A DNA stretch of 64,000 bases from Lachnospiraceae bacterium 28-4. GTDB taxonomy: Bacteria > Bacillota > Clostridia > Lachnospirales > Lachnospiraceae. The stretch is taken from assembly GCA_000403275.2 (NCBI GenBank), contig KE159598.1, forward strand, positions 450,128-514,127, in the 5' to 3' direction. The notes under the pieces are model-generated. The model saw nothing but the letters and a program-made list of their open reading frames with translations, searched no databases and was not told where the DNA came from. Each line of letters opens with the position of its first letter. Position 1 is the first letter of the stretch. Made by a program: the position numbers and the translations under genes. Shown here in pieces: positions 1 to 64,000 of the stretch.

Positions 1-951
1 AATGTGAGAATATCCCACGACGGCAGCCATGACAAATCGCAATGGACGGTGACGACCAATATGGGTTCGGAACTCGACGGGGCGGATGGGGCAACGGAAG
101 AGGATCCCTGTGCGCCGGAAACAGTTTCAGCCATTTACCGCGTGATCGACGGAAATTATGAGGATACTTATATAGGGCAGACTTCAGGAAGCGACGCCGT
201 GATCCTCCTGCGTATGAACCGGCCGCTGGCAGTATGCGGATTGAAATATACGGTCAAATCGGGAACGCCGGTCAGCGATTATGAGATCGAGGTAAGCGTG
301 GACGGCAGCCAGTGGACGACGGTCAAGAAAGGAAGATTTGAAGAGAAAAAAGGAAGCCAGACGGTTTACTTTGAGAATGCGGCGGGAGATCCCTGGATAT
401 GTACATATGATGCGGCTTATGTCAGGTTAAAGGCTTTGGGACAGAGCCATATGAGCATAACGGAAGTAGACTTGCTCGGGCCGGCGGGAGACAGTATTTC
501 TTTTGGCGTGAAAGAGAGCGGCACACAGGGAGCCGTGGGAATTTTAGAAGAGGAATACGTTTATGAGCAGGGAAAAGCCATTCCCCAAGGTTCGCTGATC
601 TTTACGGGAAATTATAAAGGAAACCCGGATTATAACGTGGTGGTGCTTTACGATGAAGACGGTTCCGTAGTCGGAGGCGTGGACGAAGAAAATGTACTGA
701 AAGCGGAACAGATCATTTTGGCTAAAGTGCCTGAAAACGGGGCGCTCGGGGAAGTAAGCGACGGAATCTGGATCTATTGGATCGAGCCGGAATACATAGA
801 CCAATGGAAAGGAAAGACGGTGCGTGCGCAGCTTTACCGTGTGGATAACGCGATGACGAACGAGGGACAGAGGCTTGTAAGCGATACGCTGCCTCTGAGG
901 ATACCGGAGACTTTGGAATATATTACCTTTGTAGGAAAAGAGGAGCAATAA
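1..951 (+). CDS. C-terminal part of a discoidin (F5/8 type C)-domain surface protein, cut by the window edge
   Basis: The frame is already open at base 1, so this is probably the tail of a longer secreted protein; the GTG at base 4 need not be a start. About the first 160 residues look like a discoidin/F5/8 type C carbohydrate-binding domain: an acidic stretch, then a VIDGNYEDTY-like segment, beta-rich repeats with SVDGSQWTTVKKG, and a closing RLKALG...ITEVDLLG strand. The remainder (ILEEEYVYEQGKAIPQGSLIF onward) is a beta-rich module I do not recognise. No sortase motif or membrane anchor is seen at the C-terminus. A 41-bp gap separates it from an anchored cohesin-like gene, so the two are probably co-transcribed. 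The missing N-terminus may carry a catalytic domain, possibly a glycosidase given the fucose genes downstream, but that is inference. Confidence 0.6.
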   Translation, partial: NVRISHDGSHDKSQWTVTTNMGSELDGADGATEEDPCAPETVSAIYRVIDGNYEDTYIGQTSGSDAVILLRMNRPLAVCGLKYTVKSGTPVSDYEIEVSVDGSQWTTVKKGRFEEKKGSQTVYFENAAGDPWICTYDAAYVRLKALGQSHMSITEVDLLGPAGDSISFGVKESGTQGAVGILEEEYVYEQGKAIPQGSLIFTGNYKGNPDYNVVVLYDEDGSVVGGVDEENVLKAEQIILAKVPENGALGEVSDGIWIYWIEPEYIDQWKGKTVRAQLYRVDNAMTNEGQRLVSDTLPLRIPETLEYITFVGKEEQ

Positions 952-992
952 CGGAATAACGTTGATAGAAAAAGCGCTTAAGAGGTGTACGG

Positions 993-2180
993 ATGAAGAA
1001 AGGATTATATTTGGGAGCGGTTGTTTGGGCGCTGGTCTGCCCGATGCGGGTTTTTGCAGCCGGGCAGGACGCGGTAAATTTAAGTCAGGAAGGTTCGAAA
1101 GTAGCCGTATCGCTGGAAATGAGCAATGCAGCGGAAGAAGAAATTACGGCCGTTTCCCTTTCGCTGAAAGTGGATACGGAGAGACAGGCTGAGGTGGGAT
1201 TTGAATTTTCCCCGAACGTACAAGGTACGGAACATGGATTCATATATAAAGAAGAGGCGGGGAGGCTGGATATTTATGCGGCTTCCGCGAAGAGCCTGTT
1301 TGATGGAGAAGTGCTGAATCTTGGCTATGTCAGCATAACGCCGGCGGATGCGGCGCAGCTTACGTCGGTGGAAATCAGTTATTGTGAAGATTCCTTTCGG
1401 ACAGCCAACGGATCTTATGGAGATAAAATACCGATGGTGGAAAAGGCGCCGGAGCCTGTGAGCGTGAAAATCGGCGATGGAGCGGTCTATCCGCCGGGGC
1501 CGGAGGAAGAGGAACCCGCTCCCGCTCCCGGCGGGGACCAGGAAGATGACGGACAGGAGCCGGGCGGCGGAAACCAAAATCCTGACGATGGGAACCAGGA
1601 GGATTCTTCCGGCGGAGGAAATATAAATGACGGGCTGTACGATGAGAACACACAGTTGAAAAACGATCCCTCTGACGCCCAGAATATTTCCTCTTCCGTT
1701 GTCCAGAAAGATAATCAGACTTCCGGGCTGATAGATATGAGTCAGGGAATGGCCGTTCAGGTAACCGGGAAGCCTGCCTCAGGAACAAGTGGGAAAGTGC
1801 GGACGAAGCGGGGCGGCAAAGTATCTGTCGTGGATCCCGGGGATGGGCCGTCAGGTATTCTCATTGCGAAGGAGGAAAACGGCATCCCCGGCGAGGGGAA
1901 TTCGGACGGAATGGATGCGGAGGCCTTGGCGGAAACGGAAGACGGAACGGAGAAAATACTGCTGGATCAGGAGAACGGCGGAATGGTAGACGGTAAAAAG
2001 AAGGCATTGAAAATAGATGGTAAAATCCTCCTGGTTTTCTGCCTGGCGGCAGCCGCAGTTATCGGCATTGTCACGGTGGTAGTGATTTTAAAAGGAAACG
2101 AGAGGGAGAGAAGGAAAAAGCGGAAACGGAAGAAAAAGAAACATTCCCATTCTTCGGAAAAAAAGAAGAGGGTGAAGTGA
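993..2180 (+). CDS. Membrane-anchored cohesin-like surface protein
   Basis: 395 residues. An N-terminal signal peptide (MKKGLYLGAVVWALVCPMRVFAAG) is followed by a domain at about 25-150 with the alternating beta-strand pattern of cohesin or dockerin-binding folds (VAVSLEMSNAAEEEITAVSLSLKVD, then GEVLNLGYVSITP). A long low-complexity linker rich in Pro, Gly, Glu and Asp follows (about 165-300). Near residues 345-368 is one hydrophobic helix, then a very basic Lys/Arg tail (RERRKKRKRKKKKHSH), a stop-transfer anchor with a cytoplasmic tail. The design suits a cell-surface scaffold that displays a binding domain beyond the wall. It lies 41 bp after the discoidin-domain gene, hinting at a docking or display role for that protein. 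The cohesin call rests on pattern only. Confidence 0.6.
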   Translation: MKKGLYLGAVVWALVCPMRVFAAGQDAVNLSQEGSKVAVSLEMSNAAEEEITAVSLSLKVDTERQAEVGFEFSPNVQGTEHGFIYKEEAGRLDIYAASAKSLFDGEVLNLGYVSITPADAAQLTSVEISYCEDSFRTANGSYGDKIPMVEKAPEPVSVKIGDGAVYPPGPEEEEPAPAPGGDQEDDGQEPGGGNQNPDDGNQEDSSGGGNINDGLYDENTQLKNDPSDAQNISSSVVQKDNQTSGLIDMSQGMAVQVTGKPASGTSGKVRTKRGGKVSVVDPGDGPSGILIAKEENGIPGEGNSDGMDAEALAETEDGTEKILLDQENGGMVDGKKKALKIDGKILLVFCLAAAAVIGIVTVVVILKGNERERRKKRKRKKKKHSHSSEKKKRVK

Positions 2181-2292
2181 AAAATGTTATATATTATGCC
2201 ATTATCCTTCGATTTTTTGTGCCGGCGACATGATACTATTTTATTATACGTTTGTAAAAGCAGATGAATGTTGATGGATTGGAGGGATTGCG

Positions 2293-2736
2293 ATGTTAAA
2301 AGGAGTTCCGGGGATCTTATCCCCAGAATTGCTGAAAGTATTGTGTGAGATGGGGCATAGCGACAGGCTGGTAATTGCCGACGGTAATTTCCCGGCGGAG
2401 ACCATGGGAAGGGATGCGGTCGTTATCCGCATGGACGGACATGGTATCCCGGAAATATTGGACGCTATCCTGCAAGTATTTCCGTTGGATACTTATGTGG
2501 AGAAACCGGTGAATCTTATGGAAGTGATGCCGGGGGATACGGTGGAAACGCCGATCTGGAAGACTTATGAAAAGATTACGGCCTGCCATGACGAACGTGG
2601 GGCAGACGCCATCGGACAGATCGAACGCTTTGCTTTTTACGAGGAGGCAAAGAAAGTATACGCGATCATCGCCACGGGGGAAACGGCGCTTTACGCGAAT
2701 ATTATGCTGCAAAAAGGCGTTGTGGTCGATAAGTAG
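2293..2736 (+). CDS. fucU: L-fucose mutarotase, RbsD/FucU family
   Basis: 147 residues, the usual FucU length. It starts MLKGVPGILSPELLKVLCEMGHSD; the GHSD stretch and the following IADGNFPAET are family hallmarks, the His being the catalytic base region of RbsD/FucU. FucU interconverts the alpha and beta anomers of L-fucose in the cytoplasm and so feeds fucose isomerase, encoded about 17 kb downstream. GGATTGGAGGGATTGCG before the ATG supplies the ribosome site. It stands before the two-component genes and is probably transcribed with the locus. RbsD (ribose pyranase) is the alternative, but the isomerase and kinase in the same window favour fucose. Confidence 0.88.
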   Translation: MLKGVPGILSPELLKVLCEMGHSDRLVIADGNFPAETMGRDAVVIRMDGHGIPEILDAILQVFPLDTYVEKPVNLMEVMPGDTVETPIWKTYEKITACHDERGADAIGQIERFAFYEEAKKVYAIIATGETALYANIMLQKGVVVDK

Positions 2737-2865
2737 TAAAATCCCTGAACAATTATTTATGCACTTTTTGTAAAAATGCAGTATTTTCCTTTTTGGAATG
2801 CTTATAAAGGGGAATGCTGCATTTTGATTTCAGGGTCCGGCGGAAAGAAAGGAGCAGGACAGGGG

Positions 2866-4482
2866 ATGTATCGGATATTACTTGTGGATGATGAAGCGCT
2901 GATCCGGGAAGCGGTCAGCGAGAATGTACAATGGGAGAAATATGGATATGAACTGGCCGGCAGTTGTGAAAACGGAAAAGAGGCTTTGGAATTTATAGAG
3001 AAGAATCCGGTAGATGTAGTTCTTACGGATATTTGCATGCCGTATATGGACGGGATGCAGCTGAGCGAAAGGCTGGGCGAGGAGCATCCTTCCATAAAAA
3101 TTATTATTTTGAGCGGATACGATGATTTTGATTATGCGAAGAAAGCGATCCGCTATGGGGTCAAGGAATATTTATTAAAGCCGATTACGGCCGAAGAGAT
3201 GGGAAAGGCCTTGCTGGATCTGAAAGCGGAACTGGATAAGGAGCGAAAAGCGGAAAAGAAAATATCGGAATTGGAATCAGCCTATCGGAAGGGGCAGCAG
3301 CTTCTTTATTCCGATGCCTTGCTTCATCTGATCAGAGGCAGCAAGGCGGATGAGGAAATACGAAGAGAACTGGCGAAGGTAGGACTGAGCCTGGATTCTG
3401 CCGTGTACCGCGTGGCGGTAGTTGAACTGGATATTTATGCGCGCTCCACCTATAAACTGGATGAAGAACGGAAGAGGGAAAGCGCTCTTATGGCTTTTGT
3501 CCTGCATAATATCAGCCAGGAGATCGTGGAGAAAAATAAAGCGGGAGAAGTCTGCCAGGGAAAGGACCACCGAACTTATATTCTTCTCCATTCCAACCGT
3601 CCGGCGGAGTTCCGCCAGAAAGCAAGAAATATCTGTCGGGAAATCATCGGGCAGATGAACCGGATTATGCAGCTTGCCGTCAATATCGGTCTTGGGAGTT
3701 ATGCGGCGGAGACGGAAAATATATATAAATCTTACGAAGAAGCGGAAGAGGCTCTGGAGTATCATTATATCATGGGCGGCAACCGCATTATGGAAATAGA
3801 AGAAATACGGCAGGGAAAGCGCCAGGCGGATGTGGAGCGGATGCTGGATGTATTAGCCAATCATGTGAAAGGGAATGAGAGCCAAAAGATAGAAGACGAT
3901 TTTAAGGACATGGAGAAGGAATTGCGTGAATGCCGTTATGACAGAAGGAGTACGGGAATTGTCCTGCAGCGGGTGGTGGACATGATGGACGAGCTTTGCC
4001 GGCTGTCGGAAACGGAAGGATGCCAAAGGGCGGTTTCAGGAGAAGATGTGCTGGACAGGGCGCTGACGGCAGGACAGCTTCGGGAGGCGCTGGATATTCT
4101 TGCTTCTTACTGTAAGAAGACCGGCGAATGGATGGACAGCCAGAAAAATGTAGGCGGCAAAAAATATGCGGTAATGGCCATGGATTATATAGAAAAAAAT
4201 TACGGCGACTGCGATCTGAGCCTTCATTCCGTCTGTTCTTACCTGAATATCAGCACCAGCCGTTTCAGCGCCATTTTCAAACAGGTGACAGGGACGACGT
4301 TTATGGATGTGTTGATCGGGCTCAGGATGCAGAAGGCTAAAGAACTGCTGGAACATACGGACATGAAAAATTATGAGATTGCGGAACGGGTGGGCTTTAA
4401 CGATTCCCACTATTTCAGCATCGCTTTCAAGAAAATTACGGGAAAAACGCCTACCGAATATGCCAGGGAAATGAGGAAGTAA
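2866..4482 (+). CDS. YesN-type response regulator with AraC DNA-binding domain
   Basis: 538 residues from ATG 2866, chosen because GAAAGGAGCAGG lies just upstream and the receiver begins at once (MYRILLVDDEALIRE); the longer open frame from 2776 adds nothing conserved. The receiver spans about 1-120 with acidic D8/D9, phospho-acceptor D55 (VVLTDICMPYMDG) and the LSGYDDFDYAKKA...KEYLLKPI signature. A helical middle region leads to two AraC-type helix-turn-helices in the last 100 residues (SLHSVCSYLNISTSRFSAIFK and YEIAERVGFNDSHYFSIAFKK). It is the partner of the histidine kinase that starts directly after its stop codon. Such pairs usually control nearby sugar transport and catabolism, here plausibly fucose or mucin glycans. 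Confidence 0.9.
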   Translation: MYRILLVDDEALIREAVSENVQWEKYGYELAGSCENGKEALEFIEKNPVDVVLTDICMPYMDGMQLSERLGEEHPSIKIIILSGYDDFDYAKKAIRYGVKEYLLKPITAEEMGKALLDLKAELDKERKAEKKISELESAYRKGQQLLYSDALLHLIRGSKADEEIRRELAKVGLSLDSAVYRVAVVELDIYARSTYKLDEERKRESALMAFVLHNISQEIVEKNKAGEVCQGKDHRTYILLHSNRPAEFRQKARNICREIIGQMNRIMQLAVNIGLGSYAAETENIYKSYEEAEEALEYHYIMGGNRIMEIEEIRQGKRQADVERMLDVLANHVKGNESQKIEDDFKDMEKELRECRYDRRSTGIVLQRVVDMMDELCRLSETEGCQRAVSGEDVLDRALTAGQLREALDILASYCKKTGEWMDSQKNVGGKKYAVMAMDYIEKNYGDCDLSLHSVCSYLNISTSRFSAIFKQVTGTTFMDVLIGLRMQKAKELLEHTDMKNYEIAERVGFNDSHYFSIAFKKITGKTPTEYAREMRK

Positions 4483-6288
4483 ATGTCTGAAAAAAAGAAT
4501 CGCTTTACGGTTTTATCGTTGTTTAAAAGTGTGAAAACAACAATGCTTTGTTTGTTTTCTCTGCTGATCGTCATAACGATGGCTATCTTTCTTTTGATAT
4601 CCGTAGATTATACGAAAAAGACGGTTTTGGAGAATTCGACGGATTATACTTCCCGCCTGGTGCGCCAGGTGAACAGGGATATCGATTCCTACATCGATTA
4701 TATGGAAAATATCTCTTCTATGATTATTCAGGGCGGGGATGTACAGAGGTATCTGTTTATGAAGATGCCAAAGGAAGAGACGGAAGAAGTTTACGGGCGC
4801 ATTGTGACCCAGTTCAATACCGTCGTGGAGACGAGGCAGGATATTTCCAATATTGCGGTGGTGACGCCGGAGCGGGATTTTATTATTAACGGAGGGATGG
4901 ATAAGCTGAATGAAAATGTTTCCCTCCAGGATGTGGAATGGTTTGAAAAAGCATTGGAGGGGGACGAAAGCATATTGACGGCATCCCATGTCCAGCATGT
5001 AATACGCAATAACTATAAATGGGTAGTTACTTTGAGCAAAGGAATTGAGAATCCGCAGACAGGAGAAAACGGGGGCGTTTTTTTTATCGACCTGAACTAT
5101 AAACTGCTGAAAGATCTGTGTGAAAATAACAGCCTTGCCACGAACAGTTATGTATTTATTGTGGACGAAGCGGGAAAAATTATTTATCATCCGAAACAGC
5201 AGCTTCTTTATAACGGGCTGAAGGAAGAAAGGATCGGAGAGGTGCTGGAATGCGCTTCCGACAGTTATTTTGTCACCGATGAAAGGGGAGAAGGGGAAGG
5301 CAAGCTCTACACCGTATCGGTATCCGAAAAAACCGGATGGAGGGTGGTCGGCGTAGCGGACATCTCGGAACTGATGAAAAATAAGGAAGAAACGGAGTCG
5401 GTTTACGTGCTGACAGCGGTAATCCTTCTTGGAATCGCCATGGTGCTTGCCATATTTCTTGCCACGGCTATTACGAGGCCGATCAAAGAATTAAAGGACT
5501 CTATGAAAGAGGTGGAAAAAGGAAATTTTGAAAATACGGCCGTAGTGATTCGGTCGGACAGCGAGATCGACAGCCTGGGAAATTCTTTTAATCTTATGAC
5601 CGCAAAAATACGGCAGCTGATGAAGCAGAATATTTATGAGCAGGAGGAAAAACGCAAGAGCGAGATGAAAGCGCTCCGCTCGCAGATCAATCCCCATTTT
5701 CTGTATAATACGCTGGACTCTATTATCTGGATGGCAGAAGGGGGGAAGAATAAGGAAGTGGTGCGTATGACTTCCGCGCTGGCAAGGCTGCTGCGCCAGA
5801 GCATCAGCAACGATAACGAAAGAATTCCCTTGGAAAAAGAAGTGGATTACGCAGGAAGTTACCTGACTATCCAGAAGATGCGCTATAAAGATAAGCTGGA
5901 ATACGAAATAGAAGTGGCGGAGGACATTAAAAAGGAAGAAATCATCAACCTTATCTTGCAGCCTCTGGTGGAAAACGCTATTTACCACGGCATTAAGTAT
6001 AAAGGTTCCAAGGGGCTGATCCGCATTGTGGGATATGGAGAAGGAGACCACATAGTTTTGAAAGTGATCGATAACGGAATCGGTATGGATGAGGCTGCCT
6101 TGAAAGGTATATTCGATAAATCGCGGGCCAGCGAAGGGAATAACGGAGTGGGCGTTCATAATGTACAGACGCGGATACGCTTATATTATGGGGCGGAGTA
6201 CGGCCTTCATTTTGAAAGTACTTTGGGGGAAGGGACTACGGTGACGATCATTATCCCAAGGAATTTCAGAGAGGAGGAGAGAGGATGA
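4483..6288 (+). CDS. YesM/LytS-type sensor histidine kinase
   Basis: 601 residues; the ATG follows the regulator stop codon with no gap. Transmembrane helix 1 is at about 16-38. An extracellular sensor region of dCache type spans about 40-305, transmembrane helix 2 about 306-330, then a HAMP linker (ITRPIKELKDSMKEVEKGNF). The His_kinase box is RSQINPHFLYNTLDSIIWMAEGG with the phosphorylated His at about residue 405. The ATPase N-box is LILQPLVENAIYHGIK, followed by VIDNGIGMDE and a GVGVHNVQTRIRLYYG G-box. This architecture is standard for membrane kinases controlling sugar uptake in Gram-positive bacteria. The next gene, a sugar-binding protein, overlaps its end by four bases, so the three are translationally coupled. 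Confidence 0.9.
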   Translation: MSEKKNRFTVLSLFKSVKTTMLCLFSLLIVITMAIFLLISVDYTKKTVLENSTDYTSRLVRQVNRDIDSYIDYMENISSMIIQGGDVQRYLFMKMPKEETEEVYGRIVTQFNTVVETRQDISNIAVVTPERDFIINGGMDKLNENVSLQDVEWFEKALEGDESILTASHVQHVIRNNYKWVVTLSKGIENPQTGENGGVFFIDLNYKLLKDLCENNSLATNSYVFIVDEAGKIIYHPKQQLLYNGLKEERIGEVLECASDSYFVTDERGEGEGKLYTVSVSEKTGWRVVGVADISELMKNKEETESVYVLTAVILLGIAMVLAIFLATAITRPIKELKDSMKEVEKGNFENTAVVIRSDSEIDSLGNSFNLMTAKIRQLMKQNIYEQEEKRKSEMKALRSQINPHFLYNTLDSIIWMAEGGKNKEVVRMTSALARLLRQSISNDNERIPLEKEVDYAGSYLTIQKMRYKDKLEYEIEVAEDIKKEEIINLILQPLVENAIYHGIKYKGSKGLIRIVGYGEGDHIVLKVIDNGIGMDEAALKGIFDKSRASEGNNGVGVHNVQTRIRLYYGAEYGLHFESTLGEGTTVTIIIPRNFREEERG

Positions 6289-7265
6289 AAGTACATAAGA
6301 GAACTGCGCTTTTTTGGGCGGCAGCCGTTATGGTTCTGGTGCTTCTTGCTTTTTTCTTTTGGCATAACAGCAGAGGGAGGGATGAGAAACGCAGTATTAT
6401 TTTTATTCCGAAAGTGATCGATGAAGACAACGATTTCTGGAAACTGCTGATCGAAGGGGTGGAAATGGCGGCGGCCGAAAACAATATGGATCTTACGATA
6501 GTGGCGCCGGAAACGGAGGATGATTATACGGAACAGAATGCTCTGATCGAATGGGCGATCGAACAGAAACCTTCCGCGATTCTGCTGACGCCGTCCAGCT
6601 ATACGGAAACAACCCCCTATGCGAAAAAGGTGGTGGAAAGCGGAATACCGCTGATATTGGTAGACTCGGAAATTGACGAAGATATTGCGGATACGGTTAT
6701 TACGACGGATAATGTAAAACTGGGGGAAGTAGAAGGGGATTATATGCGGCAGTATGCCACGGAGGAATCCCAGATCGCGATCATCGGCCACGTGGAAGGG
6801 TCTTCCACCGCCATCGAGAGGGAAGAGGGCGTGAGAAAGGGCCTTGGAGAGTATGAGGACAGGATCGTGGACGTGGTATTCTGCGATTCCGATTACGATA
6901 AAGCCTATCTGCTGATGTTGGAGCTGATGGAAAAATATCCTGATATCGATCTTGTGGCCGGATTAAATGAATATTCCGCGGTGGGGGCCGCCAGGGCGAT
7001 CAAGGAAAAGGGAAGGCAGGACATCCGCGTAGTGGGTATTGACAGCTCTTTAGAGGAAATACAGTTTTTGGAAGAAGGTATTTTTGAAATTATAGTGATT
7101 CAGAATCCTTTTAAAATGGGTTATCTTGGGGTGGAGGCTGCTGCGAGCCTTCTGAATGGGGAAAAAGTGGTAAAACATATCGATTCCGGCTGCGAGCTGA
7201 TCAGCAACGACAGCGTGTATACGGAAGAAAACCAGAAATTATTATTTCCCTTCAGGGAAGAGTAG
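6285..7265 (+). CDS. Membrane-tethered periplasmic-type sugar-binding protein
   Basis: 326 residues of the ribose/galactose-binding (Peripla_BP_4) family. After the N-terminal anchor (about residues 9-27, ALFWAAAVMVLVLLAFFFW) come IIFIPKVIDEDNDFWKLLIEG, ILLTPSSYTETTPYAKKV and GIPLILVDSEID, typical of the fold. There is no lipobox Cys, so it seems held by an uncleaved N-terminal helix rather than as a lipoprotein. Its start overlaps the kinase stop (ATGA), and no permease or ATPase adjoins it. I infer that it works as a co-sensor presenting a sugar to the adjacent kinase rather than as a transport component. The locus transporter has its own binding protein at 17024-18205. Confidence 0.85.
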   Translation: MKVHKRTALFWAAAVMVLVLLAFFFWHNSRGRDEKRSIIFIPKVIDEDNDFWKLLIEGVEMAAAENNMDLTIVAPETEDDYTEQNALIEWAIEQKPSAILLTPSSYTETTPYAKKVVESGIPLILVDSEIDEDIADTVITTDNVKLGEVEGDYMRQYATEESQIAIIGHVEGSSTAIEREEGVRKGLGEYEDRIVDVVFCDSDYDKAYLLMLELMEKYPDIDLVAGLNEYSAVGAARAIKEKGRQDIRVVGIDSSLEEIQFLEEGIFEIIVIQNPFKMGYLGVEAAASLLNGEKVVKHIDSGCELISNDSVYTEENQKLLFPFREE

Positions 7266-7267
7266 TA

Positions 7268-7359
7268 GTGTGAAGAGGAGTTCTAAGGCTCGCACCAGTG
7301 GGTGCTTCGCCAAGAACTTCTCTTCACACCGTTGATAGTTTGTGCCGCCGGGAGGCGGC
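7268..7359. repeat. Small hairpin element, family E copy 1, with trailing GC hairpin
   Basis: Starts two bases after the TAG of the binding-protein gene. GTGTGAAGAG pairs with CTCTTCACAC at 7320-7329. Inside lies GGCTC-GCACC-AGTG-GGTGC-TTCGCC with a 5-bp inner stem, flanked by paired AGTTCT/AGAACT. A second hairpin (GCCGCC/GGCGGC, 7344-7359) follows. A near-identical copy is at 60373 and diverged copies are at 42639 and 46461. It could act as a terminator or attenuator, although no U-run follows. Confidence 0.7.
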
Positions 7360-7392
7360 ATGTGGATGAGTGTAGAAAGGATGGATGGTAAA

Positions 7393-7830
7393 ATGTTGGA
7401 TGGCGTGGAAAAAATATTTGAGAACATGCAGACAATGATGAAAAAGCTGAAAAAAGCATCTTATGAAAAAAATATGGTTGGTTTCAGAGATGAACACGGG
7501 CATTATTTTTCGGAAATGATGGCATATATGGAAGCTGCTGAAGATAAGGAAAGCGCGGCAAAGGAAATCGCTTCGGAGTTCGTGGACAGGGTGGAAGGCA
7601 ATTATAAGGTAAAAGGAAGGATCAATGGCAGGATACAGGCCGATTTGAATTTCTTTATGATATATTATACCTTTCCTGCCCTTTTGATGACAGGCAGTGA
7701 TCATGCCAAAACGGTAGCGGATGCTGTCTGCGCTGAATGGGGGAGCCGCTTTAAAGACAGCAAGATCAATTACGCCGATTACGACACGATTTATGCGGGA
7801 TTCCGTGAAAAAATACTCGGCATTTTTTAA
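7393..7830 (+). CDS. Conserved hypothetical small soluble protein
   Basis: 145 residues from ATG 7393; AAAGG lies 12 bases upstream. ATG codons at 7360, 7366 and 7381 are in frame, so the start is uncertain. The product is helical and charged, without signal peptide or membrane helix: MLDGVEKIFENMQTMMKKLKK, then GHYFSEMMAYMEAAEDKESA, and a hydrophobic DLNFFMIYYTFPALLM stretch near the middle. I recognise no family. It is encoded between the hairpin element and a convergent AraC-type gene that it overlaps by four bases, so no terminator separates them. Confidence 0.6.
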   Translation: MLDGVEKIFENMQTMMKKLKKASYEKNMVGFRDEHGHYFSEMMAYMEAAEDKESAAKEIASEFVDRVEGNYKVKGRINGRIQADLNFFMIYYTFPALLMTGSDHAKTVADAVCAEWGSRFKDSKINYADYDTIYAGFREKILGIF

Positions 7831-8699
7831 GGGGATATGGAAAACTGTTTCCGGTAAGCGGTGGCGCTTTGGCCGTAATAGCGTTTGAAGGAAGCGGAAA
7901 AATGCTCGACGCAGGAGTAACCGGTATCTTCTGCAATTTGTGTGACTGACAGAGAAGGATTTTGTAAAAGAATGGAGGCGGCAGACATGCGCGCTTCTGT
8001 TTTTTTCTGTAGAAAAGTTTTGCCGTAATGAAGTTTTAACAATCGTTCCGTCTGACGGATGCCCAGCCCGAGGCGGGCGGACAGTGCGTTGAGCGTAAGC
8101 GTCCGGTATTCATAAAGAAAACATTCTTCGATAATCAGGTATTTGTTGTCAAATAAATTAGGAGCGTCGGTGCAGGAATTTGTTTCCATCCGCCCCTCGT
8201 AATTTCTTACCAGCTTGATGATCAGCTGTTTTAAAAGAATCTCCGCCTGGATGGAATAGCCGGTATAGCGGTGTTCCAGTTCGAAGAAAAGCTGCTTCAT
8301 CAGCGTATGGATATCCTGGCTGTCCTGACCGAACCAGAAATCGGTCTGCCGGAAAATTCTGGCAAGCTTTTTTTCAGCAAGGGAGGGAGACGGGGCAGGA
8401 CAGCGTCCTATTTTTAAATAAATGCAGTATTCGCACATGGGGTCTTCCGAATCGGGAATCTGGGAATGCTCGATAAAAGGCCCGGTGATGAAAAGCGTAT
8501 TGGGGACGATATCATAAGATGCCCCTTCAATGGAAGCGTTTCCATAGCCAAAAGGGATATAGTGGATCTCATAACTGTTTTTACTATGGCTGTGGAGAGG
8601 AATGGAACGCTCAAAACGTTCCAGGACAATATTGGAAATATGAAAATCATATTCTCCCAGGGAGAAATGAAGGTCGAAATGGTCTAAGCGTTTTAACAT
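7827..8699 (-). CDS. AraC-family transcriptional regulator with cupin-like sensor domain
   Basis: 290 residues from ATG 8699. This start has AAGGAG nine bases upstream on the minus strand; the open frame upstream runs into an inverted repeat and is not coding. Residues about 1-160 form a cupin-like arm (LHSHSKNSYEIHYIPFGYG, then FITGPFIEHSQIPD). The C-terminal 100 residues hold two helix-turn-helices (LTLNALSARLGLGIRQTERLLK and SVTQIAEDTGYSCVEHFSASFKRYYG). It probably responds to a sugar or metabolite of this locus. Its upstream region contains the 38-bp-arm palindrome starting 60 bp from the ATG, so that structure would lie in the 5' untranslated region or promoter. Confidence 0.85.
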   Translation of the reverse strand: MLKRLDHFDLHFSLGEYDFHISNIVLERFERSIPLHSHSKNSYEIHYIPFGYGNASIEGASYDIVPNTLFITGPFIEHSQIPDSEDPMCEYCIYLKIGRCPAPSPSLAEKKLARIFRQTDFWFGQDSQDIHTLMKQLFFELEHRYTGYSIQAEILLKQLIIKLVRNYEGRMETNSCTDAPNLFDNKYLIIEECFLYEYRTLTLNALSARLGLGIRQTERLLKLHYGKTFLQKKTEARMSAASILLQNPSLSVTQIAEDTGYSCVEHFSASFKRYYGQSATAYRKQFSISP

Positions 8700-8758
8700 G
8701 AGGGGAGTCTCCTTAGGGGGGCGGGGCAGGGAGAAGGTTTTTAGAGAGGTTGTGGAGG

Positions 8759-8940
8759 CGGAGATGGTGTCAAAATGGAGGCAGGGAGGTTGGTGCGCAT
8801 TCTGCTGCACGGGGCATTCCGATGGACCTCTGAAAACGAAAATCGTGTCAGCAGAGGCTTCCGCGATTTTTGAGTTCCATCTCCATCGTGCAGAAGCCAT
8901 TTGCACCAACCTCCCTGCCTCCATTTTGACACCATCTCCG
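8759..8940. repeat. Long-hairpin element, family A, copy 1 (38-bp perfect arms)
   Basis: Arms 8759-8796 and 8903-8940 are perfect inverted repeats of 38 bp (beginning CGGAGATGGTGTC). The 106-nt core between them is about 85% identical by eye to the reverse complement of the core at 35542-35640, while the arms differ, sharing only short blocks such as AGGCAGGGAGG. The core folds on itself: in this orientation an ATCGTG/CGCGAT pairing and a TGCACG/CGTGCA pairing. Open frames inside it on both strands are artefacts of the palindrome. Confidence 0.8.
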
Positions 8941-9102
8941 TCTGCGACAGCTGTCGAAAAAAACTTATATACCTGCGTCCTGATGGTTATATGTGTTCCG
9001 CCGGGAGGCGGTAAAGGGTATAGGTTTTTCGTTTATATGTTCCGGCGTTGTTTATTTTAGTTTACTATACTTTAGTTTGTAAAGGGATGCAAGAGGGGGG
9101 AT

Positions 9103-9314
9103 GGAAATCAATTTTGGAAATCCGGGGCATGGCGGGTTGGAAGCACCACCAGCAACGCTGGGCGGAAGCGGGACAAGACAGGCTGCCCATGGATTTCTAT
9201 TGCTTTGTGAAGGGAAATGGGATTTTCTTAATATTCCGTTCAGTAAACAGCAATTTGGTGACACGGATGTCACCGAAAGTCCGCAATGAGCCTGGATTTC
9301 CAAAATTGATTTCC
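9103..9314. repeat. Hairpin element, family C copy 1, possible structured RNA with GGA loops
   Basis: Arms 9103-9123 and 9294-9314 are perfect 21-bp inverted repeats beginning GGAAATCAATTTTGG; pairing continues imperfectly about 12 bp inward. The interior has a perfect hairpin (GGTGAC/GTCACC, 9257-9274) with loop ACGGAT, and an ATGGAT at 9189-9194. The end sequence matches the element at 40932-41275, and both share TCARTAAACAG before a GGAT-loop hairpin. ACGGAT and ATGGAT both fit AYGGAY, the loop consensus of the published TwoAYGGAY RNA motif; membership is a suggestion only. The whole 8700-9460 interval otherwise holds no gene. Confidence 0.6.
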
Positions 9315-9460
9315 GTGGGGGGTGGGGGAAATTAATTTTGTTTCATAGGTTATTGTTCTTTTATGGGGGATGCGTTATAATTTTGTACACAAAAAATAGT
9401 ATGAAGCAGACTGCCGCATATCCGGCCGGGGGTGCGGCGTTTTGCAGGGAGCGTGGATGT

Positions 9461-10096
9461 ATGGGGAAAATTAACCGTGAGGATATGTTGGAACTGACCA
9501 GGCGTATGACATTGAGACGGAATTGCTTTGACAGGATCGCAGGGGCATATCTGGATGAAGAGGGATTTGTGGATGGAACTTTTAATAAACATTTTCACAG
9601 GTTGTCTCAAAAGGATCAGCAGATCAACCTTGATATAGCAAAAGCAATTCCTTTTTCGGATACAAATGTACAATTAAAAGAGTATGTTTTTGGGGGAGCG
9701 GATCAGAGGCCGGGAAGCATATGGCAGCTGCTTATGGCATTGAAGGAATGCGGGTTGAAAAATGATGCCATGTTGGATGTGTTTTATGAGGAATTCGGCA
9801 AGGTATACCGGGCGGATGGAAGCTATGCCGTTTATTTTTTCCATGGCAGTTATGATGTTCCGCTGAAAGCCAGTGACAAGGAGAGCCTGTGGGAATCAGA
9901 AGAAGTCTATCAGTTCCTGATTTGTGCGGTCTGCCCGGTCAGTGGCGATTACGAGCCGGGGAAGCCGGAATGCGGGTTTCTTTTCCCGGCATTTAAAGAC
10001 AGGAGCAGCGATACGGAGAGGGTTAATATTTTTCAGGCGGCCGGAAACTTTGGGGAAGCCGGAGGAGTGGAAGAAATCTTGTTTTCCTGTCAATAA
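9461..10096 (+). CDS. DUF4317-like protein, short form
   Basis: 211 residues from ATG 9461, preceded by AGGGAG; the frame upstream lacks similarity. The sequence begins MGKINREDMLELTRRMTLRRN, followed by CFDRIAGAYLDEEGFVDGTF and KAIPFSDTNVQLKEYVF, which I recognise as the pattern of DUF4317 proteins. The function of that family is unknown. Typical members are about 400 residues, so this is a half-length version. No signal peptide or membrane helix is present, so it is probably cytoplasmic. It lies alone between the repeat-rich interval and the dehydrogenase genes. Confidence 0.65.
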   Translation: MGKINREDMLELTRRMTLRRNCFDRIAGAYLDEEGFVDGTFNKHFHRLSQKDQQINLDIAKAIPFSDTNVQLKEYVFGGADQRPGSIWQLLMALKECGLKNDAMLDVFYEEFGKVYRADGSYAVYFFHGSYDVPLKASDKESLWESEEVYQFLICAVCPVSGDYEPGKPECGFLFPAFKDRSSDTERVNIFQAAGNFGEAGGVEEILFSCQ

Positions 10097-10120
10097 GTAT
10101 CAGGAGCGGATTCCGCCGAG

Positions 10121-10197
10121 CCTTCCCTTCCCCGTTCCCTTTTGTTCCCGTCTGTCCCTCTTCCTTGCTGCCCCCTGCCTTGCCCCTCGCATGCCCC
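10121..10197. other. Pyrimidine-rich tract in the 10097-10341 intergenic region
   Basis: About 77 bases of nearly pure C/T runs (for example CCTTCCCTTCCCC and TTGCCCCTCG) between two genes. It resembles in composition one arm of the GC-rich long-hairpin elements, but no complementary arm is found nearby. Nothing else recognisable lies in this interval apart from the ribosome site of the next gene. Confidence 0.4.
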
Positions 10198-10341
10198 AAT
10201 ACCTTCGTCAACACGACATAAAAAAGTATAAAATGTCAAAAGAAGCTCTTACGGAAGAAAAGGAATAAAGTATAATAAAATTATAAGAAGCGAGACAGGA
10301 AAAAGAGCAGAAATAGAAAAAATGAAGGAGGAAAAAGAGGT

Positions 10342-11394
10342 ATGAGCAAGATGATGGGAGCGATATTGCCCGGAAACAGCACGGTGGAGCTGAAGGAGTT
10401 TGATGTGCCGAAACCGGGACATGGGCAGGTGTTGGTACAGACGAAGGCGACGACGATCTGCGGGAGCGATATCCGCTGCATTTACAGGGAGCATGTGGGA
10501 AAAGGGCCGGAAGGCTATATACCGGGCATGATCGCAGGACATGAGCCTTGCGGTGTGATTGTAGAAGAAGGAGAAGGGCTGAAACGCTTTAAAAAGGGTG
10601 ACAGAGTAGTTGTTTACCATATTTCGGGATGCGGCGTATGCAACGACTGCCGGAGGGGGTATTATATTTCCTGTACGAGCGAACACAGGCAGGCTTATGG
10701 CTGGCAGAGGAACGGAGGAATGGCTCCCTACATACTGGCGGAGGAGAAGGATCTGATCGCATTGCCGGACGAACTGACTTATAAGGACGGCGCACAGGTG
10801 GCGTGCGGGTTCGGTACCGTTTATGAGGCGATTGAGAAAATCGGTATCTGCGGCAATGATGCGGTACTTGTAACAGGGCTTGGTCCGGTAGGGCTTGCGG
10901 CATTGATGCTTGCGAAATGCATGGGGGCGAACCAGCTGATCGGCGTGGAAATGAACGATTACCGCATCGACCTGGCAAAGAAACTGGGCCTTGTGGATCA
11001 CGTGTTTAAGCCGGGGGAGAATACTCTTGACCAGATCCTTGCGGTAACGGGCGGCAAAGGCGTGGAGCGGGCCATTGATGCCAGCGCCAACGATGCGGGA
11101 AGGCAGCTCGCTATCAGGGCAACGAGGGAATGGGGGAAGATCGCGTTCGTAGGCGAAGGCGGAACCTGTACGTTCAATCCGAGTCCGGATATTATCCATG
11201 GGCAGAAGACAATTTTCGGTTCCTGGGTAACGTCTCTGTGGAAAATGGAAGAACTGGTGGAACGCCTGGTGAGATGGGGAATCCATCCGGAAGATTTGAT
11301 TACCCACGAATTCCCTCTGGAAAAAGCGGACGAAGCGTACGCTCTCATGGCAGGAGGACAATGCGGCAAAGTAGCTGTCACATTTGAAGATTAA
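10342..11394 (+). CDS. Zinc-dependent medium-chain alcohol dehydrogenase
   Basis: 350 residues with AAGGAGG upstream. The catalytic zinc site is present (TTICGSDIR with Cys, then AGHEPCGVI with the GHE motif). Structural-zinc-type Cys residues follow (GCGVCNDCRRGYYISC), as does an NAD-binding Rossmann motif (VLVTGLGPVGLAALMLAK). It belongs to the threonine/sorbitol dehydrogenase-like branch. In this locus it could oxidise a sugar alcohol or reduce lactaldehyde, the product of fucose breakdown, but the substrate cannot be read from the sequence. The aldo/keto reductase gene follows after 45 bp, so the two oxidoreductases are probably made together. Confidence 0.85.
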   Translation: MSKMMGAILPGNSTVELKEFDVPKPGHGQVLVQTKATTICGSDIRCIYREHVGKGPEGYIPGMIAGHEPCGVIVEEGEGLKRFKKGDRVVVYHISGCGVCNDCRRGYYISCTSEHRQAYGWQRNGGMAPYILAEEKDLIALPDELTYKDGAQVACGFGTVYEAIEKIGICGNDAVLVTGLGPVGLAALMLAKCMGANQLIGVEMNDYRIDLAKKLGLVDHVFKPGENTLDQILAVTGGKGVERAIDASANDAGRQLAIRATREWGKIAFVGEGGTCTFNPSPDIIHGQKTIFGSWVTSLWKMEELVERLVRWGIHPEDLITHEFPLEKADEAYALMAGGQCGKVAVTFED

Positions 11395-11439
11395 AGTCTG
11401 CGTTGGGAAGCATCAGGAGAAATGGGGAGGAAAGCATAG

Positions 11440-12450
11440 ATGGATCATAAAATTAACCCTGTCGATGTTCCGAAAAGGAAATTGTATACAGGAGAAGAGA
11501 TACCCGTCGTCGGGCTGGGGACTTTCGGATCGGATAAATATACGCCGGAGCAAGTAAGCAATGCGGTATTCGGAGCGATTTTAAGCGGTTATCGGCTGAT
11601 CGACTGCGCGTCGGTGTATCAGAATGAGGACAGGATCGGCGAGGTGCTTCAAAGAATTTTCAAAGAGTCCGAGATTAAAAGGGAAGAGCTGTTTATTACT
11701 TCAAAGGTATGGAACGATATGCACAGGGAGGTATTGCGCTCCTGCGAGAAAAGCCTGAAGGATCTGCAGTTGGATCATATCGATTTGTATTTTGTGCATT
11801 GGCCTTTCCCGAACTATCATGCGCCCGGCTGCAGCGGCGATTCCAGGAATCCCGATTCCAGGCCTTTTTCCATCAACGAGTTTATGGATACGTGGAAACA
11901 GTGCGAAGAACTGGTGGACAAAGGGCTGGTGCGTTATATAGGAATGTCTAACATGACGATTCCGAAGCTGGAGGCGGTGCTGCCTTTGTGCAGGATCAAA
12001 CCGGCAGCATTAGAGATGGAGTGCCATCCCGGCTTTCAGCAGGAAGAACTCTTTGCTTATGCGCTGGAACATGGAATACAGCCCATTGGGTATTGCCCGA
12101 TCGGTTCCCCGTCAAGGCCGGAAAGGGACAGGACGAGCGAAGACGTGGCGGACACGCAGATGGCGGAAATCGTCGAAATCGCGGAGGCGCACCATGTGCA
12201 TCCGGCAGTGGTCTGCCTGAAATGGGCAGCCCAAAGGGGACAGATCCCGATTCCTTTTTCCGTTAAAGAACCTCAGTATGTGAGCAATCTCAAATGCGTG
12301 ACCGAAGACCCGCTGACACCGGAAGAAATGGAAAAAATACGGAAAGCGGATAAAAACTGCCGTTTGATCAAAGGACAGGTATTTTTATGGCAGGGAGCTT
12401 CCGGCTGGGAAGATTTATGGGACTTGGATGGTAAAATAACAGGGGCTTAA
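11440..12450 (+). CDS. Aldo/keto reductase
   Basis: 336 residues of the AKR (TIM-barrel, NADPH-dependent) family. Landmarks are VVGLGTFGSD near the start, RLIDCASVYQNEDRIG with the conserved Asp and Tyr, LFITSKVWN with the catalytic Lys, LDHIDLYFVHWPFP with the catalytic His, and the cofactor-binding IPFSVKEPQYVSNL toward the end. It reduces aldehydes or ketoses. With the dehydrogenase directly upstream it might handle lactaldehyde or a deoxy-sugar. GGGGAGGAAAGC precedes the ATG. A strong terminator 30 bp after its stop closes the operon. Confidence 0.88.
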   Translation: MDHKINPVDVPKRKLYTGEEIPVVGLGTFGSDKYTPEQVSNAVFGAILSGYRLIDCASVYQNEDRIGEVLQRIFKESEIKREELFITSKVWNDMHREVLRSCEKSLKDLQLDHIDLYFVHWPFPNYHAPGCSGDSRNPDSRPFSINEFMDTWKQCEELVDKGLVRYIGMSNMTIPKLEAVLPLCRIKPAALEMECHPGFQQEELFAYALEHGIQPIGYCPIGSPSRPERDRTSEDVADTQMAEIVEIAEAHHVHPAVVCLKWAAQRGQIPIPFSVKEPQYVSNLKCVTEDPLTPEEMEKIRKADKNCRLIKGQVFLWQGASGWEDLWDLDGKITGA

Positions 12451-12479
12451 GAAAAAATAGAATAGAAAACAAAAGTATT

Positions 12480-12527
12480 CCCCTTTTGTCAGACAGAACC
12501 GGTGTCAGACAAAAGGGGATATTTTTT
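12480..12527 (+). terminator. Rho-independent terminator after the oxidoreductase pair
   Basis: CCCCTTTTGTC pairs with GACAAAAGGGG and is followed by ATTTTTT. The structure is nearly symmetric, so it may also stop transcription of the convergent minus-strand lipoprotein gene. Confidence 0.85.
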
Positions 12528-12630
12528 ACGCCGATTTTAGCGTAGTAGATTTTTAACCCTTTTTTGTAAGAAATTCAATTTAAAAGAAAATTCGTAATTT
12601 ATATAATGTATACGTCAAGGTCAAATGCAT

Positions 12631-13152
12631 TTATTCTTTTGGGGGACTCGATACATCGGGGTGAAGATAGGCATATTGCATCGCTTTTAAATCGGAAGTT
12701 ATCATAAGGCTTAAGATGATATTTCCGTTCTCCCGGTACCAGACGCAGCCGGTATTGGATGAACTGCCCGTTTCACCGGTCTGTGAATTGACATCCTTTT
12801 CAATAAGGTCGTAAAAATCATAAAGTTCCTGCGCCTCATCGGCAGAGCAGGTCCAGGCAACGCACATCAGGCGTTCTTTGTCATCAAACATATATTTGAT
12901 TGTTCCCTGGCGTTCCTGATAAGTTTTGGGATAAGTATAACAGATGCCGCCGTATACGGAATCGTAGGTCTCAGGGGAGGAGCCTTCATAAGCCAGGACG
13001 TCTTCGACCGTATATTCCCAGGTGGAGTCCGAGAAGGGGGAAACAGGCGCGGCAGGGTTTTCTTCTTTCCGGCAGGCGCAGAGAACAAGGGCGAACAGAA
13101 CCGGAAAGAGAAGAATAAATCGTTTTGAAAATTTTGCATTGAAATCGTTCAT
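12631..13152 (-). CDS. Hypothetical lipoprotein
   Basis: 173 residues with a lipoprotein signal: basic N-terminus (NAKFSKR), hydrophobic ILLFPVLFALVL, then CAC as lipobox end. The mature part has VWYRENGNIILSLMITSDL and AWTCSADEAQELYDFYDLIEK, suggesting a small compact domain. I recognise no family. It is monocistronic, transcribed against the fucose cluster, and separated from the ABC transporter genes by about 240 bp that contains several AT-rich dyads. It is anchored on the outer face of the membrane by inference from the signal. Confidence 0.65.
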   Translation of the reverse strand: MNDFNAKFSKRFILLFPVLFALVLCACRKEENPAAPVSPFSDSTWEYTVEDVLAYEGSSPETYDSVYGGICYTYPKTYQERQGTIKYMFDDKERLMCVAWTCSADEAQELYDFYDLIEKDVNSQTGETGSSSNTGCVWYRENGNIILSLMITSDLKAMQYAYLHPDVSSPPKE

Positions 13153-13407
13153 ATATTATCTCCTTAATGAATGTAGAATCAATGACATTATATAGACATT
13201 CTTATACATTGGCAAGAGGCTGGGAAAGAAAAGTATGCCGGACGGCTATTGCCGAATGATAAAACAAAGAGCCGATTATTATTACGGACATAATCCGGTG
13301 CGGAATGCATCGGAATATTAAATATAAATATTTATAGAAGTTCTGCATATTTACCGATGCGGAAGCAGGATTATGTTACAAACGAAATATAGTTGGGAGG
13401 AAGAGAG

Positions 13408-14379
13408 TTGGAAAAGATTAAACAGAATCCAATCGTGAAAAAAATTGGTATTAACAGAATTGTATTATGTGGCGTACTTATACTGATGTATGCAATTTTT
13501 TGTATGCTGAGCAGCAAGTTTGTCGGCGTGCAAAGAATTATGAGTGCATTAAACTATGCGTATTTTCTTGGTTTTTTGTCGTTAGGCGTAACGTTTGTTA
13601 TAGCTACCGGCGGCATCGATTTTTCCATCGGCCCGGTCATGTTCTGTTCCGCGCTGATTTCCGGATACTGCCTGACAAAATACGGCGTTCCGCTCGTACT
13701 CAGTCTGCTGATCAGCGTTTTGGTAGGCTTTTTGTTCGGCGTGTTTAACGGATATTTTGTAGCGTATTGGACGGTTCCGCCGTTTATTATTTCCATGGCA
13801 AGCATGAATATAGCGAAGGGGCTTGCATCCGTATTTACAAAGACACAGTCCGTCAGCTGGCCGCAGTCGGTGGATGCGAACGGATGGTACAGGAATTTTG
13901 TAAAGATGGGGAATTTCCCGGTAGGGCTTGTCATATTTCTCGTATTTGCGGTTATCTGCTCCATTATTTTAAACCAGATGAAGGCAGGTCGTTACATATT
14001 GAGCCTTGGAAGCAATAAAGAGGCGGTAAGGCTTTCCGGCGTTAATGTAAAGAAATGGGAAATGCTGGCATATATCATATGCGGCACATTGGTTGGCATT
14101 GCGGCTATTTTCTATGTAGCGGCGTACACCACCGTTCAGCCCGGGTATGGCGATCAATATAATAATGAGGCCATTGCCGGCTGTGTAATGGGCGGAACTT
14201 CTATGGCCGGCGGCCTTGCTTCCATCAGCGGCACGGTGATCGGCGTGTTTATTATAGCGCTTTTGCAGGAGGGCATCCTGGCGCTTGGCTTCAGCAAGGA
14301 CTATCAGCTCATTATTACGGGTATTATCGTTATCGTAGCGGTGTATGCGGATGTTGTCACAAGGCGCAGGAAGAATTGA
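13408..14379 (+). CDS. Ribose/fucose-type ABC transporter permease
   Basis: 323 residues from TTG 13408, chosen because GGGAGG lies seven bases upstream; an earlier in-frame TTG at 13393 precedes the ribosome site. It is a BPD_transp_2 (RbsC-like) permease with about eight to ten membrane helices. The family loops are SLGVTFVIATGGIDFSIG, then IILNQMKAGRYILSLGSNKEAVRLSGVNVKK (the coupling loop that touches the ATPase), and GCVMGGTSMAGGLASISGT. It is the first gene of a permease-ATPase-permease-binding-protein operon. The two permeases (this one and 15943-16953) presumably form a heterodimer. Confidence 0.9.
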   Translation: MEKIKQNPIVKKIGINRIVLCGVLILMYAIFCMLSSKFVGVQRIMSALNYAYFLGFLSLGVTFVIATGGIDFSIGPVMFCSALISGYCLTKYGVPLVLSLLISVLVGFLFGVFNGYFVAYWTVPPFIISMASMNIAKGLASVFTKTQSVSWPQSVDANGWYRNFVKMGNFPVGLVIFLVFAVICSIILNQMKAGRYILSLGSNKEAVRLSGVNVKKWEMLAYIICGTLVGIAAIFYVAAYTTVQPGYGDQYNNEAIAGCVMGGTSMAGGLASISGTVIGVFIIALLQEGILALGFSKDYQLIITGIIVIVAVYADVVTRRRKN

Positions 14380-14432
14380 CGTTTATGCGGCAAAAATGAT
14401 TATGAGAAATCTGGAAAGGCGAAGGTAAAAGA

Positions 14433-15926
14433 ATGGGCGATATAATCTTAACAATGAAGGACATAGATAAATCTTTCCCGGGCGTGCATGCATTGGATCA
14501 TGTAAATTTTGAAGTAAGAAAAGGCGAAGTACACGCTCTGATGGGAGAAAACGGCGCGGGCAAGTCAACTTTGATGAAGGTTCTTACAGGAATCTATACA
14601 AAGGATTCCGGCAGCATTGTATATGAAGGCAAGGAAGTGGAATTCCATAATACAAGGGATGCGCAGGATCAGGGTATTGTTATCGTACACCAGGAGTTGA
14701 ATATGCTTGGGCATCTGACGGTAGCGCAGAATATTTTCATCGGCAGGGAGTTTAAGAAAGGTATCCGTATCGATGATAAAAAGATGAATGAAGAAGCGGA
14801 AAAACTGTTTAAACGGCTCAATATCGATATTGACCCTACGGAGATGATGGGAAACCTGACCGTCGGCAAACAGCAGATGTGTGAAATTGCAAAAGCGATT
14901 TCCCATGAAGCGAAAGTCATTATTTTCGATGAGCCGTCGGCAGCGCTGACGGAAGCGGAGATAGAAGAACTCTTTAAGATTATCAGGGATCTGCGCAAGC
15001 AGCAGCTTGGAATTGTATACATATCACACCGTATGGATGAAATCAAGGTCATTACGGACAGGGTAACGGTTATGAGGGACGGAACTTATGTCGGCACGCT
15101 GATCACGAATGACTGTACAAAGGACGACATCATTAATATGATGGTGGGGCGCGTTATTTATGAAGATCCGAAGACGGAAAGTTCGGTGGCAAAGGACGCT
15201 CCCATAGTGCTTAAGGTAGAAAACTTAAATGCAGGAAGAATGGTTCAGGATGTCAGCTTTGAACTTCGCAAAGGAGAAATTCTCGGGTTTTCCGGTCTGA
15301 TGGGAGCGGGAAGAACGGAGACGGCTCGTGCGATCTTCGGAGCGGATCCCAAGACAAGCGGAACGATTACAATCAACGGAAAGAAAGTGGAGATCAATTC
15401 TCCTGAAGATGCGGTAAAATGCGGAATCGGTTATTTGTCGGAGGACCGGAAGCGTTACGGTATCGTCGTGCAGAAGTCGGTGGCGGAAAACTCCACCATG
15501 GCAACGATGGAAAATTTTGTAAGGGGATTGTTTATCAATAAAAAGGCCGAAAATAAAGCGGCGCAGGATTATGTGGATTCCCTGGCGACGAAGACTCCCG
15601 GCGTGGATCAGCTGGTAGTGAATCTGTCGGGAGGCAACCAGCAGAAGGTGGTTATAGCAAAATGGCTGATCAGAAACTGTGATATTTTGATTTTTGACGA
15701 GCCTACCAGGGGTATTGACGTCGGTGCAAAGAACGAAATATATAAGCTGATGAACCGGCTGGCGGAAGAGGGAAAATCGATCATTATGATTTCCTCTGAA
15801 ATGACGGAGATATTGAGAATGAGTGACCGTATCGTTGTTATGTGCGAAGGCAGGAAGACAGGAGAAATCGACATCTCCGAAGCATCGCAGGAAATCATAA
15901 TGAATATGGCGACGCGAGAGATATAG
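14433..15926 (+). CDS. Sugar ABC transporter ATP-binding protein, two nucleotide-binding domains
   Basis: 497 residues, the usual RbsA/MglA length. Domain 1: Walker A GENGAGKSTLMK, Q-loop HQELNM, signature NLTVGKQQMCEIAKAI, Walker B VIIFDEPSAAL. Domain 2: Walker A-like GFSGLMGAGRTETAR, signature NLSGGNQQKVVIAKWL, Walker B ILIFDEPTRGID. It powers uptake of a monosaccharide, presumably L-fucose given the neighbours, through the flanking permeases. The signature of domain 1 (VGKQQ) is non-canonical, as is common in this family. The next permease begins just after its stop. Confidence 0.93.
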   Translation: MGDIILTMKDIDKSFPGVHALDHVNFEVRKGEVHALMGENGAGKSTLMKVLTGIYTKDSGSIVYEGKEVEFHNTRDAQDQGIVIVHQELNMLGHLTVAQNIFIGREFKKGIRIDDKKMNEEAEKLFKRLNIDIDPTEMMGNLTVGKQQMCEIAKAISHEAKVIIFDEPSAALTEAEIEELFKIIRDLRKQQLGIVYISHRMDEIKVITDRVTVMRDGTYVGTLITNDCTKDDIINMMVGRVIYEDPKTESSVAKDAPIVLKVENLNAGRMVQDVSFELRKGEILGFSGLMGAGRTETARAIFGADPKTSGTITINGKKVEINSPEDAVKCGIGYLSEDRKRYGIVVQKSVAENSTMATMENFVRGLFINKKAENKAAQDYVDSLATKTPGVDQLVVNLSGGNQQKVVIAKWLIRNCDILIFDEPTRGIDVGAKNEIYKLMNRLAEEGKSIIMISSEMTEILRMSDRIVVMCEGRKTGEIDISEASQEIIMNMATREI

Positions 15927-15942
15927 GATGGAGGATGAAAAG

Positions 15943-16953
15943 ATGGGTAAAACGGTTGGAAATGCACCGGCGGAAAAGAAAAAGTCAATTTTTTCCGGAG
16001 CGGGAAGTCAAAAAATAATCGTTCTTCTGGTAGTAATTGTATTGTTTGCATTTTTTAGTATATTCAGCGCTAACTTCAGAAGGTATACGACAGTACTCAG
16101 TATTATGGATTATTCCTATTATATAGCGTTGATGGCGATCGGCGTAACTTTCCCGTTGATTACGGGCGGGGTGGATCTGTCAATCGGAACAGGGCTGATC
16201 TGTTATTCGCTGGCAGGTGGTTATCTGGTGGTTCATTGTGGATGGCCCACCTGGGCAGGAATGCTGGTTTCCGTTCTGTTTGGCGTATTGATCGGAACAT
16301 TAAACGGCGCTTTGGTATCCCTTATGAGTCTGCCGCCGTTTTTGGCTACTCTATGTACGTGTATGATTACGAGGGGGCTTGGTTCTATTTGTTCCAAAAG
16401 CTTTGGTATTTCCTGGCCTACCAGCGGATCGGAAGGAAGCTGGTTCAGGGATATCTTTAAGATTACGATCGGAGATACCAAATACCCGCTGGGATTTCTC
16501 TGGGTACTGCTTCTGGTATTGTTGATGTCTTTTGTACTCAACCATACGAAGATCGGAAGATATACCATTGCGATCGGCAGTAATAAAGAGGCAACGATTT
16601 TATCAGGTATTAACGTAAAATTTTATCATATTATGGCATATGTGATCTCCGGGCTTTTTGCAGGTCTGGCATCCATCGCATATTCCGCAGTATTTTCGAC
16701 TGTGCAGCCTGGTACGGGAGCCGGATTTGAGCTGGAGGCGATCGGCGGAGCAATTATTGGCGGGGTTTCCGCTTCCGGAGGCGTTGGAAGCGTCACGGGT
16801 TCGCTTTTAGGCGTGTTTGTTATCTGTTTATTGAAGACAGGGCTTCCGTATATCGGACTGCAGGCAAACTGGCAGCAGATTATTACGGGCATGGTTTTGA
16901 TCGGAGCGGTAATGGTGGATATCCTGAAAAAGAAAAAGGCGGAGACCGCGTAA
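15943..16953 (+). CDS. Ribose/fucose-type ABC transporter permease, second subunit
   Basis: 336 residues from ATG 15943, with GGAGG eight bases upstream; an in-frame ATG at 15928 lies before that site. Same BPD_transp_2 family as the first permease: IALMAIGVTFPLITGGVDLSIG, VLNHTKIGRYTIAIGSNKEATILSGINVK and IIGGVSASGGVGSVTGS. It has about eight to ten membrane helices. The presence of two different permeases in one operon suggests a heterodimeric channel. A gap of about 70 bp then leads to the binding-protein gene, allowing separate, higher expression of that component. Confidence 0.9.
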   Translation: MGKTVGNAPAEKKKSIFSGAGSQKIIVLLVVIVLFAFFSIFSANFRRYTTVLSIMDYSYYIALMAIGVTFPLITGGVDLSIGTGLICYSLAGGYLVVHCGWPTWAGMLVSVLFGVLIGTLNGALVSLMSLPPFLATLCTCMITRGLGSICSKSFGISWPTSGSEGSWFRDIFKITIGDTKYPLGFLWVLLLVLLMSFVLNHTKIGRYTIAIGSNKEATILSGINVKFYHIMAYVISGLFAGLASIAYSAVFSTVQPGTGAGFELEAIGGAIIGGVSASGGVGSVTGSLLGVFVICLLKTGLPYIGLQANWQQIITGMVLIGAVMVDILKKKKAETA

Positions 16954-17023
16954 TTTCACGATGGTATGGAGTCATGAAAATGACATCATATAAAGATAAC
17001 CAAATATTTTAGGAGGAAAGAAA

Positions 17024-18205
17024 ATGAAAAAGAAAATTTTGGCAGTATTGATGTGTGCAGCTATGACAGCGACAGTTTTCGCTGGCTGCGGCAACAAAAC
17101 AGAAGAGGCAGCAGCTCCTGCAGAAGAGGCAGCTCCGGCAGAAGAAGCAGCACCCGCAGAGGAAGCGGCTCCTGCAGAAGAGGCAGCACCCGCAGAAGAA
17201 TCAGCTGGCGGCGGCTATACGTTTGAAATCATTGTAAAGAGCTATCAGTCTTCTTATTGGCAGGCAGCTGTTACCGGCGTTAATCAGGCAGCAGCAGATC
17301 TGGGCGTTACAGCAAACTGTACAGGCCCTAACGCAGAATCCGATATCGCAGATCAGGTTAATATGCTGAACAGCGCAATCAACAACGAACCCGATGGAAT
17401 CGGTCTTGCAGCTTGTGACCAGGAATCATGCCTTGACTCATTACAGGCAGCTATGGACAAAGGTATTCCGGTAGTATGTTTTGACTCCGGTATTCCGAAG
17501 GCTCCCGCTGGTTCTGTTCTTTCTACTATCGCAACAGATAACTACGGCGCTGGCGCAACAGCAGCAGACAATCTTTATCCTGCTCTGAAAGACACGATTG
17601 CAAATGCAACAGCTCCTGTAAGAATTGGTGAAGTAAATCAGGAAGCAACTTCTGAGTCCATCACAAGCCGTGGTCTTGGTTTTATCGATAGATTCAGCGA
17701 GTTAGCAGCAGCTGACGGAAAGACAGTTGCAGTTATCGGTAATGAATATTATGTAAATAATTGTAAAGACGCTGGCGACGAAGCAAGCGCTGATATCATT
17801 ATCGAAGTAGCAGTTCCCGCTCAGACAACCGTTGAACTTTGTGCAACAGAAGCTTCTGTTATCTTGAATAAAGCAGATACCATCGGCGTATTTGGTTCCA
17901 ACCAGGTTGCGGCTGAAGGAATTCTGACAGCAAACGGTAACTTAAGCGTATTAGGAACAGATGCAGCGGCTGGGGATATCCTGGCAGCAGGTTTTGATGC
18001 AGGTTCCGTAATCAAGGGCGCAATCAAAGACGGCACAATGTTTGGCGCAGTTACACAGTCTCCTCTTGCAATGGGTATTAAGACAGTGGAAACATTGACA
18101 GCAATCGCTAATGGCGAAACAGTAAGCGATATCCCGACAGAAGGTTACTGGTATGACAGCACGAACATGGAAGATGCTTCTATCGCTCCTAACCTTTATG
18201 ACTAA
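17024..18205 (+). CDS. Sugar ABC transporter substrate-binding lipoprotein
   Basis: 393 residues. The lipoprotein signal peptide ends in VFAGCG. The mature N-terminus is a tether of repeated AAPAEE units (about five copies, residues 29-60). Then comes the Peripla_BP_4 domain: YTFEIIVKSYQSSYWQAAVTGVN, GIPVVCFDSGIP and TIGVFGSNQVAAEGIL. Codon use is strongly biased (GCA, GGC, AAC), consistent with high expression. It captures the sugar outside the cell for the permeases encoded upstream. The AAPAEE array is encoded by near-identical 18-bp DNA repeats and could vary in length. A terminator lies about 100 bp after the stop. Confidence 0.92.
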   Translation: MKKKILAVLMCAAMTATVFAGCGNKTEEAAAPAEEAAPAEEAAPAEEAAPAEEAAPAEESAGGGYTFEIIVKSYQSSYWQAAVTGVNQAAADLGVTANCTGPNAESDIADQVNMLNSAINNEPDGIGLAACDQESCLDSLQAAMDKGIPVVCFDSGIPKAPAGSVLSTIATDNYGAGATAADNLYPALKDTIANATAPVRIGEVNQEATSESITSRGLGFIDRFSELAAADGKTVAVIGNEYYVNNCKDAGDEASADIIIEVAVPAQTTVELCATEASVILNKADTIGVFGSNQVAAEGILTANGNLSVLGTDAAAGDILAAGFDAGSVIKGAIKDGTMFGAVTQSPLAMGIKTVETLTAIANGETVSDIPTEGYWYDSTNMEDASIAPNLYD

Positions 18206-18301
18206 TAGAAGAAACATATTGTGATTGAAACGCAAAGTGTTTTTGAAAGCGGCATAATGAATTTATATAGTAAGAAAAAATAAAATTTGGTTATCAAAAG
18301 A

Positions 18302-18331
18302 GGGGCAGAGAAAAATCTCTGCCCCTTCTCT
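18302..18331. terminator. Terminator between convergent genes
   Basis: GGGGCAGAGA and TCTCTGCCCC form a 10-bp perfect stem with an AAAA loop, followed by TTCTCT. It sits between the binding-protein gene and the convergent AraC gene. Confidence 0.8.
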
Positions 18332-18342
18332 ATCTTTTCATT

Positions 18343-19200
18343 TTATCTTTTCATCTGCATCTGGTATTGTTTTGGAGTAATATGTTTATACCTTTTAAAA
18401 AGTTTGATGAAGTAACTGCAATCGTTGAAACCGCAGTCGTAGGCGATGGAGGTAATGGGGGAATCGGTAGTGCAAAGCATGGTACAGGCGTGTTCGATTC
18501 GGTAATAATTCAGGTAATCCATAGGTGTCTTATGGGCAATAGTCTGGAAGTACCTGCAAAAATATTTTGGCGACATTCCTGAGATCTGCGAAAGCTGCTG
18601 CAAGCTGATGCTGGAGGAATAATGGTTTTCGATATATTCGAAGACCGGTTTCAGTTGTTCCATGTGCCGAAAAGGGGATTCAAAGCCGGGTGTGCTGCAA
18701 GTATAATATTTTTCCAGAAAAATAAGGCCGAACAGTTCGAAAAGGGAGCCGATGACGGTGAGTTCAAAGCCGGGAGAGGTTTGGGACATGGAAGAGAACA
18801 GTTTGTCAATGGCAAGGCACAGGGAAGGAGTCCGGGCGGTGATGATCGGGTGGATAATAATGTCCTGATGTTTTATTTTTTTTAAGTACTGCCGGCAGGA
18901 GTCCGCGTGGAGAAAGAGGATGTCCAAATCGAAAACGAGGCATTCATAAATGCAGTTTTCCGGCATTCCGCCATGGATCGCGCCGCTGGGAATAAGAAAA
19001 CTTTCCCCGCTGCGGGCGATAAGCTCCTGATCCGCCAGCATGAGGCAGAACTCTCCTTGCAGGATTCTTACGATTTCATATTCTTTATGCCAGTGAAAAG
19101 GCATTTCATATCGGGGATGGCTGTTATCCACATGGTAAAAAGCGATGGGAAATTCTTTCGTTCCATGCATTTGCTTTTCATTGTAATCCAGATATAGCAT
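18343..19200 (-). CDS. AraC-family regulator with cupin domain, probable controller of the fucose genes
   Basis: 285 residues. The N-terminal cupin arm (residues 1-150) has EMPFHWHKEYEIVRILQGEF, and SFLIPSGAIHGGMPEN with conserved metal or sugar-binding His residues. The C-terminal DNA-binding part has SISLQQLSQISGMSPKYFCRYFQ and PITSIAYDCGFNDCSYFIKLFKRY. It is divergent from fucose isomerase, with a 181-bp shared intergenic region carrying an AT-rich dyad (19293-19334) as a candidate binding site. By position it likely regulates fucI and the kinase in response to fucose or fuculose. Activator versus repressor cannot be told. Confidence 0.85.
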   Translation of the reverse strand: MLYLDYNEKQMHGTKEFPIAFYHVDNSHPRYEMPFHWHKEYEIVRILQGEFCLMLADQELIARSGESFLIPSGAIHGGMPENCIYECLVFDLDILFLHADSCRQYLKKIKHQDIIIHPIITARTPSLCLAIDKLFSSMSQTSPGFELTVIGSLFELFGLIFLEKYYTCSTPGFESPFRHMEQLKPVFEYIENHYSSSISLQQLSQISGMSPKYFCRYFQTIAHKTPMDYLNYYRIEHACTMLCTTDSPITSIAYDCGFNDCSYFIKLFKRYKHITPKQYQMQMKR

Positions 19201-19292
19201 AGGTTTCTCCTTGTTTTTACAGGTAAGAGGACGGCGGCATCTTCGATATGTCTGCCTGATCCTGAAAAAGTGAATATTGTTATATTTTATGC

Positions 19293-19334
19293 TATTATAT
19301 CACAATGCGTTTCATAAAACGAGTGATATTATTA
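19293..19334. promoter_or_regulatory. Candidate operator between the AraC gene and fucI
   Basis: TATTATATCAC (19293-19303) and GTGATATTATTA (19323-19334) form an inverted repeat 19 bp apart, midway between divergent genes. A weak -35/-10 pair for fucI (TTTCAT, 17 bp, TATATT) overlaps the right half, so binding there could control RNA polymerase access. Inference from dyad symmetry only. Confidence 0.4.
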
Positions 19335-19381
19335 TATTAATAGTAACCAATGAGTGTCTTTTGAAAAGGAGGTATTATTAG

Positions 19382-21175
19382 ATGGCAGAAAACAGAATGA
19401 TTGGGGATTATCCGGTAATCGGCATCCGGCCGACGATCGATGGAAGAAGGGGTTATTTGAAGGTAAGGGAATCTCTGGAAGACCAGACGATGAACATGGC
19501 AAAGGCAGCAGCGAAGCTGTTTACCGAAAACCTGAAATATTCCAACGGCGAGCCGGTAAAGGTAGTGATTGCGGATACCACGATCGGACGCGTAGGCGAG
19601 ACGGCGGCATGCGCGGAGAAGTTTAAAAAAGAAGGGGTTTCCATTACTTTGACCGTAACTCCTTGCTGGTGCTACGGCGCGGAAACAATGGATATGGATC
19701 CCATGACGATTAAAGGCGTATGGGGATTTAACGGAACGGAAAGACCGGGCGCAGTTTACCTGGCAAGCGTTCTTGCAACTCATGCACAGAAGGGGCTTCC
19801 GGCATTCGGCATCTATGGCCATGACGTACAGGATGCGGACGCTACCGACATTCCGGCGGATGTGGAAGAGAAACTGCTCCGTTTCGGACGCGCGGCAGTG
19901 GCGGCGGCGACTATGAGAGGAAAATCTTATTTACAGATCGGTTCTATCTGTATGGGTATCGGCGGCTCCATTATCGATCCTGCATTTATCGAGGAATATC
20001 TCGGCATGCGTGTGGAATCCGTGGACGAGGTGGAAATCATCCGCCGTATGACGGAAGAAATTTACGATAAGGCTGAGTTTGAAAAAGCTTTGGCATGGAC
20101 AAAAGAGAAATGCAAAGAAGGCTTCGACAAGAATCCGGAAGCAGTTCAGAAATCCGCAGAGGAAAAAGAGAAGGATTGGGAATTTGTCGTAAAAATGATG
20201 ATTATCATCAAAGACCTGATGAACGGCAACAAGAACCTGCCGGAAGGAAGAGAAGAAGAAATGGTCGGCCACAATGCGATTGCCGCAGGTTTCCAGGGAC
20301 AGAGACAGTGGACAGACTTCTATCCGAACTGCGATTTCCCGGAAGCGATGCTGAATACTTCTTTCGACTGGAACGGTGCAAGGGAGCCTTATGTTCTGGC
20401 GACGGAAAACGATGTTTTGAACGGTCTTGGCATGATGTTTATGAAACTGCTCACTAACCGGGCGCAGATTTTCGCGGATGTACGTACATACTGGAGTCCG
20501 GAAGCAGTGAAGAAAGCGACAGGATACGATATCGAAGGCGTTGCAAAAGAAGCGGGCGGGTTCATCCACCTGATCAATTCGGGCGCGGCATGTCTGGACG
20601 CTTGCGGACAGGCAAAAGATGCGGACGGCAACGGCGTGATGAAGCCTTGGTATGAAGTAACGGAAGAAGACCAGGAAGCGATCCTGAAAGCTACCACATG
20701 GAATGCGGCAGACTTCGGTTATTTCAGAGGCGGCGGCTATTCTTCCCGCTTTGTAACGGAAGCGGAGATGCCGGTGACAATGATCCGTTTGAACCTTGTA
20801 AAAGGACTTGGCCCCATGCTTCAGATCGCAGAAGGCTGGACGGTAAAACTTCCTGAGGAAGTAACCGACGTGCTTTGGAAGAGAACGGACTACACATGGC
20901 CTTGCACATGGTTCGCACCGAGAACTACAGGCGAAGGCGCATTTAAGACGGCATATGACGTGATGAATAACTGGGGCGCTAACCATGGCGCGATCAGCTA
21001 CGGCCATATCGGTGCAGACCTGATCACCATGTGTTCTATGTTAAGAATTCCGGTTGCTATGCACAACGTTCCGGAAGAAAAGATATTCCGTCCGGCAGCA
21101 TGGAATGCTTTCGGCATGGATAAAGAGGGCCAGGACTTCAGAGCATGCCAGACATACGGACCGCTGTATAAATAA
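19382..21175 (+). CDS. fucI: L-fucose isomerase
   Basis: 597 residues, the typical FucI length. It starts [20 protein letters not shown]; the [12 protein letters not shown] segment is diagnostic. Metal-site segments are recognisable ([20 protein letters not shown] with the acidic ligands, and a C-terminal [18 protein letters not shown] with the His). It converts L-fucose to L-fuculose with a divalent metal, in the cytoplasm. AAAAGGAGG lies just upstream. The kinase gene follows after 17 bp in the same operon. L-arabinose and D-altrose are possible side substrates in the family. Confidence 0.95.
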
Positions 21176-21192
21176 GAGACGGAGGAAACAGA

Positions 21193-22680
21193 ATGGATGT
21201 AGCCAAAAAAGAAACGAAAGTCCTTGCAGTGGACTTTGGCGCTTCCAGCGGCAGGGTCATGCTGGGAACCTTTGACGGGAATAAGATCACGGCAGAGGAA
21301 ATACACCGTTTTTCCAATGATCCGGTCATAGTAAACGGTACGATGTACTGGGATGTGCTGCGTCTCTTCCATGAGATCAAGCAGGGATTGATCAAAGCAA
21401 AGGCTTATGGAAGCGTGGACAGCATCGGCGTGGATACCTGGGGCGTGGACTTCGGCCTTTTGGACGAAAAGGGGTATCTGCTGGAAAACCCGGTGCATTA
21501 CCGTGACGGCAGGACGGAGGGAATGGTGGAAAAAGGATTTACCCTCATTCCCAGGGAACGCTTTTACGAACTGACCGGCAACCAGTTTATGGAGATCAAT
21601 ACGGCATTCCAGCTGTTGGCATTAAAAGAGCAGCGCCCGGAGCTTCTTGACCGGGCGGACTGTCTGCTGCTAATGCCGGATTTGTTCAATTACTTTTTAT
21701 CCGGCGTAAAGAAAAGCGAAAGATCCATCGTATCCACCACTCAGATGAGCGATCCGCTGACACCGGGCTGGGTGATGGAAGTGGCGGAGAAATTCGGCAT
21801 TCCGAAGAAGATTCTGACGGAAGTGGTTCCTACGGGGACGCTTCTTGGCCCCATTAGAAAAGAGATCCAGGAAGAGCTGGGCATCGGTGCTATGGATGTG
21901 GTCGCCGTGGCGGGACACGATACACAGTGCGCACTGACAGCAGTGCCTTCGAAGGAAGATGATTTTATCTTTGTCAGCTGCGGAACCTGGTCTTTGTTCG
22001 GGACGGAACTGGAAAAACCGGTTCTGACGAAGCAGTCGGAAGAGCTGAATATAACGAACGAAACGGGAACGGACGGCAAGACTTCTTTCCTTAAGAATAT
22101 CATCGGCCTCTGGCTGATCCAGGAAAGCAGAAGGCAGTGGATACGGGAAGGGAAAGAATACAGTTTTTCCGAGTTGGAGAAGTTGGCCGAGGCGGCGGAG
22201 CCTTTCCAATGCTTTATCGATCCGGATGCGCCGGAGTTCAGCCCTGCCGGCAATGTGCCGAAACGAATCAGGGAGTATTGCGAGCGCACCGGGCAAAAGG
22301 TTCCCCGGACGGAAGGGGAGATCGTCCGCTGCATCAATGAGAGTCTGGCGCTGAAATACCGCTATGCCTTGGAGGAGATCAAGGCATGCACCGGGAAGGA
22401 CTACCATGCGATCCATATGGTAGGCGGCGGTATCCAGAGCAAGCTTCTTTGTCGGTTTACGGCGCATGCAAGCGGTATTCCTGTCATAGCGGGACCGGTG
22501 GAGGCTACCGTATTCGGTAATATCGCGATCCAGCTTATGTCAGGGGGAGTCATCAGGAACCTGAAAGAAGCCAGGGAAGTGATCGCCAATTCGGAAGCGC
22601 CTACGGTTTACGAGCCGGAAAACGGAGTGGAATGGGATAAGGCTTACGAGTTTTACAAAAAGAATATATTGAAGAAATAG
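21193..22680 (+). CDS. FGGY sugar kinase, rhamnulokinase-like, likely L-fuculokinase here
   Basis: 495 residues. ATP-binding N-terminus VLAVDFGASSGRVMLGTFDG, substrate motif SIGVDTWGVDFGLLDE, PVHYRDGRTEGM, and the C-terminal HMVGGGIQSKLLCRFTA adenosine site are all RhaB-like. In sequence it is closer to rhamnulokinase than to classical FucK. Being 17 bp downstream of fucI, it most likely phosphorylates L-fuculose, and perhaps rhamnulose. The aldolase that should cleave the product is not in this window. It is the last gene of the fucose cluster before tRNA-Leu. Confidence 0.9.
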   Translation: MDVAKKETKVLAVDFGASSGRVMLGTFDGNKITAEEIHRFSNDPVIVNGTMYWDVLRLFHEIKQGLIKAKAYGSVDSIGVDTWGVDFGLLDEKGYLLENPVHYRDGRTEGMVEKGFTLIPRERFYELTGNQFMEINTAFQLLALKEQRPELLDRADCLLLMPDLFNYFLSGVKKSERSIVSTTQMSDPLTPGWVMEVAEKFGIPKKILTEVVPTGTLLGPIRKEIQEELGIGAMDVVAVAGHDTQCALTAVPSKEDDFIFVSCGTWSLFGTELEKPVLTKQSEELNITNETGTDGKTSFLKNIIGLWLIQESRRQWIREGKEYSFSELEKLAEAAEPFQCFIDPDAPEFSPAGNVPKRIREYCERTGQKVPRTEGEIVRCINESLALKYRYALEEIKACTGKDYHAIHMVGGGIQSKLLCRFTAHASGIPVIAGPVEATVFGNIAIQLMSGGVIRNLKEAREVIANSEAPTVYEPENGVEWDKAYEFYKKNILKK

Positions 22681-22850
22681 AACTGCGGATTTTTCGCAGA
22701 GGGCATGCCCCGGATGATTTCTTTGCCATGCTTTCTATAGCTGACAAGGGATGTCCGGGGCAGCATTGTATGCCGGGTTGTGGTTGTTGCTCCATTCCAT
22801 GGGATACTTTGCTGTTTGATAAAATTGATTTTCGAGTTTGGGGTTTCATA

Positions 22851-22879
22851 TTGACAGTAAAGCAGGTAAATGCTAATAT
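22851..22879 (+). promoter_or_regulatory. Vegetative promoter of the tRNA-Leu gene
   Basis: TTGACA at 22851-22856, a 17-bp spacer, and TAATAT at 22874-22879, ending 11 bp before the tRNA. Near-perfect sigma-A consensus. Confidence 0.8.
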
Positions 22880-22890
22880 ATCTAAGTAAT

Positions 22891-22971
22891 GCGGATATGG
22901 CGGAATTGGCAGACGCGACGGTTTTAGGTGCCGTTGGTTCACCCGTGCAGGTTCAAGTCCTGTTATCCGCA
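22891..22971 (+). tRNA. tRNA-Leu (anticodon UAG)
   Basis: 81 nt with paired ends GCGGATA/TATCCGC and discriminator A; CCA is not encoded directly after it. The D-arm region GCGGAATTGGCAGACGC, a long variable arm and the T-arm GGTTCAAGTCC are typical of class II tRNA-Leu. The anticodon loop TTTAGGT gives anticodon UAG, reading CUA/CUN codons. It marks the left edge of the fragment-rich accessory region. Confidence 0.95.
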
Positions 22972-22984
22972 GTTTTGAATAAGA

Positions 22985-23036
22985 GCCGGAAATAGAGGGT
23001 TTTGTTGATGAAACGCTGTATTTCCGGCCTTTTTTC
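22985..23036 (+). terminator. Terminator of the tRNA-Leu transcript
   Basis: GCCGGAAATA pairs with TATTTCCGGC across a 23-nt loop and is followed by CTTTTTT. Confidence 0.8.
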
Positions 23037-23109
23037 TAAAACAAAAGAATAGGCGGTTGTTATTCTATTCATGATTGGCTATAATGAAATTGTAATGGAG
23101 GTGGATATT

Positions 23110-23640
23110 GTGGATGTGCTAAAAAGAGAAGAAAGTTACACGATTAAAGACATCTATGAGTTGCCGGACGGCGAACGGGCGGAACTGATTGACGGAAAAA
23201 TTTATTATATGGCACCGCCAAGCTGGACTCACCAAAAGATAAGCCGTAAAATACATCAAGCGATAGCGAACTATATTGATAGTAATGGAGGGAAATGTGA
23301 AGCATTGGCAGCTCCATTTGCAGTATTTTTGAATGACGACGATATAAATTATGTAGAGCCTGATATTTCTGTTATTTGTGATCCGTCAAGATTGGATGAA
23401 AAAGGATGCCATGGTGCGCCGGACTGGGTGGTGGAAATTGTTTCGCAGAGCAGCAAACCAAGGGATTATATGACAAAACTGTTTAAGTACCGTGCGGCAG
23501 GGGTTAGGGAATATTGGATTGTTGACCCGGAAAAACAAATGGTGACGGTATATGGATTTGAAAAGGATATGGTGGAACAATATGATTTTGGAGAAGATGT
23601 GCCGGTGGGAATATACGAGGGATTTTTTATAAAGGTATAG
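23110..23640 (+). CDS. Uma2-family (DUF820) restriction-like endonuclease protein
   Basis: 176 residues from GTG 23110, selected because GGAGG lies eight bases upstream; in-frame ATGs at 23071 and 23095 are alternatives. The Uma2 pattern is clear: YELPDGERAELIDGKIYYMAPPS, then NYVEPDISVICDPSRLDEKGCHGAPDWVVEIVSQSS, and FKYRAAGVREYWIVDP. Asp, Glu and Lys of the PD-(D/E)XK nuclease core fall in the middle blocks. The biological role of the family is unsettled; members are common in accessory DNA. It is the first gene after the tRNA-Leu terminator. Confidence 0.82.
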   Translation: MDVLKREESYTIKDIYELPDGERAELIDGKIYYMAPPSWTHQKISRKIHQAIANYIDSNGGKCEALAAPFAVFLNDDDINYVEPDISVICDPSRLDEKGCHGAPDWVVEIVSQSSKPRDYMTKLFKYRAAGVREYWIVDPEKQMVTVYGFEKDMVEQYDFGEDVPVGIYEGFFIKV

Positions 23641-23659
23641 AGATGCGGGGGGATTTATT

Positions 23660-23971
23660 GTGTTTGATAAGACATCCGGGAATAAAATAGCGGAAGAAAA
23701 AATACTGCTTGATCATATGGATAAAATCCATACGACGGAAATGGGCGTGGAAAGAATAAAGAAAAATCTGAAAATCGAGGATGCCGATGTAGTGGAATAT
23801 TGCAAGAACAGGATATTAGAAAAGAATTGTAAGATTTATAAACAAGGTAAAAATTGGTATTGTGAAACGGATCATGTTAAGATAACGATTAACTCATATA
23901 GTTATACAATTATTACGGCACATATTAAAAAGCGTAACGAAAGGGAGGATTTTCGTGCAGTCGCCGAATGA
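23660..23971 (+). CDS. DUF3781 family protein
   Basis: 103 residues from GTG 23660 with a G-rich ribosome site about 8 bases upstream. The motif HTTEMGVERIKKNL near residue 30 and the C-terminal GKNWYCETDHVKITINSYSYTIITAH match the DUF3781 family as I know it; function unknown. No signal or membrane segment. It is 19 bp downstream of the Uma2 gene and probably co-transcribed with it. Confidence 0.72.
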   Translation: MFDKTSGNKIAEEKILLDHMDKIHTTEMGVERIKKNLKIEDADVVEYCKNRILEKNCKIYKQGKNWYCETDHVKITINSYSYTIITAHIKKRNEREDFRAVAE

Positions 23972-24037
23972 ATATTTCCGTTTTGGAAGAAAGATTGAAA
24001 ATTAAAAATTTCCAGGCCTCCAAATGGCAGCCCGTAA

Positions 24038-24187
24038 TTATTGAGTATTTTCGATTTCTGTTTCAGTAGCGGATGCCGGAACGGATACATTGCTGTCCGA
24101 CGATTTGCTTCTAGTAAGAAAAAGCAGAACAGCAAGGATAATGATTGAAATAACAAATCGTTGTTTCTTTGTAAGATTAATTTTCAT
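24038..24187 (-). CDS. Possible small membrane peptide
   Basis: 49 codons. The peptide starts MKINLTKKQRFVISIIILAV, then LLFLTRSKSSDSNVSVPASA and a Thr/Glu-rich end. This is a clean N-in, C-out single-span peptide or the intact signal end of a decayed secreted protein. The ribosome site is weak (GGAAA). It lies between a DUF3781 gene and a lipoprotein gene on the other strand. It may be real or a remnant. Confidence 0.35.
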   Translation of the reverse strand: MKINLTKKQRFVISIIILAVLLFLTRSKSSDSNVSVPASATETEIENTQ

Positions 24188-24386
24188 AAGAATTTTTCCA
24201 TTTCTTTGGTTTTTTAATGACTAATTCTATTATTTCTAATTTTTATGAAAAAGTAAAGCGTTAAATTTTATTTTTGTGATTTTTCATCTGTTCTGGCATT
24301 TGATTATTTATTAACGAAAGATTTGGATAGTGAACAAGAGAAGTAAACAGAAAAGAAAAATTGTTTCCGATCTAAAGGAGTTAGTT

Positions 24387-25874
24387 ATGAGAGGGTGGAT
24401 TATAAATATATTTACGGCTGTAATTTTGGTATTCGGCATTTGTGGCTGCGCCGAAACGTCCCAAGATAGCGTTGTTGTAGAAATGAAAAGTGCAGAAGCG
24501 GAAGATAAGGGGGAGCCGGATAAACCTGTAGTCGGGGAGGAAGAGGAACAGGACGAAGAGAACGCAGACCCCCTGTTAAATGCCGAACAACAGGATATGT
24601 TCACTTATATAATTAGCGATAACGGCGCAGTGGTTACCGGATTACAGGAGGGATATGAGGGTTTGGGGCAGGAAAGCATGTCAACAGACAGAGAAATAAA
24701 GATTCCTGATACACTGGGCGGATATTCCGTAGTAGAAATAGGCGATCATGCTTTCGAGAATATCAAATTGAAAAGTGTAAACATTCCTGAATCCGTAGAA
24801 ATAATTGGGGAAAGTGCTTTCAGAAATACGGATATTGAAAATGTTAATTTTTCACAATGCCATAACTTAAAAGAGGTAAAGGATCATGCCTTTGAAAATT
24901 GTAACCTGCAAGAAGAACAGGATTGTTCTACATGGTTTATGGAAAAGATCGGAGAACGGGCATTTGCGGGAAATGGGCAGCTTACCCGGGTTAATTTCTG
25001 GTCGGGAGATGTGGTTATTGGAAGTGAAGCCTTTAATGGTTGCGGGGATGAAATGCTTTTTTATGTTGAATGGAGCAGAGAGGAAGCAGGTAAGGAAGTA
25101 GAAGCATATGCGGCAGCTAATGGGATTAAAGTGGAATACGCTGTGTCGGCTCAGATTCATCTGCCTTCGGAGCCATTGCTTTTAACTCCGCAAATAGGAA
25201 GCTTTTTTTATGGAGAACTGGGAGGCACATACGACGATTGGGATCACGATATGTGGTGCAGTTTTGAGAAAACGCCGGATGCGCCCAATTATGGTTTTGA
25301 GGACTGGCAGTGGATTGGCTGCAGCAAATGGTGCCATATTCTTGTCTTTGCTAATCAGGCAACCGCTTCATCGGAACTGGCCTCTGCATCAGATCGTTAC
25401 TGTGCTGAAAATGTCGTTTGGGAAAACAGAGAGCTTGCATGGGCGGAGGGAGTAGAAGGCGTTGGGATTGGAGAATATATCGTTTATGAACAGATTGTAT
25501 TTTCCGGGAGCCTTATAGAGCCGAATGGAAATAAGATATTAAGAGCGGGAAGTTATGGTGATGACGGATATATAGATTATACACAGATTTGCATAGTAAA
25601 CGGCTATGCCAGAGATGCGAAAGTATGGCAGGAAAACGGCAGAGTAAAAACTCTTATGATGTATGTATACGACCAGCCTTATGCGAGGCTTGAACTTGAA
25701 GACACCATAAATCCTCAATATTTCACCATACCCGAAGGAGATATCTGTGTGGCAAATGGTGGAGAAGTGTCATTCAAATTTGTAATAGAGGAAGTGTATC
25801 CCGGAACTATGTACGAAGATACCTGCATTACCGGAATAGCGGTTGACTTTGGAAATGTACCTGACTGGCATTAG
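24387..25874 (+). CDS. Leucine-rich-repeat (BspA-like) lipoprotein
   Basis: 495 residues from ATG 24387, which has AAAGGAG upstream and begins a lipoprotein signal ending GICGCAE. An acidic linker precedes LRR_5-type repeats at about 100-240 (IPDTLGGYSVVEIGDHAFEN, SVNIPESVEIIGESAF, EVKDHAFENCNL, KIGERAFAGNGQL). The C-terminal half (Trp-rich, SEPLLLTPQIGSFFYGELGG onward) is a beta-rich domain I do not recognise. It is probably a surface-exposed binding protein. The repeats are of the kind found in gut-bacterial adhesins. It stands alone, with an IS256 fragment directly after it. Confidence 0.8.
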   Translation: MRGWIINIFTAVILVFGICGCAETSQDSVVVEMKSAEAEDKGEPDKPVVGEEEEQDEENADPLLNAEQQDMFTYIISDNGAVVTGLQEGYEGLGQESMSTDREIKIPDTLGGYSVVEIGDHAFENIKLKSVNIPESVEIIGESAFRNTDIENVNFSQCHNLKEVKDHAFENCNLQEEQDCSTWFMEKIGERAFAGNGQLTRVNFWSGDVVIGSEAFNGCGDEMLFYVEWSREEAGKEVEAYAAANGIKVEYAVSAQIHLPSEPLLLTPQIGSFFYGELGGTYDDWDHDMWCSFEKTPDAPNYGFEDWQWIGCSKWCHILVFANQATASSELASASDRYCAENVVWENRELAWAEGVEGVGIGEYIVYEQIVFSGSLIEPNGNKILRAGSYGDDGYIDYTQICIVNGYARDAKVWQENGRVKTLMMYVYDQPYARLELEDTINPQYFTIPEGDICVANGGEVSFKFVIEEVYPGTMYEDTCITGIAVDFGNVPDWH

Positions 25875-25899
25875 CAGGAGAAAAGTATTGTTTTCCCAG

Positions 25900-26202
25900 T
25901 TACTGACTGCATAGGGATATTTCCTTCCCCATTTCTCTATGACCTTCTCCAACTCCGGCAGGGCAGCCGCCTACGGTGATGCCAAGTACAATGTAGGCAG
26001 CACGGCTCAGGATGCGTCCGTCCTCCCTGGCCTTGTAATGGATGCAGTCCATGAATACAAACGGACAGACGGGATTTAATGGGCGTGACTGCCATTCCTT
26101 GATCTCCGGCAAAATACGGTCTGTGATCTTGCTGACCATTTCAGCGGACGGTTCCATCCCATAAAGTTCCTGAAGGATATACTTGAAGCTGCCTCTTAAC
26201 AA
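25900..26202 (-). pseudogene. IS256-family (mutator) transposase fragment
   Basis: The open frame encodes ELYGMEPSAEMVSKITDRIL, then PEIKEWQSRPLNPVCPFVFM and DCIHYKAREDGRILSRAAYI, matching the central catalytic part of IS256 transposases (first Asp of the DDE site in FMDCIHYK). The N-terminal third and all sequence after VLGITVGG are missing or unrelated, so the element is dead. Another fragment of the same family is at 32701-33060. Confidence 0.75.
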
Positions 26203-26237
26203 GCTGTAGACATCAGCCGCGCTGTTTAAGTAACCGC

Positions 26238-27068
26238 TTAAGAATCCAAAATAAATTTTTCAATCGCCCATGCCACGCCGCACTCATCATTGGTATAAGG
26301 GGATATATCATCTGCTTTTTCTAATGTTTCCGGATAGGCATTTTTCATGGCAATGCCCAGACCTGCATATTCTAACATCGGAATATCGTTAAGTCCGTCG
26401 CCGCAGGCCATAACTTCCTCTTGGGAAATATTCAAATATTTGCAGATGCTGGACAACGCTTTGTCTTTCGCCACTCCTTTCGGAGCCAATTCTAAAAAGT
26501 AAGATTCCGCAAAAAAACTGTCACATATATGGGAATATGCCGCAAGGAATTCTTCCCGTACTTCCACCAGCTGTTCATGTTCGCCTACAGCCAAAATCTT
26601 TGGAATGGGATAGTCTAAAAAGTCAGGAAGAAATGGAACTTTTTTAACATCCGTATAGTTGCATTTACATTCTGTCAAAACATATGGATCTGTATCCGTT
26701 TCTGCAACGATCTGCGTGTTTGTATAAGACAGAGGCTGTGCGCCGTGCTTTCTCACAATATCGCAGGCATCGGCGATTATTTCTTTTGGGAAAAATAATT
26801 GCTGGATAATATTGCCCGTTTTACAGTCGATCGTTTTCCCGCCGTTAAATGCGGCAATAATCCCCCCTCGTTTTTCAAACTCCAACTCTTTTGCAAGGCC
26901 GGCAATACCCATTACCGGCCGCCCGGATATCAAAATAATTTTTACACCCAAGTCCATTGCCTTCTGTACGGCTGCTTTGTTTTTGGAGGGGATATTTTTA
27001 TTGCTGTCCGTTAAAGTTCCGTCCAGATCCAGTGCTAATGCTTTGTACTTTAAATTATTCATGCTCAT
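26238..27068 (-). CDS. Cof-type HAD hydrolase
   Basis: 276 residues. HAD motif I is ALDLDGTLTDSNKNIPSKNK (DxDGT), motif II is ILISGRPVMG, and motif IV is ACGDGLNDIPMLEYAG with the Mg-binding Asp pair. A C2B-type cap occupies the middle. Family members dephosphorylate sugar phosphates, flavin or pyridoxal phosphate. It directly follows the sulfatase gene on the same strand: the sulfatase stop codon and this ATG lie within a few bases, so the two form an operon and it may act on a sugar released by the sulfatase. Confidence 0.88.
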   Translation of the reverse strand: MSMNNLKYKALALDLDGTLTDSNKNIPSKNKAAVQKAMDLGVKIILISGRPVMGIAGLAKELEFEKRGGIIAAFNGGKTIDCKTGNIIQQLFFPKEIIADACDIVRKHGAQPLSYTNTQIVAETDTDPYVLTECKCNYTDVKKVPFLPDFLDYPIPKILAVGEHEQLVEVREEFLAAYSHICDSFFAESYFLELAPKGVAKDKALSSICKYLNISQEEVMACGDGLNDIPMLEYAGLGIAMKNAYPETLEKADDISPYTNDECGVAWAIEKFILDS

Positions 27069-28544
27069 TTATTTCACCTCAGGCTGGGGTGCAAGGGCAA
27101 TATCTAAGACCGATTTTGGCTTACATCCCGTAATCAGTTTGCTGCCGTCGCTATATCCCTCTTCCCTGTCTTTTAAGACATCAATTAAAATATCACGGCA
27201 TTCTTTGACGGCGTCCGCATATTCAGGAACATTCATCAGGTTTTTCAACTCCCGGGGATCATTTTTAATATCAAAAAATTGTTCAATGCCTGACTGGGTA
27301 TGCCAAACATATTTATAATCTTTCATTCGAATCCATTGGTTGCTTTGCTCAAAGTCCGCGCTGTGTTCCCCATGCAGATAAGTCCGTTCTATCGGAGTTT
27401 GGGATAAACACTCCCCGGCAAGCGAACATCCGTCCACGTCCTTAGGAGTATCCGCATGGATAAAATCCATAATAGTAGGGTAAATATCCCGCAACTCCAC
27501 AATGCTATGGCTGATATGGGGAATCGTTCCGGCCACTTCTTTGCCTACATGGATAATGAACGGGATCTTCGTGCTTCCCTCATAAGCGCGTGTCTTTCGG
27601 AATAAACCGTGGTCAAACAGCAGTTCGCCGTGATCGCTGGTAAATATAATAATGGAATTATGGTAGCTTTCATCATTTTCCAAGGAAGTAATCAGTCTTC
27701 CGATTTGATGGTCTACATGGGGAATAGAAGCATAATATCCGGCCATCGCATCATGCCTCATTTTTTCATCGCTGCATCCATGAGGGCTGTCCATAATTTT
27801 GCCGTCGCGCATGGTCGCTTCCCGGTCCATCCAGTCTCCTTGCGCGGGCGGACGTAAATCGGCATCTTTATACATATCAAAATAAGAAGCGGGCGCGTCA
27901 AACGGCGGATGCGGGCGTACAAAGGAGGACATCATGAAGAAAGGACATGTACGGTCGCGGGTTTCCAGAAATCGAATGGATTGATCCACTACCCAGTTAG
28001 TAGGATGGTATTTTTCCTCATAAACCCAAGGATGCGTAATCCAGGAATTATTTTCCACTCCTGTTCCGTTTACATCAAAATCGCTTCCTAATATGTTGCG
28101 CATATCCCGCATATAATCATCCGAACAAGCCTGGTGCATCCAATAGGGGAGATTCCAGTGCCGGTAAGTGCCAATATAGCCGTCATGCAGTTTCAGCACT
28201 TCAAATCCGCAGGATAAACGCGGCGGGTGGACATGCATTTTCCCAATACAGGCAGTCTGATGACCGGCATCCCGAACCTGGCTGGCAAGCATATGGTCAT
28301 ATTTCCATTCGCATTTGTCTTGGTAGCCGACCCTTCCTGTATGTTCAGGAGATTTGCCCGTGAACAGCCCGGCCCTTGCCGCGATGCAGCTGGGACAGGC
28401 AGTATATGCCTGGTCAAAAGTGATGCCATCGCTGGCTAAAGTGTCAAGATAAGGTGTTTTCACATCCGGATGATCAAAAAATGACAGGCAGTCCCCTCGA
28501 AATTGATCACACATAAGTAAGATAATATTTGGTCTTTGATTCAT
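27069..28544 (-). CDS. Type I sulfatase (cysteine type, anaerobic)
   Basis: 491 residues without a signal peptide, so cytoplasmic. The N-terminal metal site is PNIILLMCDQFRGDCLSFF. The activation motif is C53-I-A-A-R57 (within TACPSCIAARAGLFTGKSPEHTG), fitting C-x-(A/P)-x-R; Cys53 would be converted to formylglycine. IIIFTSDHGELLFDHGLF carries further metal ligands. It hydrolyses sulfate esters from small molecules or imported sugars, plausibly from mucin or glycosaminoglycan fragments. The matching radical-SAM maturase is encoded just upstream on the same strand (28989-30101). Confidence 0.9.
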   Translation of the reverse strand: MNQRPNIILLMCDQFRGDCLSFFDHPDVKTPYLDTLASDGITFDQAYTACPSCIAARAGLFTGKSPEHTGRVGYQDKCEWKYDHMLASQVRDAGHQTACIGKMHVHPPRLSCGFEVLKLHDGYIGTYRHWNLPYWMHQACSDDYMRDMRNILGSDFDVNGTGVENNSWITHPWVYEEKYHPTNWVVDQSIRFLETRDRTCPFFMMSSFVRPHPPFDAPASYFDMYKDADLRPPAQGDWMDREATMRDGKIMDSPHGCSDEKMRHDAMAGYYASIPHVDHQIGRLITSLENDESYHNSIIIFTSDHGELLFDHGLFRKTRAYEGSTKIPFIIHVGKEVAGTIPHISHSIVELRDIYPTIMDFIHADTPKDVDGCSLAGECLSQTPIERTYLHGEHSADFEQSNQWIRMKDYKYVWHTQSGIEQFFDIKNDPRELKNLMNVPEYADAVKECRDILIDVLKDREEGYSDGSKLITGCKPKSVLDIALAPQPEVK

Positions 28545-28631
28545 AAATGTCGCTTCCTTTATGCCTATTATAGCAAGTGGCAGTTTTTGCGGAAAAATTA
28601 TAAGAACTGGGCTTTATATCCTAAGCTGGTT

Positions 28632-28976
28632 ATGATATGCTTCGGCGTTTTTTCCTTGGCAAGAATTGTAATTGAGCGGTTTATGGAACGCGGATCGGGA
28701 CACGGGACGTTCTGGATCATTTCTTTTGTTGTTTCCGTCCTGCTTGCTGCAATATTCCAATGGCTGAATAAAAGCGAAGAACTAAAACGAGTTACCCATG
28801 CCTCCAGCTACAGGGGCGCTTATCTTAGCGTGGGAACTCTGTATACCGAAGTCATGGATGCGATTGATGATAAGGATACAAAAAGATTCATTTCCACAGA
28901 GATACAATATCTGCATGACCCCATCAAACAATATATTTTCTTAAAAGGCATTTCAAGTAAATTGGAAGATGGATAA
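28632..28976 (+). CDS. Hypothetical two-helix membrane protein, start uncertain
   Basis: About 114 residues from ATG 28632; the frame is open back to 28536, where it would overlap the sulfatase gene. Two hydrophobic segments (MICFGVFSLARIVI and TFWIISFVVSVLLAAIFQWL) are followed by a soluble tail (EELKRVTHASSYRGAYLSVG, then DAIDDKDTKRFISTEIQYLH). No good ribosome site is seen, so the N-terminus may have been lost. It lies between two minus-strand genes that act together (sulfatase and maturase), so it looks like an insertion or leftover. No family recognised. Confidence 0.45.
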   Translation: MICFGVFSLARIVIERFMERGSGHGTFWIISFVVSVLLAAIFQWLNKSEELKRVTHASSYRGAYLSVGTLYTEVMDAIDDKDTKRFISTEIQYLHDPIKQYIFLKGISSKLEDG

Positions 28977-28988
28977 TTCCTTTCCCCG

Positions 28989-30101
28989 TCAAGACAGAAA
29001 TTTTGCAATTTCTTTCATTCGTTCGGCCGTATGCCCAAAAAACATCTGATAGCTTTCGCAAAAACAGCTGCGGTATGTATCCGTCCCAGCTTCCTTGATT
29101 CTGGTTCTTCTGCAGCCTCCGCGGCAGAGCGCATAATGTTCGCAGGTTTTACAAATCCCGCTCAGCTTTTTGGACTCCGCGACGAACCGCTTAGCATTCT
29201 CATTTTCTAAAAAATCTGTCACTTTATTTTCATGGAAATTCCCAAGCCTGTATTCGTCTAATGCATAGAAATCGCAGGGATATACGCTCCCGTCTGCTTC
29301 CACGACTCCCTGCACGCTGCAGATGCCCCTTTGGGAACAGGCTTCTGGGGAATGCCCCATAAGGATGCCGATATAATTTTCAAAGTCACGGATATAGGGC
29401 GCTTTTCCTTTTTTCCAGTCTTTGTACCATAAATCAAAAAGCTGGCATAGGAATTCCCCGTACAATTTGGGGGATAAAGAATAAGGCCGTGCCGTGCTTT
29501 CTTCGTGGAGGGGATCCAGACAGGCAATATACTGCTGGTATTTCCATCCGTTTGCTTTATAGTTATTATAAATATCGCGGATATTCGATGCGGTATATGC
29601 GTTTACCACTGTTAAAATGTTGTACTCCACCTGGTATTTTTCCAGCATCCCAAGTGCGCGGAGAATTCGGTCATAGGTAGGGAGGCCTCCTTTCGAATGC
29701 CGGGCCCGGTCATGGGTTTCCTTAGTTCCATCCAAAGATACCCCGATCAGAAATTGGTGGTTTTTAAAAAACTTACACCAATCCTCATCAAGTATGAGCC
29801 CGTTTGTCTGGAGCGTATTAAATATTTTTACGCCGTTGCGGTTATAGCGTTGTTCCAGTTCGATTACTTTTTCAAAAAATGGCAGACCGCATAAAGTGGG
29901 TTCGCCTCCTTGGAAAGCAAAGCAAATATCCGAAACTGCCTGGAATAAACTTTTTTTAATCAGGTTGCGCAGGGTTTCTTCGGACATCATGCCATAGGAA
30001 CCATATTCTCTTTTTGCAGCCTCGTCGCAGTAAAAGCAATAGTCACAGTTCATGTTGCATTGGCTGGAAGCCGGCTTTATCAATATTGTCTGTAAGTACA
30101 T
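28989..30101 (-). CDS. Anaerobic sulfatase-maturating enzyme (radical SAM, SPASM)
   Basis: 370 residues. The radical-SAM cluster motif is C15-x3-C19-x2-C22 (SSQCNMNCDYCFYCDEAAKR). FAFQGGEPTLCGLPFF is the SAM-binding GGEP segment. Extra Cys residues in the C-terminal half (ICSVQGVVEADGSVYPCDFY, GICKTCEHYALCRGGC) make the SPASM domain with two auxiliary iron-sulfur clusters. It oxidises the active-site Cys of sulfatases to formylglycine without oxygen. Its likely target is the sulfatase at 27069-28544, whose motif is of the cysteine type. The two genes are separated only by a small plus-strand frame. Confidence 0.92.
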   Translation of the reverse strand: MYLQTILIKPASSQCNMNCDYCFYCDEAAKREYGSYGMMSEETLRNLIKKSLFQAVSDICFAFQGGEPTLCGLPFFEKVIELEQRYNRNGVKIFNTLQTNGLILDEDWCKFFKNHQFLIGVSLDGTKETHDRARHSKGGLPTYDRILRALGMLEKYQVEYNILTVVNAYTASNIRDIYNNYKANGWKYQQYIACLDPLHEESTARPYSLSPKLYGEFLCQLFDLWYKDWKKGKAPYIRDFENYIGILMGHSPEACSQRGICSVQGVVEADGSVYPCDFYALDEYRLGNFHENKVTDFLENENAKRFVAESKKLSGICKTCEHYALCRGGCRRTRIKEAGTDTYRSCFCESYQMFFGHTAERMKEIAKFLS

Positions 30102-30210
30102 CTTTTTTCCTCCTGCATATGAATCATAGCGCCCCAGATATTGGTTTCCTATTTGGCATTTCGTATGATTTAATCTTTTTGCTTGCTAAGTTATTAATCA
30201 TATTGTAACA

Positions 30211-30235
30211 GTTATTGTATACGATATGCAATAAC
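30211..30235. promoter_or_regulatory. Dyad in the 30102-30420 intergenic region
   Basis: GTTATTG and CAATAAC (7 bp each, 11 bp apart) form an inverted repeat upstream of the divergent maturase and acyltransferase-like genes. It could be an operator. The rest of this 319-bp interval is AT-rich with no other recognisable feature beyond a possible TATAAT at 30335. Confidence 0.3.
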
Positions 30236-30420
30236 GGCCTGATATTAAAATAATGATCTATAGAATGCTGGTTTTTGGCGTAATTCTTAAATTATAGCAG
30301 AGTATATGGTTTCCTTTATATTACATCTGTTTTATAATGATAACAACGGTATGAACCATACTTATTTTAACATTTTTTATAAAAAGAGATTATCTAAAAG
30401 CTTTGGAGGAATATAGGAAT

Positions 30421-30963
30421 ATGCCAAAAGTGATGAATTTTACTACAGCTTTTTGCTTTATAATGACGATTTTTACAACTATATTATATCGCCGTTCCAA
30501 CCGTGGGATATGTATAACGCTGGCTGTTACTTTTGCTGCCACGACTTATCATTTGGGAATGAGATTGCTGGTTGGACTGCTTTATAATATTGGAATGAAG
30601 AATAGAGCAAATTATACAAAGAAATGGTACCAGATACACCCATGGGAAAGCAGACTGTACCAGTTTTTAAAAGTGAAAAAGTGGAAAGGTAAGATGCCTG
30701 CTTATAGTCCGGATACTTTTTCAAACAAAAAACATACATGGGATGAGATAGCGCAAGCTATGTGCCAATCAGAATTAGTGCATGAAACGAACATCGTACT
30801 TAGCTTTGCTCCGCTTGTAGCTTCGGTGCGTTTTGGCGCATTTAGCGTGTTTCTTATAACTTCTATATGCGCTGCCGTATTGGATTTGATGTTTGTTATT
30901 ATGCAAAGATATAACAGACCACGTATAGTGAAAATGATCTTGTGGGAGGAAAATTATGGGTAA
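30421..30963 (+). CDS. CrtO-like membrane acyltransferase homolog
   Basis: 180 residues from ATG 30421; GGAGG lies 11 bases upstream, ruling out the TTG that overlaps it. Two N-terminal hydrophobic stretches come before KKWYQIHPWESRLYQFLKVK, which is followed by KWKGKMPAYSPDTF, CQSELVHETNIVLSF and IMQRYNRPRI. The W-K-x-x-x-P, E-L-V-H and QRYNR pattern resembles glycosyl-4,4'-diaponeurosporenoate acyltransferase (CrtO) of Staphylococcus carotenoid synthesis. No carotenoid genes are nearby, so the substrate is probably a different lipid. It sits among accessory genes. Confidence 0.6.
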   Translation: MPKVMNFTTAFCFIMTIFTTILYRRSNRGICITLAVTFAATTYHLGMRLLVGLLYNIGMKNRANYTKKWYQIHPWESRLYQFLKVKKWKGKMPAYSPDTFSNKKHTWDEIAQAMCQSELVHETNIVLSFAPLVASVRFGAFSVFLITSICAAVLDLMFVIMQRYNRPRIVKMILWEENYG

Positions 30964-31070
30964 TGGCGAATGATTTAAGAGGAACAATGGAAGAATATGG
31001 GTTCAAGAACTATATACTTGGAATGAGTGAGGTTATAATATATACATTCTTATGAGAAAGGTCTGGTGTT

Positions 31071-31517
31071 ATGAAAAAGAGAAATATGATATTGGTGATT
31101 ATCATGATGTTTGCTTTGGCTGGGTGTGCATCATTGGATGAAGAAGTAAAGAAAGACTCTGCTAATACAATTACGAAAGAGGAGATGGCAGGAATATGGA
31201 AAGCGGATACAGCAGATACGCATAGGGGTTATTTCTATTTTGCTGATCAAGGTTATTTGTACTATATGGCAAGTAAAACGGCAGTAAATCAGTCCTCTTT
31301 TACATCCGAGTACATGATAGCGACATCGTTTGAACTGGGTGGATATGATGGAACTTCAGGGGGAAAAGAGGGTAGTTTTTATTGCATTCCTGACCAAAAA
31401 GATTACCGTTTTTCAGTTACCAAAGATGAGAATGGCAAACTTGTAATGACGGTTGTTGGTGGCACAGCAGACGGCACATATACTAAAACTGGTGAAAAGG
31501 TAAATAATGAACTGTAG
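31071..31517 (+). CDS. Small hypothetical lipoprotein
   Basis: 148 residues. Lipoprotein signal MKKRNMILVIIMMFALAGCAS, then a short domain (TKEEMAGIWKADTADTHRGY, YFADQGYLYYMASKTAV, TVVGGTADGTYTKTGEKV) suggestive of a lipocalin-like or DUF4923-type beta fold that measures ligand-dependent expression levels in other lipoproteins; family not assigned. Ribosome site AAAGG lies 10 bases before the ATG. It is followed by 540 bp of remnants. Confidence 0.6.
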   Translation: MKKRNMILVIIMMFALAGCASLDEEVKKDSANTITKEEMAGIWKADTADTHRGYFYFADQGYLYYMASKTAVNQSSFTSEYMIATSFELGGYDGTSGGKEGSFYCIPDQKDYRFSVTKDENGKLVMTVVGGTADGTYTKTGEKVNNEL

Positions 31518-31652
31518 TTCTCTGGATTCCCATTTTTTTGTGGTGTCAATGTGGAATGGATAAGTTTTTTATTGAACGAAAGAGTACGAAAGGCCCTCTC
31601 TTTGCGGTAGCCATTGCTTCCAAAAGCAACAAGTTTTCCTTTTCTTCTTCTA

Positions 31653-31735
31653 TTAGTTGGATTTTCGGAATACTACAATTTTTGACTTCTCACCCTTGCG
31701 GACATGACCGCCTGATTTTGCCATTGAGGGAAGGT
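31653..31735 (-). pseudogene. ArdC-like antirestriction fragment
   Basis: The minus strand reads SMAKSGGHVRKGEKSKIVVF and then RKSN before a stop. G-G-x-V-x-K-G-E-K-x-x-x-V-V-F is the conserved beta region of ArdC/DUF1738 antirestriction proteins carried by plasmids and conjugative elements. Only about 27 residues remain, with no start or continuation. Confidence 0.4.
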
Positions 31736-31866
31736 TATGTATTCTCTCTCATGCTGTAAAGGCATCTGGTTTAATAAAGAAAAAGGCTTTTGTTGATTGA
31801 TAATGATAAATTAGACAACGAAAGTGTAAAAATTAAAAATGAGACAATAAAAAGAAATAGCCGGCG

Positions 31867-31959
31867 GATTGGGACCATCCCAAATCAACCTTAGATGAAA
31901 TAGCCAAAGAGTGGAATATGTCAAAGCACAATCTTCAGAGAGCCTTACGAATAAAATAA
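31867..31959 (+). pseudogene. Short helix-turn-helix gene remnant
   Basis: An open segment reads DWDHPKSTLDEIAKEWNMSK and then HNLQRALRIK before TAA. It looks like the end of a mobile-element DNA-binding protein. There is no start codon in context. Together with the ArdC-like piece it suggests that 31520-32000 derives from a decayed conjugative element. Confidence 0.35.
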
Positions 31960-32003
31960 ATTTGTATGGATCAATATATTTTTCAAGGAATCATACGAAT
32001 AAC

Positions 32004-32032
32004 TTTACATAATCGTACGGACAATATATAAT
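32004..32032 (+). promoter_or_regulatory. Promoter and operator of the toxin-antitoxin pair
   Basis: TTTACA (32004-32009), 17 bp, TATAAT (32027-32032). CGTAC at 32014 and GTACG about 18 bp later form a dyad overlapping the -10 region, as expected for antitoxin autoregulation. The antitoxin ATG is 27 bp downstream. Confidence 0.6.
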
Positions 32033-32058
32033 AATAGTACGAAAGGAGGGAGCCATAT

Positions 32059-32274
32059 ATGTCCATCACAGCAACAGAATTAAAACAGAATCTGGGAAAG
32101 TATTTACTTCTTTCTGCCACAGAAGATATCTATATCACAAAGAATGGGAAGATAATCGCCAAATTATCAAATCCACACCAAGATAAAGTGAGTGCGGCAC
32201 AATCATTATTTGGCATCCTGCAACAAGATGCAGATATAGATATTTCAAAAGAAGAAAGGCTGGCAACCAAATAA
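32059..32274 (+). CDS. Phd/YefM-type antitoxin
   Basis: 71 residues beginning MSITATELKQNLGKYLLLSA, then EDIYITKNGKIIAKLSNPHQ; the ATELKQNLGKYL helix and the ITKNGKIIAKL strand are the Phd DNA-binding fold. The C-terminal tail (LFGILQQDADIDISKEERLA) would wrap the toxin. The stop codon overlaps the start of the PIN gene by one base, so they are translationally coupled. It neutralises the toxin and represses its own promoter. GAAAGGAGGG precedes the ATG. Confidence 0.88.
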   Translation: MSITATELKQNLGKYLLLSATEDIYITKNGKIIAKLSNPHQDKVSAAQSLFGILQQDADIDISKEERLATK

Positions 32275-32699
32275 TGAAAATCCTTGTAGATACTAATATA
32301 ATAATTGACGCATTGACAAGCCGGGAGCCATTCAGGGAGGATGCAGAGCAAATATTTTTGTTAGCTGCAAACCAGATAGAGGATATGTATATTACCGCAA
32401 GCTCTGCTACTGATATTTACTATTTAGTAAGAAAGCATCTGCACAGTGCAGAAAAGGCTAAAAGCGTTATGGCAAAGCTGTATGAGTTATTTTATATTTT
32501 AGATGTAACATCCACTGACTGTCAGGAAGCATTATCATCAGAAGTGGATGATTATGAGGATGCAGTGATTTCATGTTGTGCCTGCCGTAATCATATAGAT
32601 TATATTGTTACCAGAAATATTAAGGACTATGAAAAATCCAAAATCCAAGCAATTCTTCCTGATGGATTTATAAATATGATCACACAGGACGAAAGATAA
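32274..32699 (+). CDS. PIN-domain toxin (VapC-like ribonuclease)
   Basis: 141 residues. The PIN core is seen in MKILVDTNIIIDALTSREPF (first Asp), then SATDIYYLVRKHLHSAEKA (Glu position replaced by the T/D pair of this subgroup), VDDYEDAVISCCACRNHIDY (Asp pair) and IVTRNIKDYEKSKI. It should cleave RNA, probably tRNA or rRNA, when released from the antitoxin encoded one base upstream. The pairing of Phd-like antitoxin with PIN toxin is common in Firmicutes. Cargo of the accessory region. Confidence 0.88.
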   Translation: MKILVDTNIIIDALTSREPFREDAEQIFLLAANQIEDMYITASSATDIYYLVRKHLHSAEKAKSVMAKLYELFYILDVTSTDCQEALSSEVDDYEDAVISCCACRNHIDYIVTRNIKDYEKSKIQAILPDGFINMITQDER

Positions 32700-32700
32700 A

Positions 32701-33060
32701 AAGGTAGTGTAAAATAGTTTGTGTCTTTGGAAAAAAACACCTCTAGAATTGGATGAATCCCTTGGTTATGAAAAAACCAGAAAGGCGGTGTCCCTACATC
32801 CAATAAGAGTAACGGGCATTTTCCCAAAACGCTAAAGAGCCGGTATGGGGAATTTCAAATCGATGTCCCAAAGGACAGGGAGGGTACGTTTGAGCCAAAA
32901 TTCATCCCGAAATATTAAAGAATGGCAGTCACGGCTTCTGAATCCGATTTATTCGTTTGTATAAGTGTATTTCCAAGCGATACTGCACTGGAAAAAATGC
33001 TCTATCTTGCCAGCGGGAACGTGGTCAGAAGGGAGAAACCAGCTACCTAATCAAGCTGCC
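32701..33060 (+). pseudogene. IS256-family transposase remnant, frameshifted and internally deleted
   Basis: Pieces in several frames: ELDESLGYEKTRKA from about 32746, then NGHFPKTLKSRYGEFQIDVP and KDREGTFEPKFIPKY ending at a stop, then EWQSRLLNPIYSFV, then EKMLYLASGNVVRR. These are, in order, the N-terminal, central and C-terminal parts of an IS256 transposase with large losses. AAGGTAGTGTAAAATAG at 32701 may be a leftover terminal repeat. Confidence 0.65.
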
Positions 33061-33105
33061 GCTCCTTTATCATGACAAAATTTGTAAGAAAAATTCCTTG
33101 TCGTT

Positions 33106-33288
33106 CTACCTGTTGCTTTTTAACAATTTTGTATCCTCTTTTTTCCATTTTTTCAAATCCACCTTGCCTGTTGCCCATGCATCTAATTGCTCTTTTGTGT
33201 AATCTTTTGCATTTACAATATGAACCGTATGATAAAAAAGCTCTGCCAATTCTTTACAGTCTGCTGATCGATATTCTCTTATGATCAT
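33106..33288 (-). pseudogene. GNAT acetyltransferase N-terminal fragment
   Basis: 60 residues: MIIREYRSADCKELAELFYH, then TVHIVNAKDYTKEQLDAWAT. This is the first third of a YafP/ElaA-like GNAT N-acetyltransferase, before the acetyl-CoA-binding motif. The reading frame runs into unrelated sequence and stops, so it cannot be functional. Confidence 0.6.
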
Positions 33289-33572
33289 TTTAAAAGTCCT
33301 TTGCCCTTTGTTTCTCTAAATTAATATCTATCTGGTAGGATTGTGGCTTGATGATTTTTAAAGGAAACAAAATCATATAAAGCAGTATAACATAAAATAG
33401 ACGAACGTTTTGGATTGTAAGACTTTATCTTGAGGAAAATATGCAGATGCGGGTGGACGCGGAAGATCCTCTGGAAATTTGGCAGGAAAATAGAAATAAT
33501 TGCTTCTTTAAATAAACTATGACATAATGGCGTCATAGTTTGTTTGTTATACTGGAACAGAAAGGAGAAGGA

Positions 33573-34383
33573 ATGAAGATTGACCGACTTATAAGCATTG
33601 TTGTTTATTTATTAAATCATGGCCGGACATCAGCACAGAAATTAGCAGAAGAATTTGAAGTTTCTTCCAGAACGATTATGCGGGATTTGGAATCGCTGGA
33701 TCAGGCAGGTATCCCGATTCAATCTTATTATGGTGTAGAAGGAGGCTATCAGATTATGGATGGCTTTATTTGGGAAAAACAGGTTGCAACAAGTCATGAA
33801 TATGATTGGATTTCCACTGCTCTGGAAGGAATGGCAAGTGCATATGCGAGTAAAAGTTTAAAGCAGACATTGGAAAAAGTGCAAAATATAAGCCATACAA
33901 GGGCCGCTGTTGTTTCCATGGACTTGGGTGCCGTAAGTGAAGATGACAAAACAAATGAACAATTAATGCTGTTAGAAGATGCAATCGAAAAAAGATGTGT
34001 TGTTCGATTTTCTTATACAAACAGCCATGATGAAGTAAAAGACATTCAGGTAGAACCTGTTCGCCTCCAATACAAATGGTATAACTGGTACCTGATTGGA
34101 TACTATGGAAAATATCAGGATTATTAATAATAATGTCGTGCATGTCAAACTATATGGAAAAGCAGTCATAAAAGCAAAATGCAGGGAATATCTAAATGGA
34201 CGCATCACGCAGGAATTTGAAAATGGGGATTTTGAATTTTCTTTTTCTGTACCAGAACATGAGACATTTTGGTATGGAATGATTCTTTCCTTTGGAAATA
34301 AGGCTAAGATTATCGAACCGCAGGAAATAAAAGAACGCATTATGAAAACCTGCAAAGAAATACAAATGGAATATGAGGAATAA
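33573..34383 (+). pseudogene. YafY/DeoR-type regulator with WYL domain, frameshifted
   Basis: The first frame (33573-34127) has the N-terminal helix-turn-helix (RTSAQKLAEEFEVSSRTIMR), the GGYQIMDGF linker and the start of the WYL domain (VEPVRLQYKWYNWYLIGYYG), then stops. The second frame, from about 34096, carries the usual C-terminal part (VKLYGKAVIKAKCREYLNGR to IKERIMKTCKEIQ). About 30-40 residues expected between them are missing, so a deletion with a frameshift has split the gene. AAAGGAGAAGG precedes the ATG at 33573. The intact first half could still make a DNA-binding protein. Confidence 0.7.
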
Positions 34384-34580
34384 AGATGAAATGAAATTCA
34401 AAAGATGAGGCAAGACGTATGCTGTGCCTGTATCACATTTTGAACGGCGCGGAAGCGCTATGAAGAAAAAAGAGTGTCGAAAAGATCATGCAGTAAATGC
34501 ACAGTATTCAATATGATCGTAGAGGAATTTCTTCAGATTCATAATTCAAAAAAATACTATAAAGTTAGGGGTGTAGCAAA

Positions 34581-34946
34581 ATGAAAGAAATCAGACGATA
34601 TGACATTAATGAGGATTGGGTACATTCAGGGATTATTCAAGCGGGAAACTATTGCTTTATAAATTACTGTGCTCGCAATCTAGGAGGTACGATTGAAGAA
34701 CAAATAGAAGGTGCCTTTGATGAAATGGAAGAACGACTGGCATTCGTAGGGTTGACGCTTGAAAATGTTGTACAGATGAATTGTTTGTTTAAAAATATCT
34801 GGGATATTCCAATAATGGAAAAGGTAATTAGGAGAAGATTTAATGGTAAATATCCTGTACGCAAGTCATTTCAGACGGAATTTGCCGATCCAGGAAATTT
34901 GCTTTTCCAAGTGGATGGTATAGCCTATTCAGCAATCAATTCATAG
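34581..34946 (+). CDS. RidA/YjgF-family protein
   Basis: 121 residues, family length. The sequence shows GIIQAGNYCFINYCARNLGG, TIEEQIEGAFDEMEERLAFV (helix with T..Q...A...), and NVVQMNCLFKNIWDIPIMEK. Typical members deaminate reactive enamines or imines; the catalytic Arg usually found near the C-terminus (here in KYPVRKSFQTEFADPGNLLF) seems present. It is an isolated gene in the accessory region with GGGGTG upstream. Divergent members may have other roles. Confidence 0.78.
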   Translation: MKEIRRYDINEDWVHSGIIQAGNYCFINYCARNLGGTIEEQIEGAFDEMEERLAFVGLTLENVVQMNCLFKNIWDIPIMEKVIRRRFNGKYPVRKSFQTEFADPGNLLFQVDGIAYSAINS

Positions 34947-34955
34947 ATAAATAAT

Positions 34956-35078
34956 ATGCCGAGATGGTCTATAGATCGGAATAAGAGATTGCTTGATAAA
35001 GGGATAGAGGCTATAAAGAAGGAACGGAGTAACTGGGATATCGAAGCACAAAACGAAATTTTATCATTAATAGGATGA
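34956..35078 (+). CDS. Possible 40-residue peptide
   Basis: Open frame MPRWSIDRNKRLLDKGIEAI, then KKERSNWDIEAQNEILSLIG, 10 bp after the RidA stop. It is charged and helical with no membrane segment. No clear ribosome site. It may be a fragment of a larger lost protein. Confidence 0.25.
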   Translation: MPRWSIDRNKRLLDKGIEAIKKERSNWDIEAQNEILSLIG

Positions 35079-35105
35079 AATAATAGTTTAAAGGAGATAT
35101 GTTGA

Positions 35106-35270
35106 ATGGATAAGCAGACAGAATACGAAACATTAAGAGGAGAGATTATATGTTCAACACAAGTTGTAAAAAACTATAGAAGTTTATTATATACAATAGT
35201 AGTTGCTGCTTTGGCTTTTGCTTTTGATAAAAATGAAGCAATCTTATTTTGGTTCCATTTATTGCAATAA
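35106..35270 (+). pseudogene. Small membrane protein, frameshifted
   Basis: Starts MDKQTEYETLRGEIICSTQV, then VKNYRSLLYTIVVAALAFAF (one membrane helix). The frame ends at 35270, but the neighbouring frame continues sensibly (PFIAIIPIYLLND), indicating a one-base loss near 35255. AAAGGAGA precedes the ATG. Confidence 0.4.
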
Positions 35271-35320
35271 TCCCAATATATCTTCTAAATGATTCAGTGC
35301 TGACTATCCGTGATTTATTA

Positions 35321-35422
35321 GATGGTACAATATACACTTTAACAGAAACAGGATACAGCCTGAAACCGATTTTAGACGCTATGGTAAAGTGGGGGACCGA
35401 ATATAAAAAGAAAAACGGCTGA
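35321..35422 (+). pseudogene. HxlR-family regulator C-terminal fragment
   Basis: DGTIYTLTETGYSLKPILDA, then MVKWGTEYKKKNG before the stop. This is the wing and last helix of an HxlR winged-helix regulator; the DNA-recognition part is absent. It abuts the long palindrome at 35444. Confidence 0.6.
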
Positions 35423-35443
35423 AACTTTTTCCGCATTGAAAAG

Positions 35444-35738
35444 GAGGCCAAAAATCCGGTACGGAAATGGAAGGGGGCATTGGGCGGCGGGAAGGCGGGG
35501 CGGGGCAAGGAGGCAGGGAGGGGCGGGCAGTTGTGTAAACGTCTTCTGCACGATGGAGATGAAACTCAAAAAATCGTGGAAGCCCTTGCTGAACACGATT
35601 TTTCGTCTTAAGAGGTTCATCGGAATGCTCCGTGCAACAGCGTTTACACAACTGCCCGCCCCTCCCTGCCTCCTTGCCCCGCCCCGCCTTCCCGCCGCCC
35701 AATGCCCCCTTCCATTTCCGTACCGGATTTTTGGCCTC
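35444..35738. repeat. Long-hairpin element, family A, copy 2 (98-bp perfect arms)
   Basis: Arms 35444-35541 and 35641-35738 are perfect inverted repeats over 98 bp, GC-rich and purine/pyrimidine-biased (outer end GAGGCCAAAAATCCGG). The 99-nt core has TGCACG/CGTGCA (35548, 35631), GATGAAACTC/GAGGTTCATC and AAAAATCGTG/CACGATTTTT stems. It is the reverse complement, with scattered changes, of the core at 8797-8902. Between RidA and the FIST gene nothing else intact is present. Mirror-image frames on both strands over this element are not genes. Confidence 0.85.
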
Positions 35739-35839
35739 CCTCCCCCACAAGAAAAAAGATTGACGCCCCTATTTGTTTTCAAGTATAATCAAGAATATAT
35801 GGTATGCCAAATACAAAAAGGAAAAGGAGAAGCGGCAGT

Positions 35840-36895
35840 ATGAAGCAGTTTTTTGGTATGAGCCAGGGCGGAAATCTTACAGAAGCGGTAAACGGACTGA
35901 AAAAGCCGCAGTTTATTATGCTGTTTTCGAACAATTCCCAGTTCGAAGACCACGTAAAAGCTCTGGAAAAACTATATCCGAATGTTCCGAGCATTGGCTG
36001 TATCGGAATGAGTTATGACACCAGGATCGTAGAAAAGGGGGTCGGCGTCATAGCTTTTTACGACGGGGTCAGTGCCACAGCAAATGCGCTGGAGCAGGTA
36101 TCCGTCATGCCGGTAAAATATATCCGCCGTATGGAGGAGGATATAAAAAAGATAAACGGTTCGCAGCAGGATACGGTGTGCATTGATTTCTGTACGGGGA
36201 ACGATGCCTGTGCGCTGACGACGATCGATACTGCATTAAAGCAAAAAGGCATTTCTCTTGTTGGCGGAACAGGGGATGGGGGAAGAGTATCCGCGAATGG
36301 GAAAATTTATGAAGACGCTGTCGCTTATGGTCTTGTGAAGAACCACGGAGGACGCGTTAAGACTTATAAGGAAAATATTTATCACCAGCTCGGCAATTAC
36401 CGTTTTATTGCTTCCAATACGGACAGGGCGAAATACGTGATCGGGGCGCTGAACGGGAAGCCGGCGAAGCAGGTTTATCAGAGCATTCTCCACGTAACGG
36501 ACGAACAGATATTGACACAGACGTTCCAGAATCCTTTTGGAAAAATTAATGGGGACGATACCTGCATTATTTCCATAAAAGAAGTGGACGGAAATGCGTT
36601 GGCATGTTTCCGCCAGGTCAATGATTCTGACGTTTTGATTTTGCTGGAACTGGGGGATTACCAGGCCATTACAAGGGAAACGATTCGTTCAATCTGCCGG
36701 GATTTTCCGAGGCGTTCGGCTGTTTTCTCCGTGAACTGCCTGTTCCGCTATAAACTGTTTTCCGAACGGAATTATATGCAGACCTATCTTCAGGAGATGG
36801 CCAGCCTTGGAAGCCATGCCGGATTGGTCGGATATGGAGAGCATTATAACAATCGTTTTGTCAACCAGTCTATGACTTGCGTAGTATTTGAATAA
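35840..36895 (+). CDS. FIST-domain sensor protein
   Basis: 351 residues from ATG 35840, which has AAAGGAGAAG upstream. FIST N-terminal part: [40 protein letters not shown]. Central: [20 protein letters not shown], and the FIST_C part includes [20 protein letters not shown] and [24 protein letters not shown] domains are thought to bind small molecules, often amino acids, and usually accompany signalling modules. No membrane helix. The next gene, 14 bp downstream, is a soluble MCP-type protein, so the FIST protein probably acts as its ligand-binding partner. Confidence 0.85.
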
Positions 36896-36909
36896 AGGAG
36901 GGAAACAGG

Positions 36910-37854
36910 ATGTTGTCAAGGAAAAACCGGCAGAAGCCGGGGCAGGTGCGCCATAACGAAAAAAGCCTTTATCCGGTACTGTATGTGACAGAGCATTTAA
37001 AAGATTATAAGGAAGCACTGATCAGCAAGGAAGTGGAATCTCTGTGGGAGCTGACTATGGTTGGCAATTCGTTTTCCCACGTATTGAAGAAAGCGGATCA
37101 TTTCCAGACCCGGCTTTTGGATTTCGGGCAGTCTTTTTCCAATATAAACGATACGGCGGAGCAATTTTCGGAAGTAAAAAGTTCCATTGCCCAAACCGTG
37201 TCGGAGACTCAGGAAAAAGTGGAAGATTTGAAACATACCTCTATGACGATAGAGCAGTCTTATGTAGAAATGGAACATACTTTTGAACAACTTCAGGCGG
37301 CGGTAAAAGGTATCCGCCAGTGTATCAACAAGATTGTGACTATTGCGGATGAAACAAATATCCTTGCGATCAACGCGTCTATTGAGGCATCCAGGGCCGG
37401 CGAGGACGGAAAAGGATTTGCCGTGGTCGCGGCAAAGGTAAAGGAGCTTGCGGAGGAAATCAAGGGGCTTGCCAATGAGGCGGATTCGGGCATTTCCAAT
37501 GTGGAATCCGGTACGAATCTGCTGAACGGAAGCATTGCCACGTCTGCGAAGAACCTCGGGGAAGGCACGGGGATCGTAAATGCTACCTATGATTCTTTCC
37601 ATCAGATTACGGAAGCTGCGGAGGGAGCTTCTCTGGTACAGGCCCAGATCGCCGGAGTCATTGAGAATTCCCGGGAAGAATTGCAGACTGTCTGCCAGTT
37701 TTTTGATGAGATAAGGGATCAATACCAGGAGGTTGTAAAACATATTAATCGTGCCAGCAGCCTGGGCACAACAAAAAGCGCTATGTTTGAAGATATTGAT
37801 AATATGCTGTCCCAGATTCCGCCTATCATTATGGATAGCAATCCGGAAGCGTAA
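36910..37854 (+). CDS. Soluble methyl-accepting chemotaxis-type signalling protein
   Basis: 314 residues, no membrane helix or HAMP. A short N-terminal region (about 1-85) is followed by a coiled-coil MCP signalling domain. The hairpin tip is [47 protein letters not shown] (about 140-185), where CheA/CheW would bind. There is no separate ligand domain, so input probably comes from the FIST protein encoded immediately upstream. It could be a cytoplasmic chemoreceptor or control a non-motility CheA pathway. A terminator follows its stop. Confidence 0.85.
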
Positions 37855-37898
37855 ACACGGAAATCATCCGGGGATAAAAAAATATGGAAAAAAGGAAA

Positions 37899-37927
37899 GA
37901 GTTGGCCGCCGGCCGGCTCTTTTTTTG
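37899..37927 (+). terminator. Terminator after the FIST/MCP pair
   Basis: GAGTTGGCC pairs with GGCCGGCTC (two G-U pairs) around GCC, followed by eight T. Confidence 0.85.
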
Positions 37928-37967
37928 TCGGATTAGGCGGCGAATAACATTGGCAGGGCGCGTCTTT

Positions 37968-38000
37968 TTGACAAAAAAAGCGGACAATACTCTATATAAT
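37968..38000 (+). promoter_or_regulatory. spoIIG-type promoter with 21-bp spacer and Spo0A-like box
   Basis: TTGACA (37968-37973) and TATAAT (37995-38000) are 21 bp apart. B. subtilis spoIIG has an unusually long spacer of this kind and needs Spo0A~P. TTTGACA overlapping the -35 matches the reverse-complement 0A box TTCGACA at six of seven positions. It lies just upstream of spoIIGA-sigE. Confidence 0.65.
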
Positions 38001-38088
38001 GATTGCTAAAGGGAGGTGACGGACAGGAGGATGGAGACAACATATATATGAAGTTTACGTTGACAGCCTTTTTTTTATTAATTTTGTT

Positions 38089-38910
38089 ATGAACCTGTAT
38101 TTTTACACTCTCCTGGCCAGAACACTGAAACGTACTGCCACGCGTCTCAGGATCATAGGCGGGAGCGCGGTAGGGGCGGCGTTTTGCGTTTTACTGATTT
38201 TTATGCCGGGCATTCCGGCAGTGGTAAAACGGTATATCGGCCCGGCAGGGATCAGCATGGCGGCGGCTGCCGCTATTTTAAGGCTGGACAGCGTGAACAT
38301 GGTATGGAAGGCGGCCGGTTATTTATCCGTTTACGCCTTTGCCTTTGGGGGGATCATGAAGTTTCTGTTTTCTGCCGTTCCTTTTTTCAGGGGAAAACAG
38401 GGGGAGATATGGTACATATTAGGGGCAGGTATGCTCGGATACCAGGCAGTGTCCTGGTGGGTCGCCCAGGCCGGGAAAAAGCGGGCGGCGGATATTTATA
38501 AAGTCAAACTGAGGGGAAACCATAATGAGATCGAGCTGGATGCGCTGATGGATACCGGAAACAGTTTAAGGGAGCCGGTCAGCGGCAGGCCGGTATCGGT
38601 CGTGGAAGAAGAGTGTTTTCTTAAGCTGTCGGGAATCAAAGCGCCGGAAAAGCTGAAAGCGATACCTTATCACAGCGTAGGCAGGGATAATGGCATTATG
38701 GAAGGATATGAAGTACCTGAGATCATTATTAAAGGCAGGGAAGAAAATATACGATGGCAGAAAGTGATCGTGGGGATCAGCAGAAATAAAATATCTGCGA
38801 GTGGAAAATATCAGATGATATTGCATCCGGATTTGTGCAAATATGAATGCCAAACCCGGCGGGCCAGGAAAGCCTGGCATTTTGGAAAACCGATGACAGG
38901 AGGAAAGTAA
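38089..38910 (+). CDS. spoIIGA: SpoIIGA, sporulation sigma-E processing peptidase, N-terminus unclear
   Basis: 273 residues from ATG 38089. N-terminal half with about five membrane helices, C-terminal aspartic-protease-like domain with [20 protein letters not shown] (catalytic Asp in DTGN). It cleaves the pro-sequence of sigma-E in the mother cell. The frame is open upstream to 38020 and encodes IYEVYVDSLFFINFV, exactly the conserved SpoIIGA start, but without an ATG. The ATG at 38031, behind GGGAGGTGA, is out of frame by two bases at a CATATATATG tract. So the true start is either a rare codon, the shorter ATG, or a start lost by slippage. sigE follows at once. Confidence 0.88.
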
Positions 38911-38911
38911 A

Positions 38912-39652
38912 ATGATTTTTAAAGTGGCAATACCGGGAAAGATGCAGTTTAAAATAATAAAGAAAGAGCCTAATTTTTTTATGACAAAACAGGGGGATAT
39001 CCATTACATAGGCGGAACGGAAGTGCTGCCGCCGCCCCTTGAGGTTGAGAAAGAAAATGAAGTCATTAACGACCTTGGGACGGAATATGAAGATGAGGCT
39101 AAGTCCATACTGATCGAACATAATCTCCGCCTTGTAGTGTATATTGCCAAGAAGTTTGATAACACGGGCGTAGGTGTGGAGGATCTCATCTCTATCGGAA
39201 CCATTGGGTTAATAAAGTCCATCAACACTTTTAACCCTGAGAAAAATATTAAACTGGCGACTTATGCCTCCCGGTGCATTGAGAATGAAATCTTAATGTA
39301 CCTGAGAAGAAATAACAAGACAAAGCTGGAGGTTTCCATAGACGAACCCCTGAATGTGGATTGGGACGGCAATGAGCTGCTTCTGTCGGATATTCTTGGA
39401 ACGGATGAGGACGTTATTTACCGGGATATTGAAAATGAGGTGGAAAGAAAACTCTTATTAAAAGCGATCAATAAATTATCGGACAGGGAAAAAACCATTA
39501 TTAATCTCCGTTTTGGCCTGGGGACGCCGGACGGACAGGAAATGACTCAAAAAGAAGTAGCTACGCTGCTCGGCATATCCCAGTCCTATATATCGAGGCT
39601 GGAGAAAAAAATAATGAAGCGGTTGAAAAGAGAGCTGATCCGGGAAGAGTAG
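38912..39652 (+). CDS. sigE: RNA polymerase sporulation sigma factor SigE
   Basis: 246 residues, the usual length. A short pro-region precedes [20 protein letters not shown]; the GG-x-E-x-LP junction is the usual cleavage area. Region 2: [60 protein letters not shown]. Region 4: [20 protein letters not shown]. It is the early mother-cell sigma factor, activated by SpoIIGA, encoded one base upstream. AGGAGG precedes the ATG. A terminator follows. Confidence 0.95.
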
Positions 39653-39669
39653 GCAGGGAAGTATATAAC

Positions 39670-39718
39670 ATCCGGGGATGAGGGCGGTTGGAAGGACGGT
39701 TTTCATCCCCGGATTTTT
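39670..39718. terminator. Terminator between sigE and the convergent ylmC
   Basis: ATCCGGGGATGA pairs with TCATCCCCGGAT, followed by TTTTA. It probably serves both directions. Confidence 0.75.
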
Positions 39719-39769
39719 ATGTTTGGAGGAATGCCCGATGCAGAAGGGAAAAGGGACGAATACCGTTCT

Positions 39770-40003
39770 TCAACAGCAAATATCCACAATGATAATATCG
39801 GGGCCGATCTTCCTGATATTTTTGAACGGAATAATATATTCCGGTTCGCTTCCAAATAAAGAAGAAAATTTATTTTTGCCGGGAATAATGACTTTGCATA
39901 TCTGGCCGGAGCATTCATCGAATTCCAGATCGCCGATTTTTCCAAGACATTTGCAGTCTTTCAGGTTAATGACTTCCTTACATTTCAATTCTGAGAAAAG
40001 CAT
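39770..40003 (-). CDS. YlmC/YmxH-family sporulation protein
   Basis: 77 residues on the minus strand between sigE and sigG. MLFSELKCKEVINLKDCKCL, GKIGDLEFDECSGQICKVII and IPFKNIRKIGPDIIIVDI form a PRC-barrel-like small domain, standard for this family and for this position between sigE and sigG in Clostridia. The exact role in sporulation is not known. GGATGAGG precedes the ATG. Confidence 0.88.
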   Translation of the reverse strand: MLFSELKCKEVINLKDCKCLGKIGDLEFDECSGQICKVIIPGKNKFSSLFGSEPEYIIPFKNIRKIGPDIIIVDICC

Positions 40004-40148
40004 AATACCTCATCCTGAATATACTTACCATAGCATATGCATGCGGAGGGATAATTGATTCCTGCGGGGACAGATTAGAATGTATAATTTTCATCTTTTT
40101 GGTGCATCATTTTTAATAGCCGAAAAAAATGTTTGCAGGAGGCGTAAG

Positions 40149-40928
40149 ATGGCACAGGGAAAGGTTGAGATATGCGGGGTCAATACATCCAAACTTCCGC
40201 TTTTGAAAAATGCGGAGAAGGAAGAGCTGTTTTCAAGAATCGAGGAAGGGGACAGGGATGCCAGGGAACAATATATTGAAGGCAATCTGAGGCTTGTTTT
40301 AAGCGTGATCAAACGTTTTTCATCCAGCAATGAAAACGTGGACGATCTGTTCCAGATCGGCTGCATAGGTCTGATCAAAGCGATCGATAACTTTGATTCC
40401 TCTTTGAACGTAAAGTTTTCCACTTATGCGGTACCGATGATTATCGGGGAGATCAGGCGTTTTCTCCGGGATAATAATTCCATCCGGGTAAGCCGTTCGC
40501 TCAAAGACACGGCATATAAAGCGATCTACGCGAGGGAAAATCTGACGAGAAAAAATCTGAAGGAGCCGACCATTAACGAAATAGCTTCCGAAATCGGCAT
40601 TTCCAAAGAAGATATCGTTTATGCCCTGGACGCCATACAAAATCCGATGAGCCTCTATGAGCCGATTTTTACCGATGGCGGCGACACTCTTTATGTCATG
40701 GATCAAATCAGCGATAAGAAGAACAGGGAAGAGATCTGGGTGGAACATCTTTCTTTGAGCGAAGCCATGAAACGTTTGGACGAACGGGAGCATGAGATTA
40801 TCACCCTGCGTTTTTTTGAAGGAAAAACGCAGATGGAGGTAGCTGAAATCATCGGGATATCCCAGGCACAGGTATCCAGGCTGGAGAAAAATGCTTTACG
40901 GGTAATGAAAAATTATCTGACTGCTTAG
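40149..40928 (+). CDS. sigG: RNA polymerase sporulation sigma factor SigG
   Basis: 259 residues from ATG 40149, with AGGAGGCG upstream. It begins MAQGKVEICGVNTSKLPLLK, the conserved SigG N-terminus that contacts the anti-sigma factor. Region 2: YIEGNLRLVLSVIKRFSSSN, VDDLFQIGCIGLIKAIDNFD, KFSTYAVPMIIGEIRRFLRD. Region 4: MEVAEIIGISQAQVSRLEKN. It is the late forespore sigma factor. The stop codon is three bases before a 344-bp palindromic element, which would be in its 3' transcript. Confidence 0.95.
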   Translation: MAQGKVEICGVNTSKLPLLKNAEKEELFSRIEEGDRDAREQYIEGNLRLVLSVIKRFSSSNENVDDLFQIGCIGLIKAIDNFDSSLNVKFSTYAVPMIIGEIRRFLRDNNSIRVSRSLKDTAYKAIYARENLTRKNLKEPTINEIASEIGISKEDIVYALDAIQNPMSLYEPIFTDGGDTLYVMDQISDKKNREEIWVEHLSLSEAMKRLDEREHEIITLRFFEGKTQMEVAEIIGISQAQVSRLEKNALRVMKNYLTA

Positions 40929-40931
40929 ACA

Positions 40932-41275
40932 GGAAATCAATTTCCAAAAACGCCTTGGCGGCCGGAGGCAAAAGGGAGCCGCAACAACCGGAACAGGAAT
41001 TGGCCGGGGGCTGTTTTTTGCTGTTGCGTACAATCAGTTATTTCACTTATGAAATGGTCAATAAACAGAGCGAAACCGCCAGGATGGCGGTTTCAGGAAG
41101 CGCAGGACAGGATGTCCGTTGCTTCCGGCTCGTCCGGTTAGATACCATATATCCATTTCATTAGTGAAATCTGATTGGAAGCTCCAGCAAAAAACAGCCC
41201 CCGGCCAATTCTTGTTCCGGTTGTCGCGGCCCCCTTTGCCTCCGGCCGCCAAGGCGTTTTTTGAAATTGATTTCC
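40932..41275. repeat. Long-hairpin element, family C copy 2, with twin AGGAT-loop hairpins
   Basis: Arms 40932-41057 and 41153-41275 are inverted repeats of about 123-126 bp with roughly 90% match. The apical 95 nt contain two hairpins: GAAACCGCC/GGCGGTTTC (41072-41094) and GGAAGC-GCA-GGAC/GTCC-GTT-GCTTCC (41096-41126), each with loop AGGAT. ACAGGATGT in the second equals the core of the CsrA SELEX consensus. TCAATAAACAG precedes them, as TCAGTAAACAG does in the copy at 9103. It lies between sigG and an MCP gene; no protein is encoded. Confidence 0.75.
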
Positions 41276-41364
41276 GTGGATTTTTAATTTATTTTGTTGC
41301 CCGATTCCGCATAATTTGATACAATTTAAAAAGGTATTTGTGAAAGATGAAGGAGAATGATATT

Positions 41365-42636
41365 ATGGAGACAAAACTGAAAAACATGCAGATCAAACAA
41401 AAAATAATGACTATTTTTTCCATACTGCTTGCGGTGTATGTTATAGCAGTATTGATCGGGGTCATTGGTTTAAGCGTGATGGGAGAAAATCCGACTGCGC
41501 GGATGGTTGCACTGGTCTTATTGGTGATAACGGCGGTCGTGAATTTGTCGTTGGTATTTAAACTGGGCGGAGCAGTTGTTCTGTCTTTGGTAAAACCAGT
41601 CAGGGAGCTGGAGGAGGCCGCAAAAAGGATGGCGGTTGGAGATTTCAGCACCGAGATTACATATGATTCGGACGATGAGTTAGGGGAGCTGGCAGACTGT
41701 TTCAGGACGACGAGCAGCACGTTAAAGATCATTATCGATGATCTTCATAATATTATTACGGAGTTTACAAAGGGGAACTTTAATGTAAGGACAAACAGCA
41801 AAGATAAATATGTAGGCGATTATGAGCCGTTGCTGACGCAGCTGGTTGAAATGGTGCATACGATCAGCGACATACTGGGAAATATCCAGAATGCGTCGGA
41901 TCAGGTGGCGGCGGGTTCCGCAGAGCTTGCCAACAGCGCGCAGGGACTGGCGGAAGGGGCTGCGGATCAGGCATCTTCCGTGCAGGAACTTTTTGAGACG
42001 ATGACAGAGGTAACGGGACAGGTGGAGGAAACGAGCCTTACCATAGACCGTCTGCATGACAGTGCAAAGAGCGTAGGAATAGAGGCGGAGAAGACGAAAA
42101 CGAAAATGGCGGAGCTGATGGAGGCCATGGAGTCCATCAAGTCCACCTCCCAGGAAATCAGCAATATTATCGGGGATATTGAGGATATTGCTTCCCAGAC
42201 GAACCTGCTCTCCCTGAATGCGGCGATTGAAGCGGCCAGAGCCGGGGAAGCGGGCAAAGGTTTTGCCGTAGTTGCGGAACAGATACGTAAACTGGCGGAA
42301 GACAGCGCCCAGTCTGCGGTAAAGACGAAGCGGCTGATCGAAACTTCCTTACAGGAGGTTATAAAGGGGAATGATATTACGGAAGAAACGGCGAATGCTA
42401 CCAATAAAGCGATGGAAGGGCTGGAACATGTACTGATCGCGGTAGGTGAAATCAGGATGGCATCGGATAAGGAAGCGGCGTCCATCAAGGGAATTGAAAA
42501 GAGCGTGGAACAGATTTCAGCGGTTGTGGAAAATAATTCGGCGGCTGCGCAGGAAACTTCGGCTACCAGCGAGGAGTTGTCCGCTCAGGCAGTGACATTG
42601 AATGAGCAGGTGGAAAGATTCCATTTGCGCGGATAG
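41365..42636 (+). CDS. Membrane methyl-accepting chemotaxis protein without a large sensor domain
   Basis: 423 residues from ATG 41365; GGAGAATG upstream puts the start there rather than at 41347. Two hydrophobic segments near the N-terminus (about 14-38 and 46-70) lie close together with almost no extracellular loop. Then HAMP ([20 protein letters not shown]) and a full signalling domain, with tip [45 protein letters not shown]. It must sense something in the membrane or cytoplasm. Its C-terminus ends directly before an E-type hairpin element. Confidence 0.9.
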
Positions 42637-42638
42637 GA

Positions 42639-42815
42639 GTGTGAGAAGTACTTCTAAAGCTCACAGCAAGGGCTGTTTCGCTAAGAAGTACTAAGACTTG
42701 CGAAGCAAGTCTTTCTCACACCGGAGAATGCCCGTTTTCCGGGCATTCTCCTCGGTGATTCGAGGTTCCGCGAGGCGGAGGCATGAAAGGTAGTGTGAGA
42801 GGTACTTCTGTAGCT
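42639..42815. repeat. Small hairpin element, family E copy 3, compound
   Basis: GTGTGAGAA...TTCTCACAC (42639-42721) encloses AGCTC-ACAGC-AAGG-GCTGT-TTCGCT and an extra 9-bp hairpin AAGACTTGC/GCAAGTCTT. Then a 12-bp hairpin GGAGAATGCCCG/CGGGCATTCTCC, a TTCCGC/GCGGAG hairpin, and a partial second copy (TAGTGTGAGAGGTACTTCTG). Compared with copy 1, the inner stem GCACC/GGTGC has become ACAGC/GCTGT, both halves changing together. Confidence 0.65.
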
Positions 42816-42865
42816 TATGCAGAGGCATAGGGGTAGATTGGAAGAAAAGTGAAGGAGGGAATGGT

Positions 42866-43321
42866 ATGAAGTGTCCTTTTTGCGGTCATGACAATACGAG
42901 GGTAATCGATTCGAGGCCGGCGGAAGATAATAATTCTATCAGGCGTAGACGGGTGTGCGATGAATGCGATAAGAGGTTTACCACTTATGAAAAGATCGAG
43001 ACGATTCCGTTGATTATTATTAAAAAAGATAATAACAGGGAAACCTATGACCGGTCTAAAATCGAGGCGGGCGTACTTAGGGCATGCCATAAGCGCCCGG
43101 TAAGCGCCGGACAGATCGATAAACTTGTGGAGGAAGTGGAAACGGAGATCTTTAATATGGAAGAGAGGGAGATTTCCACGCAGGATATCGGCGAAATGGT
43201 AATGAACAAATTGAAGGATATGGACGCGGTGGCTTATGTCAGATTTGCTTCGGTGTACAGGGAATTTAAGGACATTAATACCTTTATGGATGAATTAAAA
43301 AAGGTTTTGGACAGCAATTAA
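42866..43321 (+). CDS. nrdR: Transcriptional repressor NrdR
   Basis: 151 residues. N-terminal zinc ribbon with C3-P-F-C6 and C31-D-E-C34, [20 protein letters not shown], then the ATP-cone domain ([20 protein letters not shown]). It represses ribonucleotide reductase operons when dATP is bound. AAGGAGGG precedes the ATG. It heads a short operon with yqeG and the shikimate genes. Confidence 0.96.
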
Positions 43322-43341
43322 GAAATAAGGCAGGAAAGATT

Positions 43342-43851
43342 ATGTTGCAGAGATTTTACCCCGATGCCTATGTGGACTCGGCTTATGGGATTGATTACGG
43401 GAAGCTTTATAAGGAAGGCTATCGGGGGATTATTTTCGATATCGATAATACGCTGGTTCCCCACGGTGCACCGGCGGATGACAGGAGCAAGGAACTGTTT
43501 GCCAGGCTGAAGGAGCTGGGATATGGGATCATGCTCCTGTCCAATAATAAGGAACCCCGGGTGAAGATGTTTAACGATGCGGTCAGGGTTCAGTATATTT
43601 TTAAGGCGGGCAAACCGGCTACGGGGAATTACCGGAAGGCGATGGAAAGGCTGGGAGTGGATAAGGAACATGCTCTGTTTGTGGGAGACCAGCTTTTTAC
43701 GGACATATGGGGGGCAAAGAAGGCGGGAATACGGACTTTTCTCGTAAAGCCGATTCATCCCAAAGAGGAGATTCAGATCGTACTGAAACGGTATTTGGAG
43801 AAGATCGTACTGTTTTTCTATGTACGGGATCAAAAACGCCGCCGGCAATAA
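43342..43851 (+). CDS. yqeG: YqeG-family HAD IIIA phosphatase
   Basis: 169 residues. Motif I is IIFDIDNTLVPHGAP, followed by IMLLSNNKEPRVKMF and HALFVGDQLFTDIWGAKKAG with the second Asp pair. The family dephosphorylates phosphatidylglycerophosphate-like or other phosphate esters; in B. subtilis it neighbours ribosome and shikimate genes. It starts 20 bp after nrdR. The C-terminal tail is basic (RDQKRRRQ). Confidence 0.9.
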   Translation: MLQRFYPDAYVDSAYGIDYGKLYKEGYRGIIFDIDNTLVPHGAPADDRSKELFARLKELGYGIMLLSNNKEPRVKMFNDAVRVQYIFKAGKPATGNYRKAMERLGVDKEHALFVGDQLFTDIWGAKKAGIRTFLVKPIHPKEEIQIVLKRYLEKIVLFFYVRDQKRRRQ

Positions 43852-43907
43852 GGCAGTTTATCGAGGATACAGGGCTGAAAGAACGGAAGGGAAACGGGAG
43901 GAGAAGA

Positions 43908-44786
43908 ATGCGGCAGATAGACGGGCATACGAGGCTATGCGGGCTGATAGGGAATCCGGTGGAACATACCATATCGCCGGTAATTCATAATACTTTGGCG
44001 GAAAGAGAAGGAAGAAACATGGTCTATGTTCCCTTTCATGTGGAAAAGGGTCAGCTAAGGAAGGCGATAGAGGGGGCTTTCGCATTAAATGCGCTCGGGC
44101 TGAATGTGACGGTTCCCTACAAGAGCGAAGCCATAGGATGTCTGGCCGGGGTGGACGAAATCGCGGAAAAAATAGGAGCCGTGAATACTCTGGTACGGAC
44201 GGAAAAAGGCTATAAAGGATACAATACGGATGCGACGGGGCTTTATCGCGCGATGCGCAGTGAAGGAATAAGTGTCGAAGGCGAGGAGATACTTATACTC
44301 GGAGCGGGAGGCGCAGCCCGTGCGGCTGCTTTTTTATGCGTTTCCAAAGGAGCCGGCCGGGTTTATATGATGAACCGGACGGAGGAGAAAGCGCGGAAAG
44401 TGGCGAAAGAGGTCAACGATGCATTCGGAAGGGAATCAGTAGTTCCGATGCGCCTGGAGGATTATGGAGCGCTTCCGGCGGGCCGGAGGTATCTTGCCAT
44501 TCAGGCGACAAGCGTAGGGCTTTATCCCGATGCGGACGCCGCGGTTATGGAAGACAGGGCTTTTTATGAAAGGATACATACCGGCTTTGATTTGATTTAC
44601 CGCCCGTCCTGTACGCGATTTATGAAGCTGGTAAGGGATGCGGGCGGAAAGGCATATCATGGGCTTAAGATGCTGCTCTATCAGGGGGTGGAGGCCTATG
44701 AACTATGGAACGGCACATCCGTTTCGGAAGAAGATGTCATTATCGTATACGATAAGATGAAAGAAGCGATGGGAATAGAGGAATGA
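43908..44786 (+). CDS. aroE: Shikimate dehydrogenase
   Basis: 292 residues from ATG 43908, with GGGAGGAG upstream; the open frame before it overlaps yqeG and is not coding. Substrate site: LCGLIGNPVEHTISPVIHNT, LGLNVTVPYKSEA (catalytic Lys), GYNTDATGLYRAM. NADP site: ILILGAGGAARAAAFLCVSK with NRTEEKARK. It reduces 3-dehydroshikimate to shikimate for aromatic amino acid synthesis. Its last codon overlaps the ATG of aroK by four bases. Confidence 0.95.
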   Translation: MRQIDGHTRLCGLIGNPVEHTISPVIHNTLAEREGRNMVYVPFHVEKGQLRKAIEGAFALNALGLNVTVPYKSEAIGCLAGVDEIAEKIGAVNTLVRTEKGYKGYNTDATGLYRAMRSEGISVEGEEILILGAGGAARAAAFLCVSKGAGRVYMMNRTEEKARKVAKEVNDAFGRESVVPMRLEDYGALPAGRRYLAIQATSVGLYPDADAAVMEDRAFYERIHTGFDLIYRPSCTRFMKLVRDAGGKAYHGLKMLLYQGVEAYELWNGTSVSEEDVIIVYDKMKEAMGIEE

Positions 44787-45298
44787 AAAATATTATTTTA
44801 ATCGGTTTTATGGGCAGCGGAAAAACGAGTGCAGGAATCAGCCTTTCTTACCGGCTGCGCCGGACTATGGTGGATACGGATAAGGAAATTGAAAGGCTTT
44901 ATCATATGCGGATACCGGAGATTTTTGAAAGACTGGGAGAAGAAGAATTCCGAAAGATGGAAACCGGATATTTGGAAAAGCTGCTGAGGGGATCCGGAGG
45001 GAAAATTATATCCACAGGAGGCGGTCTGCCCATGAGGGAAGATAACAGGGAGCTTTTAAAAAAGCTTGGAACGGTTATATACCTGCGGGTGAGGCCGGAG
45101 ACCGTATGCAGCAGACTGGCCGGAGATACATCGCGCCCTCTCCTGCAAGGGGAAGAGAAAGATGAAAAGGTGAAACGGCTGTTGGAAATGCGCGCGCCGG
45201 TGTACGAAAGCGCTGCTGATATTGCGATTGATACGGATGAAAAGACGACGGATGGGATTGTGGATGAAATTTTGGAAAGAATAGGGGTATGGAGATGA
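44783..45298 (+). CDS. aroK: Shikimate kinase
   Basis: 171 residues. P-loop LIGFMGSGKTSAGISL, shikimate-binding DTDKEIERLYHMRI and STGGGLPMREDNRE, lid region TSRPLLQGE. It phosphorylates shikimate at the 3-hydroxyl with ATP. The ATGA overlaps with aroE upstream and aroQ downstream show a translationally coupled run. Confidence 0.95.
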   Translation: MKNIILIGFMGSGKTSAGISLSYRLRRTMVDTDKEIERLYHMRIPEIFERLGEEEFRKMETGYLEKLLRGSGGKIISTGGGLPMREDNRELLKKLGTVIYLRVRPETVCSRLAGDTSRPLLQGEEKDEKVKRLLEMRAPVYESAADIAIDTDEKTTDGIVDEILERIGVWR

Positions 45299-45723
45299 AG
45301 CTGCTGGTAATTAACGGACCGAATCTGAATTTTTTGGGGATTAGGGAAAAGGGCGTCTATGGGACGCAGAATTATGATGATTTGCTTGATATGATAGCAA
45401 AAAAGGGGAAAGAGAACGGATGCGCCATTGAAGTATTCCAGAGCAATCATGAGGGAGCGATTATTGACCGCATCCAGGATGCTTATTTTGACGGTACGGA
45501 GGGAATTGTCATTAATCCGGGGGCATATACCCATTACAGCTATGCGATCAGGGACGCGCTGGCAAGCATAGAAGTGACGAAGGTGGAGATTCATATTTCG
45601 GATATTACGAAAAGGGAAGAATTTAGGAAGGTGTCCGTAACGGCTCCGGCTTGTGACGCGCAGATCTATGGACATGGGCTGGAAGGATATCTGGAAGCAA
45701 TCGATTTTTGTTTGAAAAAGTAG
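45295..45723 (+). CDS. aroQ: 3-Dehydroquinate dehydratase, type II
   Basis: 142 residues from ATG 45295, overlapping the aroK stop; a second ATG two codons earlier at 45289 is possible. MKLLVINGPNLNFLGIREKG, VFQSNHEGAIIDRIQ and VINPGAYTHYSYAIRDAL are the type II hallmarks (catalytic Tyr in GVYG, His in the SNHEG and later segments). It dehydrates 3-dehydroquinate and forms a dodecamer. Confidence 0.95.
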   Translation: MKLLVINGPNLNFLGIREKGVYGTQNYDDLLDMIAKKGKENGCAIEVFQSNHEGAIIDRIQDAYFDGTEGIVINPGAYTHYSYAIRDALASIEVTKVEIHISDITKREEFRKVSVTAPACDAQIYGHGLEGYLEAIDFCLKK

Positions 45724-45793
45724 TTGAAATATCAGTATTTTTAGTATAAACTAGTAAAGAATTATAACGTGAAAAATTTAGGAGGAATATTTT

Positions 45794-46351
45794 ATGATTT
45801 CTGCAGGTGATTTCAGAAATGGTATTACTATTGAGTTAGATAATAATATATACCAGATTATTGAGTTTCAGCATGTAAAACCGGGCAAAGGAGCCGCGTT
45901 CGTAAGAACAAAGCTGAAGAATGTGAAGAACGGCGGCGTGATCGAGAAGACCTTCCGCCCGACAGAGAAATGCCCGCAAGCACGTATTGATAGAAAAGAT
46001 ATGCAGTATTTATATTCAGACGGCGATTTATATCATTTCATGGACGTTGAGAATTATGAACAGATTGCATTGAACGAAGAAGCTATCGGAGATACTCTCA
46101 AATTTGTAAAAGAAAATGAAATGGTAAAGGTATGCTCCCATAATGGTAACGTGTTTGCGATCGAACCGCCGTTGTTTGTAGAGTTGGAGATTACGGAGAC
46201 GGAGCCTGGTTTTAAAGGAGATACGGCGACAGGAGCTACCAAGCCCGCTGTTGTGGAGACAGGAGCTACCGTTTACGTTCCCTTATTTGTAAATCAGGGC
46301 GATGTAATCAAAATCGACACCAGGACAGGGGAGTATCTCTCCAGAGTATAG
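45794..46351 (+). CDS. efp: Translation elongation factor P
   Basis: 185 residues with the three beta-barrel domains. [20 protein letters not shown], then [20 protein letters not shown], where the modified or tip residue of the loop is in PGKG. The C-terminal [20 protein letters not shown] is the family signature. It relieves ribosome stalling at polyproline. GGAGGAATATTTT precedes the ATG. A terminator follows 70 bp later. Confidence 0.96.
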
Positions 46352-46422
46352 TCCTGCCTGTTATCTTGCTATCAGAAATATGGAATCTGCTGCGGACAGG
46401 CAGTCCATCATTTGGCTTATAA

Positions 46423-46452
46423 GACAATGGATGATTTCCGTTGTCTTTTTTT
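46423..46452 (+). terminator. efp terminator
   Basis: GACAATGG pairs with CCGTTGTC around ATGATTT, followed by seven T. The U-run joins directly to ATGCGCAG, the start shared with the F-type elements. Confidence 0.8.
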
Positions 46453-46460
46453 ATGCGCAG

Positions 46461-46574
46461 GGGTTCTTAGCGAAACAGCCTTTGCTGTGAGCTGTAGAAA
46501 CACTTCTCACGCGTGAGACTTAGTGGTTCTTAGCGAACAGCCTTTGCTGTGAGCTATAGAAACACTTCTCACGC
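46461..46574. repeat. Small hairpin element, family E copy 4, tandem and reverse
   Basis: Two near-identical units (46461-46510 and 46524-46573), each TTCTTAGCGAA-ACAGCC-TTTGCTGTGAGCT...AAACACTTCTCAC, the reverse complement of the unit at 42639. They lie between the efp terminator and the DUF5688 gene. One unit has AGCGAAACAG and the other AGCGAACAG. Confidence 0.65.
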
Positions 46575-46634
46575 TAATCACATCTTAGGCATATCGCCTG
46601 AAAATCCAAAACAAAAACAAAGAGAGGTATATTT

Positions 46635-47579
46635 ATGGAAATTATGGATTTTTGCCAGAAAGTAAAAAAGAATCTGGCAGAGGAAATCGGGGAGGAAATG
46701 ACGCTCTCCGTAAAACAAATTACAAAAAATAACGGGGTGGTTCTTCATGGCATTACGGTATCCAAAGACGGAATGAACATTTCGCCCAATATTTATATGG
46801 ATGGACTGTATGCGGCATATGAGGAGGGGGAAACTTTCCGGGCAGTGATGGATAAAGTGCGCAGGATCTATAAGGAAAGCAAGCCGGAGGCCAGCGTCGA
46901 TATGAGTTTTTTCCTGGATTATGAGAAGATGAAGGAGAAGGTCGTATTTAAGGCGGTCGGTTACGCGCGGAATAAGGAGCTGCTGCGCCAGATTCCCCAT
47001 ATCCTGTTTTTGGATATGGCTCTTGTATTTTACTGCCATGTACCGCAGAAGGAATTGGACAGTGCAACCATTCTTGTATATAACAGCCATTTGAAGATGT
47101 GGGGCGTGACAAAGGAACGCCTCTATTGGGATGCCCAGAAGAATACCCCGCGCATCCTTCCGGCAAGGATACTTTCTATGGAAGAAATGATGAAAGAAAT
47201 TTGTTCCGTGGATGAGATCGGGGAGGGGACGATGGAAGACATGGAACAAACGGCAGAGGGAAACGCGCCGGATTCCGGTTTTGGAAAGGGCGGCAGGATG
47301 TTTGTGCTTGGAAACGAAAAAAAGCTGTTCGGCGCTGCTGCAATGTTTTACAGGGATACCATTGAGGAATTTTCCGATGAAATGGGAAAAAGTATTTTTA
47401 TACTGCCGAGTTCGGTACACGAGGTCATTCTCGTGCCGGATGACGGGCTTCAGGAACCGGAAGAATTATGGAAAATGGTATGTGAAATCAACGAAACCCA
47501 GGTAGAACCGGAGGATGTTTTAACCGATTCCGTCTACTACTTTTCAAGAAAATGTAAAAAAATCAAAAAATTGTTTTAG
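46635..47579 (+). CDS. DUF5688 family protein
   Basis: 314 residues, soluble. It begins MEIMDFCQKVKKNLAEEIGE, then LSVKQITKNNGVVLHGITVS and NISPNIYMDGLYAAYEEGET; later RQIPHILFLDMALVFYCHVP and MFVLGNEKKLFGAAAMFYRD, with VHEVILVPDD near the end. This is the DUF5688 pattern, common as tandem paralogs in Lachnospiraceae; function unknown. AGAGAGG precedes the ATG. A single copy is seen here. Confidence 0.8.
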   Translation: MEIMDFCQKVKKNLAEEIGEEMTLSVKQITKNNGVVLHGITVSKDGMNISPNIYMDGLYAAYEEGETFRAVMDKVRRIYKESKPEASVDMSFFLDYEKMKEKVVFKAVGYARNKELLRQIPHILFLDMALVFYCHVPQKELDSATILVYNSHLKMWGVTKERLYWDAQKNTPRILPARILSMEEMMKEICSVDEIGEGTMEDMEQTAEGNAPDSGFGKGGRMFVLGNEKKLFGAAAMFYRDTIEEFSDEMGKSIFILPSSVHEVILVPDDGLQEPEELWKMVCEINETQVEPEDVLTDSVYYFSRKCKKIKKLF

Positions 47580-47692
47580 AGATTCATAAAAACTATACTA
47601 GACAATATGCGTCTCTTGTGCTATTATAATCAGAGTGATGTAACAAATTTGTAATATTTATCAAATCGTTCCATCACGAATGAAGTAAAAGC

Positions 47693-47764
47693 GCACTCGT
47701 AGTCTAACGGATAGAACGAAGGCCTCCGACGCCTTTAATGCAGGTTCGATTCCTGCCGGGTGCA
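47693..47764 (+). tRNA. tRNA-Arg (anticodon CCG)
   Basis: 72 nt. Acceptor stem GCACTCG/CGGGTGC with one T-G pair and discriminator A. D-arm region TAGTCTAACGGATAGAAC, anticodon stem AAGGC/GCCTT with loop CTCCGAC giving CCG, T-arm CAGGTTCGATTCCTG. It reads CGG codons. Confidence 0.95.
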
Positions 47765-47832
47765 TTGCATCACTCTGACAATAGCAGAAGCAGACAAATG
47801 TATTAGATGAAAGAAAGGATATTTGTTGGTTT

Positions 47833-49200
47833 ATGGGCAGACGGAGAAAATCATCTTTGCATGGGGGAATTGGCGATCAAATTGAAGATATGAAAGAATG
47901 GGTGTCGGATCATACAAAGATTGTGATGCCCATCGTTCTTTTAGTATGCGTTTTAATAACGGTATTAGTGGCGGTAAACGCGAATAAGAAAGCGGCGGAG
48001 GAAGCGGAGGCCCAGCTAGCGGGAGTAGATCCTGCCGCAGCTTCGGGAGAAGAAAGCGCGGTACCGGAAGAAGAATTACCACAGCTGGAGCTGGAAGTCA
48101 ATGCATATCCTGCAGTAAATACACTGATGAGCGATTACTATGCGGCGATGGCAGAAGGAAATATCGAAGCGGTAGAATCCATGAACGCTTATGTGGAAGA
48201 TAAGGAAAAGATCAGAATCCAGGAAATGAGCAAATACGTGGATTCTTATCAGGAACTGGATGTATATACGAAACTGGGGCCCGTAGAGGGATCTTATCTT
48301 GTTTATGTATATTCCAAAGTGAAGTTTACGGAATATGACAAGCCGGTACCCGGAATGCAAGCGTTTTATGTTTGCACGGATGAGGAAGGAAAGTGTTATA
48401 TCAACGGCGGAGAGGCTAATTCCGTAGTAACGAATTATATCCGCGAGATTTCCTTGCAGGACGATATGGTGGATCTGAATAACAAGGCCGTGGCGGAGTA
48501 CAATGAGCTTTTGGCGAGCGATGAAGAGTTGAATGCTTTTCTTGCGGATCTGTCTACCCGGATTGATGCTTCCGTAGGCGAGATACTCGCGAAGGCGGAA
48601 GAGGATGCGAAGAGAGCGGAAGAAGAAGCACAGGCAGCCGCAGAACAGGAGGCGGCACAGGAAGAAGCGCCACAGGAAGCCGCAGAACAACAGCAGCAGA
48701 CGGCAACCATAAAAACGGTAAAAGCTACGGATGTGGTCAATATAAGGAGTTCCGACAGCGAAACGGCGGATAAGCTTGGGAAAGCCCAGATAGATGATGA
48801 ATTTACCCTTCTGGAAGAAAAAGGAAATGGATGGAGTAAAATCAGCTTCGAAGGAAGAGACGCATTTATTAAGAGCGAATATCTGGAAGTAGTTTCCGGA
48901 GAAACCGTGGAACTGGCACAAGCGGATGCGGAGGAACCGGAAGCGGCGGATACCGAGGATGAAAATGCCGGCGGCAATACGGAAAATACAAGCACGAATA
49001 ATACGAATACGGCGGATGTACAGACCGTTACCGTGATTGAAAATGTCAATGTCAGAAAATCGGCCAGTGAAAACGGGCAGAAGCTGGGATTGGCATATAC
49101 CGGTGAAAAGCTGGAACTGCTGATGAAACAGGCCGACGGATGGACGAGGGTAAAATATAACGGCGAGACGGCATATGTAAAATCGGATTATGTAGAATAG
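47833..49200 (+). CDS. Membrane-anchored protein with two bacterial SH3 domains
   Basis: 455 residues. A cytoplasmic N-terminus (GRRRKSSLHGGIGDQ) is followed by a single helix at about 35-55 (IVMPIVLLVCVLITVLVAVN). An extracellular region has a conserved central domain (LMSDYYAAMAEGNIEAVESM to FYVCTDEEGKCYINGGEANS), then an Ala/Glu/Gln coiled-coil stretch (AEEDAKRAEEEAQAAAEQEA). Last come two SH3_3 domains (TDVVNIRSSDSETADKLGKA and VENVNVRKSASENGQKLGLA), which bind peptidoglycan. It is a wall-binding surface protein, perhaps in spore or envelope maintenance. Confidence 0.85.
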   Translation: MGRRRKSSLHGGIGDQIEDMKEWVSDHTKIVMPIVLLVCVLITVLVAVNANKKAAEEAEAQLAGVDPAAASGEESAVPEEELPQLELEVNAYPAVNTLMSDYYAAMAEGNIEAVESMNAYVEDKEKIRIQEMSKYVDSYQELDVYTKLGPVEGSYLVYVYSKVKFTEYDKPVPGMQAFYVCTDEEGKCYINGGEANSVVTNYIREISLQDDMVDLNNKAVAEYNELLASDEELNAFLADLSTRIDASVGEILAKAEEDAKRAEEEAQAAAEQEAAQEEAPQEAAEQQQQTATIKTVKATDVVNIRSSDSETADKLGKAQIDDEFTLLEEKGNGWSKISFEGRDAFIKSEYLEVVSGETVELAQADAEEPEAADTEDENAGGNTENTSTNNTNTADVQTVTVIENVNVRKSASENGQKLGLAYTGEKLELLMKQADGWTRVKYNGETAYVKSDYVE

Positions 49201-49284
49201 CGGTACGGGGGCAGAAGAACAGAGGACACCGCGGAAAATACGGACAGGAAAATGAATAGCCTGAATAGGAAAGGATAAAATAAA

Positions 49285-49319
49285 GGTATAGGCATAAAGA
49301 TATGCTTATACCTTTTTTT
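49285..49319 (+). terminator. Terminator of the SH3 gene
   Basis: GGTATAGGCATA pairs with TATGCTTATACC around AAGA, followed by seven T that run into the ATGCGCAG start of an F-type element. Confidence 0.85.
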
Positions 49320-49403
49320 ATGCGCAGGGGTGCGTAAGGAAATTAGCAGCTTTGCTGCACGCACCCCGCGCGGCGAGTAGGGAAGATGAATCTTCTCTAC
49401 TCG
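49320..49403. repeat. Small two-hairpin element, family F copy 1
   Basis: ATGCGCAG, then GGGGTGCGT...ACGCACCCC enclosing GCAGC-TTT-GCTGC, then CGAGTAG-GGAAGA/TCTTC-TCTACTCG. A second copy is at 53260-53345; the outer stem pair T-A has become C-G there on both sides. Confidence 0.75.
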
Positions 49404-49498
49404 ATTATGTCCGGCGGATACTTTCAGTAAGTTCGGATAAGGAGAGAACCAGGTTTGTGTCTGCACGGCATCCACAAACTTGCGAAATGGAGGAAAAT

Positions 49499-49930
49499 AT
49501 GAAAAGAGATGATGCGGAAATTTTAAGGGAAGTGCAAAAAAATACGGAGATGGCGATGAAGGCGATCGATACGATCAGCGATAAAGTATATGATGATGAT
49601 CTGGCGGTGCAGTTATCGAAACAGGCGCTAAAATATTCGGAAATCCATAATAAGGCATTGGACAGAATATTGGAAGGGAAGGCGGAACCATACCGGACGA
49701 ATAATGTCAGCCAGATGATGCTGGTAGGGGGAATTCACTCTAACACCTTATTTAACACGAGTACGAGCCATATAGCGGAGCTGATGATCCAGGGAAGCAA
49801 CAGGGGGATCACCGATATGTGCAAGTCGTTAAACCATCATGAAAGGGCGGATCATACTTCCCTGGAGATTGCGAAAGAACTGATGGATTTTGAAGAAAAA
49901 AATATTGAACGGTTGAAGAAGTATTTATAA
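49499..49930 (+). CDS. Conserved hypothetical protein, helical
   Basis: 143 residues from ATG 49499 with GGAGG seven bases upstream; the longer open frame from 49352 runs through the repeat element. Sequence: MKRDDAEILREVQKNTEMAM, ALKYSEIHNKALDRILEGKA, then SQMMLVGGIHSNTLFNTSTS and LNHHERADHTSLEIAKELMD. All-helical, with two paired His-rich segments, suggesting a four-helix bundle possibly related to DUF892/ferritin-like folds; not certain. Family unknown to me. Confidence 0.68.
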   Translation: MKRDDAEILREVQKNTEMAMKAIDTISDKVYDDDLAVQLSKQALKYSEIHNKALDRILEGKAEPYRTNNVSQMMLVGGIHSNTLFNTSTSHIAELMIQGSNRGITDMCKSLNHHERADHTSLEIAKELMDFEEKNIERLKKYL

Positions 49931-50007
49931 TTGTATACATGTATCATTGTACAATTTGAATAAAAATGAGGGAAAAACTTTTACAGTTTCGTTTACTTAA
50001 GCGTCTT

Positions 50008-50036
50008 GTGCAATCAAAAACGGCATTATATAATAA
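50008..50036 (+). promoter_or_regulatory. Promoter of gdhA
   Basis: TTGTGC (50008-50013), 17-bp spacer, TATAAT (50031-50036), about 85 bp before the gdhA start. Confidence 0.65.
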
Positions 50037-50054
50037 TACGTGGGTGGCCGGTAA

Positions 50055-51461
<1,407 letters not shown>

Positions 51462-51464
51462 TCA

Positions 51465-51569
51465 ATGGATATTGAGGACTATGAGCGTGAGAAGGCTGAG
51501 AAAAAACTCTTAATAAAGCTGCAGGAAGCAGAAGAGGTTTGGAAATGGAATGGGAAGACGGAAAAATAA
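51465..51569 (+). CDS. Possible small coiled-coil peptide
   Basis: 34 residues: MDIEDYEREKAEKKLLIKLQ, then EAEEVWKWNGKTEK. AGGGG lies about 11 bases upstream. It begins four bases after gdhA and overlaps the start of the glycosylase gene in another frame, suggesting translational coupling. Charged and helical; no known family. Could be spurious. Confidence 0.35.
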   Translation: MDIEDYEREKAEKKLLIKLQEAEEVWKWNGKTEK

Positions 51570-52108
51570 GATGCCGTTGGGCAAATCCGAAAAATGAAAG
51601 ATATCTCCGCTATCACGACGAGGAATGGGGAGTTCCCGTGTATGACGATCATAAATTATTTGAAATGCTGGTGTTGGAATCTTTTCAGGCGGGGCTTTCG
51701 TGGGAATGCGTATTGAACAAACAGGTGGCGTTCCGACAGGCTTTTGACAATTTTGATTTGGAAAAGGTGTGTGCCTATGAAGAGGAGCGTCTGCAGGAAT
51801 TGCAGGAAAATGCCGGGATTATCCGCAATGGAAGGAAGATCCGGGCGGCGGTTACAAATGCCATAGTATTCCGCAGAATACAACAGGAATTCCAAAGCTT
51901 TTCCAATTATATCTGGCATTGGACGGAAGGAAAAGTGATTTATGAGAAGGAATGCAGCCGTTCGGATCTTTCGGACCGGGTGTCGGAGGATCTGAAAAAG
52001 CGCGGCATGAAATTTGTGGGGACGACGATTATTTATGCGTACCTGCAAGCCATCGGCGTGATTTATTCCCATGAAAAAGGATGTTTTTTAGAACATATTG
52101 ATGAGTAA
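51545..52108 (+). CDS. tag: DNA-3-methyladenine glycosylase I
   Basis: 187 residues from ATG 51545; a TTG at 51539 is in frame. The family markers are RCRWANPKNERYLRYHDEEWGVPVYDDHKLFEMLVLESFQAGLSWECVLNKQ, with the lesion-recognition residues in the YHDEEWG and AGLSW segments, and the C-terminal KKRGMKFVGTTIIYAYLQAIG. Zinc-binding Cys and His pairs typical of Tag appear (Cys near residue 10, His later). It removes 3-methyladenine from alkylated DNA. Confidence 0.92.
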   Translation: MEWEDGKIRCRWANPKNERYLRYHDEEWGVPVYDDHKLFEMLVLESFQAGLSWECVLNKQVAFRQAFDNFDLEKVCAYEEERLQELQENAGIIRNGRKIRAAVTNAIVFRRIQQEFQSFSNYIWHWTEGKVIYEKECSRSDLSDRVSEDLKKRGMKFVGTTIIYAYLQAIGVIYSHEKGCFLEHIDE

Positions 52109-52170
52109 AAGTATATTTTTCCCGTTTCACCGCCATACTGGATAATGACCGGAAATCAAGGACAGGGCAG

Positions 52171-52278
52171 ATGGGGAAAATGGGAATCGAGGGTTATTGC
52201 TTTATGGCAGGAATGAGCGTTATGCTCGTGTGGATGCCAATATTAGGAATATGGAGCCATTGGCGAAGTAAGCGGTAA
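52171..52278 (+). CDS. Possible small membrane peptide in the 52109-52448 gap
   Basis: 35 residues: MGKMGIEGYCFMAGMSVMLV, then WMPILGIWSHWRSKR; hydrophobic middle, basic end. AGGACAGGGC lies just upstream. The rest of this 340-bp interval has a GCGGCAAAG/CTTTGCCGC dyad (about 52287-52333) and an AT-rich stretch with ATATTATAT repeats before the carbonic anhydrase gene. Low certainty. Confidence 0.25.
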   Translation: MGKMGIEGYCFMAGMSVMLVWMPILGIWSHWRSKR

Positions 52279-52448
52279 TAAAGGGCGGCAAAGAGTGTTT
52301 GGATGAAAAATCGAGACAAGCTTTGCCGCTTTCCTATTGATTTTCAAAGATTTGTGAGAATATTAGTTGCCATATGAAGTGAAAGGGTATATAATATTAT
52401 ATCATATATTATATTATATGATAGACAGGAGGAAGGACGCAAAGAGAG

Positions 52449-52949
52449 ATGGAGATACATGAAAGCGCATTTATAGCGGATGGCGCGATTGTCTTTGGCG
52501 ATGTCTATGTAGGAGAAGAAAGCAGCATCTGGTTTCATGCCACCGTAAGGGGGGATCGGGGAGAGATAAGGATCGGGAAGCGGAGCAATATTCAGGATAA
52601 TACGGTGGTACATGTAGACCGGCACTTTCCGGTTTCTATTGGCAATGATGTAACGGTAGGGCATGGCGCGGTGCTTCATGGCTGCCGGATAGAGGATAAT
52701 ACCCTGATTGGAATGGGAGCCATCATACTAAACGGTGCAAGAATAGGAGAGAACTGTATTGTTGGAGCAGGGGCGCTGGTGACGCAGAACATGGTAGTGC
52801 CGGATGATTCCCTGGTACTCGGGAATCCCGCAAAAATCAAGCGGAAGGTAACGGAACAGGAAATGGAGGCCAATCGGCTCAATGCAAAAGAGTATGTAAA
52901 AGAAAGCCGAAAATATAAAGAAGGAGGACGAGAAAATGGAATTTTTTGA
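52449..52949 (+). CDS. Gamma-class carbonic anhydrase-like protein (left-handed beta-helix)
   Basis: 166 residues. Hexapeptide repeats with the metal and proton-shuttle His: IWFHATVRGDRGEIRIG, NIQDNTVVHVDRHFPV, VTVGHGAVLHGCRIEDNTLIGMGAIIL. Members are trimers that bind zinc or iron; some are carbonic anhydrases, others acyltransferase-like. It ends in a charged helix. GGAAGG lies about nine bases before the ATG. It overlaps the next gene by 14 bases. Confidence 0.92.
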   Translation: MEIHESAFIADGAIVFGDVYVGEESSIWFHATVRGDRGEIRIGKRSNIQDNTVVHVDRHFPVSIGNDVTVGHGAVLHGCRIEDNTLIGMGAIILNGARIGENCIVGAGALVTQNMVVPDDSLVLGNPAKIKRKVTEQEMEANRLNAKEYVKESRKYKEGGRENGIF

Positions 52950-53214
52950 AAAGGTAGGAGAAACGATTACAGCGAAAGGAAAGGATGTGGCCGACAAAGC
53001 GAAGGATTTTGCCGAGATAGCCAGCTTGAGAAGCCAGATCAGCACATGTGAAGAGGTAATGAAAAAGAATTACCTGGAGATCGGGAAACTGTATTATGAA
53101 CAGTTTAAAGAAGCAGAGTACAATGATTTTGTGGAGCAGTGTACGGCGATCACGAACGCTAAAAACGGCGTGGAAGCATTGGAAGCAAAGATCAAAGAAA
53201 TTAAAGGAGTATAA
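52936..53214 (+). CDS. Small coiled-coil hypothetical protein
   Basis: 92 residues: MEFFEKVGETITAKGKDVAD, KAKDFAEIASLRSQISTCEE, then KNYLEIGKLYYEQFKEAEYN. One long helix pair; the DUF-type small protein often found in Firmicutes with a zinc ribbon at the end, which is lacking here. GGAGGACG precedes the ATG. Overlap with the carbonic anhydrase gene suggests joint expression. Confidence 0.7.
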   Translation: MEFFEKVGETITAKGKDVADKAKDFAEIASLRSQISTCEEVMKKNYLEIGKLYYEQFKEAEYNDFVEQCTAITNAKNGVEALEAKIKEIKGV

Positions 53215-53229
53215 TATATGGGTGAAGAG

Positions 53230-53259
53230 GGCAGCAGTCGTTACGATTGCTGCCTTTTT
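53230..53259 (+). terminator. Terminator after the carbonic anhydrase operon
   Basis: GGCAGCAGTCG pairs with CGATTGCTGCC around TTA, followed by five T. The T run joins directly to an F-type element. Confidence 0.85.
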
Positions 53260-53345
53260 ATGCGCAGAGGCGCGTAAGTAAATTAGCAGCTTTGCTGCAC
53301 GCGCCCCGCGCGGCGAGTAGGGAAGATGAATCTTCTCTACTCGAT
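53260..53345. repeat. Small two-hairpin element, family F copy 2
   Basis: ATGCGCAGAGGCGCGT...ACGCGCCCC encloses GCAGC-TTT-GCTGC. The CGAGTAG/CTACTCG hairpin that follows is identical to copy 1. It also starts right after a terminator T-run. The stretch from here to 53512 holds only the recombinase promoter. Confidence 0.75.
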
Positions 53346-53458
53346 TCGCCTAAGCCTTAAAACATCGTAATATTCAGTTCAAAGACTTTTCCCACAAAAT
53401 ATCTGACAGGGCATACCAATCATTAGCATATCCTTGTCTCTTTCAGGACAATTTTAAA

Positions 53459-53486
53459 TTGCATAACTTTAGGCTTCCTTTAAAAT
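53459..53486 (+). promoter_or_regulatory. Possible promoter of the serine recombinase gene
   Basis: TTGCAT (53459-53464), 16 bp, TAAAAT (53481-53486), about 27 bp before the start codon. This promoter lies outside the invertible segment, so the recombinase would be expressed in either orientation. Confidence 0.45.
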
Positions 53487-53512
53487 GAATTTAAAAAAAG
53501 AGGAGGAGCAAT

Positions 53513-54097
53513 ATGAATACATATGGATATGTCCGCGTCTCAACCAAAGAGCAAAACGAGGATAGACAGATGATTGCCATGCGAAATTTTGGTATAGCAA
53601 ATAGCAGTATCATATTGGACAAACAGAGCGGTAAAGATTTTGAGCGTCCTGGATATCAGCGGTTGATACAAAAATTAAAAACAGGGGATACTCTTGTCAT
53701 TAAAAGTATCGACCGGCTGGGGCGGGATTATGAAGAAATTTTGGAGCAATGGCGTTTACTGACCCGGGAAAAACAGGTTGATATTGTGGTGCTGGACATG
53801 CCGCTGCTGGATACCCGCCAGGGGAGGGATCTTACAGGGGCGCTGATTGCCGATATTTTACTCCAGTTATTGTCTTATGTGGCTCAGACAGAGCGGGAAT
53901 TTAACCGCCAGCGGCAGACCGAAGGAATTGCCGCGGCCAAGGCCAAGGGTATACATTTGGGGCGGAAGTTCAAAGAGCGGGGGGAGAACTATGAATCTGT
54001 CATGGCCGCATGGCGCAGGGGAGAAATCAGCGGAAGAGCAGCTGCAAGAGAACTGGGGGTGGCTCACGGAACCTTCCAGCGGTGGTGCAGAGAATAA
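53513..54097 (+). CDS. Serine recombinase of invertase/resolvase type
   Basis: 194 residues, the size of Hin and Gin. Catalytic domain: MNTYGYVRVSTKEQNEDRQM with the active Ser in RVSTKEQ; LVIKSIDRLGRDYEEI with the conserved Arg pair; YVAQTEREFNRQRQTEGIA leading into the long E helix. The C-terminal domain carries GEISGRAAARELGVAHGTFQRW as the DNA-binding helix-turn-helix. AAGAGGAGGAGC precedes the ATG. Five bases after its stop begins the first of two 26-bp inverted sites, so I infer that it is a site-specific DNA invertase controlling the downstream polysaccharide operon. A resolvase is the alternative, but the site orientation predicts inversion. Confidence 0.88.
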   Translation: MNTYGYVRVSTKEQNEDRQMIAMRNFGIANSSIILDKQSGKDFERPGYQRLIQKLKTGDTLVIKSIDRLGRDYEEILEQWRLLTREKQVDIVVLDMPLLDTRQGRDLTGALIADILLQLLSYVAQTEREFNRQRQTEGIAAAKAKGIHLGRKFKERGENYESVMAAWRRGEISGRAAARELGVAHGTFQRWCRE

Positions 54098-54101
54098 ATT
54101 G

Positions 54102-54273
54102 GGATTACAAAGTGTGGGTTACAATCCGCATAAAAAAGCCTTAATTTTGGGCAAGATAATGTTATTTTTAAGGATAGCATGTCTTGCTCTTTATTATTTT
54201 TTACAGAAATTCTAACATATAACCTTAAATTTTGCAATAAGGAAAACGGCTTGCAACCTACACTTTGCAAGCC
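54102..54273. other. Predicted invertible promoter segment (inverton) with two 26-bp inverted sites
   Basis: The left site 54102-54127 and right site 54248-54273 are 26 bp each and match as inverted repeats at 21 of 26 positions (shared block CAAAGTGT, one mismatch, GGTT). The right site is itself a near-perfect dyad (GGCTTGCAA/TTGCAAGCC), the 12-2-12 layout of Hin-type sites; the central two bases are GT on the left and AC on the right, that is, inverted and compatible. Between them lie 120 bp with a minus-strand promoter. The segment sits between a Hin-size recombinase and a polysaccharide operon. Confidence 0.72.
54209..54237 (-). promoter_or_regulatory. Extended -10 promoter inside the invertible segment, facing away from the polysaccharide operon
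   Basis: On the minus strand TTGCAA (54232-54237), 17 bp, TAGAAT (54209-54214) with TG one base upstream of the -10. It reads toward the recombinase. Inverting the segment would point it at the metallophosphoesterase gene 40 bp further on. No plus-strand promoter of similar quality is seen in the segment. Confidence 0.6.
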
Positions 54274-54313
54274 ATTATGGATTGGCTCTTATGAATTATC
54301 AGGAGATTGGCAT

Positions 54314-55204
54314 ATGTACAAAAATATAAGCAAGATAGATAGAAGCAAGGCGGCCGGACCGAAACGGCGTGGACGGCTCTTACTATATGGTTTTCTGGCA
54401 GCTGTTGTATTGGCAGCTGCCGGGCATTATATGTTTTCAGAGGAACTGGAAACAACATTCTACCATTTGTATTCCCCTAAAGTGGCAGCTGGAGAAAATA
54501 TCCGGGTTGTAGTTTTGTCAGATCTGCATAATAGAGAATTCGGTCCGGACAATGCGGACTTGTTGGAACGGATTGCGGCGCTGAACCCCGATCTGATTGC
54601 TGTGGCCGGCGATATGGTAAACGCGGATGAGGAGAATTTAGATGTTGTTCTGACTTTGTGCAGCGGCCTGGTTGAGATTGCTACTGTTTATTATAGTCCG
54701 GGCAACCACGAGAGCAATCTCATGTATGAAAAAGGAAGTCCCATTGAAAGCTTGCTTCTGGAGCGAGGCGTCCATGTTCTGGTAAATCGTGCGGAGGAAG
54801 CAGACATACATAGAACTCCGCTCCTAATTGGCGGGCTGACCACTTCCACAGAAGACTATGAGGAGTATGGCGCTGAGTTTTTTGAAGAATACGAAAATAG
54901 CAGTGCTTTTAAATTGCTGATTGCCCACTACCCCAGTCTTTATTACGAGTATCTGGCAGATGGAAATATTGATTTGGGCATCTGCGGACACTATCATGGC
55001 GGACAGTTCCGGTTCCCAGTGGTGGGCGGGATTTATCACGGGGATACAGGTCTTTTTCCGAAGTACAACGCGGGAATGTACAAACTCGCTAATGGTACAA
55101 TCTTTGTATCGCGGGGTATGGGGGGACATAATGGACTGCCCCGCATCAATAATCGCCCTGAATTGGCGGTCATTGATATCAACGGCCGTCAAGAAACACA
55201 ATAA
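54314..55204 (+). CDS. Membrane-anchored metallophosphoesterase
   Basis: 296 residues from ATG 54314 (AGGAG upstream). N-terminal basic part, a membrane helix at about 25-42 (LLLYGFLAAVVLAAAGHYMF), then a calcineurin-like domain outside: VVLSDLHNREFGPDN, DLIAVAGDMVNADEEN, VYYSPGNHESN, ICGHYHGGQFRFP. All metal-site motifs are intact. YkuE-like enzymes of this type act on phosphorylated lipids or nucleotides. As first gene of the polysaccharide operon it may recycle undecaprenyl pyrophosphate or a sugar-lipid phosphate; that is inference. Confidence 0.88.
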   Translation: MYKNISKIDRSKAAGPKRRGRLLLYGFLAAVVLAAAGHYMFSEELETTFYHLYSPKVAAGENIRVVVLSDLHNREFGPDNADLLERIAALNPDLIAVAGDMVNADEENLDVVLTLCSGLVEIATVYYSPGNHESNLMYEKGSPIESLLLERGVHVLVNRAEEADIHRTPLLIGGLTTSTEDYEEYGAEFFEEYENSSAFKLLIAHYPSLYYEYLADGNIDLGICGHYHGGQFRFPVVGGIYHGDTGLFPKYNAGMYKLANGTIFVSRGMGGHNGLPRINNRPELAVIDINGRQETQ

Positions 55205-55221
55205 AAAGGAGTGGCAGCAAT

Positions 55222-56691
55222 ATGATTCTGGTAAGCATGATTGTTCCGGCACTGATTTTGTGCCTTGTCGTCTTATATGCAGAGCTGATCCGGCGTTTCT
55301 TCTTAATAAAATCCAAAATCCCATTTTGGGGTCTGCGCGGTATGCTGGGCCGTACGGCAGGGAAACGGCGGAGACTGGCGGCGATGGGGGCGTTGATTTT
55401 GGCAGTTAGTTTCTGGGCGCAGATAGCTGTAGATTTCTGGGCGCCCGGTATGCTGATGGTATTTAATTATGAGGAGGCAGCCCGGGGGCAGAACCCCAAC
55501 GTCACCCGGTTTAATGAGTCTGACATCCTCTCCGATGATATTCTGGAAAAGGTAATCCAGCGGGGGCAGCTGAACCTCAGTGTGGAGCAGTTATCCAAAT
55601 GCCTGAGTATCTCGACCTCGCTGGATGCGGAGAAGCTGGATGTGACTCAGGAGTCCGACCTGAAAATTTCCACGGAATATCGTGTCCGCTGCGCTGAATG
55701 GGTGTCCGTTTACGGTACAGAGCCAAAGACGGTGCTGAACCTCCTGGCCGATGTGTACTGGGGGAATTTTGTACTCAATTATGCGGAAAACGATAGCGTA
55801 TTGGATCTTTCTTTTGACGGACTGGAAGAGATGGAGTATTTGGACGTGAAGGATTATCTGGAGATGCAGGCGAATAAACTGCGCAACTATCTCCCTGGCT
55901 ATAGCAGTGAGAGCAGCAGTTTCCGGGCAGAGGGAAATGAGGAAACTTTTGCTTCCCTGTCCCAGAAAATCAGCAATTTTATTGATATTGAACTGGAACG
56001 CTACGAAGCCTTTATTTTGGAAAACGGATTGGCCAGGAGCAGGAATACATATCAATCCCGGATGCAGTATGTCAACTATCGATTGGACACCTCCCAAAGA
56101 AAAGACATGGCGGCGCATGATGTGCGGATTGAGGCAATCAATATGTACAATGCCTATATGACCCGCTTTGTTTTGATTCCCACTTACGATGTGGACAAGG
56201 AATTCTATATGTCTAAAACTAAGGTAGGCGTAGACTATTTTGCGGACGAGGCAAAAGAATATCTGGAATCTGCTGCAGAACTGGTAGAGGAAATGGAACA
56301 TAACACATACGCTTCCCGGCAGGTGGGCAGATCTTACGTGTTTTCATCTATTTACGACCAGGCAGACCAGCGGATTGAGGAACTGAAGGCTGAACTGATC
56401 AATCTGGCCGTTCAGAGCCGGGAACTTTGTGGAGCTTATGTTAAGGAAAAGAGGGACGGTTATATTCAGGTAGGTTTCACAGAATCTCCTGCGTTGAGCC
56501 GGGCTATTTCCGCCTTGCTGATCACAGGACTGTTTGTCGCCGCATGGAGCGGCAAGGCCATTCTGGAGCCTTTTTATCGAGAGTACAAGGGCGGCGGGGC
56601 TGTCGGATGGAAGGGATGGAGAGAATGGAAAGGGCGGAAAAAATGGAGAGAAAAATACAAGAATAAAAGTCGGAAGGAGAATGGGGCATGA
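55222..56691 (+). CDS. Polytopic membrane protein of the polysaccharide locus
   Basis: 489 residues. Hydrophobic segments at about 3-24 and 52-75, a large extracellular helical region (about 80-430: YEEAARGQNPNVTRFNESDI, CLSISTSLDAEKLDVTQESD, then RQVGRSYVFSSIYDQADQRI), and a last membrane helix at about 425-448 (ALLITGLFVAAWSGKAILEP), then a basic tail. The two-ended anchor around a helical domain resembles chain-length-type (Wzz) proteins, but I cannot assign it. The stop overlaps the next ATG (ATGA), so they are coupled. The ATG is preceded by AAAAAGGAG. Confidence 0.72.
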   Translation: MILVSMIVPALILCLVVLYAELIRRFFLIKSKIPFWGLRGMLGRTAGKRRRLAAMGALILAVSFWAQIAVDFWAPGMLMVFNYEEAARGQNPNVTRFNESDILSDDILEKVIQRGQLNLSVEQLSKCLSISTSLDAEKLDVTQESDLKISTEYRVRCAEWVSVYGTEPKTVLNLLADVYWGNFVLNYAENDSVLDLSFDGLEEMEYLDVKDYLEMQANKLRNYLPGYSSESSSFRAEGNEETFASLSQKISNFIDIELERYEAFILENGLARSRNTYQSRMQYVNYRLDTSQRKDMAAHDVRIEAINMYNAYMTRFVLIPTYDVDKEFYMSKTKVGVDYFADEAKEYLESAAELVEEMEHNTYASRQVGRSYVFSSIYDQADQRIEELKAELINLAVQSRELCGAYVKEKRDGYIQVGFTESPALSRAISALLITGLFVAAWSGKAILEPFYREYKGGGAVGWKGWREWKGRKKWREKYKNKSRKENGA

Positions 56692-57164
56692 AAGAACTGG
56701 ATGTTTTTCGATATCTCAAAAAATATCGCGCTGTAATTGCCGGGCTGTCAGTGCTGACAGGCATCCTGTTTTATATAGTCGCCCAGTTCCATATTCAGCA
56801 GTACACCGCGATCACAGTCATTGAGTATACCGGTTCCCGGGCGGAAGAGGGCTATTCCCCTGATGGAAAGAAAATTGATACCACTGAAATATATGCTACA
56901 AATCTGGTGGCTCAGGCTCTGAAAAAATTGGATGTGGACGATACAGAGGCAACGATAGACAGTATCCGCATGAACATCCATGTAGAGCCTGTTATTACGG
57001 AGGAGGATCTGCTGGTGCAGCAGTCCAAGCTGGACAACGGAGAAAAAGATTATGAAATCAATCCTACCCAGTATGTGGTGTCTTTCAACTGCGGCGTCAG
57101 TAATGGCAAGGAATACCCCCGAAAAGTTTTGAACCAGATTCTTCAGGAATACGCCAGTTATTAG
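56688..57164 (+). CDS. Wzz-like chain-length determinant, N-terminal part, ended by in-frame TAG
   Basis: 158 residues. One membrane helix at about 18-38 (VIAGLSVLTGILFYIVAQF) follows a short cytoplasmic start (MKELDVFRYLKKY). Then the periplasmic-type Wzz start (QYTAITVIEYTGSRAEEGYS). The frame stops at TAG 57162-57164 in ILQEYASY-stop-GKTHVNTSLAANPVSD. The following sequence in the same frame continues as a natural protein for another 465 codons, so this is the front half of a single gene of about 624 residues. The expected residue at the stop position is probably aromatic. Confidence 0.75.
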   Translation: MKELDVFRYLKKYRAVIAGLSVLTGILFYIVAQFHIQQYTAITVIEYTGSRAEEGYSPDGKKIDTTEIYATNLVAQALKKLDVDDTEATIDSIRMNIHVEPVITEEDLLVQQSKLDNGEKDYEINPTQYVVSFNCGVSNGKEYPRKVLNQILQEYASY

Positions 57165-57242
57165 GGAAAAACCCATGTCAATACTTCGCTGGCGGCCAAT
57201 CCGGTCAGTGATATTACCACCAAGGGTTACGACTATCTGGAG

Positions 57243-58562
57243 ATGGCCGAGGTCATGGATGATACCCTGACCAGTATTACAGAACATCTTTCGGACAAGG
57301 TGGAGTGGAATGGTGAATTTCGTTCCAGTCGGACGGGTTATAGTTTTCAGGACTTGAAGGACGAATTTGAATTTATTCAGGACGTAGAAGTGCGCCAATT
57401 GTTCTCTGAGATCCTGGTAGGGCAGGTCACTAAGGATCGGGATCTGCTTCTGGAGAAATATCGGAATCGGAACAACGACTTGTCTATATCCAATAGCGCC
57501 GTAGCCTTTGAGATTGAAAAAATCCGAGGCATTATCGGAGCCTATGAGGACGCCATGGGGGATTTCAGTGTTCCTGTTATCAATGCTGATGGAGAGAGCC
57601 CGGGAAATCCGCTTCAGAATAACGTCTTGCCGGATGTCTACGATGATGGGAATAGCGACGAAGACGGAAACTGGATACCGGTGGATCGGACTGCGGAGTA
57701 TGACCAGTTGCTGATGGCGTATATCGAGGATAGAACCCTTTATGAACATAACCTGATTGACAATGATTACAACAATTATATCATCGATGTGTTTACCAAA
57801 GCCCCGGCCGTATCTTCGGAGGCCGGCCAGCAAAGCATTCAGGCGGAGATTGCTTGTCTGGCAGAGAAAATTAACGCTCTCCAGTCGATCTATTACGAAA
57901 CAAATGATGAGTACAATGAGTATCTGGGTGCGCAGAATATTATGATGCTATCCAGCGTACGGGTGACAGAGCGTTTCCCCGTCCTGATTTTTACAGTGCT
58001 GATAGTGGTGATCTTCGGAGCGCTGGGCTGTGCCGGTGCGGCATTATTCGGCAGGATCGAGGACTTTATTGAGTATTATGCTTTTACTAACAAGGTGGAC
58101 GATTTGCCTAACCGGGCTAAATGCGACCAGTTCATTGCACAGCGGGAACACCGTCCGATTATGGGCAATTTCGTCTGCGTTGTATTTAAGCTTGCCAATT
58201 TGCAGAAAGAAAATGCCCGTCTGGGCCGGGAGGCCGGCGATCGGATGATAAAGGATTTTGTGGAGATTATTACGTCAGTGTTTGCTCCCTCCAACAAGGT
58301 ATTTGTAGGTAATAATGGTGCAGGGCAGTATTTGATTTTTGCGGAGTCTATGGACAAGGAACAGGTGATCGCCGCTCTGTTTCAGGTGGGCATTGTTCTG
58401 GAAGAGAGATCCAGGGAGCGGGGCTACCATATTGATCTAAAACATGGGTATGCTTATGCAGCGGAGGAGCAATGCTTCTATATCCGTGAATTGCTGTCGA
58501 TTACCATGAAGAGGGTCGGAACCGAAAACGACCCTAAAAAGCCGGAAACCACAGTAGTCTGA
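57243..58562 (+). CDS. Wzz-like/GGDEF protein, C-terminal part after the amber codon
   Basis: Same frame as the gene above; the open stretch really begins at 57165, and ATG 57243 is only the first possible restart (no ribosome site). It continues the helical extracellular part, then a second membrane helix at about 242-262 of this segment (LIFTVLIVVIFGALGCAGAALF) and a cytoplasmic domain of about 155 residues resembling GGDEF: VDDLPNRAKCDQFI, FKLANLQKENARLGREAGDRMIKDF, and VGNNGAGQYLIFAE where GGDEF would be. The active-site loop is degenerate (GAGQY), so it should bind or sense rather than make c-di-GMP. Confidence 0.7.
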   Translation: MAEVMDDTLTSITEHLSDKVEWNGEFRSSRTGYSFQDLKDEFEFIQDVEVRQLFSEILVGQVTKDRDLLLEKYRNRNNDLSISNSAVAFEIEKIRGIIGAYEDAMGDFSVPVINADGESPGNPLQNNVLPDVYDDGNSDEDGNWIPVDRTAEYDQLLMAYIEDRTLYEHNLIDNDYNNYIIDVFTKAPAVSSEAGQQSIQAEIACLAEKINALQSIYYETNDEYNEYLGAQNIMMLSSVRVTERFPVLIFTVLIVVIFGALGCAGAALFGRIEDFIEYYAFTNKVDDLPNRAKCDQFIAQREHRPIMGNFVCVVFKLANLQKENARLGREAGDRMIKDFVEIITSVFAPSNKVFVGNNGAGQYLIFAESMDKEQVIAALFQVGIVLEERSRERGYHIDLKHGYAYAAEEQCFYIRELLSITMKRVGTENDPKKPETTVV

Positions 58563-58597
58563 CGAGGCGGAATGTCAGAAGAACAGGGAGTAGGTCT

Positions 58598-59896
58598 TTG
58601 GTCTCAATGATTTATATGGTATTGGCAACGGCAATGTTTTTTCTTCAGGATACATATTTTTTGGTGGCTGGCATGGAGTTGAGCCTTAAAAATCCCTGTG
58701 CATTGGCAATTTTGTTTCTGGCATTGCTGAACTTTATTGTAACAGTGCGGCTGGACCGCCTAATGGTATTGATCCGCCATACAGCAGTCCAGGTGCTGCC
58801 TTATCTAATTCCGCTGGTTTTTTCGGCTGTAATTTGGGTAAGCACAAAGGCCGGGGGAGCTGCCGTCATGAATGGCGTATCCATGATTTTTCCACAGATG
58901 CTGTCAGTGCTTGTAGCAGCTGCTACTTTGTATCTTTTTGGCGAAAAGGGAATTTGGTATTGTTTGGGGGCTATGTGCGCTGCAAATTTCATAAGTATAC
59001 TGGTTGTGGTTTATACAGGCGGATTCTCGGAATTCCTACAGGAACTTTATATCCTTCTGGCCACTTTCAGCAAAGAGACTGGTCCGCTGATGATGCGGCT
59101 GGAGACTCATGACTTGACCTTTGCTTTTGGGCCTTTCCTGCTTTATCTCATGCTGCACTGGAAAAAGTCCCCGCATCCTCTTCTCTGGCTGGTTCTTGTA
59201 TCCTGCTTCTGGCTGGTTGGCTTGAAGAGGATTGCTTTCCCGGCCTTGGCGTCAGGGCTTTTGTCAGCATTGCTGTTGCGGCGGATGCCGGAGAAAGCTG
59301 CAAGGCAGACAGCGTTGTGCGTAGCTGTGGCTATGATGGCGGTTAGCTTTCTTTACATCGCGGGAATTCGGTACGGCTTGTTTGAATTCCTGGAGATGCG
59401 GTTAGGGCTGGATACAAAAGGCAGGGCGCTGCTATTTGCAAATGTGGAGCCCTACTACGAAATCAGTTTTACTTACATAGGGAGGGGGACAGGGTTTGAG
59501 CGTATGGTGGAGTGGCTTTCCGGGACAATGCAGACAATTCCTTTGCGTACACAGACTCAGATCCACAACGATTTTCTCCGTATGTACCTGAATATCGGTT
59601 TTTTTGGGTATTGGATCTGGCTCTGGAGCTGGCTGCCTGCAAGGCTGAATTACTGGTTCCGTCAAGCAGGAAAGGATGCAGGCTGCCTTTTTCTGGGAAT
59701 TTGCACTTATTGCTTCGTCCTTTATGCTACAGACAATACAATCTATTATCCTTATACCATCATTGCCTGTACCCTGATTCCTATGGTCTGCCAGTTTGAT
59801 GCTCAAGCAAAAGCTGCTCTGGAAAGGCAGTGTATTCAGTGGGGCGGAGAAAAGGAAAGCGGATCTGGCAGGGAGGCTGCAAATATTGAGAGGTGA
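58598..59896 (+). CDS. Polysaccharide polymerase, Wzy-like
   Basis: 432 residues from TTG 58598, seven bases after AGGGAG; ATG 58607 is the alternative. About ten membrane helices with a large extracellular loop near residues 270-320 (MRLGLDTKGRALLFANVEPY, IGRGTGFERMVEWL, TQIHNDFLRMYLNIGFFGYW). The R-x-x-x-x and H-N-D-x-L-R segments are those of the O-antigen ligase/polymerase (Wzy) family. It would polymerise lipid-linked repeat units outside the membrane. Length and topology fit. Confidence 0.8.
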   Translation: MVSMIYMVLATAMFFLQDTYFLVAGMELSLKNPCALAILFLALLNFIVTVRLDRLMVLIRHTAVQVLPYLIPLVFSAVIWVSTKAGGAAVMNGVSMIFPQMLSVLVAAATLYLFGEKGIWYCLGAMCAANFISILVVVYTGGFSEFLQELYILLATFSKETGPLMMRLETHDLTFAFGPFLLYLMLHWKKSPHPLLWLVLVSCFWLVGLKRIAFPALASGLLSALLLRRMPEKAARQTALCVAVAMMAVSFLYIAGIRYGLFEFLEMRLGLDTKGRALLFANVEPYYEISFTYIGRGTGFERMVEWLSGTMQTIPLRTQTQIHNDFLRMYLNIGFFGYWIWLWSWLPARLNYWFRQAGKDAGCLFLGICTYCFVLYATDNTIYYPYTIIACTLIPMVCQFDAQAKAALERQCIQWGGEKESGSGREAANIER

Positions 59897-59902
59897 GTCG
59901 GC

Positions 59903-60373
59903 TTGAAAAAGAGAAAATTGCGGGTCTGCTTTGCTGCATCCTCCGGGGGGCATTTATTGGAATTGATGATGCTGGACCCTTTGATGGATCAATATGACAG
60001 CTTTCTGGTTACAGAGAAGACAGCCTATAGAGCTGCTCTGAAAGGTATGCGGTGCCACTGCCTTTTACAAGTGAACCGACGAGAATGGCTCTGTATACCA
60101 AAGCTGATTATAAACACTTTTTATTCTTTGGCAATCTGCTTGGTGGAACGGCCGGACGTGGTGGTCTGCACCGGCGTGCTGGCAACAATCCCCCTTTGTC
60201 TGTTATGCAAGATGTTCGGGAAAAAATTGGTGTTTATTGAGTCTTATGCAAAGGTGAAAACCCCCACACTGACGGGAAAACTCCTTTATCATTTTGCGGA
60301 TCGTTTCTATGTCCAGTGGCAGGAACTGCTGGAGTTTTATCCAAAGGCTATACATGTAGGCGGCATTTATTAG
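59903..60373 (+). CDS. PssD/EpsE (Alg14-like) membrane subunit of a glycosyltransferase
   Basis: 156 residues from TTG 59903 with GAGAGG upstream. VCFAASSGGHLLELMMLDPL is the Alg14 start. VVVCTGVLATIPLCLLCKMF and KLVFIESYAKVKTPTLTGKL follow. It anchors the catalytic partner encoded next (60497-60973). Together they add the second sugar to lipid-linked repeat units. Its stop codon TAG is contained in the start of an E-type hairpin element. Confidence 0.85.
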   Translation: MKKRKLRVCFAASSGGHLLELMMLDPLMDQYDSFLVTEKTAYRAALKGMRCHCLLQVNRREWLCIPKLIINTFYSLAICLVERPDVVVCTGVLATIPLCLLCKMFGKKLVFIESYAKVKTPTLTGKLLYHFADRFYVQWQELLEFYPKAIHVGGIY

Positions 60374-60484
60374 TGTGAAGAGAAGTTCTAAGGCTCGCAC
60401 CAGTGGGTGCTTCGCCAAGAACTTCTAATACTTCACACCGGAACTTCAGCTCCGGGGGATTGTGTGATTCCGCGAAGCGGAATC
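60373..60484. repeat. Small hairpin element, family E copy 2
   Basis: Almost identical to copy 1 (7268): GTGTGAAGAG, GGCTC-GCACC-AGTG-GGTGC-TTCGCC, AAGAACTTCT, ending CTTCACAC at 60438. Followed by CCGGA/TCCGG and GATTCCGC/GCGGAATC hairpins. It is inserted inside an operon between two subunits of one enzyme, overlapping the first stop codon. Confidence 0.75.
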
Positions 60485-60496
60485 ATGGAGGTTAGT

Positions 60497-60973
60497 ATGA
60501 TATTTGTAACAGTTGGGTCTCAGAAGTTTCCCTTTAACCGTTTGATCGGAAAAATAGATCAAATGATTCGAAGTGGTTTTATAAAAGAAGATGTCTTTAT
60601 CCAAACGGGAACCAGTGAATATATTCCAGTCTGCCCCCATCAGGCATTCTGTGACCGGGAACACTTTGAAAGGATGATGGAAACCTACAATATCCTTATC
60701 GCCCATGGAGGCGCGGGTACCATGGTGGATGCTGTGAAACGGGGAAAGAAAGTTATTGTTGTTCCGCGCCTGGCTCGGTATGAGGAGCATGTAGACGACC
60801 ATCAGATGGAGCTGGCAGTACGGTTTCATGAGATGAATTTGATTCGCGTTTGCATGGATGTGGAGCAGCTGCCCGATATGCTTCTGGGTCTCGACGGACA
60901 TAGTTTTGCTCAGTTCCAGTCCAATACGGAGGCTCTTCTTACGTCTTTGGACGGCTATATCCGTTCGCTGTAA
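60497..60973 (+). CDS. PssE/EpsF (Alg13-like) glycosyltransferase subunit
   Basis: 158 residues from ATG 60497, preceded by GGAGG. MIFVTVGSQKFPFNRLIGKI, then DVFIQTGTSEYIPV, YNILIAHGGAGTMVDAVKRG and VVPRLARYEEHVDDHQMELA: the UDP-sugar-binding C-terminal domain type of GT28/Alg13. It forms the active enzyme with the Alg14-like membrane protein encoded just upstream. Together they transfer a sugar to undecaprenyl-linked acceptors. Confidence 0.87.
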   Translation: MIFVTVGSQKFPFNRLIGKIDQMIRSGFIKEDVFIQTGTSEYIPVCPHQAFCDREHFERMMETYNILIAHGGAGTMVDAVKRGKKVIVVPRLARYEEHVDDHQMELAVRFHEMNLIRVCMDVEQLPDMLLGLDGHSFAQFQSNTEALLTSLDGYIRSL

Positions 60974-60987
60974 ATTAGGAGGATTCT

Positions 60988-61203
60988 ATGAAGATTTTAG
61001 AGATCGGCCCCAGTGAGACCCGTTCCCGGGGAGGAATGGCCGAGGTCATCCGGGGCATTCGGAAGAGCAGGATTCTGGGGCAAGAGTTTGAAATAGACAG
61101 TTTTTCTTCCTACATAGACGGTAGTCTTCCTGTCCGATTGCTGTATTCTATGTATGAATGCTCATGTACGGTAAAGAAGCAAGCAACCGAAAACAAGAGA
61201 TAG
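60988..61203 (+). pseudogene. Glycosyltransferase family 4, N-terminal fragment cut by a mobile element
   Basis: About 57 residues of the family start (MKILEIGPSETRSRGGMAEV, IRGIRKSRILGQEFEIDSFS) and then a sudden unrelated tail (SCTVKKQATENKR) and stop. GT4 enzymes are normally about 380 residues. The break at about 61160 is the left edge of the origin-like DNA described next, so the polysaccharide operon has lost its downstream genes from here. Confidence 0.7.
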
Positions 61204-61259
61204 ACCGCCAGCACCACACTATTCCGAACCAAAGAAACCAAAGACCAAAAGACAAGCAT

Positions 61260-61680
61260 TGTGGAAATGTGCATAACTGGCTATGGAATCATGGATAACT
61301 CTATTCACAGCACATGGAAAAGCTAAAGTGCAGCTTTCCCACGTCCTGCAAACAGAGTTACCCACAATTCCATGAGATAGCCAGTTATACACATTCCCAC
61401 AAATCCAAACTTTTCTAAAAACAGCTTGATAATTGGGGATTTTTGCCGGAAAAAGTTTGGATTTCGTTTCACAAAGTACAATACTCCAATTATGACAAAA
61501 TGCGTAAAACATTGCTATTTAGCTCTGTTTCAATCAATTTATTCTCATTTCTGACAAGAGAAGTACAAAACAAAATCCAAACTTTTATATCAGAAAATGC
61601 CTTGAATAAAGGATTTACAGAGGAAAGTTTGGATTTCTTCTAAGTTTGGATTTGTGGAAAAATCCAAAAGTTTAGATTTT
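61260..61680. other. Origin-like region with palindrome, DnaA-box-like sites and iterons
   Basis: An imperfect inverted repeat (61260-61302 with 61354-61401) contains TTATACACA, TTACCCACA and, in reverse, TTATGCACA, each one change from the DnaA box TTATCCACA. After it come at least five copies of AAATCCAAACTTTT or its reverse complement (about 61401, 61451, 61573, 61623, 61641) plus a diverged pair at 61659. Repeats of this spacing suggest plasmid iterons or mobile-element transfer or replication sites. The small open frame 61443-61643 inside it is not believable as a gene. Confidence 0.5.
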
Positions 61681-61726
61681 CCCACAATGCCGACTACTAC
61701 GGAAGCCCTTGTCAATTCTTAATATC

Positions 61727-61755
61727 TTGACATAACTAATTGAATTTGTTAAAAT
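61727..61755 (+). promoter_or_regulatory. Promoter of the TetR gene
   Basis: TTGACA (61727-61732), 17 bp, TAAAAT (61750-61755); the start codon is 36 bp downstream. Confidence 0.75.
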
Positions 61756-61790
61756 ACAAACTAGATTAAGAAAAAAGGAGGAGATTTATT

Positions 61791-62360
61791 TTGCCGAAAA
61801 TAAAAATTGATAAAGAATCGGTTATCAAAGAAGCTGCATATATAGCAAATACGATAGGCATAGAAAACCTATCTTTAAAAACGCTTGCATCGCAATTAGG
61901 CGTTAAGTCGCCATCGCTTTATAACCATATAGATGGGCTTGACGACCTAAAACAGCAGCTTATGCTATATGGTTGGAAAGAATTAGAAGACAAAATTATT
62001 CAATCTGTAATAGGATTTTCTGGATATGATGCGATTAGAGCTATGTGCTACGCTTTTCATGAATATGCAATAGAGAATCAAGGAGTTTTTAGCACAATGC
62101 TTTGGTACAATCAATTTGAGAATGAACAGATGAATGAAGTGACTTCAAAAATGTTTTCAATTTTTTTCAAAATAACTAAGTCACTAAATATTTCACAAGA
62201 TAATTGCATTCATTTAGTCAGAATGTTTAGAAGTTTTTTAGAGGGCTTTGCATTACTTGAAAATCATAACGCCTTTGGTAATACACAGTTGATAAAAGAT
62301 AGTTTTGAATTATCAATAGACATTTTAATTGAGGGAGCAAAAAAATTAGAGGGGAAATGA
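61791..62360 (+). CDS. TetR-family regulator
   Basis: 189 residues from TTG 61791, which has AAAGGAGGAG eight bases upstream. N-terminal helix-turn-helix: ESVIKEAAYIANTIGIENLS, LKTLASQLGVKSPSLYNHID. The C-terminal ligand domain is of the TetR_C_33 type (AIRAMCYAFHEYAIENQGVF). It probably represses the serine-hydrolase gene, whose start overlaps or follows its stop. AT-rich composition differs from the polysaccharide operon, consistent with transfer. Confidence 0.85.
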   Translation: MPKIKIDKESVIKEAAYIANTIGIENLSLKTLASQLGVKSPSLYNHIDGLDDLKQQLMLYGWKELEDKIIQSVIGFSGYDAIRAMCYAFHEYAIENQGVFSTMLWYNQFENEQMNEVTSKMFSIFFKITKSLNISQDNCIHLVRMFRSFLEGFALLENHNAFGNTQLIKDSFELSIDILIEGAKKLEGK

Positions 62361-62401
62361 TAGCGCATGGTATATCAGAAAAAAACAAGGGAAAAGGTTT
62401 T

Positions 62402-63793
62402 ATGAATCGAAAAATCAGGCAAATCATTTGTGTAATACTGTCACTAATTTGTGTTATTGCTATATGGGATAAGCCTGTTTTGGCATATGAAAAAAGTAGC
62501 AATTATAGCGATATTGACAGCCAGATAAAAAAAGAAATAAAGGAATTACATATTCCCGGAATGGCGATAGCCATTGTAGACTCTAAAGAGGTTCTGTTTT
62601 CTGAAGCTTATGGAAATTGCGATAATTTAGATACGCCTTTTATTATAGGCTCATTGAGCAAATCATTTACAGCATTAGCTGTTATGCAGCTTGTGGAAGA
62701 AGAAAAAGTAGATTTAGACACGACAATATCTGATTATATTGATACATCTGATTATTTTATAAATGTGTCCGACGGAGATAAAATTACTGTAAGACAGCTT
62801 TTGAATCAGACAAGCGGTTTAGGGACATATCAGCGTTTTGGAAATGCAAAAATAACAGAAAGTTACGGACAACATCAATATGCAAATATCAATTATGGAT
62901 TGTTAGGAGAAATCATAGAAACAGTCAGCGGAATTAGCTATTCAGAGTATATGGATAAAAACATTTTTTCTCCACTAAGTATGAATCATACGGCAGCAAC
63001 ACTTGTACAAAGCAAAGAAAACGGATTGATAACAGGATATCGAAATTATTTTGGACTTCCGATTGCGGGAGAGCCGGACTATCCCGATAAACATTCATGG
63101 TCTACCGTTCCGGCAGGTTATTTAAGTTCCAGTGTATCAGATATGGCAAAATATCTGCAAATGTATCTAAATGGAGGAATGGGAATAGTCAATCAGAATA
63201 GTTTAAATACTATGCTTTATGACAATGTATATGTAGATGATAACACTCCCTATTATTACGGAATGGGGTGGACTTTGACAGAAGAATATACAGAGCCTGT
63301 ATTGGGGCATTCAGGGCTGGTTGAGAATTATATGTCTAATGTGTATCTATTGCCGGAAAGCGGATTAGGAATCATTTTCCTTATCAATATGAACGATTAT
63401 CTTGTCACGAATCAACTGGCAGATATTATCTCCCAAAATGTGATATTTGCTCTTTTGGGCAGAGAACAATATGATATATCTGGCAGCCCGTATATTGTAA
63501 GACACCTGTTGCTGAATGGAGCATATTTAGCGTTGGTTGCAGTGGCAGTATATCCGATAGCAACAATAAGAAAATGGAAGAAAAAGAAACAGACAACAAG
63601 ACTGATACTCTTTGACATTACAAGGCATGGCATATTGCCACTACTGTTACTCTGTTTGCCCTATATGGTAGGTATTCCATTATGGGTAGTATGGTATTTT
63701 GTAAAAGACTTGTTCATTGTATTGCTGTTAAATGCAAGTTTGCTTTTGGTTATAGGCTTATACAAAATATTTTTTGCAATATTCAAGATATGA
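62402..63793 (+). CDS. Serine beta-lactamase-like hydrolase with C-terminal membrane helices
   Basis: 463 residues from ATG 62402, which starts a signal peptide (MNRKIRQIICVILSLICVIA); an ATG at 62357 overlapping the TetR stop is in frame. The S-x-x-K motif is in FIIGSLSKSFTALAVMQLVE, Y-x-N is YANINYGLLGE, and the third element is probably LGHSGLVENYMSNVYLLPES (H-S-G). This is the class C/PbpX (beta-lactamase) fold, acting on cell-wall peptides or other amides outside. Four hydrophobic helices follow at about 385-460. Not a classical drug-resistance enzyme. Confidence 0.8.
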   Translation: MNRKIRQIICVILSLICVIAIWDKPVLAYEKSSNYSDIDSQIKKEIKELHIPGMAIAIVDSKEVLFSEAYGNCDNLDTPFIIGSLSKSFTALAVMQLVEEEKVDLDTTISDYIDTSDYFINVSDGDKITVRQLLNQTSGLGTYQRFGNAKITESYGQHQYANINYGLLGEIIETVSGISYSEYMDKNIFSPLSMNHTAATLVQSKENGLITGYRNYFGLPIAGEPDYPDKHSWSTVPAGYLSSSVSDMAKYLQMYLNGGMGIVNQNSLNTMLYDNVYVDDNTPYYYGMGWTLTEEYTEPVLGHSGLVENYMSNVYLLPESGLGIIFLINMNDYLVTNQLADIISQNVIFALLGREQYDISGSPYIVRHLLLNGAYLALVAVAVYPIATIRKWKKKKQTTRLILFDITRHGILPLLLLCLPYMVGIPLWVVWYFVKDLFIVLLLNASLLLVIGLYKIFFAIFKI

Positions 63794-63879
63794 CAGACTA
63801 CGTGCTGTTATTTCTCTGAATTATTAAATGTAACTGTCAACCATAAAACGCCCATGTGGGAGAAAGGGGGAAATCACCT

Positions 63880-64000
63880 ATGCCTTGCACAGAAGCATAC
63901 AAGGAACACATCATGTATACCTTCAACGGCTTTTGCAAGACCGTCATACGCTATGCAGCACTCAACGCATGGCGTGACAGGAGCAGACGGCGGCAGAAAG
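63880..64000 (+). CDS. Sigma-70-like gene of a conjugative transposon, start only
   Basis: The window ends inside the gene. ATG 63880, preceded by GAAAGGGGG. The first 40 residues include YKEHIMYTFNGFCKTVIRYA and ALNAWRDRSRRRQK, which I know as the start of the short sigma-70/helix-turn-helix regulators found in Tn1549/CTn-type conjugative elements of Firmicutes. It marks the region from about 61.2 kb on as mobile. Confidence 0.6.
   Translation, partial: MPCTEAYKEHIMYTFNGFCKTVIRYAALNAWRDRSRRRQK

Follow-up and report, generated by a model that had tools for sequence, protein, structure and literature searches.

Hin, Gin, and Cin are small serine recombinases that are encoded next to the sites on which they act, the 26-bp inverted dyads of 12-2-12 layout known as hix and gix, and their reaction flips a promoter. 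Mpi of Bacteroides fragilis is a serine invertase that acts on many distant capsule promoters. In the fimS/FimE system of Escherichia coli, the recombinases are tyrosine recombinases, the promoter in the OFF orientation faces the adjacent recombinase gene, and the expression of the recombinase depends on the orientation. RecV is likewise a tyrosine recombinase. The available part of one study describes the switching of flg and cwpV in Clostridioides difficile via RecV, with one recombinase serving several switches, and gives termination in the OFF orientation of flg, which uses Rho, as part of the control (PMC7446863). In its available portion, a community survey ties a Clostridia-rich group of invertons to tyrosine recombinases, and the word "serine" is absent from the main text there (PMC11892184). 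The titles listed and the passages covered contain no description of a family that joins a recombinase to a site at its stop codon; the inverton surveys by Jiang and Chanin may contain one.

We have analyzed a 64-kb stretch of DNA (the window) from the 4.28-Mb genome of Lachnospiraceae bacterium 28-4. It very probably contains a self-contained phase switch, in which a recombinase flips a 120-bp promoter segment and turns polysaccharide genes on or off. A recombinase with a promoter inverton is a kind of system that is already known. What is added here is the regular place of the sites at the recombinase stop codon, a pair of natural loci inverted relative to one another, a probable terminator that flips with the segment in the clade of the window, and a bias toward the OFF orientation.

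The locus resembles the Hin, Gin, and Cin systems in its small serine recombinase, its 26-bp inverted dyads of 12-2-12 layout, the adjacent recombinase gene, and the promoter in the segment. It differs in that the recombinase gene lies outside the segment of ~120 bp and in that the protein scores lower against these invertases than against Sin. With Mpi it shares a serine recombinase and predicted promoter inversion ahead of surface polysaccharide genes, whereas the genome contains only two sites and the recombinase falls below the cut-off of the Mpi model. The RecV switches are similar in belonging to the Clostridia, in the use of inversion, and, for flg, in termination in the OFF orientation; the window has instead its own serine recombinase for this one switch, and a hairpin as probable terminator in place of Rho. 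As with fimS, the segment promoter faces the adjacent recombinase gene in the OFF orientation, but the fim recombinases are of the tyrosine type, and the proteins and sites are others. The locus would be a dedicated, local serine-recombinase switch, in contrast to the tyrosine recombinases of the Clostridia-rich group in the available portion of the survey (PMC11892184).

Recombinase and Crossover Sites

The recombinase gene (53513–54097, plus strand) encodes the 194-residue serine recombinase that the sequence-only reading had named, and the protein matches the Pfam Resolvase family at 6.8e-31 (107.8 bits; cut-off 23.3). Arg8, Ser10, Arg68, and Arg71 occupy the positions that bear these numbers in gamma-delta resolvase, and we take these residues to have the catalytic roles assigned to them in small serine recombinases. 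Of the solved relatives, Sin/Tn552 bin3 comes first (3.7e-27), followed by gamma-delta resolvase (1.3e-21) and, behind both, DNA-invertase entries at 7e-15 and 1.5e-14. PHROG 125, annotated as "DNA invertase", matches at 2.4e-52, and the NCBIfam Mpi model (NF009949) gives 51.4 bits, under its curated cut-off of 272. The alignment with gamma-delta extends to residue 188, and no HTH family was reported by Pfam. The earlier label "Hin-type" holds for the layout of the sites and not for the protein, which most resembles the Sin/Tn552 and gamma-delta resolvases, with the DNA-invertase entries further off. Other recombinases of the same family, 51–67% identical over most of their length, are present in the genus.

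A possible promoter for the recombinase gene, TTGCAT-16-TAAAAT (53459–53486, plus strand), was read by eye and is absent from the list of the consensus scan. Further upstream, at 53225–53259, a hairpin with a terminal T-run follows a 92-residue gene and is likely a terminator, shielding the recombinase from the preceding genes.

The left crossover site (54102–54127, plus strand) has a central GT at 54114–54115, and the right site (54248–54273, minus strand) has a central AC at 54260–54261. The claim of two inverted 26-bp sites, 120 bp apart and identical at 21 of 26 positions, with a 12-2-12 layout and compatible centers, was confirmed. The distance from the recombinase gene to the left site had been given as five bases; it is four, the stop codon ending at 54097. 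The intersite segment (54128–54247, 120 bp) is predicted to invert from its architecture and from inversion in relatives. A degenerate site pattern with up to three mismatches matched the two sites alone in the window (0 of 100 shuffles) and again the two alone in the whole genome (0 for the reversed control); the pattern was built from these same sites, so the searches establish uniqueness and are not an independent discovery. With no further copy in the genome, the switch looks local. When the half-sites were compared, the present arrangement matched better than the swapped one (21 vs 16 of 32), as if inversion were rare.

Promoter and Hairpin within the Segment

A minus-strand promoter, TTGCAA-17-TAGAAT with an extended −10, had been read between the sites as pointing away from the polysaccharide genes. 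It was found as described, running from 54237 to 54209 and directed at the recombinase gene, with TG preceding the −10 and a score that none of 200 shuffled versions of the segment reached (p = 0.005). Its position between inverted repeats, known here as a sequence match only, is that of the promoter in promoter invertons. The promoter occurs at the same position in two relatives, L040 and L041, with recombinases 83–84% identical. Between 54274 and 54313, the consensus scan listed no promoter in the rightward direction.

The segment also contains a feature absent from the sequence-only reading, a rightward hairpin (54149–54189) with a U-rich tract (54149–54202 in all, plus strand), located between the minus-strand promoter and the left site. 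The hairpin folds with −19.4 kcal/mol (z −6.4; 0 of 200 shuffles as good), and the corresponding stretches of the three nearest relatives, L040, L041, and L042, fold with −36.5, −25.0, and −27.6, respectively, and in each case no shuffle out of 200 did as well. The four sequences share 18 pairs, each formed in at least three of the four, and both-side changes are found in 7 of the 18. The paired cells in the alignment amount to 94.4%, compared with 89.2 after shuffling (1 of 500 as high) and 43.5–63.8 when slid, in a comparison that includes four sequences only and a structure derived from those same sequences. On the opposite strand the hairpin of the window reaches just −7.5 kcal/mol, because it is reliant on G-U pairs. 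The U-run of L040 and L041 begins some bases past the stem. A simple terminator scan of the window did not list the hairpin, and an Rfam scan gave one match, which is subthreshold and elsewhere.

As the segment now lies, the hairpin is, from its sequence, probably a terminator of rightward RNA, and inversion would remove it. A terminator opposing the promoter throughout the family was considered and rejected: a hairpin with a T-tract was opposite to the promoter in 15 and along it in 16 of 35 loci, and when hairpins were compared by plain folding in 26 loci, the stronger one lay opposite to the promoter in 6 and along it in 12. The assignment as a probable terminator is retained for the clade of the window only.

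Inverted State and Proposed Mechanism

After inversion in silico at the central GT/AC, the promoter lies at 54138–54166, with a start at ~54173 and a predicted leader of 141 nt to the ATG at 54314. In this ON form, a run of six Ts stands some way past the reversed hairpin, and the stem that belongs to it is weak (−2.8). The start at 54314 was chosen by the ribosome site AGGAG at 54301–54305; the same frame extends back without a stop to an ATG at 54179, within the segment.

From the sites, the promoter sequence, the conserved hairpin, and the inversion observed in relatives, we infer that the segment of the window would flip, that the operon would be turned on and off, and that the hairpin would terminate transcription. 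The recombinase would bind each 26-bp dyad and pair both sites, and strand exchange at the central GT/AC would invert the 120-bp segment. The sequenced state would be OFF: the sole good promoter points leftward, in the antisense direction relative to the recombinase gene, and the segment terminator would halt rightward transcription from the recombinase. After inversion to ON, the promoter would read from ~54173 into the phosphoesterase and polysaccharide genes from 54314 onward, and the hairpin, then transcribed from its opposite strand, would be far weaker.

Downstream Operon

The first gene past the switch encodes a calcineurin-like phosphoesterase (54314–55204); it and the genes that follow up to 60973 are on the plus strand. 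It is followed by a gene for a 489-residue protein without a family match (55222–56691) and by a single reading frame (56688–58562) that is split by an in-frame stop at 57162–57164 and that matches GGDEF weakly, under the Pfam cut-off, in its second part. The stop may mean that this gene of the switched operon is broken in the sequenced strain. The remaining genes encode a Wzy/O-antigen-ligase-like protein (58598–59896; match below the Pfam cut-off) and glycosyltransferase subunits of the PssD/Cps14F type (59903–60373) and the PssE/Cps14G type (60407–60973).

The Wzy-like gene is present in 1 of the 16 genus genomes, namely its own. To the left of the recombinase, a gene named by eye as carbonic-anhydrase-like has a strong match in 13 of the 16, and the small gene after it was kept as a neighbor in the 9 genus stretches that were fetched. 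Given the distribution of the Wzy-like and left-hand genes, the switch and operon look acquired, and the stretch from the recombinase and switch to the Wzy-like gene (53214–60973) looks like an acquired island. The segment DNA was found in 1 of the 16 genus genomes, its own, so that the window locus is represented by one orientation from one assembly. Searches of plasmids for the locus and of viral contigs for its left junction returned no match. Beyond the operon, at 61791–63793, a TetR-type regulator adjoins a serine hydrolase of the beta-lactamase/PBP family.

Site Pairs across Relatives

Recombinase loci down to ~50% identity were collected from 299 family, 16 genus, and 391 class genomes and from genome contigs. 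Removal of 10 of the 169 nonredundant loci, which lacked 430 clean downstream bases, left 159. A pair was counted when its members were inverted and at least 20 of 26 positions alike, with the left member starting at −29 to +78 of the stop codon. Such a pair was found near the recombinase stop in 51 of the 159 loci (window included), compared with 3 of 795 shuffles, 1 of 153 upstream stretches, and 1 of 146 further-downstream stretches; the other 108 loci are without a pair at 20/26. A larger locus set gave 53 of 177 at the same threshold, against 5 of 885 shuffles, 1 of 171 upstream stretches, and 1 of 159 far stretches. Among phage contigs, 72 of 80 loci had enough DNA, and a pair at 20/26 was present in 7 of 40 loci of at least 50% identity and in 0 of 32 below.

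The common site motif of the family is AAAGT-NN-ACTTT. The cores of the window sites, GTGTGG and GTGTAG, deviate from the commoner GTGTAC. Pairs at least 19 of 26 alike were found at 63 loci, of which 5 with a poor motif score were excluded from scoring (L114, which had a poor score in the motif model, is outside the remaining 58). The central dinucleotide is equal in both sites in all 58 scored loci; the selection of alike pairs favors this result, yet other core columns differ at 2–14% and outer columns at up to 45%. Five dinucleotide types occur between loci (GT 34, AG 18, AT 4, AA 1, and TT 1), and they follow the recombinase tree, with 14 changes compared with 20.9 when shuffled (0 of 200 as low). 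The swapping of half-sites was tried as an inversion clock on the 58 loci; the signal was weak (p = 0.013) and is not used as support.

These results provide a searchable rule: a small serine recombinase of this family, then an AAAGT-NN-ACTTT dyad pair near its stop codon, and then the switched gene. One genome (G245) holds six recombinases of the family, including L148 (pair 19/26) and L170 (pair 20/26). In L018, L019, L028, and L073, the left site appears by eye as a long near-perfect palindrome, with a T-run in L019, and may double as the recombinase terminator.

Natural Inversion in Relatives

Identical recombinases are encoded by L114, from an Oscillibacter MAG, and L266, from an IMG/VR contig. 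The flanks of these two loci match in the same orientation (99.85% over 644 bp and 97.1% over 2820 bp), and the 142-bp stretch between the flanks matches at 97.2% in the opposite orientation. When the stretch is turned back, the differences at the junctions are outer half-site bases that stay with the flanks, giving hybrid half-sites, and this places the crossover inside the shared GTTGTATAC core. The two loci differ by an exact inversion of the segment, which is decisive for inversion in the family. The segment of L114 has no significant promoter, so the pair proves inversion and not promoter switching. Directly past the switch in L114 (2464–2934), an open frame resembles, by eye, the C-terminal part of a further serine recombinase.

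A homologous segment was also found inverted between more distant loci, with scores of 45.5 vs 14.5 (L046/L051), 33.5 vs 11 (L046/L048), 29 vs 9.5 (L129/L134), 28 vs 8 (L056/L073), and 25 vs 14.5 (L185/L191); in 300 shuffled comparisons the 99th percentile was 17 and the maximum was 18.5. Same-orientation pairs of relatives outnumber opposite ones, and the window, L040, and L041 are all the same way round.

Contig ends within 300 bp of the recombinase numbered 15 downstream and 4 upstream, compared with 5 and 11 at 301–1000 bp; the counts were pooled by hand from several searches, in which some genomes may appear more than once, with L107 (truncated gene) excluded and L085 (broken gene) kept. 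The excess has p = 0.019 when pooled (15 vs 4) and p = 0.08 for strand-based rows (10 of 92 vs 3 of 91). A core or half-core lies in the last 15 bases of 5 of 17 contig ends (the 15 and two others), by a motif that was written after some ends had been seen. Mixed orientations in the reads would produce such contig breaks, and this evidence is circumstantial.

The earlier proposal of a promoter inverton beside its own recombinase is supported by inversion in nature within the family and by the full architecture in the window. Very probably, the locus is a functional promoter inverton with its own serine recombinase that governs a small polysaccharide island. It is unlikely that a former switch is now locked OFF, with its parts still recognizable and inversion having ceased at this locus. 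Such a loss would fit sites that are only 21 of 26 alike, the orientation shared with L040 and L041, half-sites that match each other better as they stand, and the in-frame stop in the operon. The recombinase is nevertheless intact with its catalytic residues, the central dinucleotides are equal, and loci with sites 19–22 of 26 alike do have partners in the opposite orientation.

Orientation Bias and Cargo

A promoter within the segment (p ≤ 0.05) was found for 26 of the 51 pairs, the other 25 being without a significant one. It faces the recombinase in 23 of the 26 and the downstream gene in 3. At a threshold of at least 19/26, where 35 of 63 loci have a promoter, the numbers are 30 and 5, respectively, and after thinning of the relatives to <75% identity they are 18 and 3 (p = 0.0015). 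This bias means either that OFF predominates in sequenced material or that the OFF state is stabilized.

The same orientation counts (23 of 26, and 18 of 21 after thinning) would be accommodated if the segment flipped but its promoter chiefly made antisense RNA against the recombinase, with the polysaccharide genes owning another promoter. This explanation is very improbable: the first ORF past the right site, from mechanical ORF calls, is codirectional in 57 of 63 loci, polysaccharide, restriction, and surface genes are among the downstream ORFs, and the consensus scan is without a rightward promoter in 54274–54313. It is scarcely credible that the dyads are not inversion sites but operators at which the recombinase gene is autoregulated, or else a resolvase res site, since the closeness of the protein sequence to the Sin and gamma-delta resolvases and the dyad form of the sites are outweighed by their inverted rather than direct arrangement downstream of the gene, by the equal central dinucleotides in 58 of 58 loci, and, strongly for the family, by the natural inversion of L114/L266 at the corresponding sites.

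With the promoter switch as the preferred reading, the antisense direction of the OFF promoter into the recombinase makes a latch possible. We suggest only tentatively that the loci represent a self-regulating, OFF-latched cassette that is spread across the Clostridia and has moved as a unit before varied cargo. In the OFF state, antisense transcription would lower the recombinase and the cell would stay OFF; in the clade of the window, the flipping terminator would in addition insulate the operon. In the ON state, the antisense transcription would be gone, the recombinase would rise, and the cell would return to OFF. Movement as a unit would have placed the cassette in front of capsule, restriction-modification, BREX-like, and surface-protein genes. 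With a dedicated local switch of this kind, direct tests of the OFF bias and of the proposed antisense latch become possible.

Among 30 first genes that were scanned, 5 are of a polysaccharide type (L040, L081, L116, L138, and L184), 5 are of a restriction, methylase, or helicase type (L042, L048, L056, L171, and, below the cut-off, L185), 7 are without a Pfam family, and the remainder are varied. In a set of 56 first genes, BrxA, SpaA, and LRR occur once or twice each, two match IS605 transposases, some are housekeeping-like (e.g., RrnaAD), and no family is common to more than three. Of the second or third genes, 74 of 93 were tallied, with three cases of CpsB and two each of SLH, sortase, and sugar transferase. 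In L040, the nearest relative of the window on the tree, the switch precedes a capsule-type AAA_31/CpsB pair.
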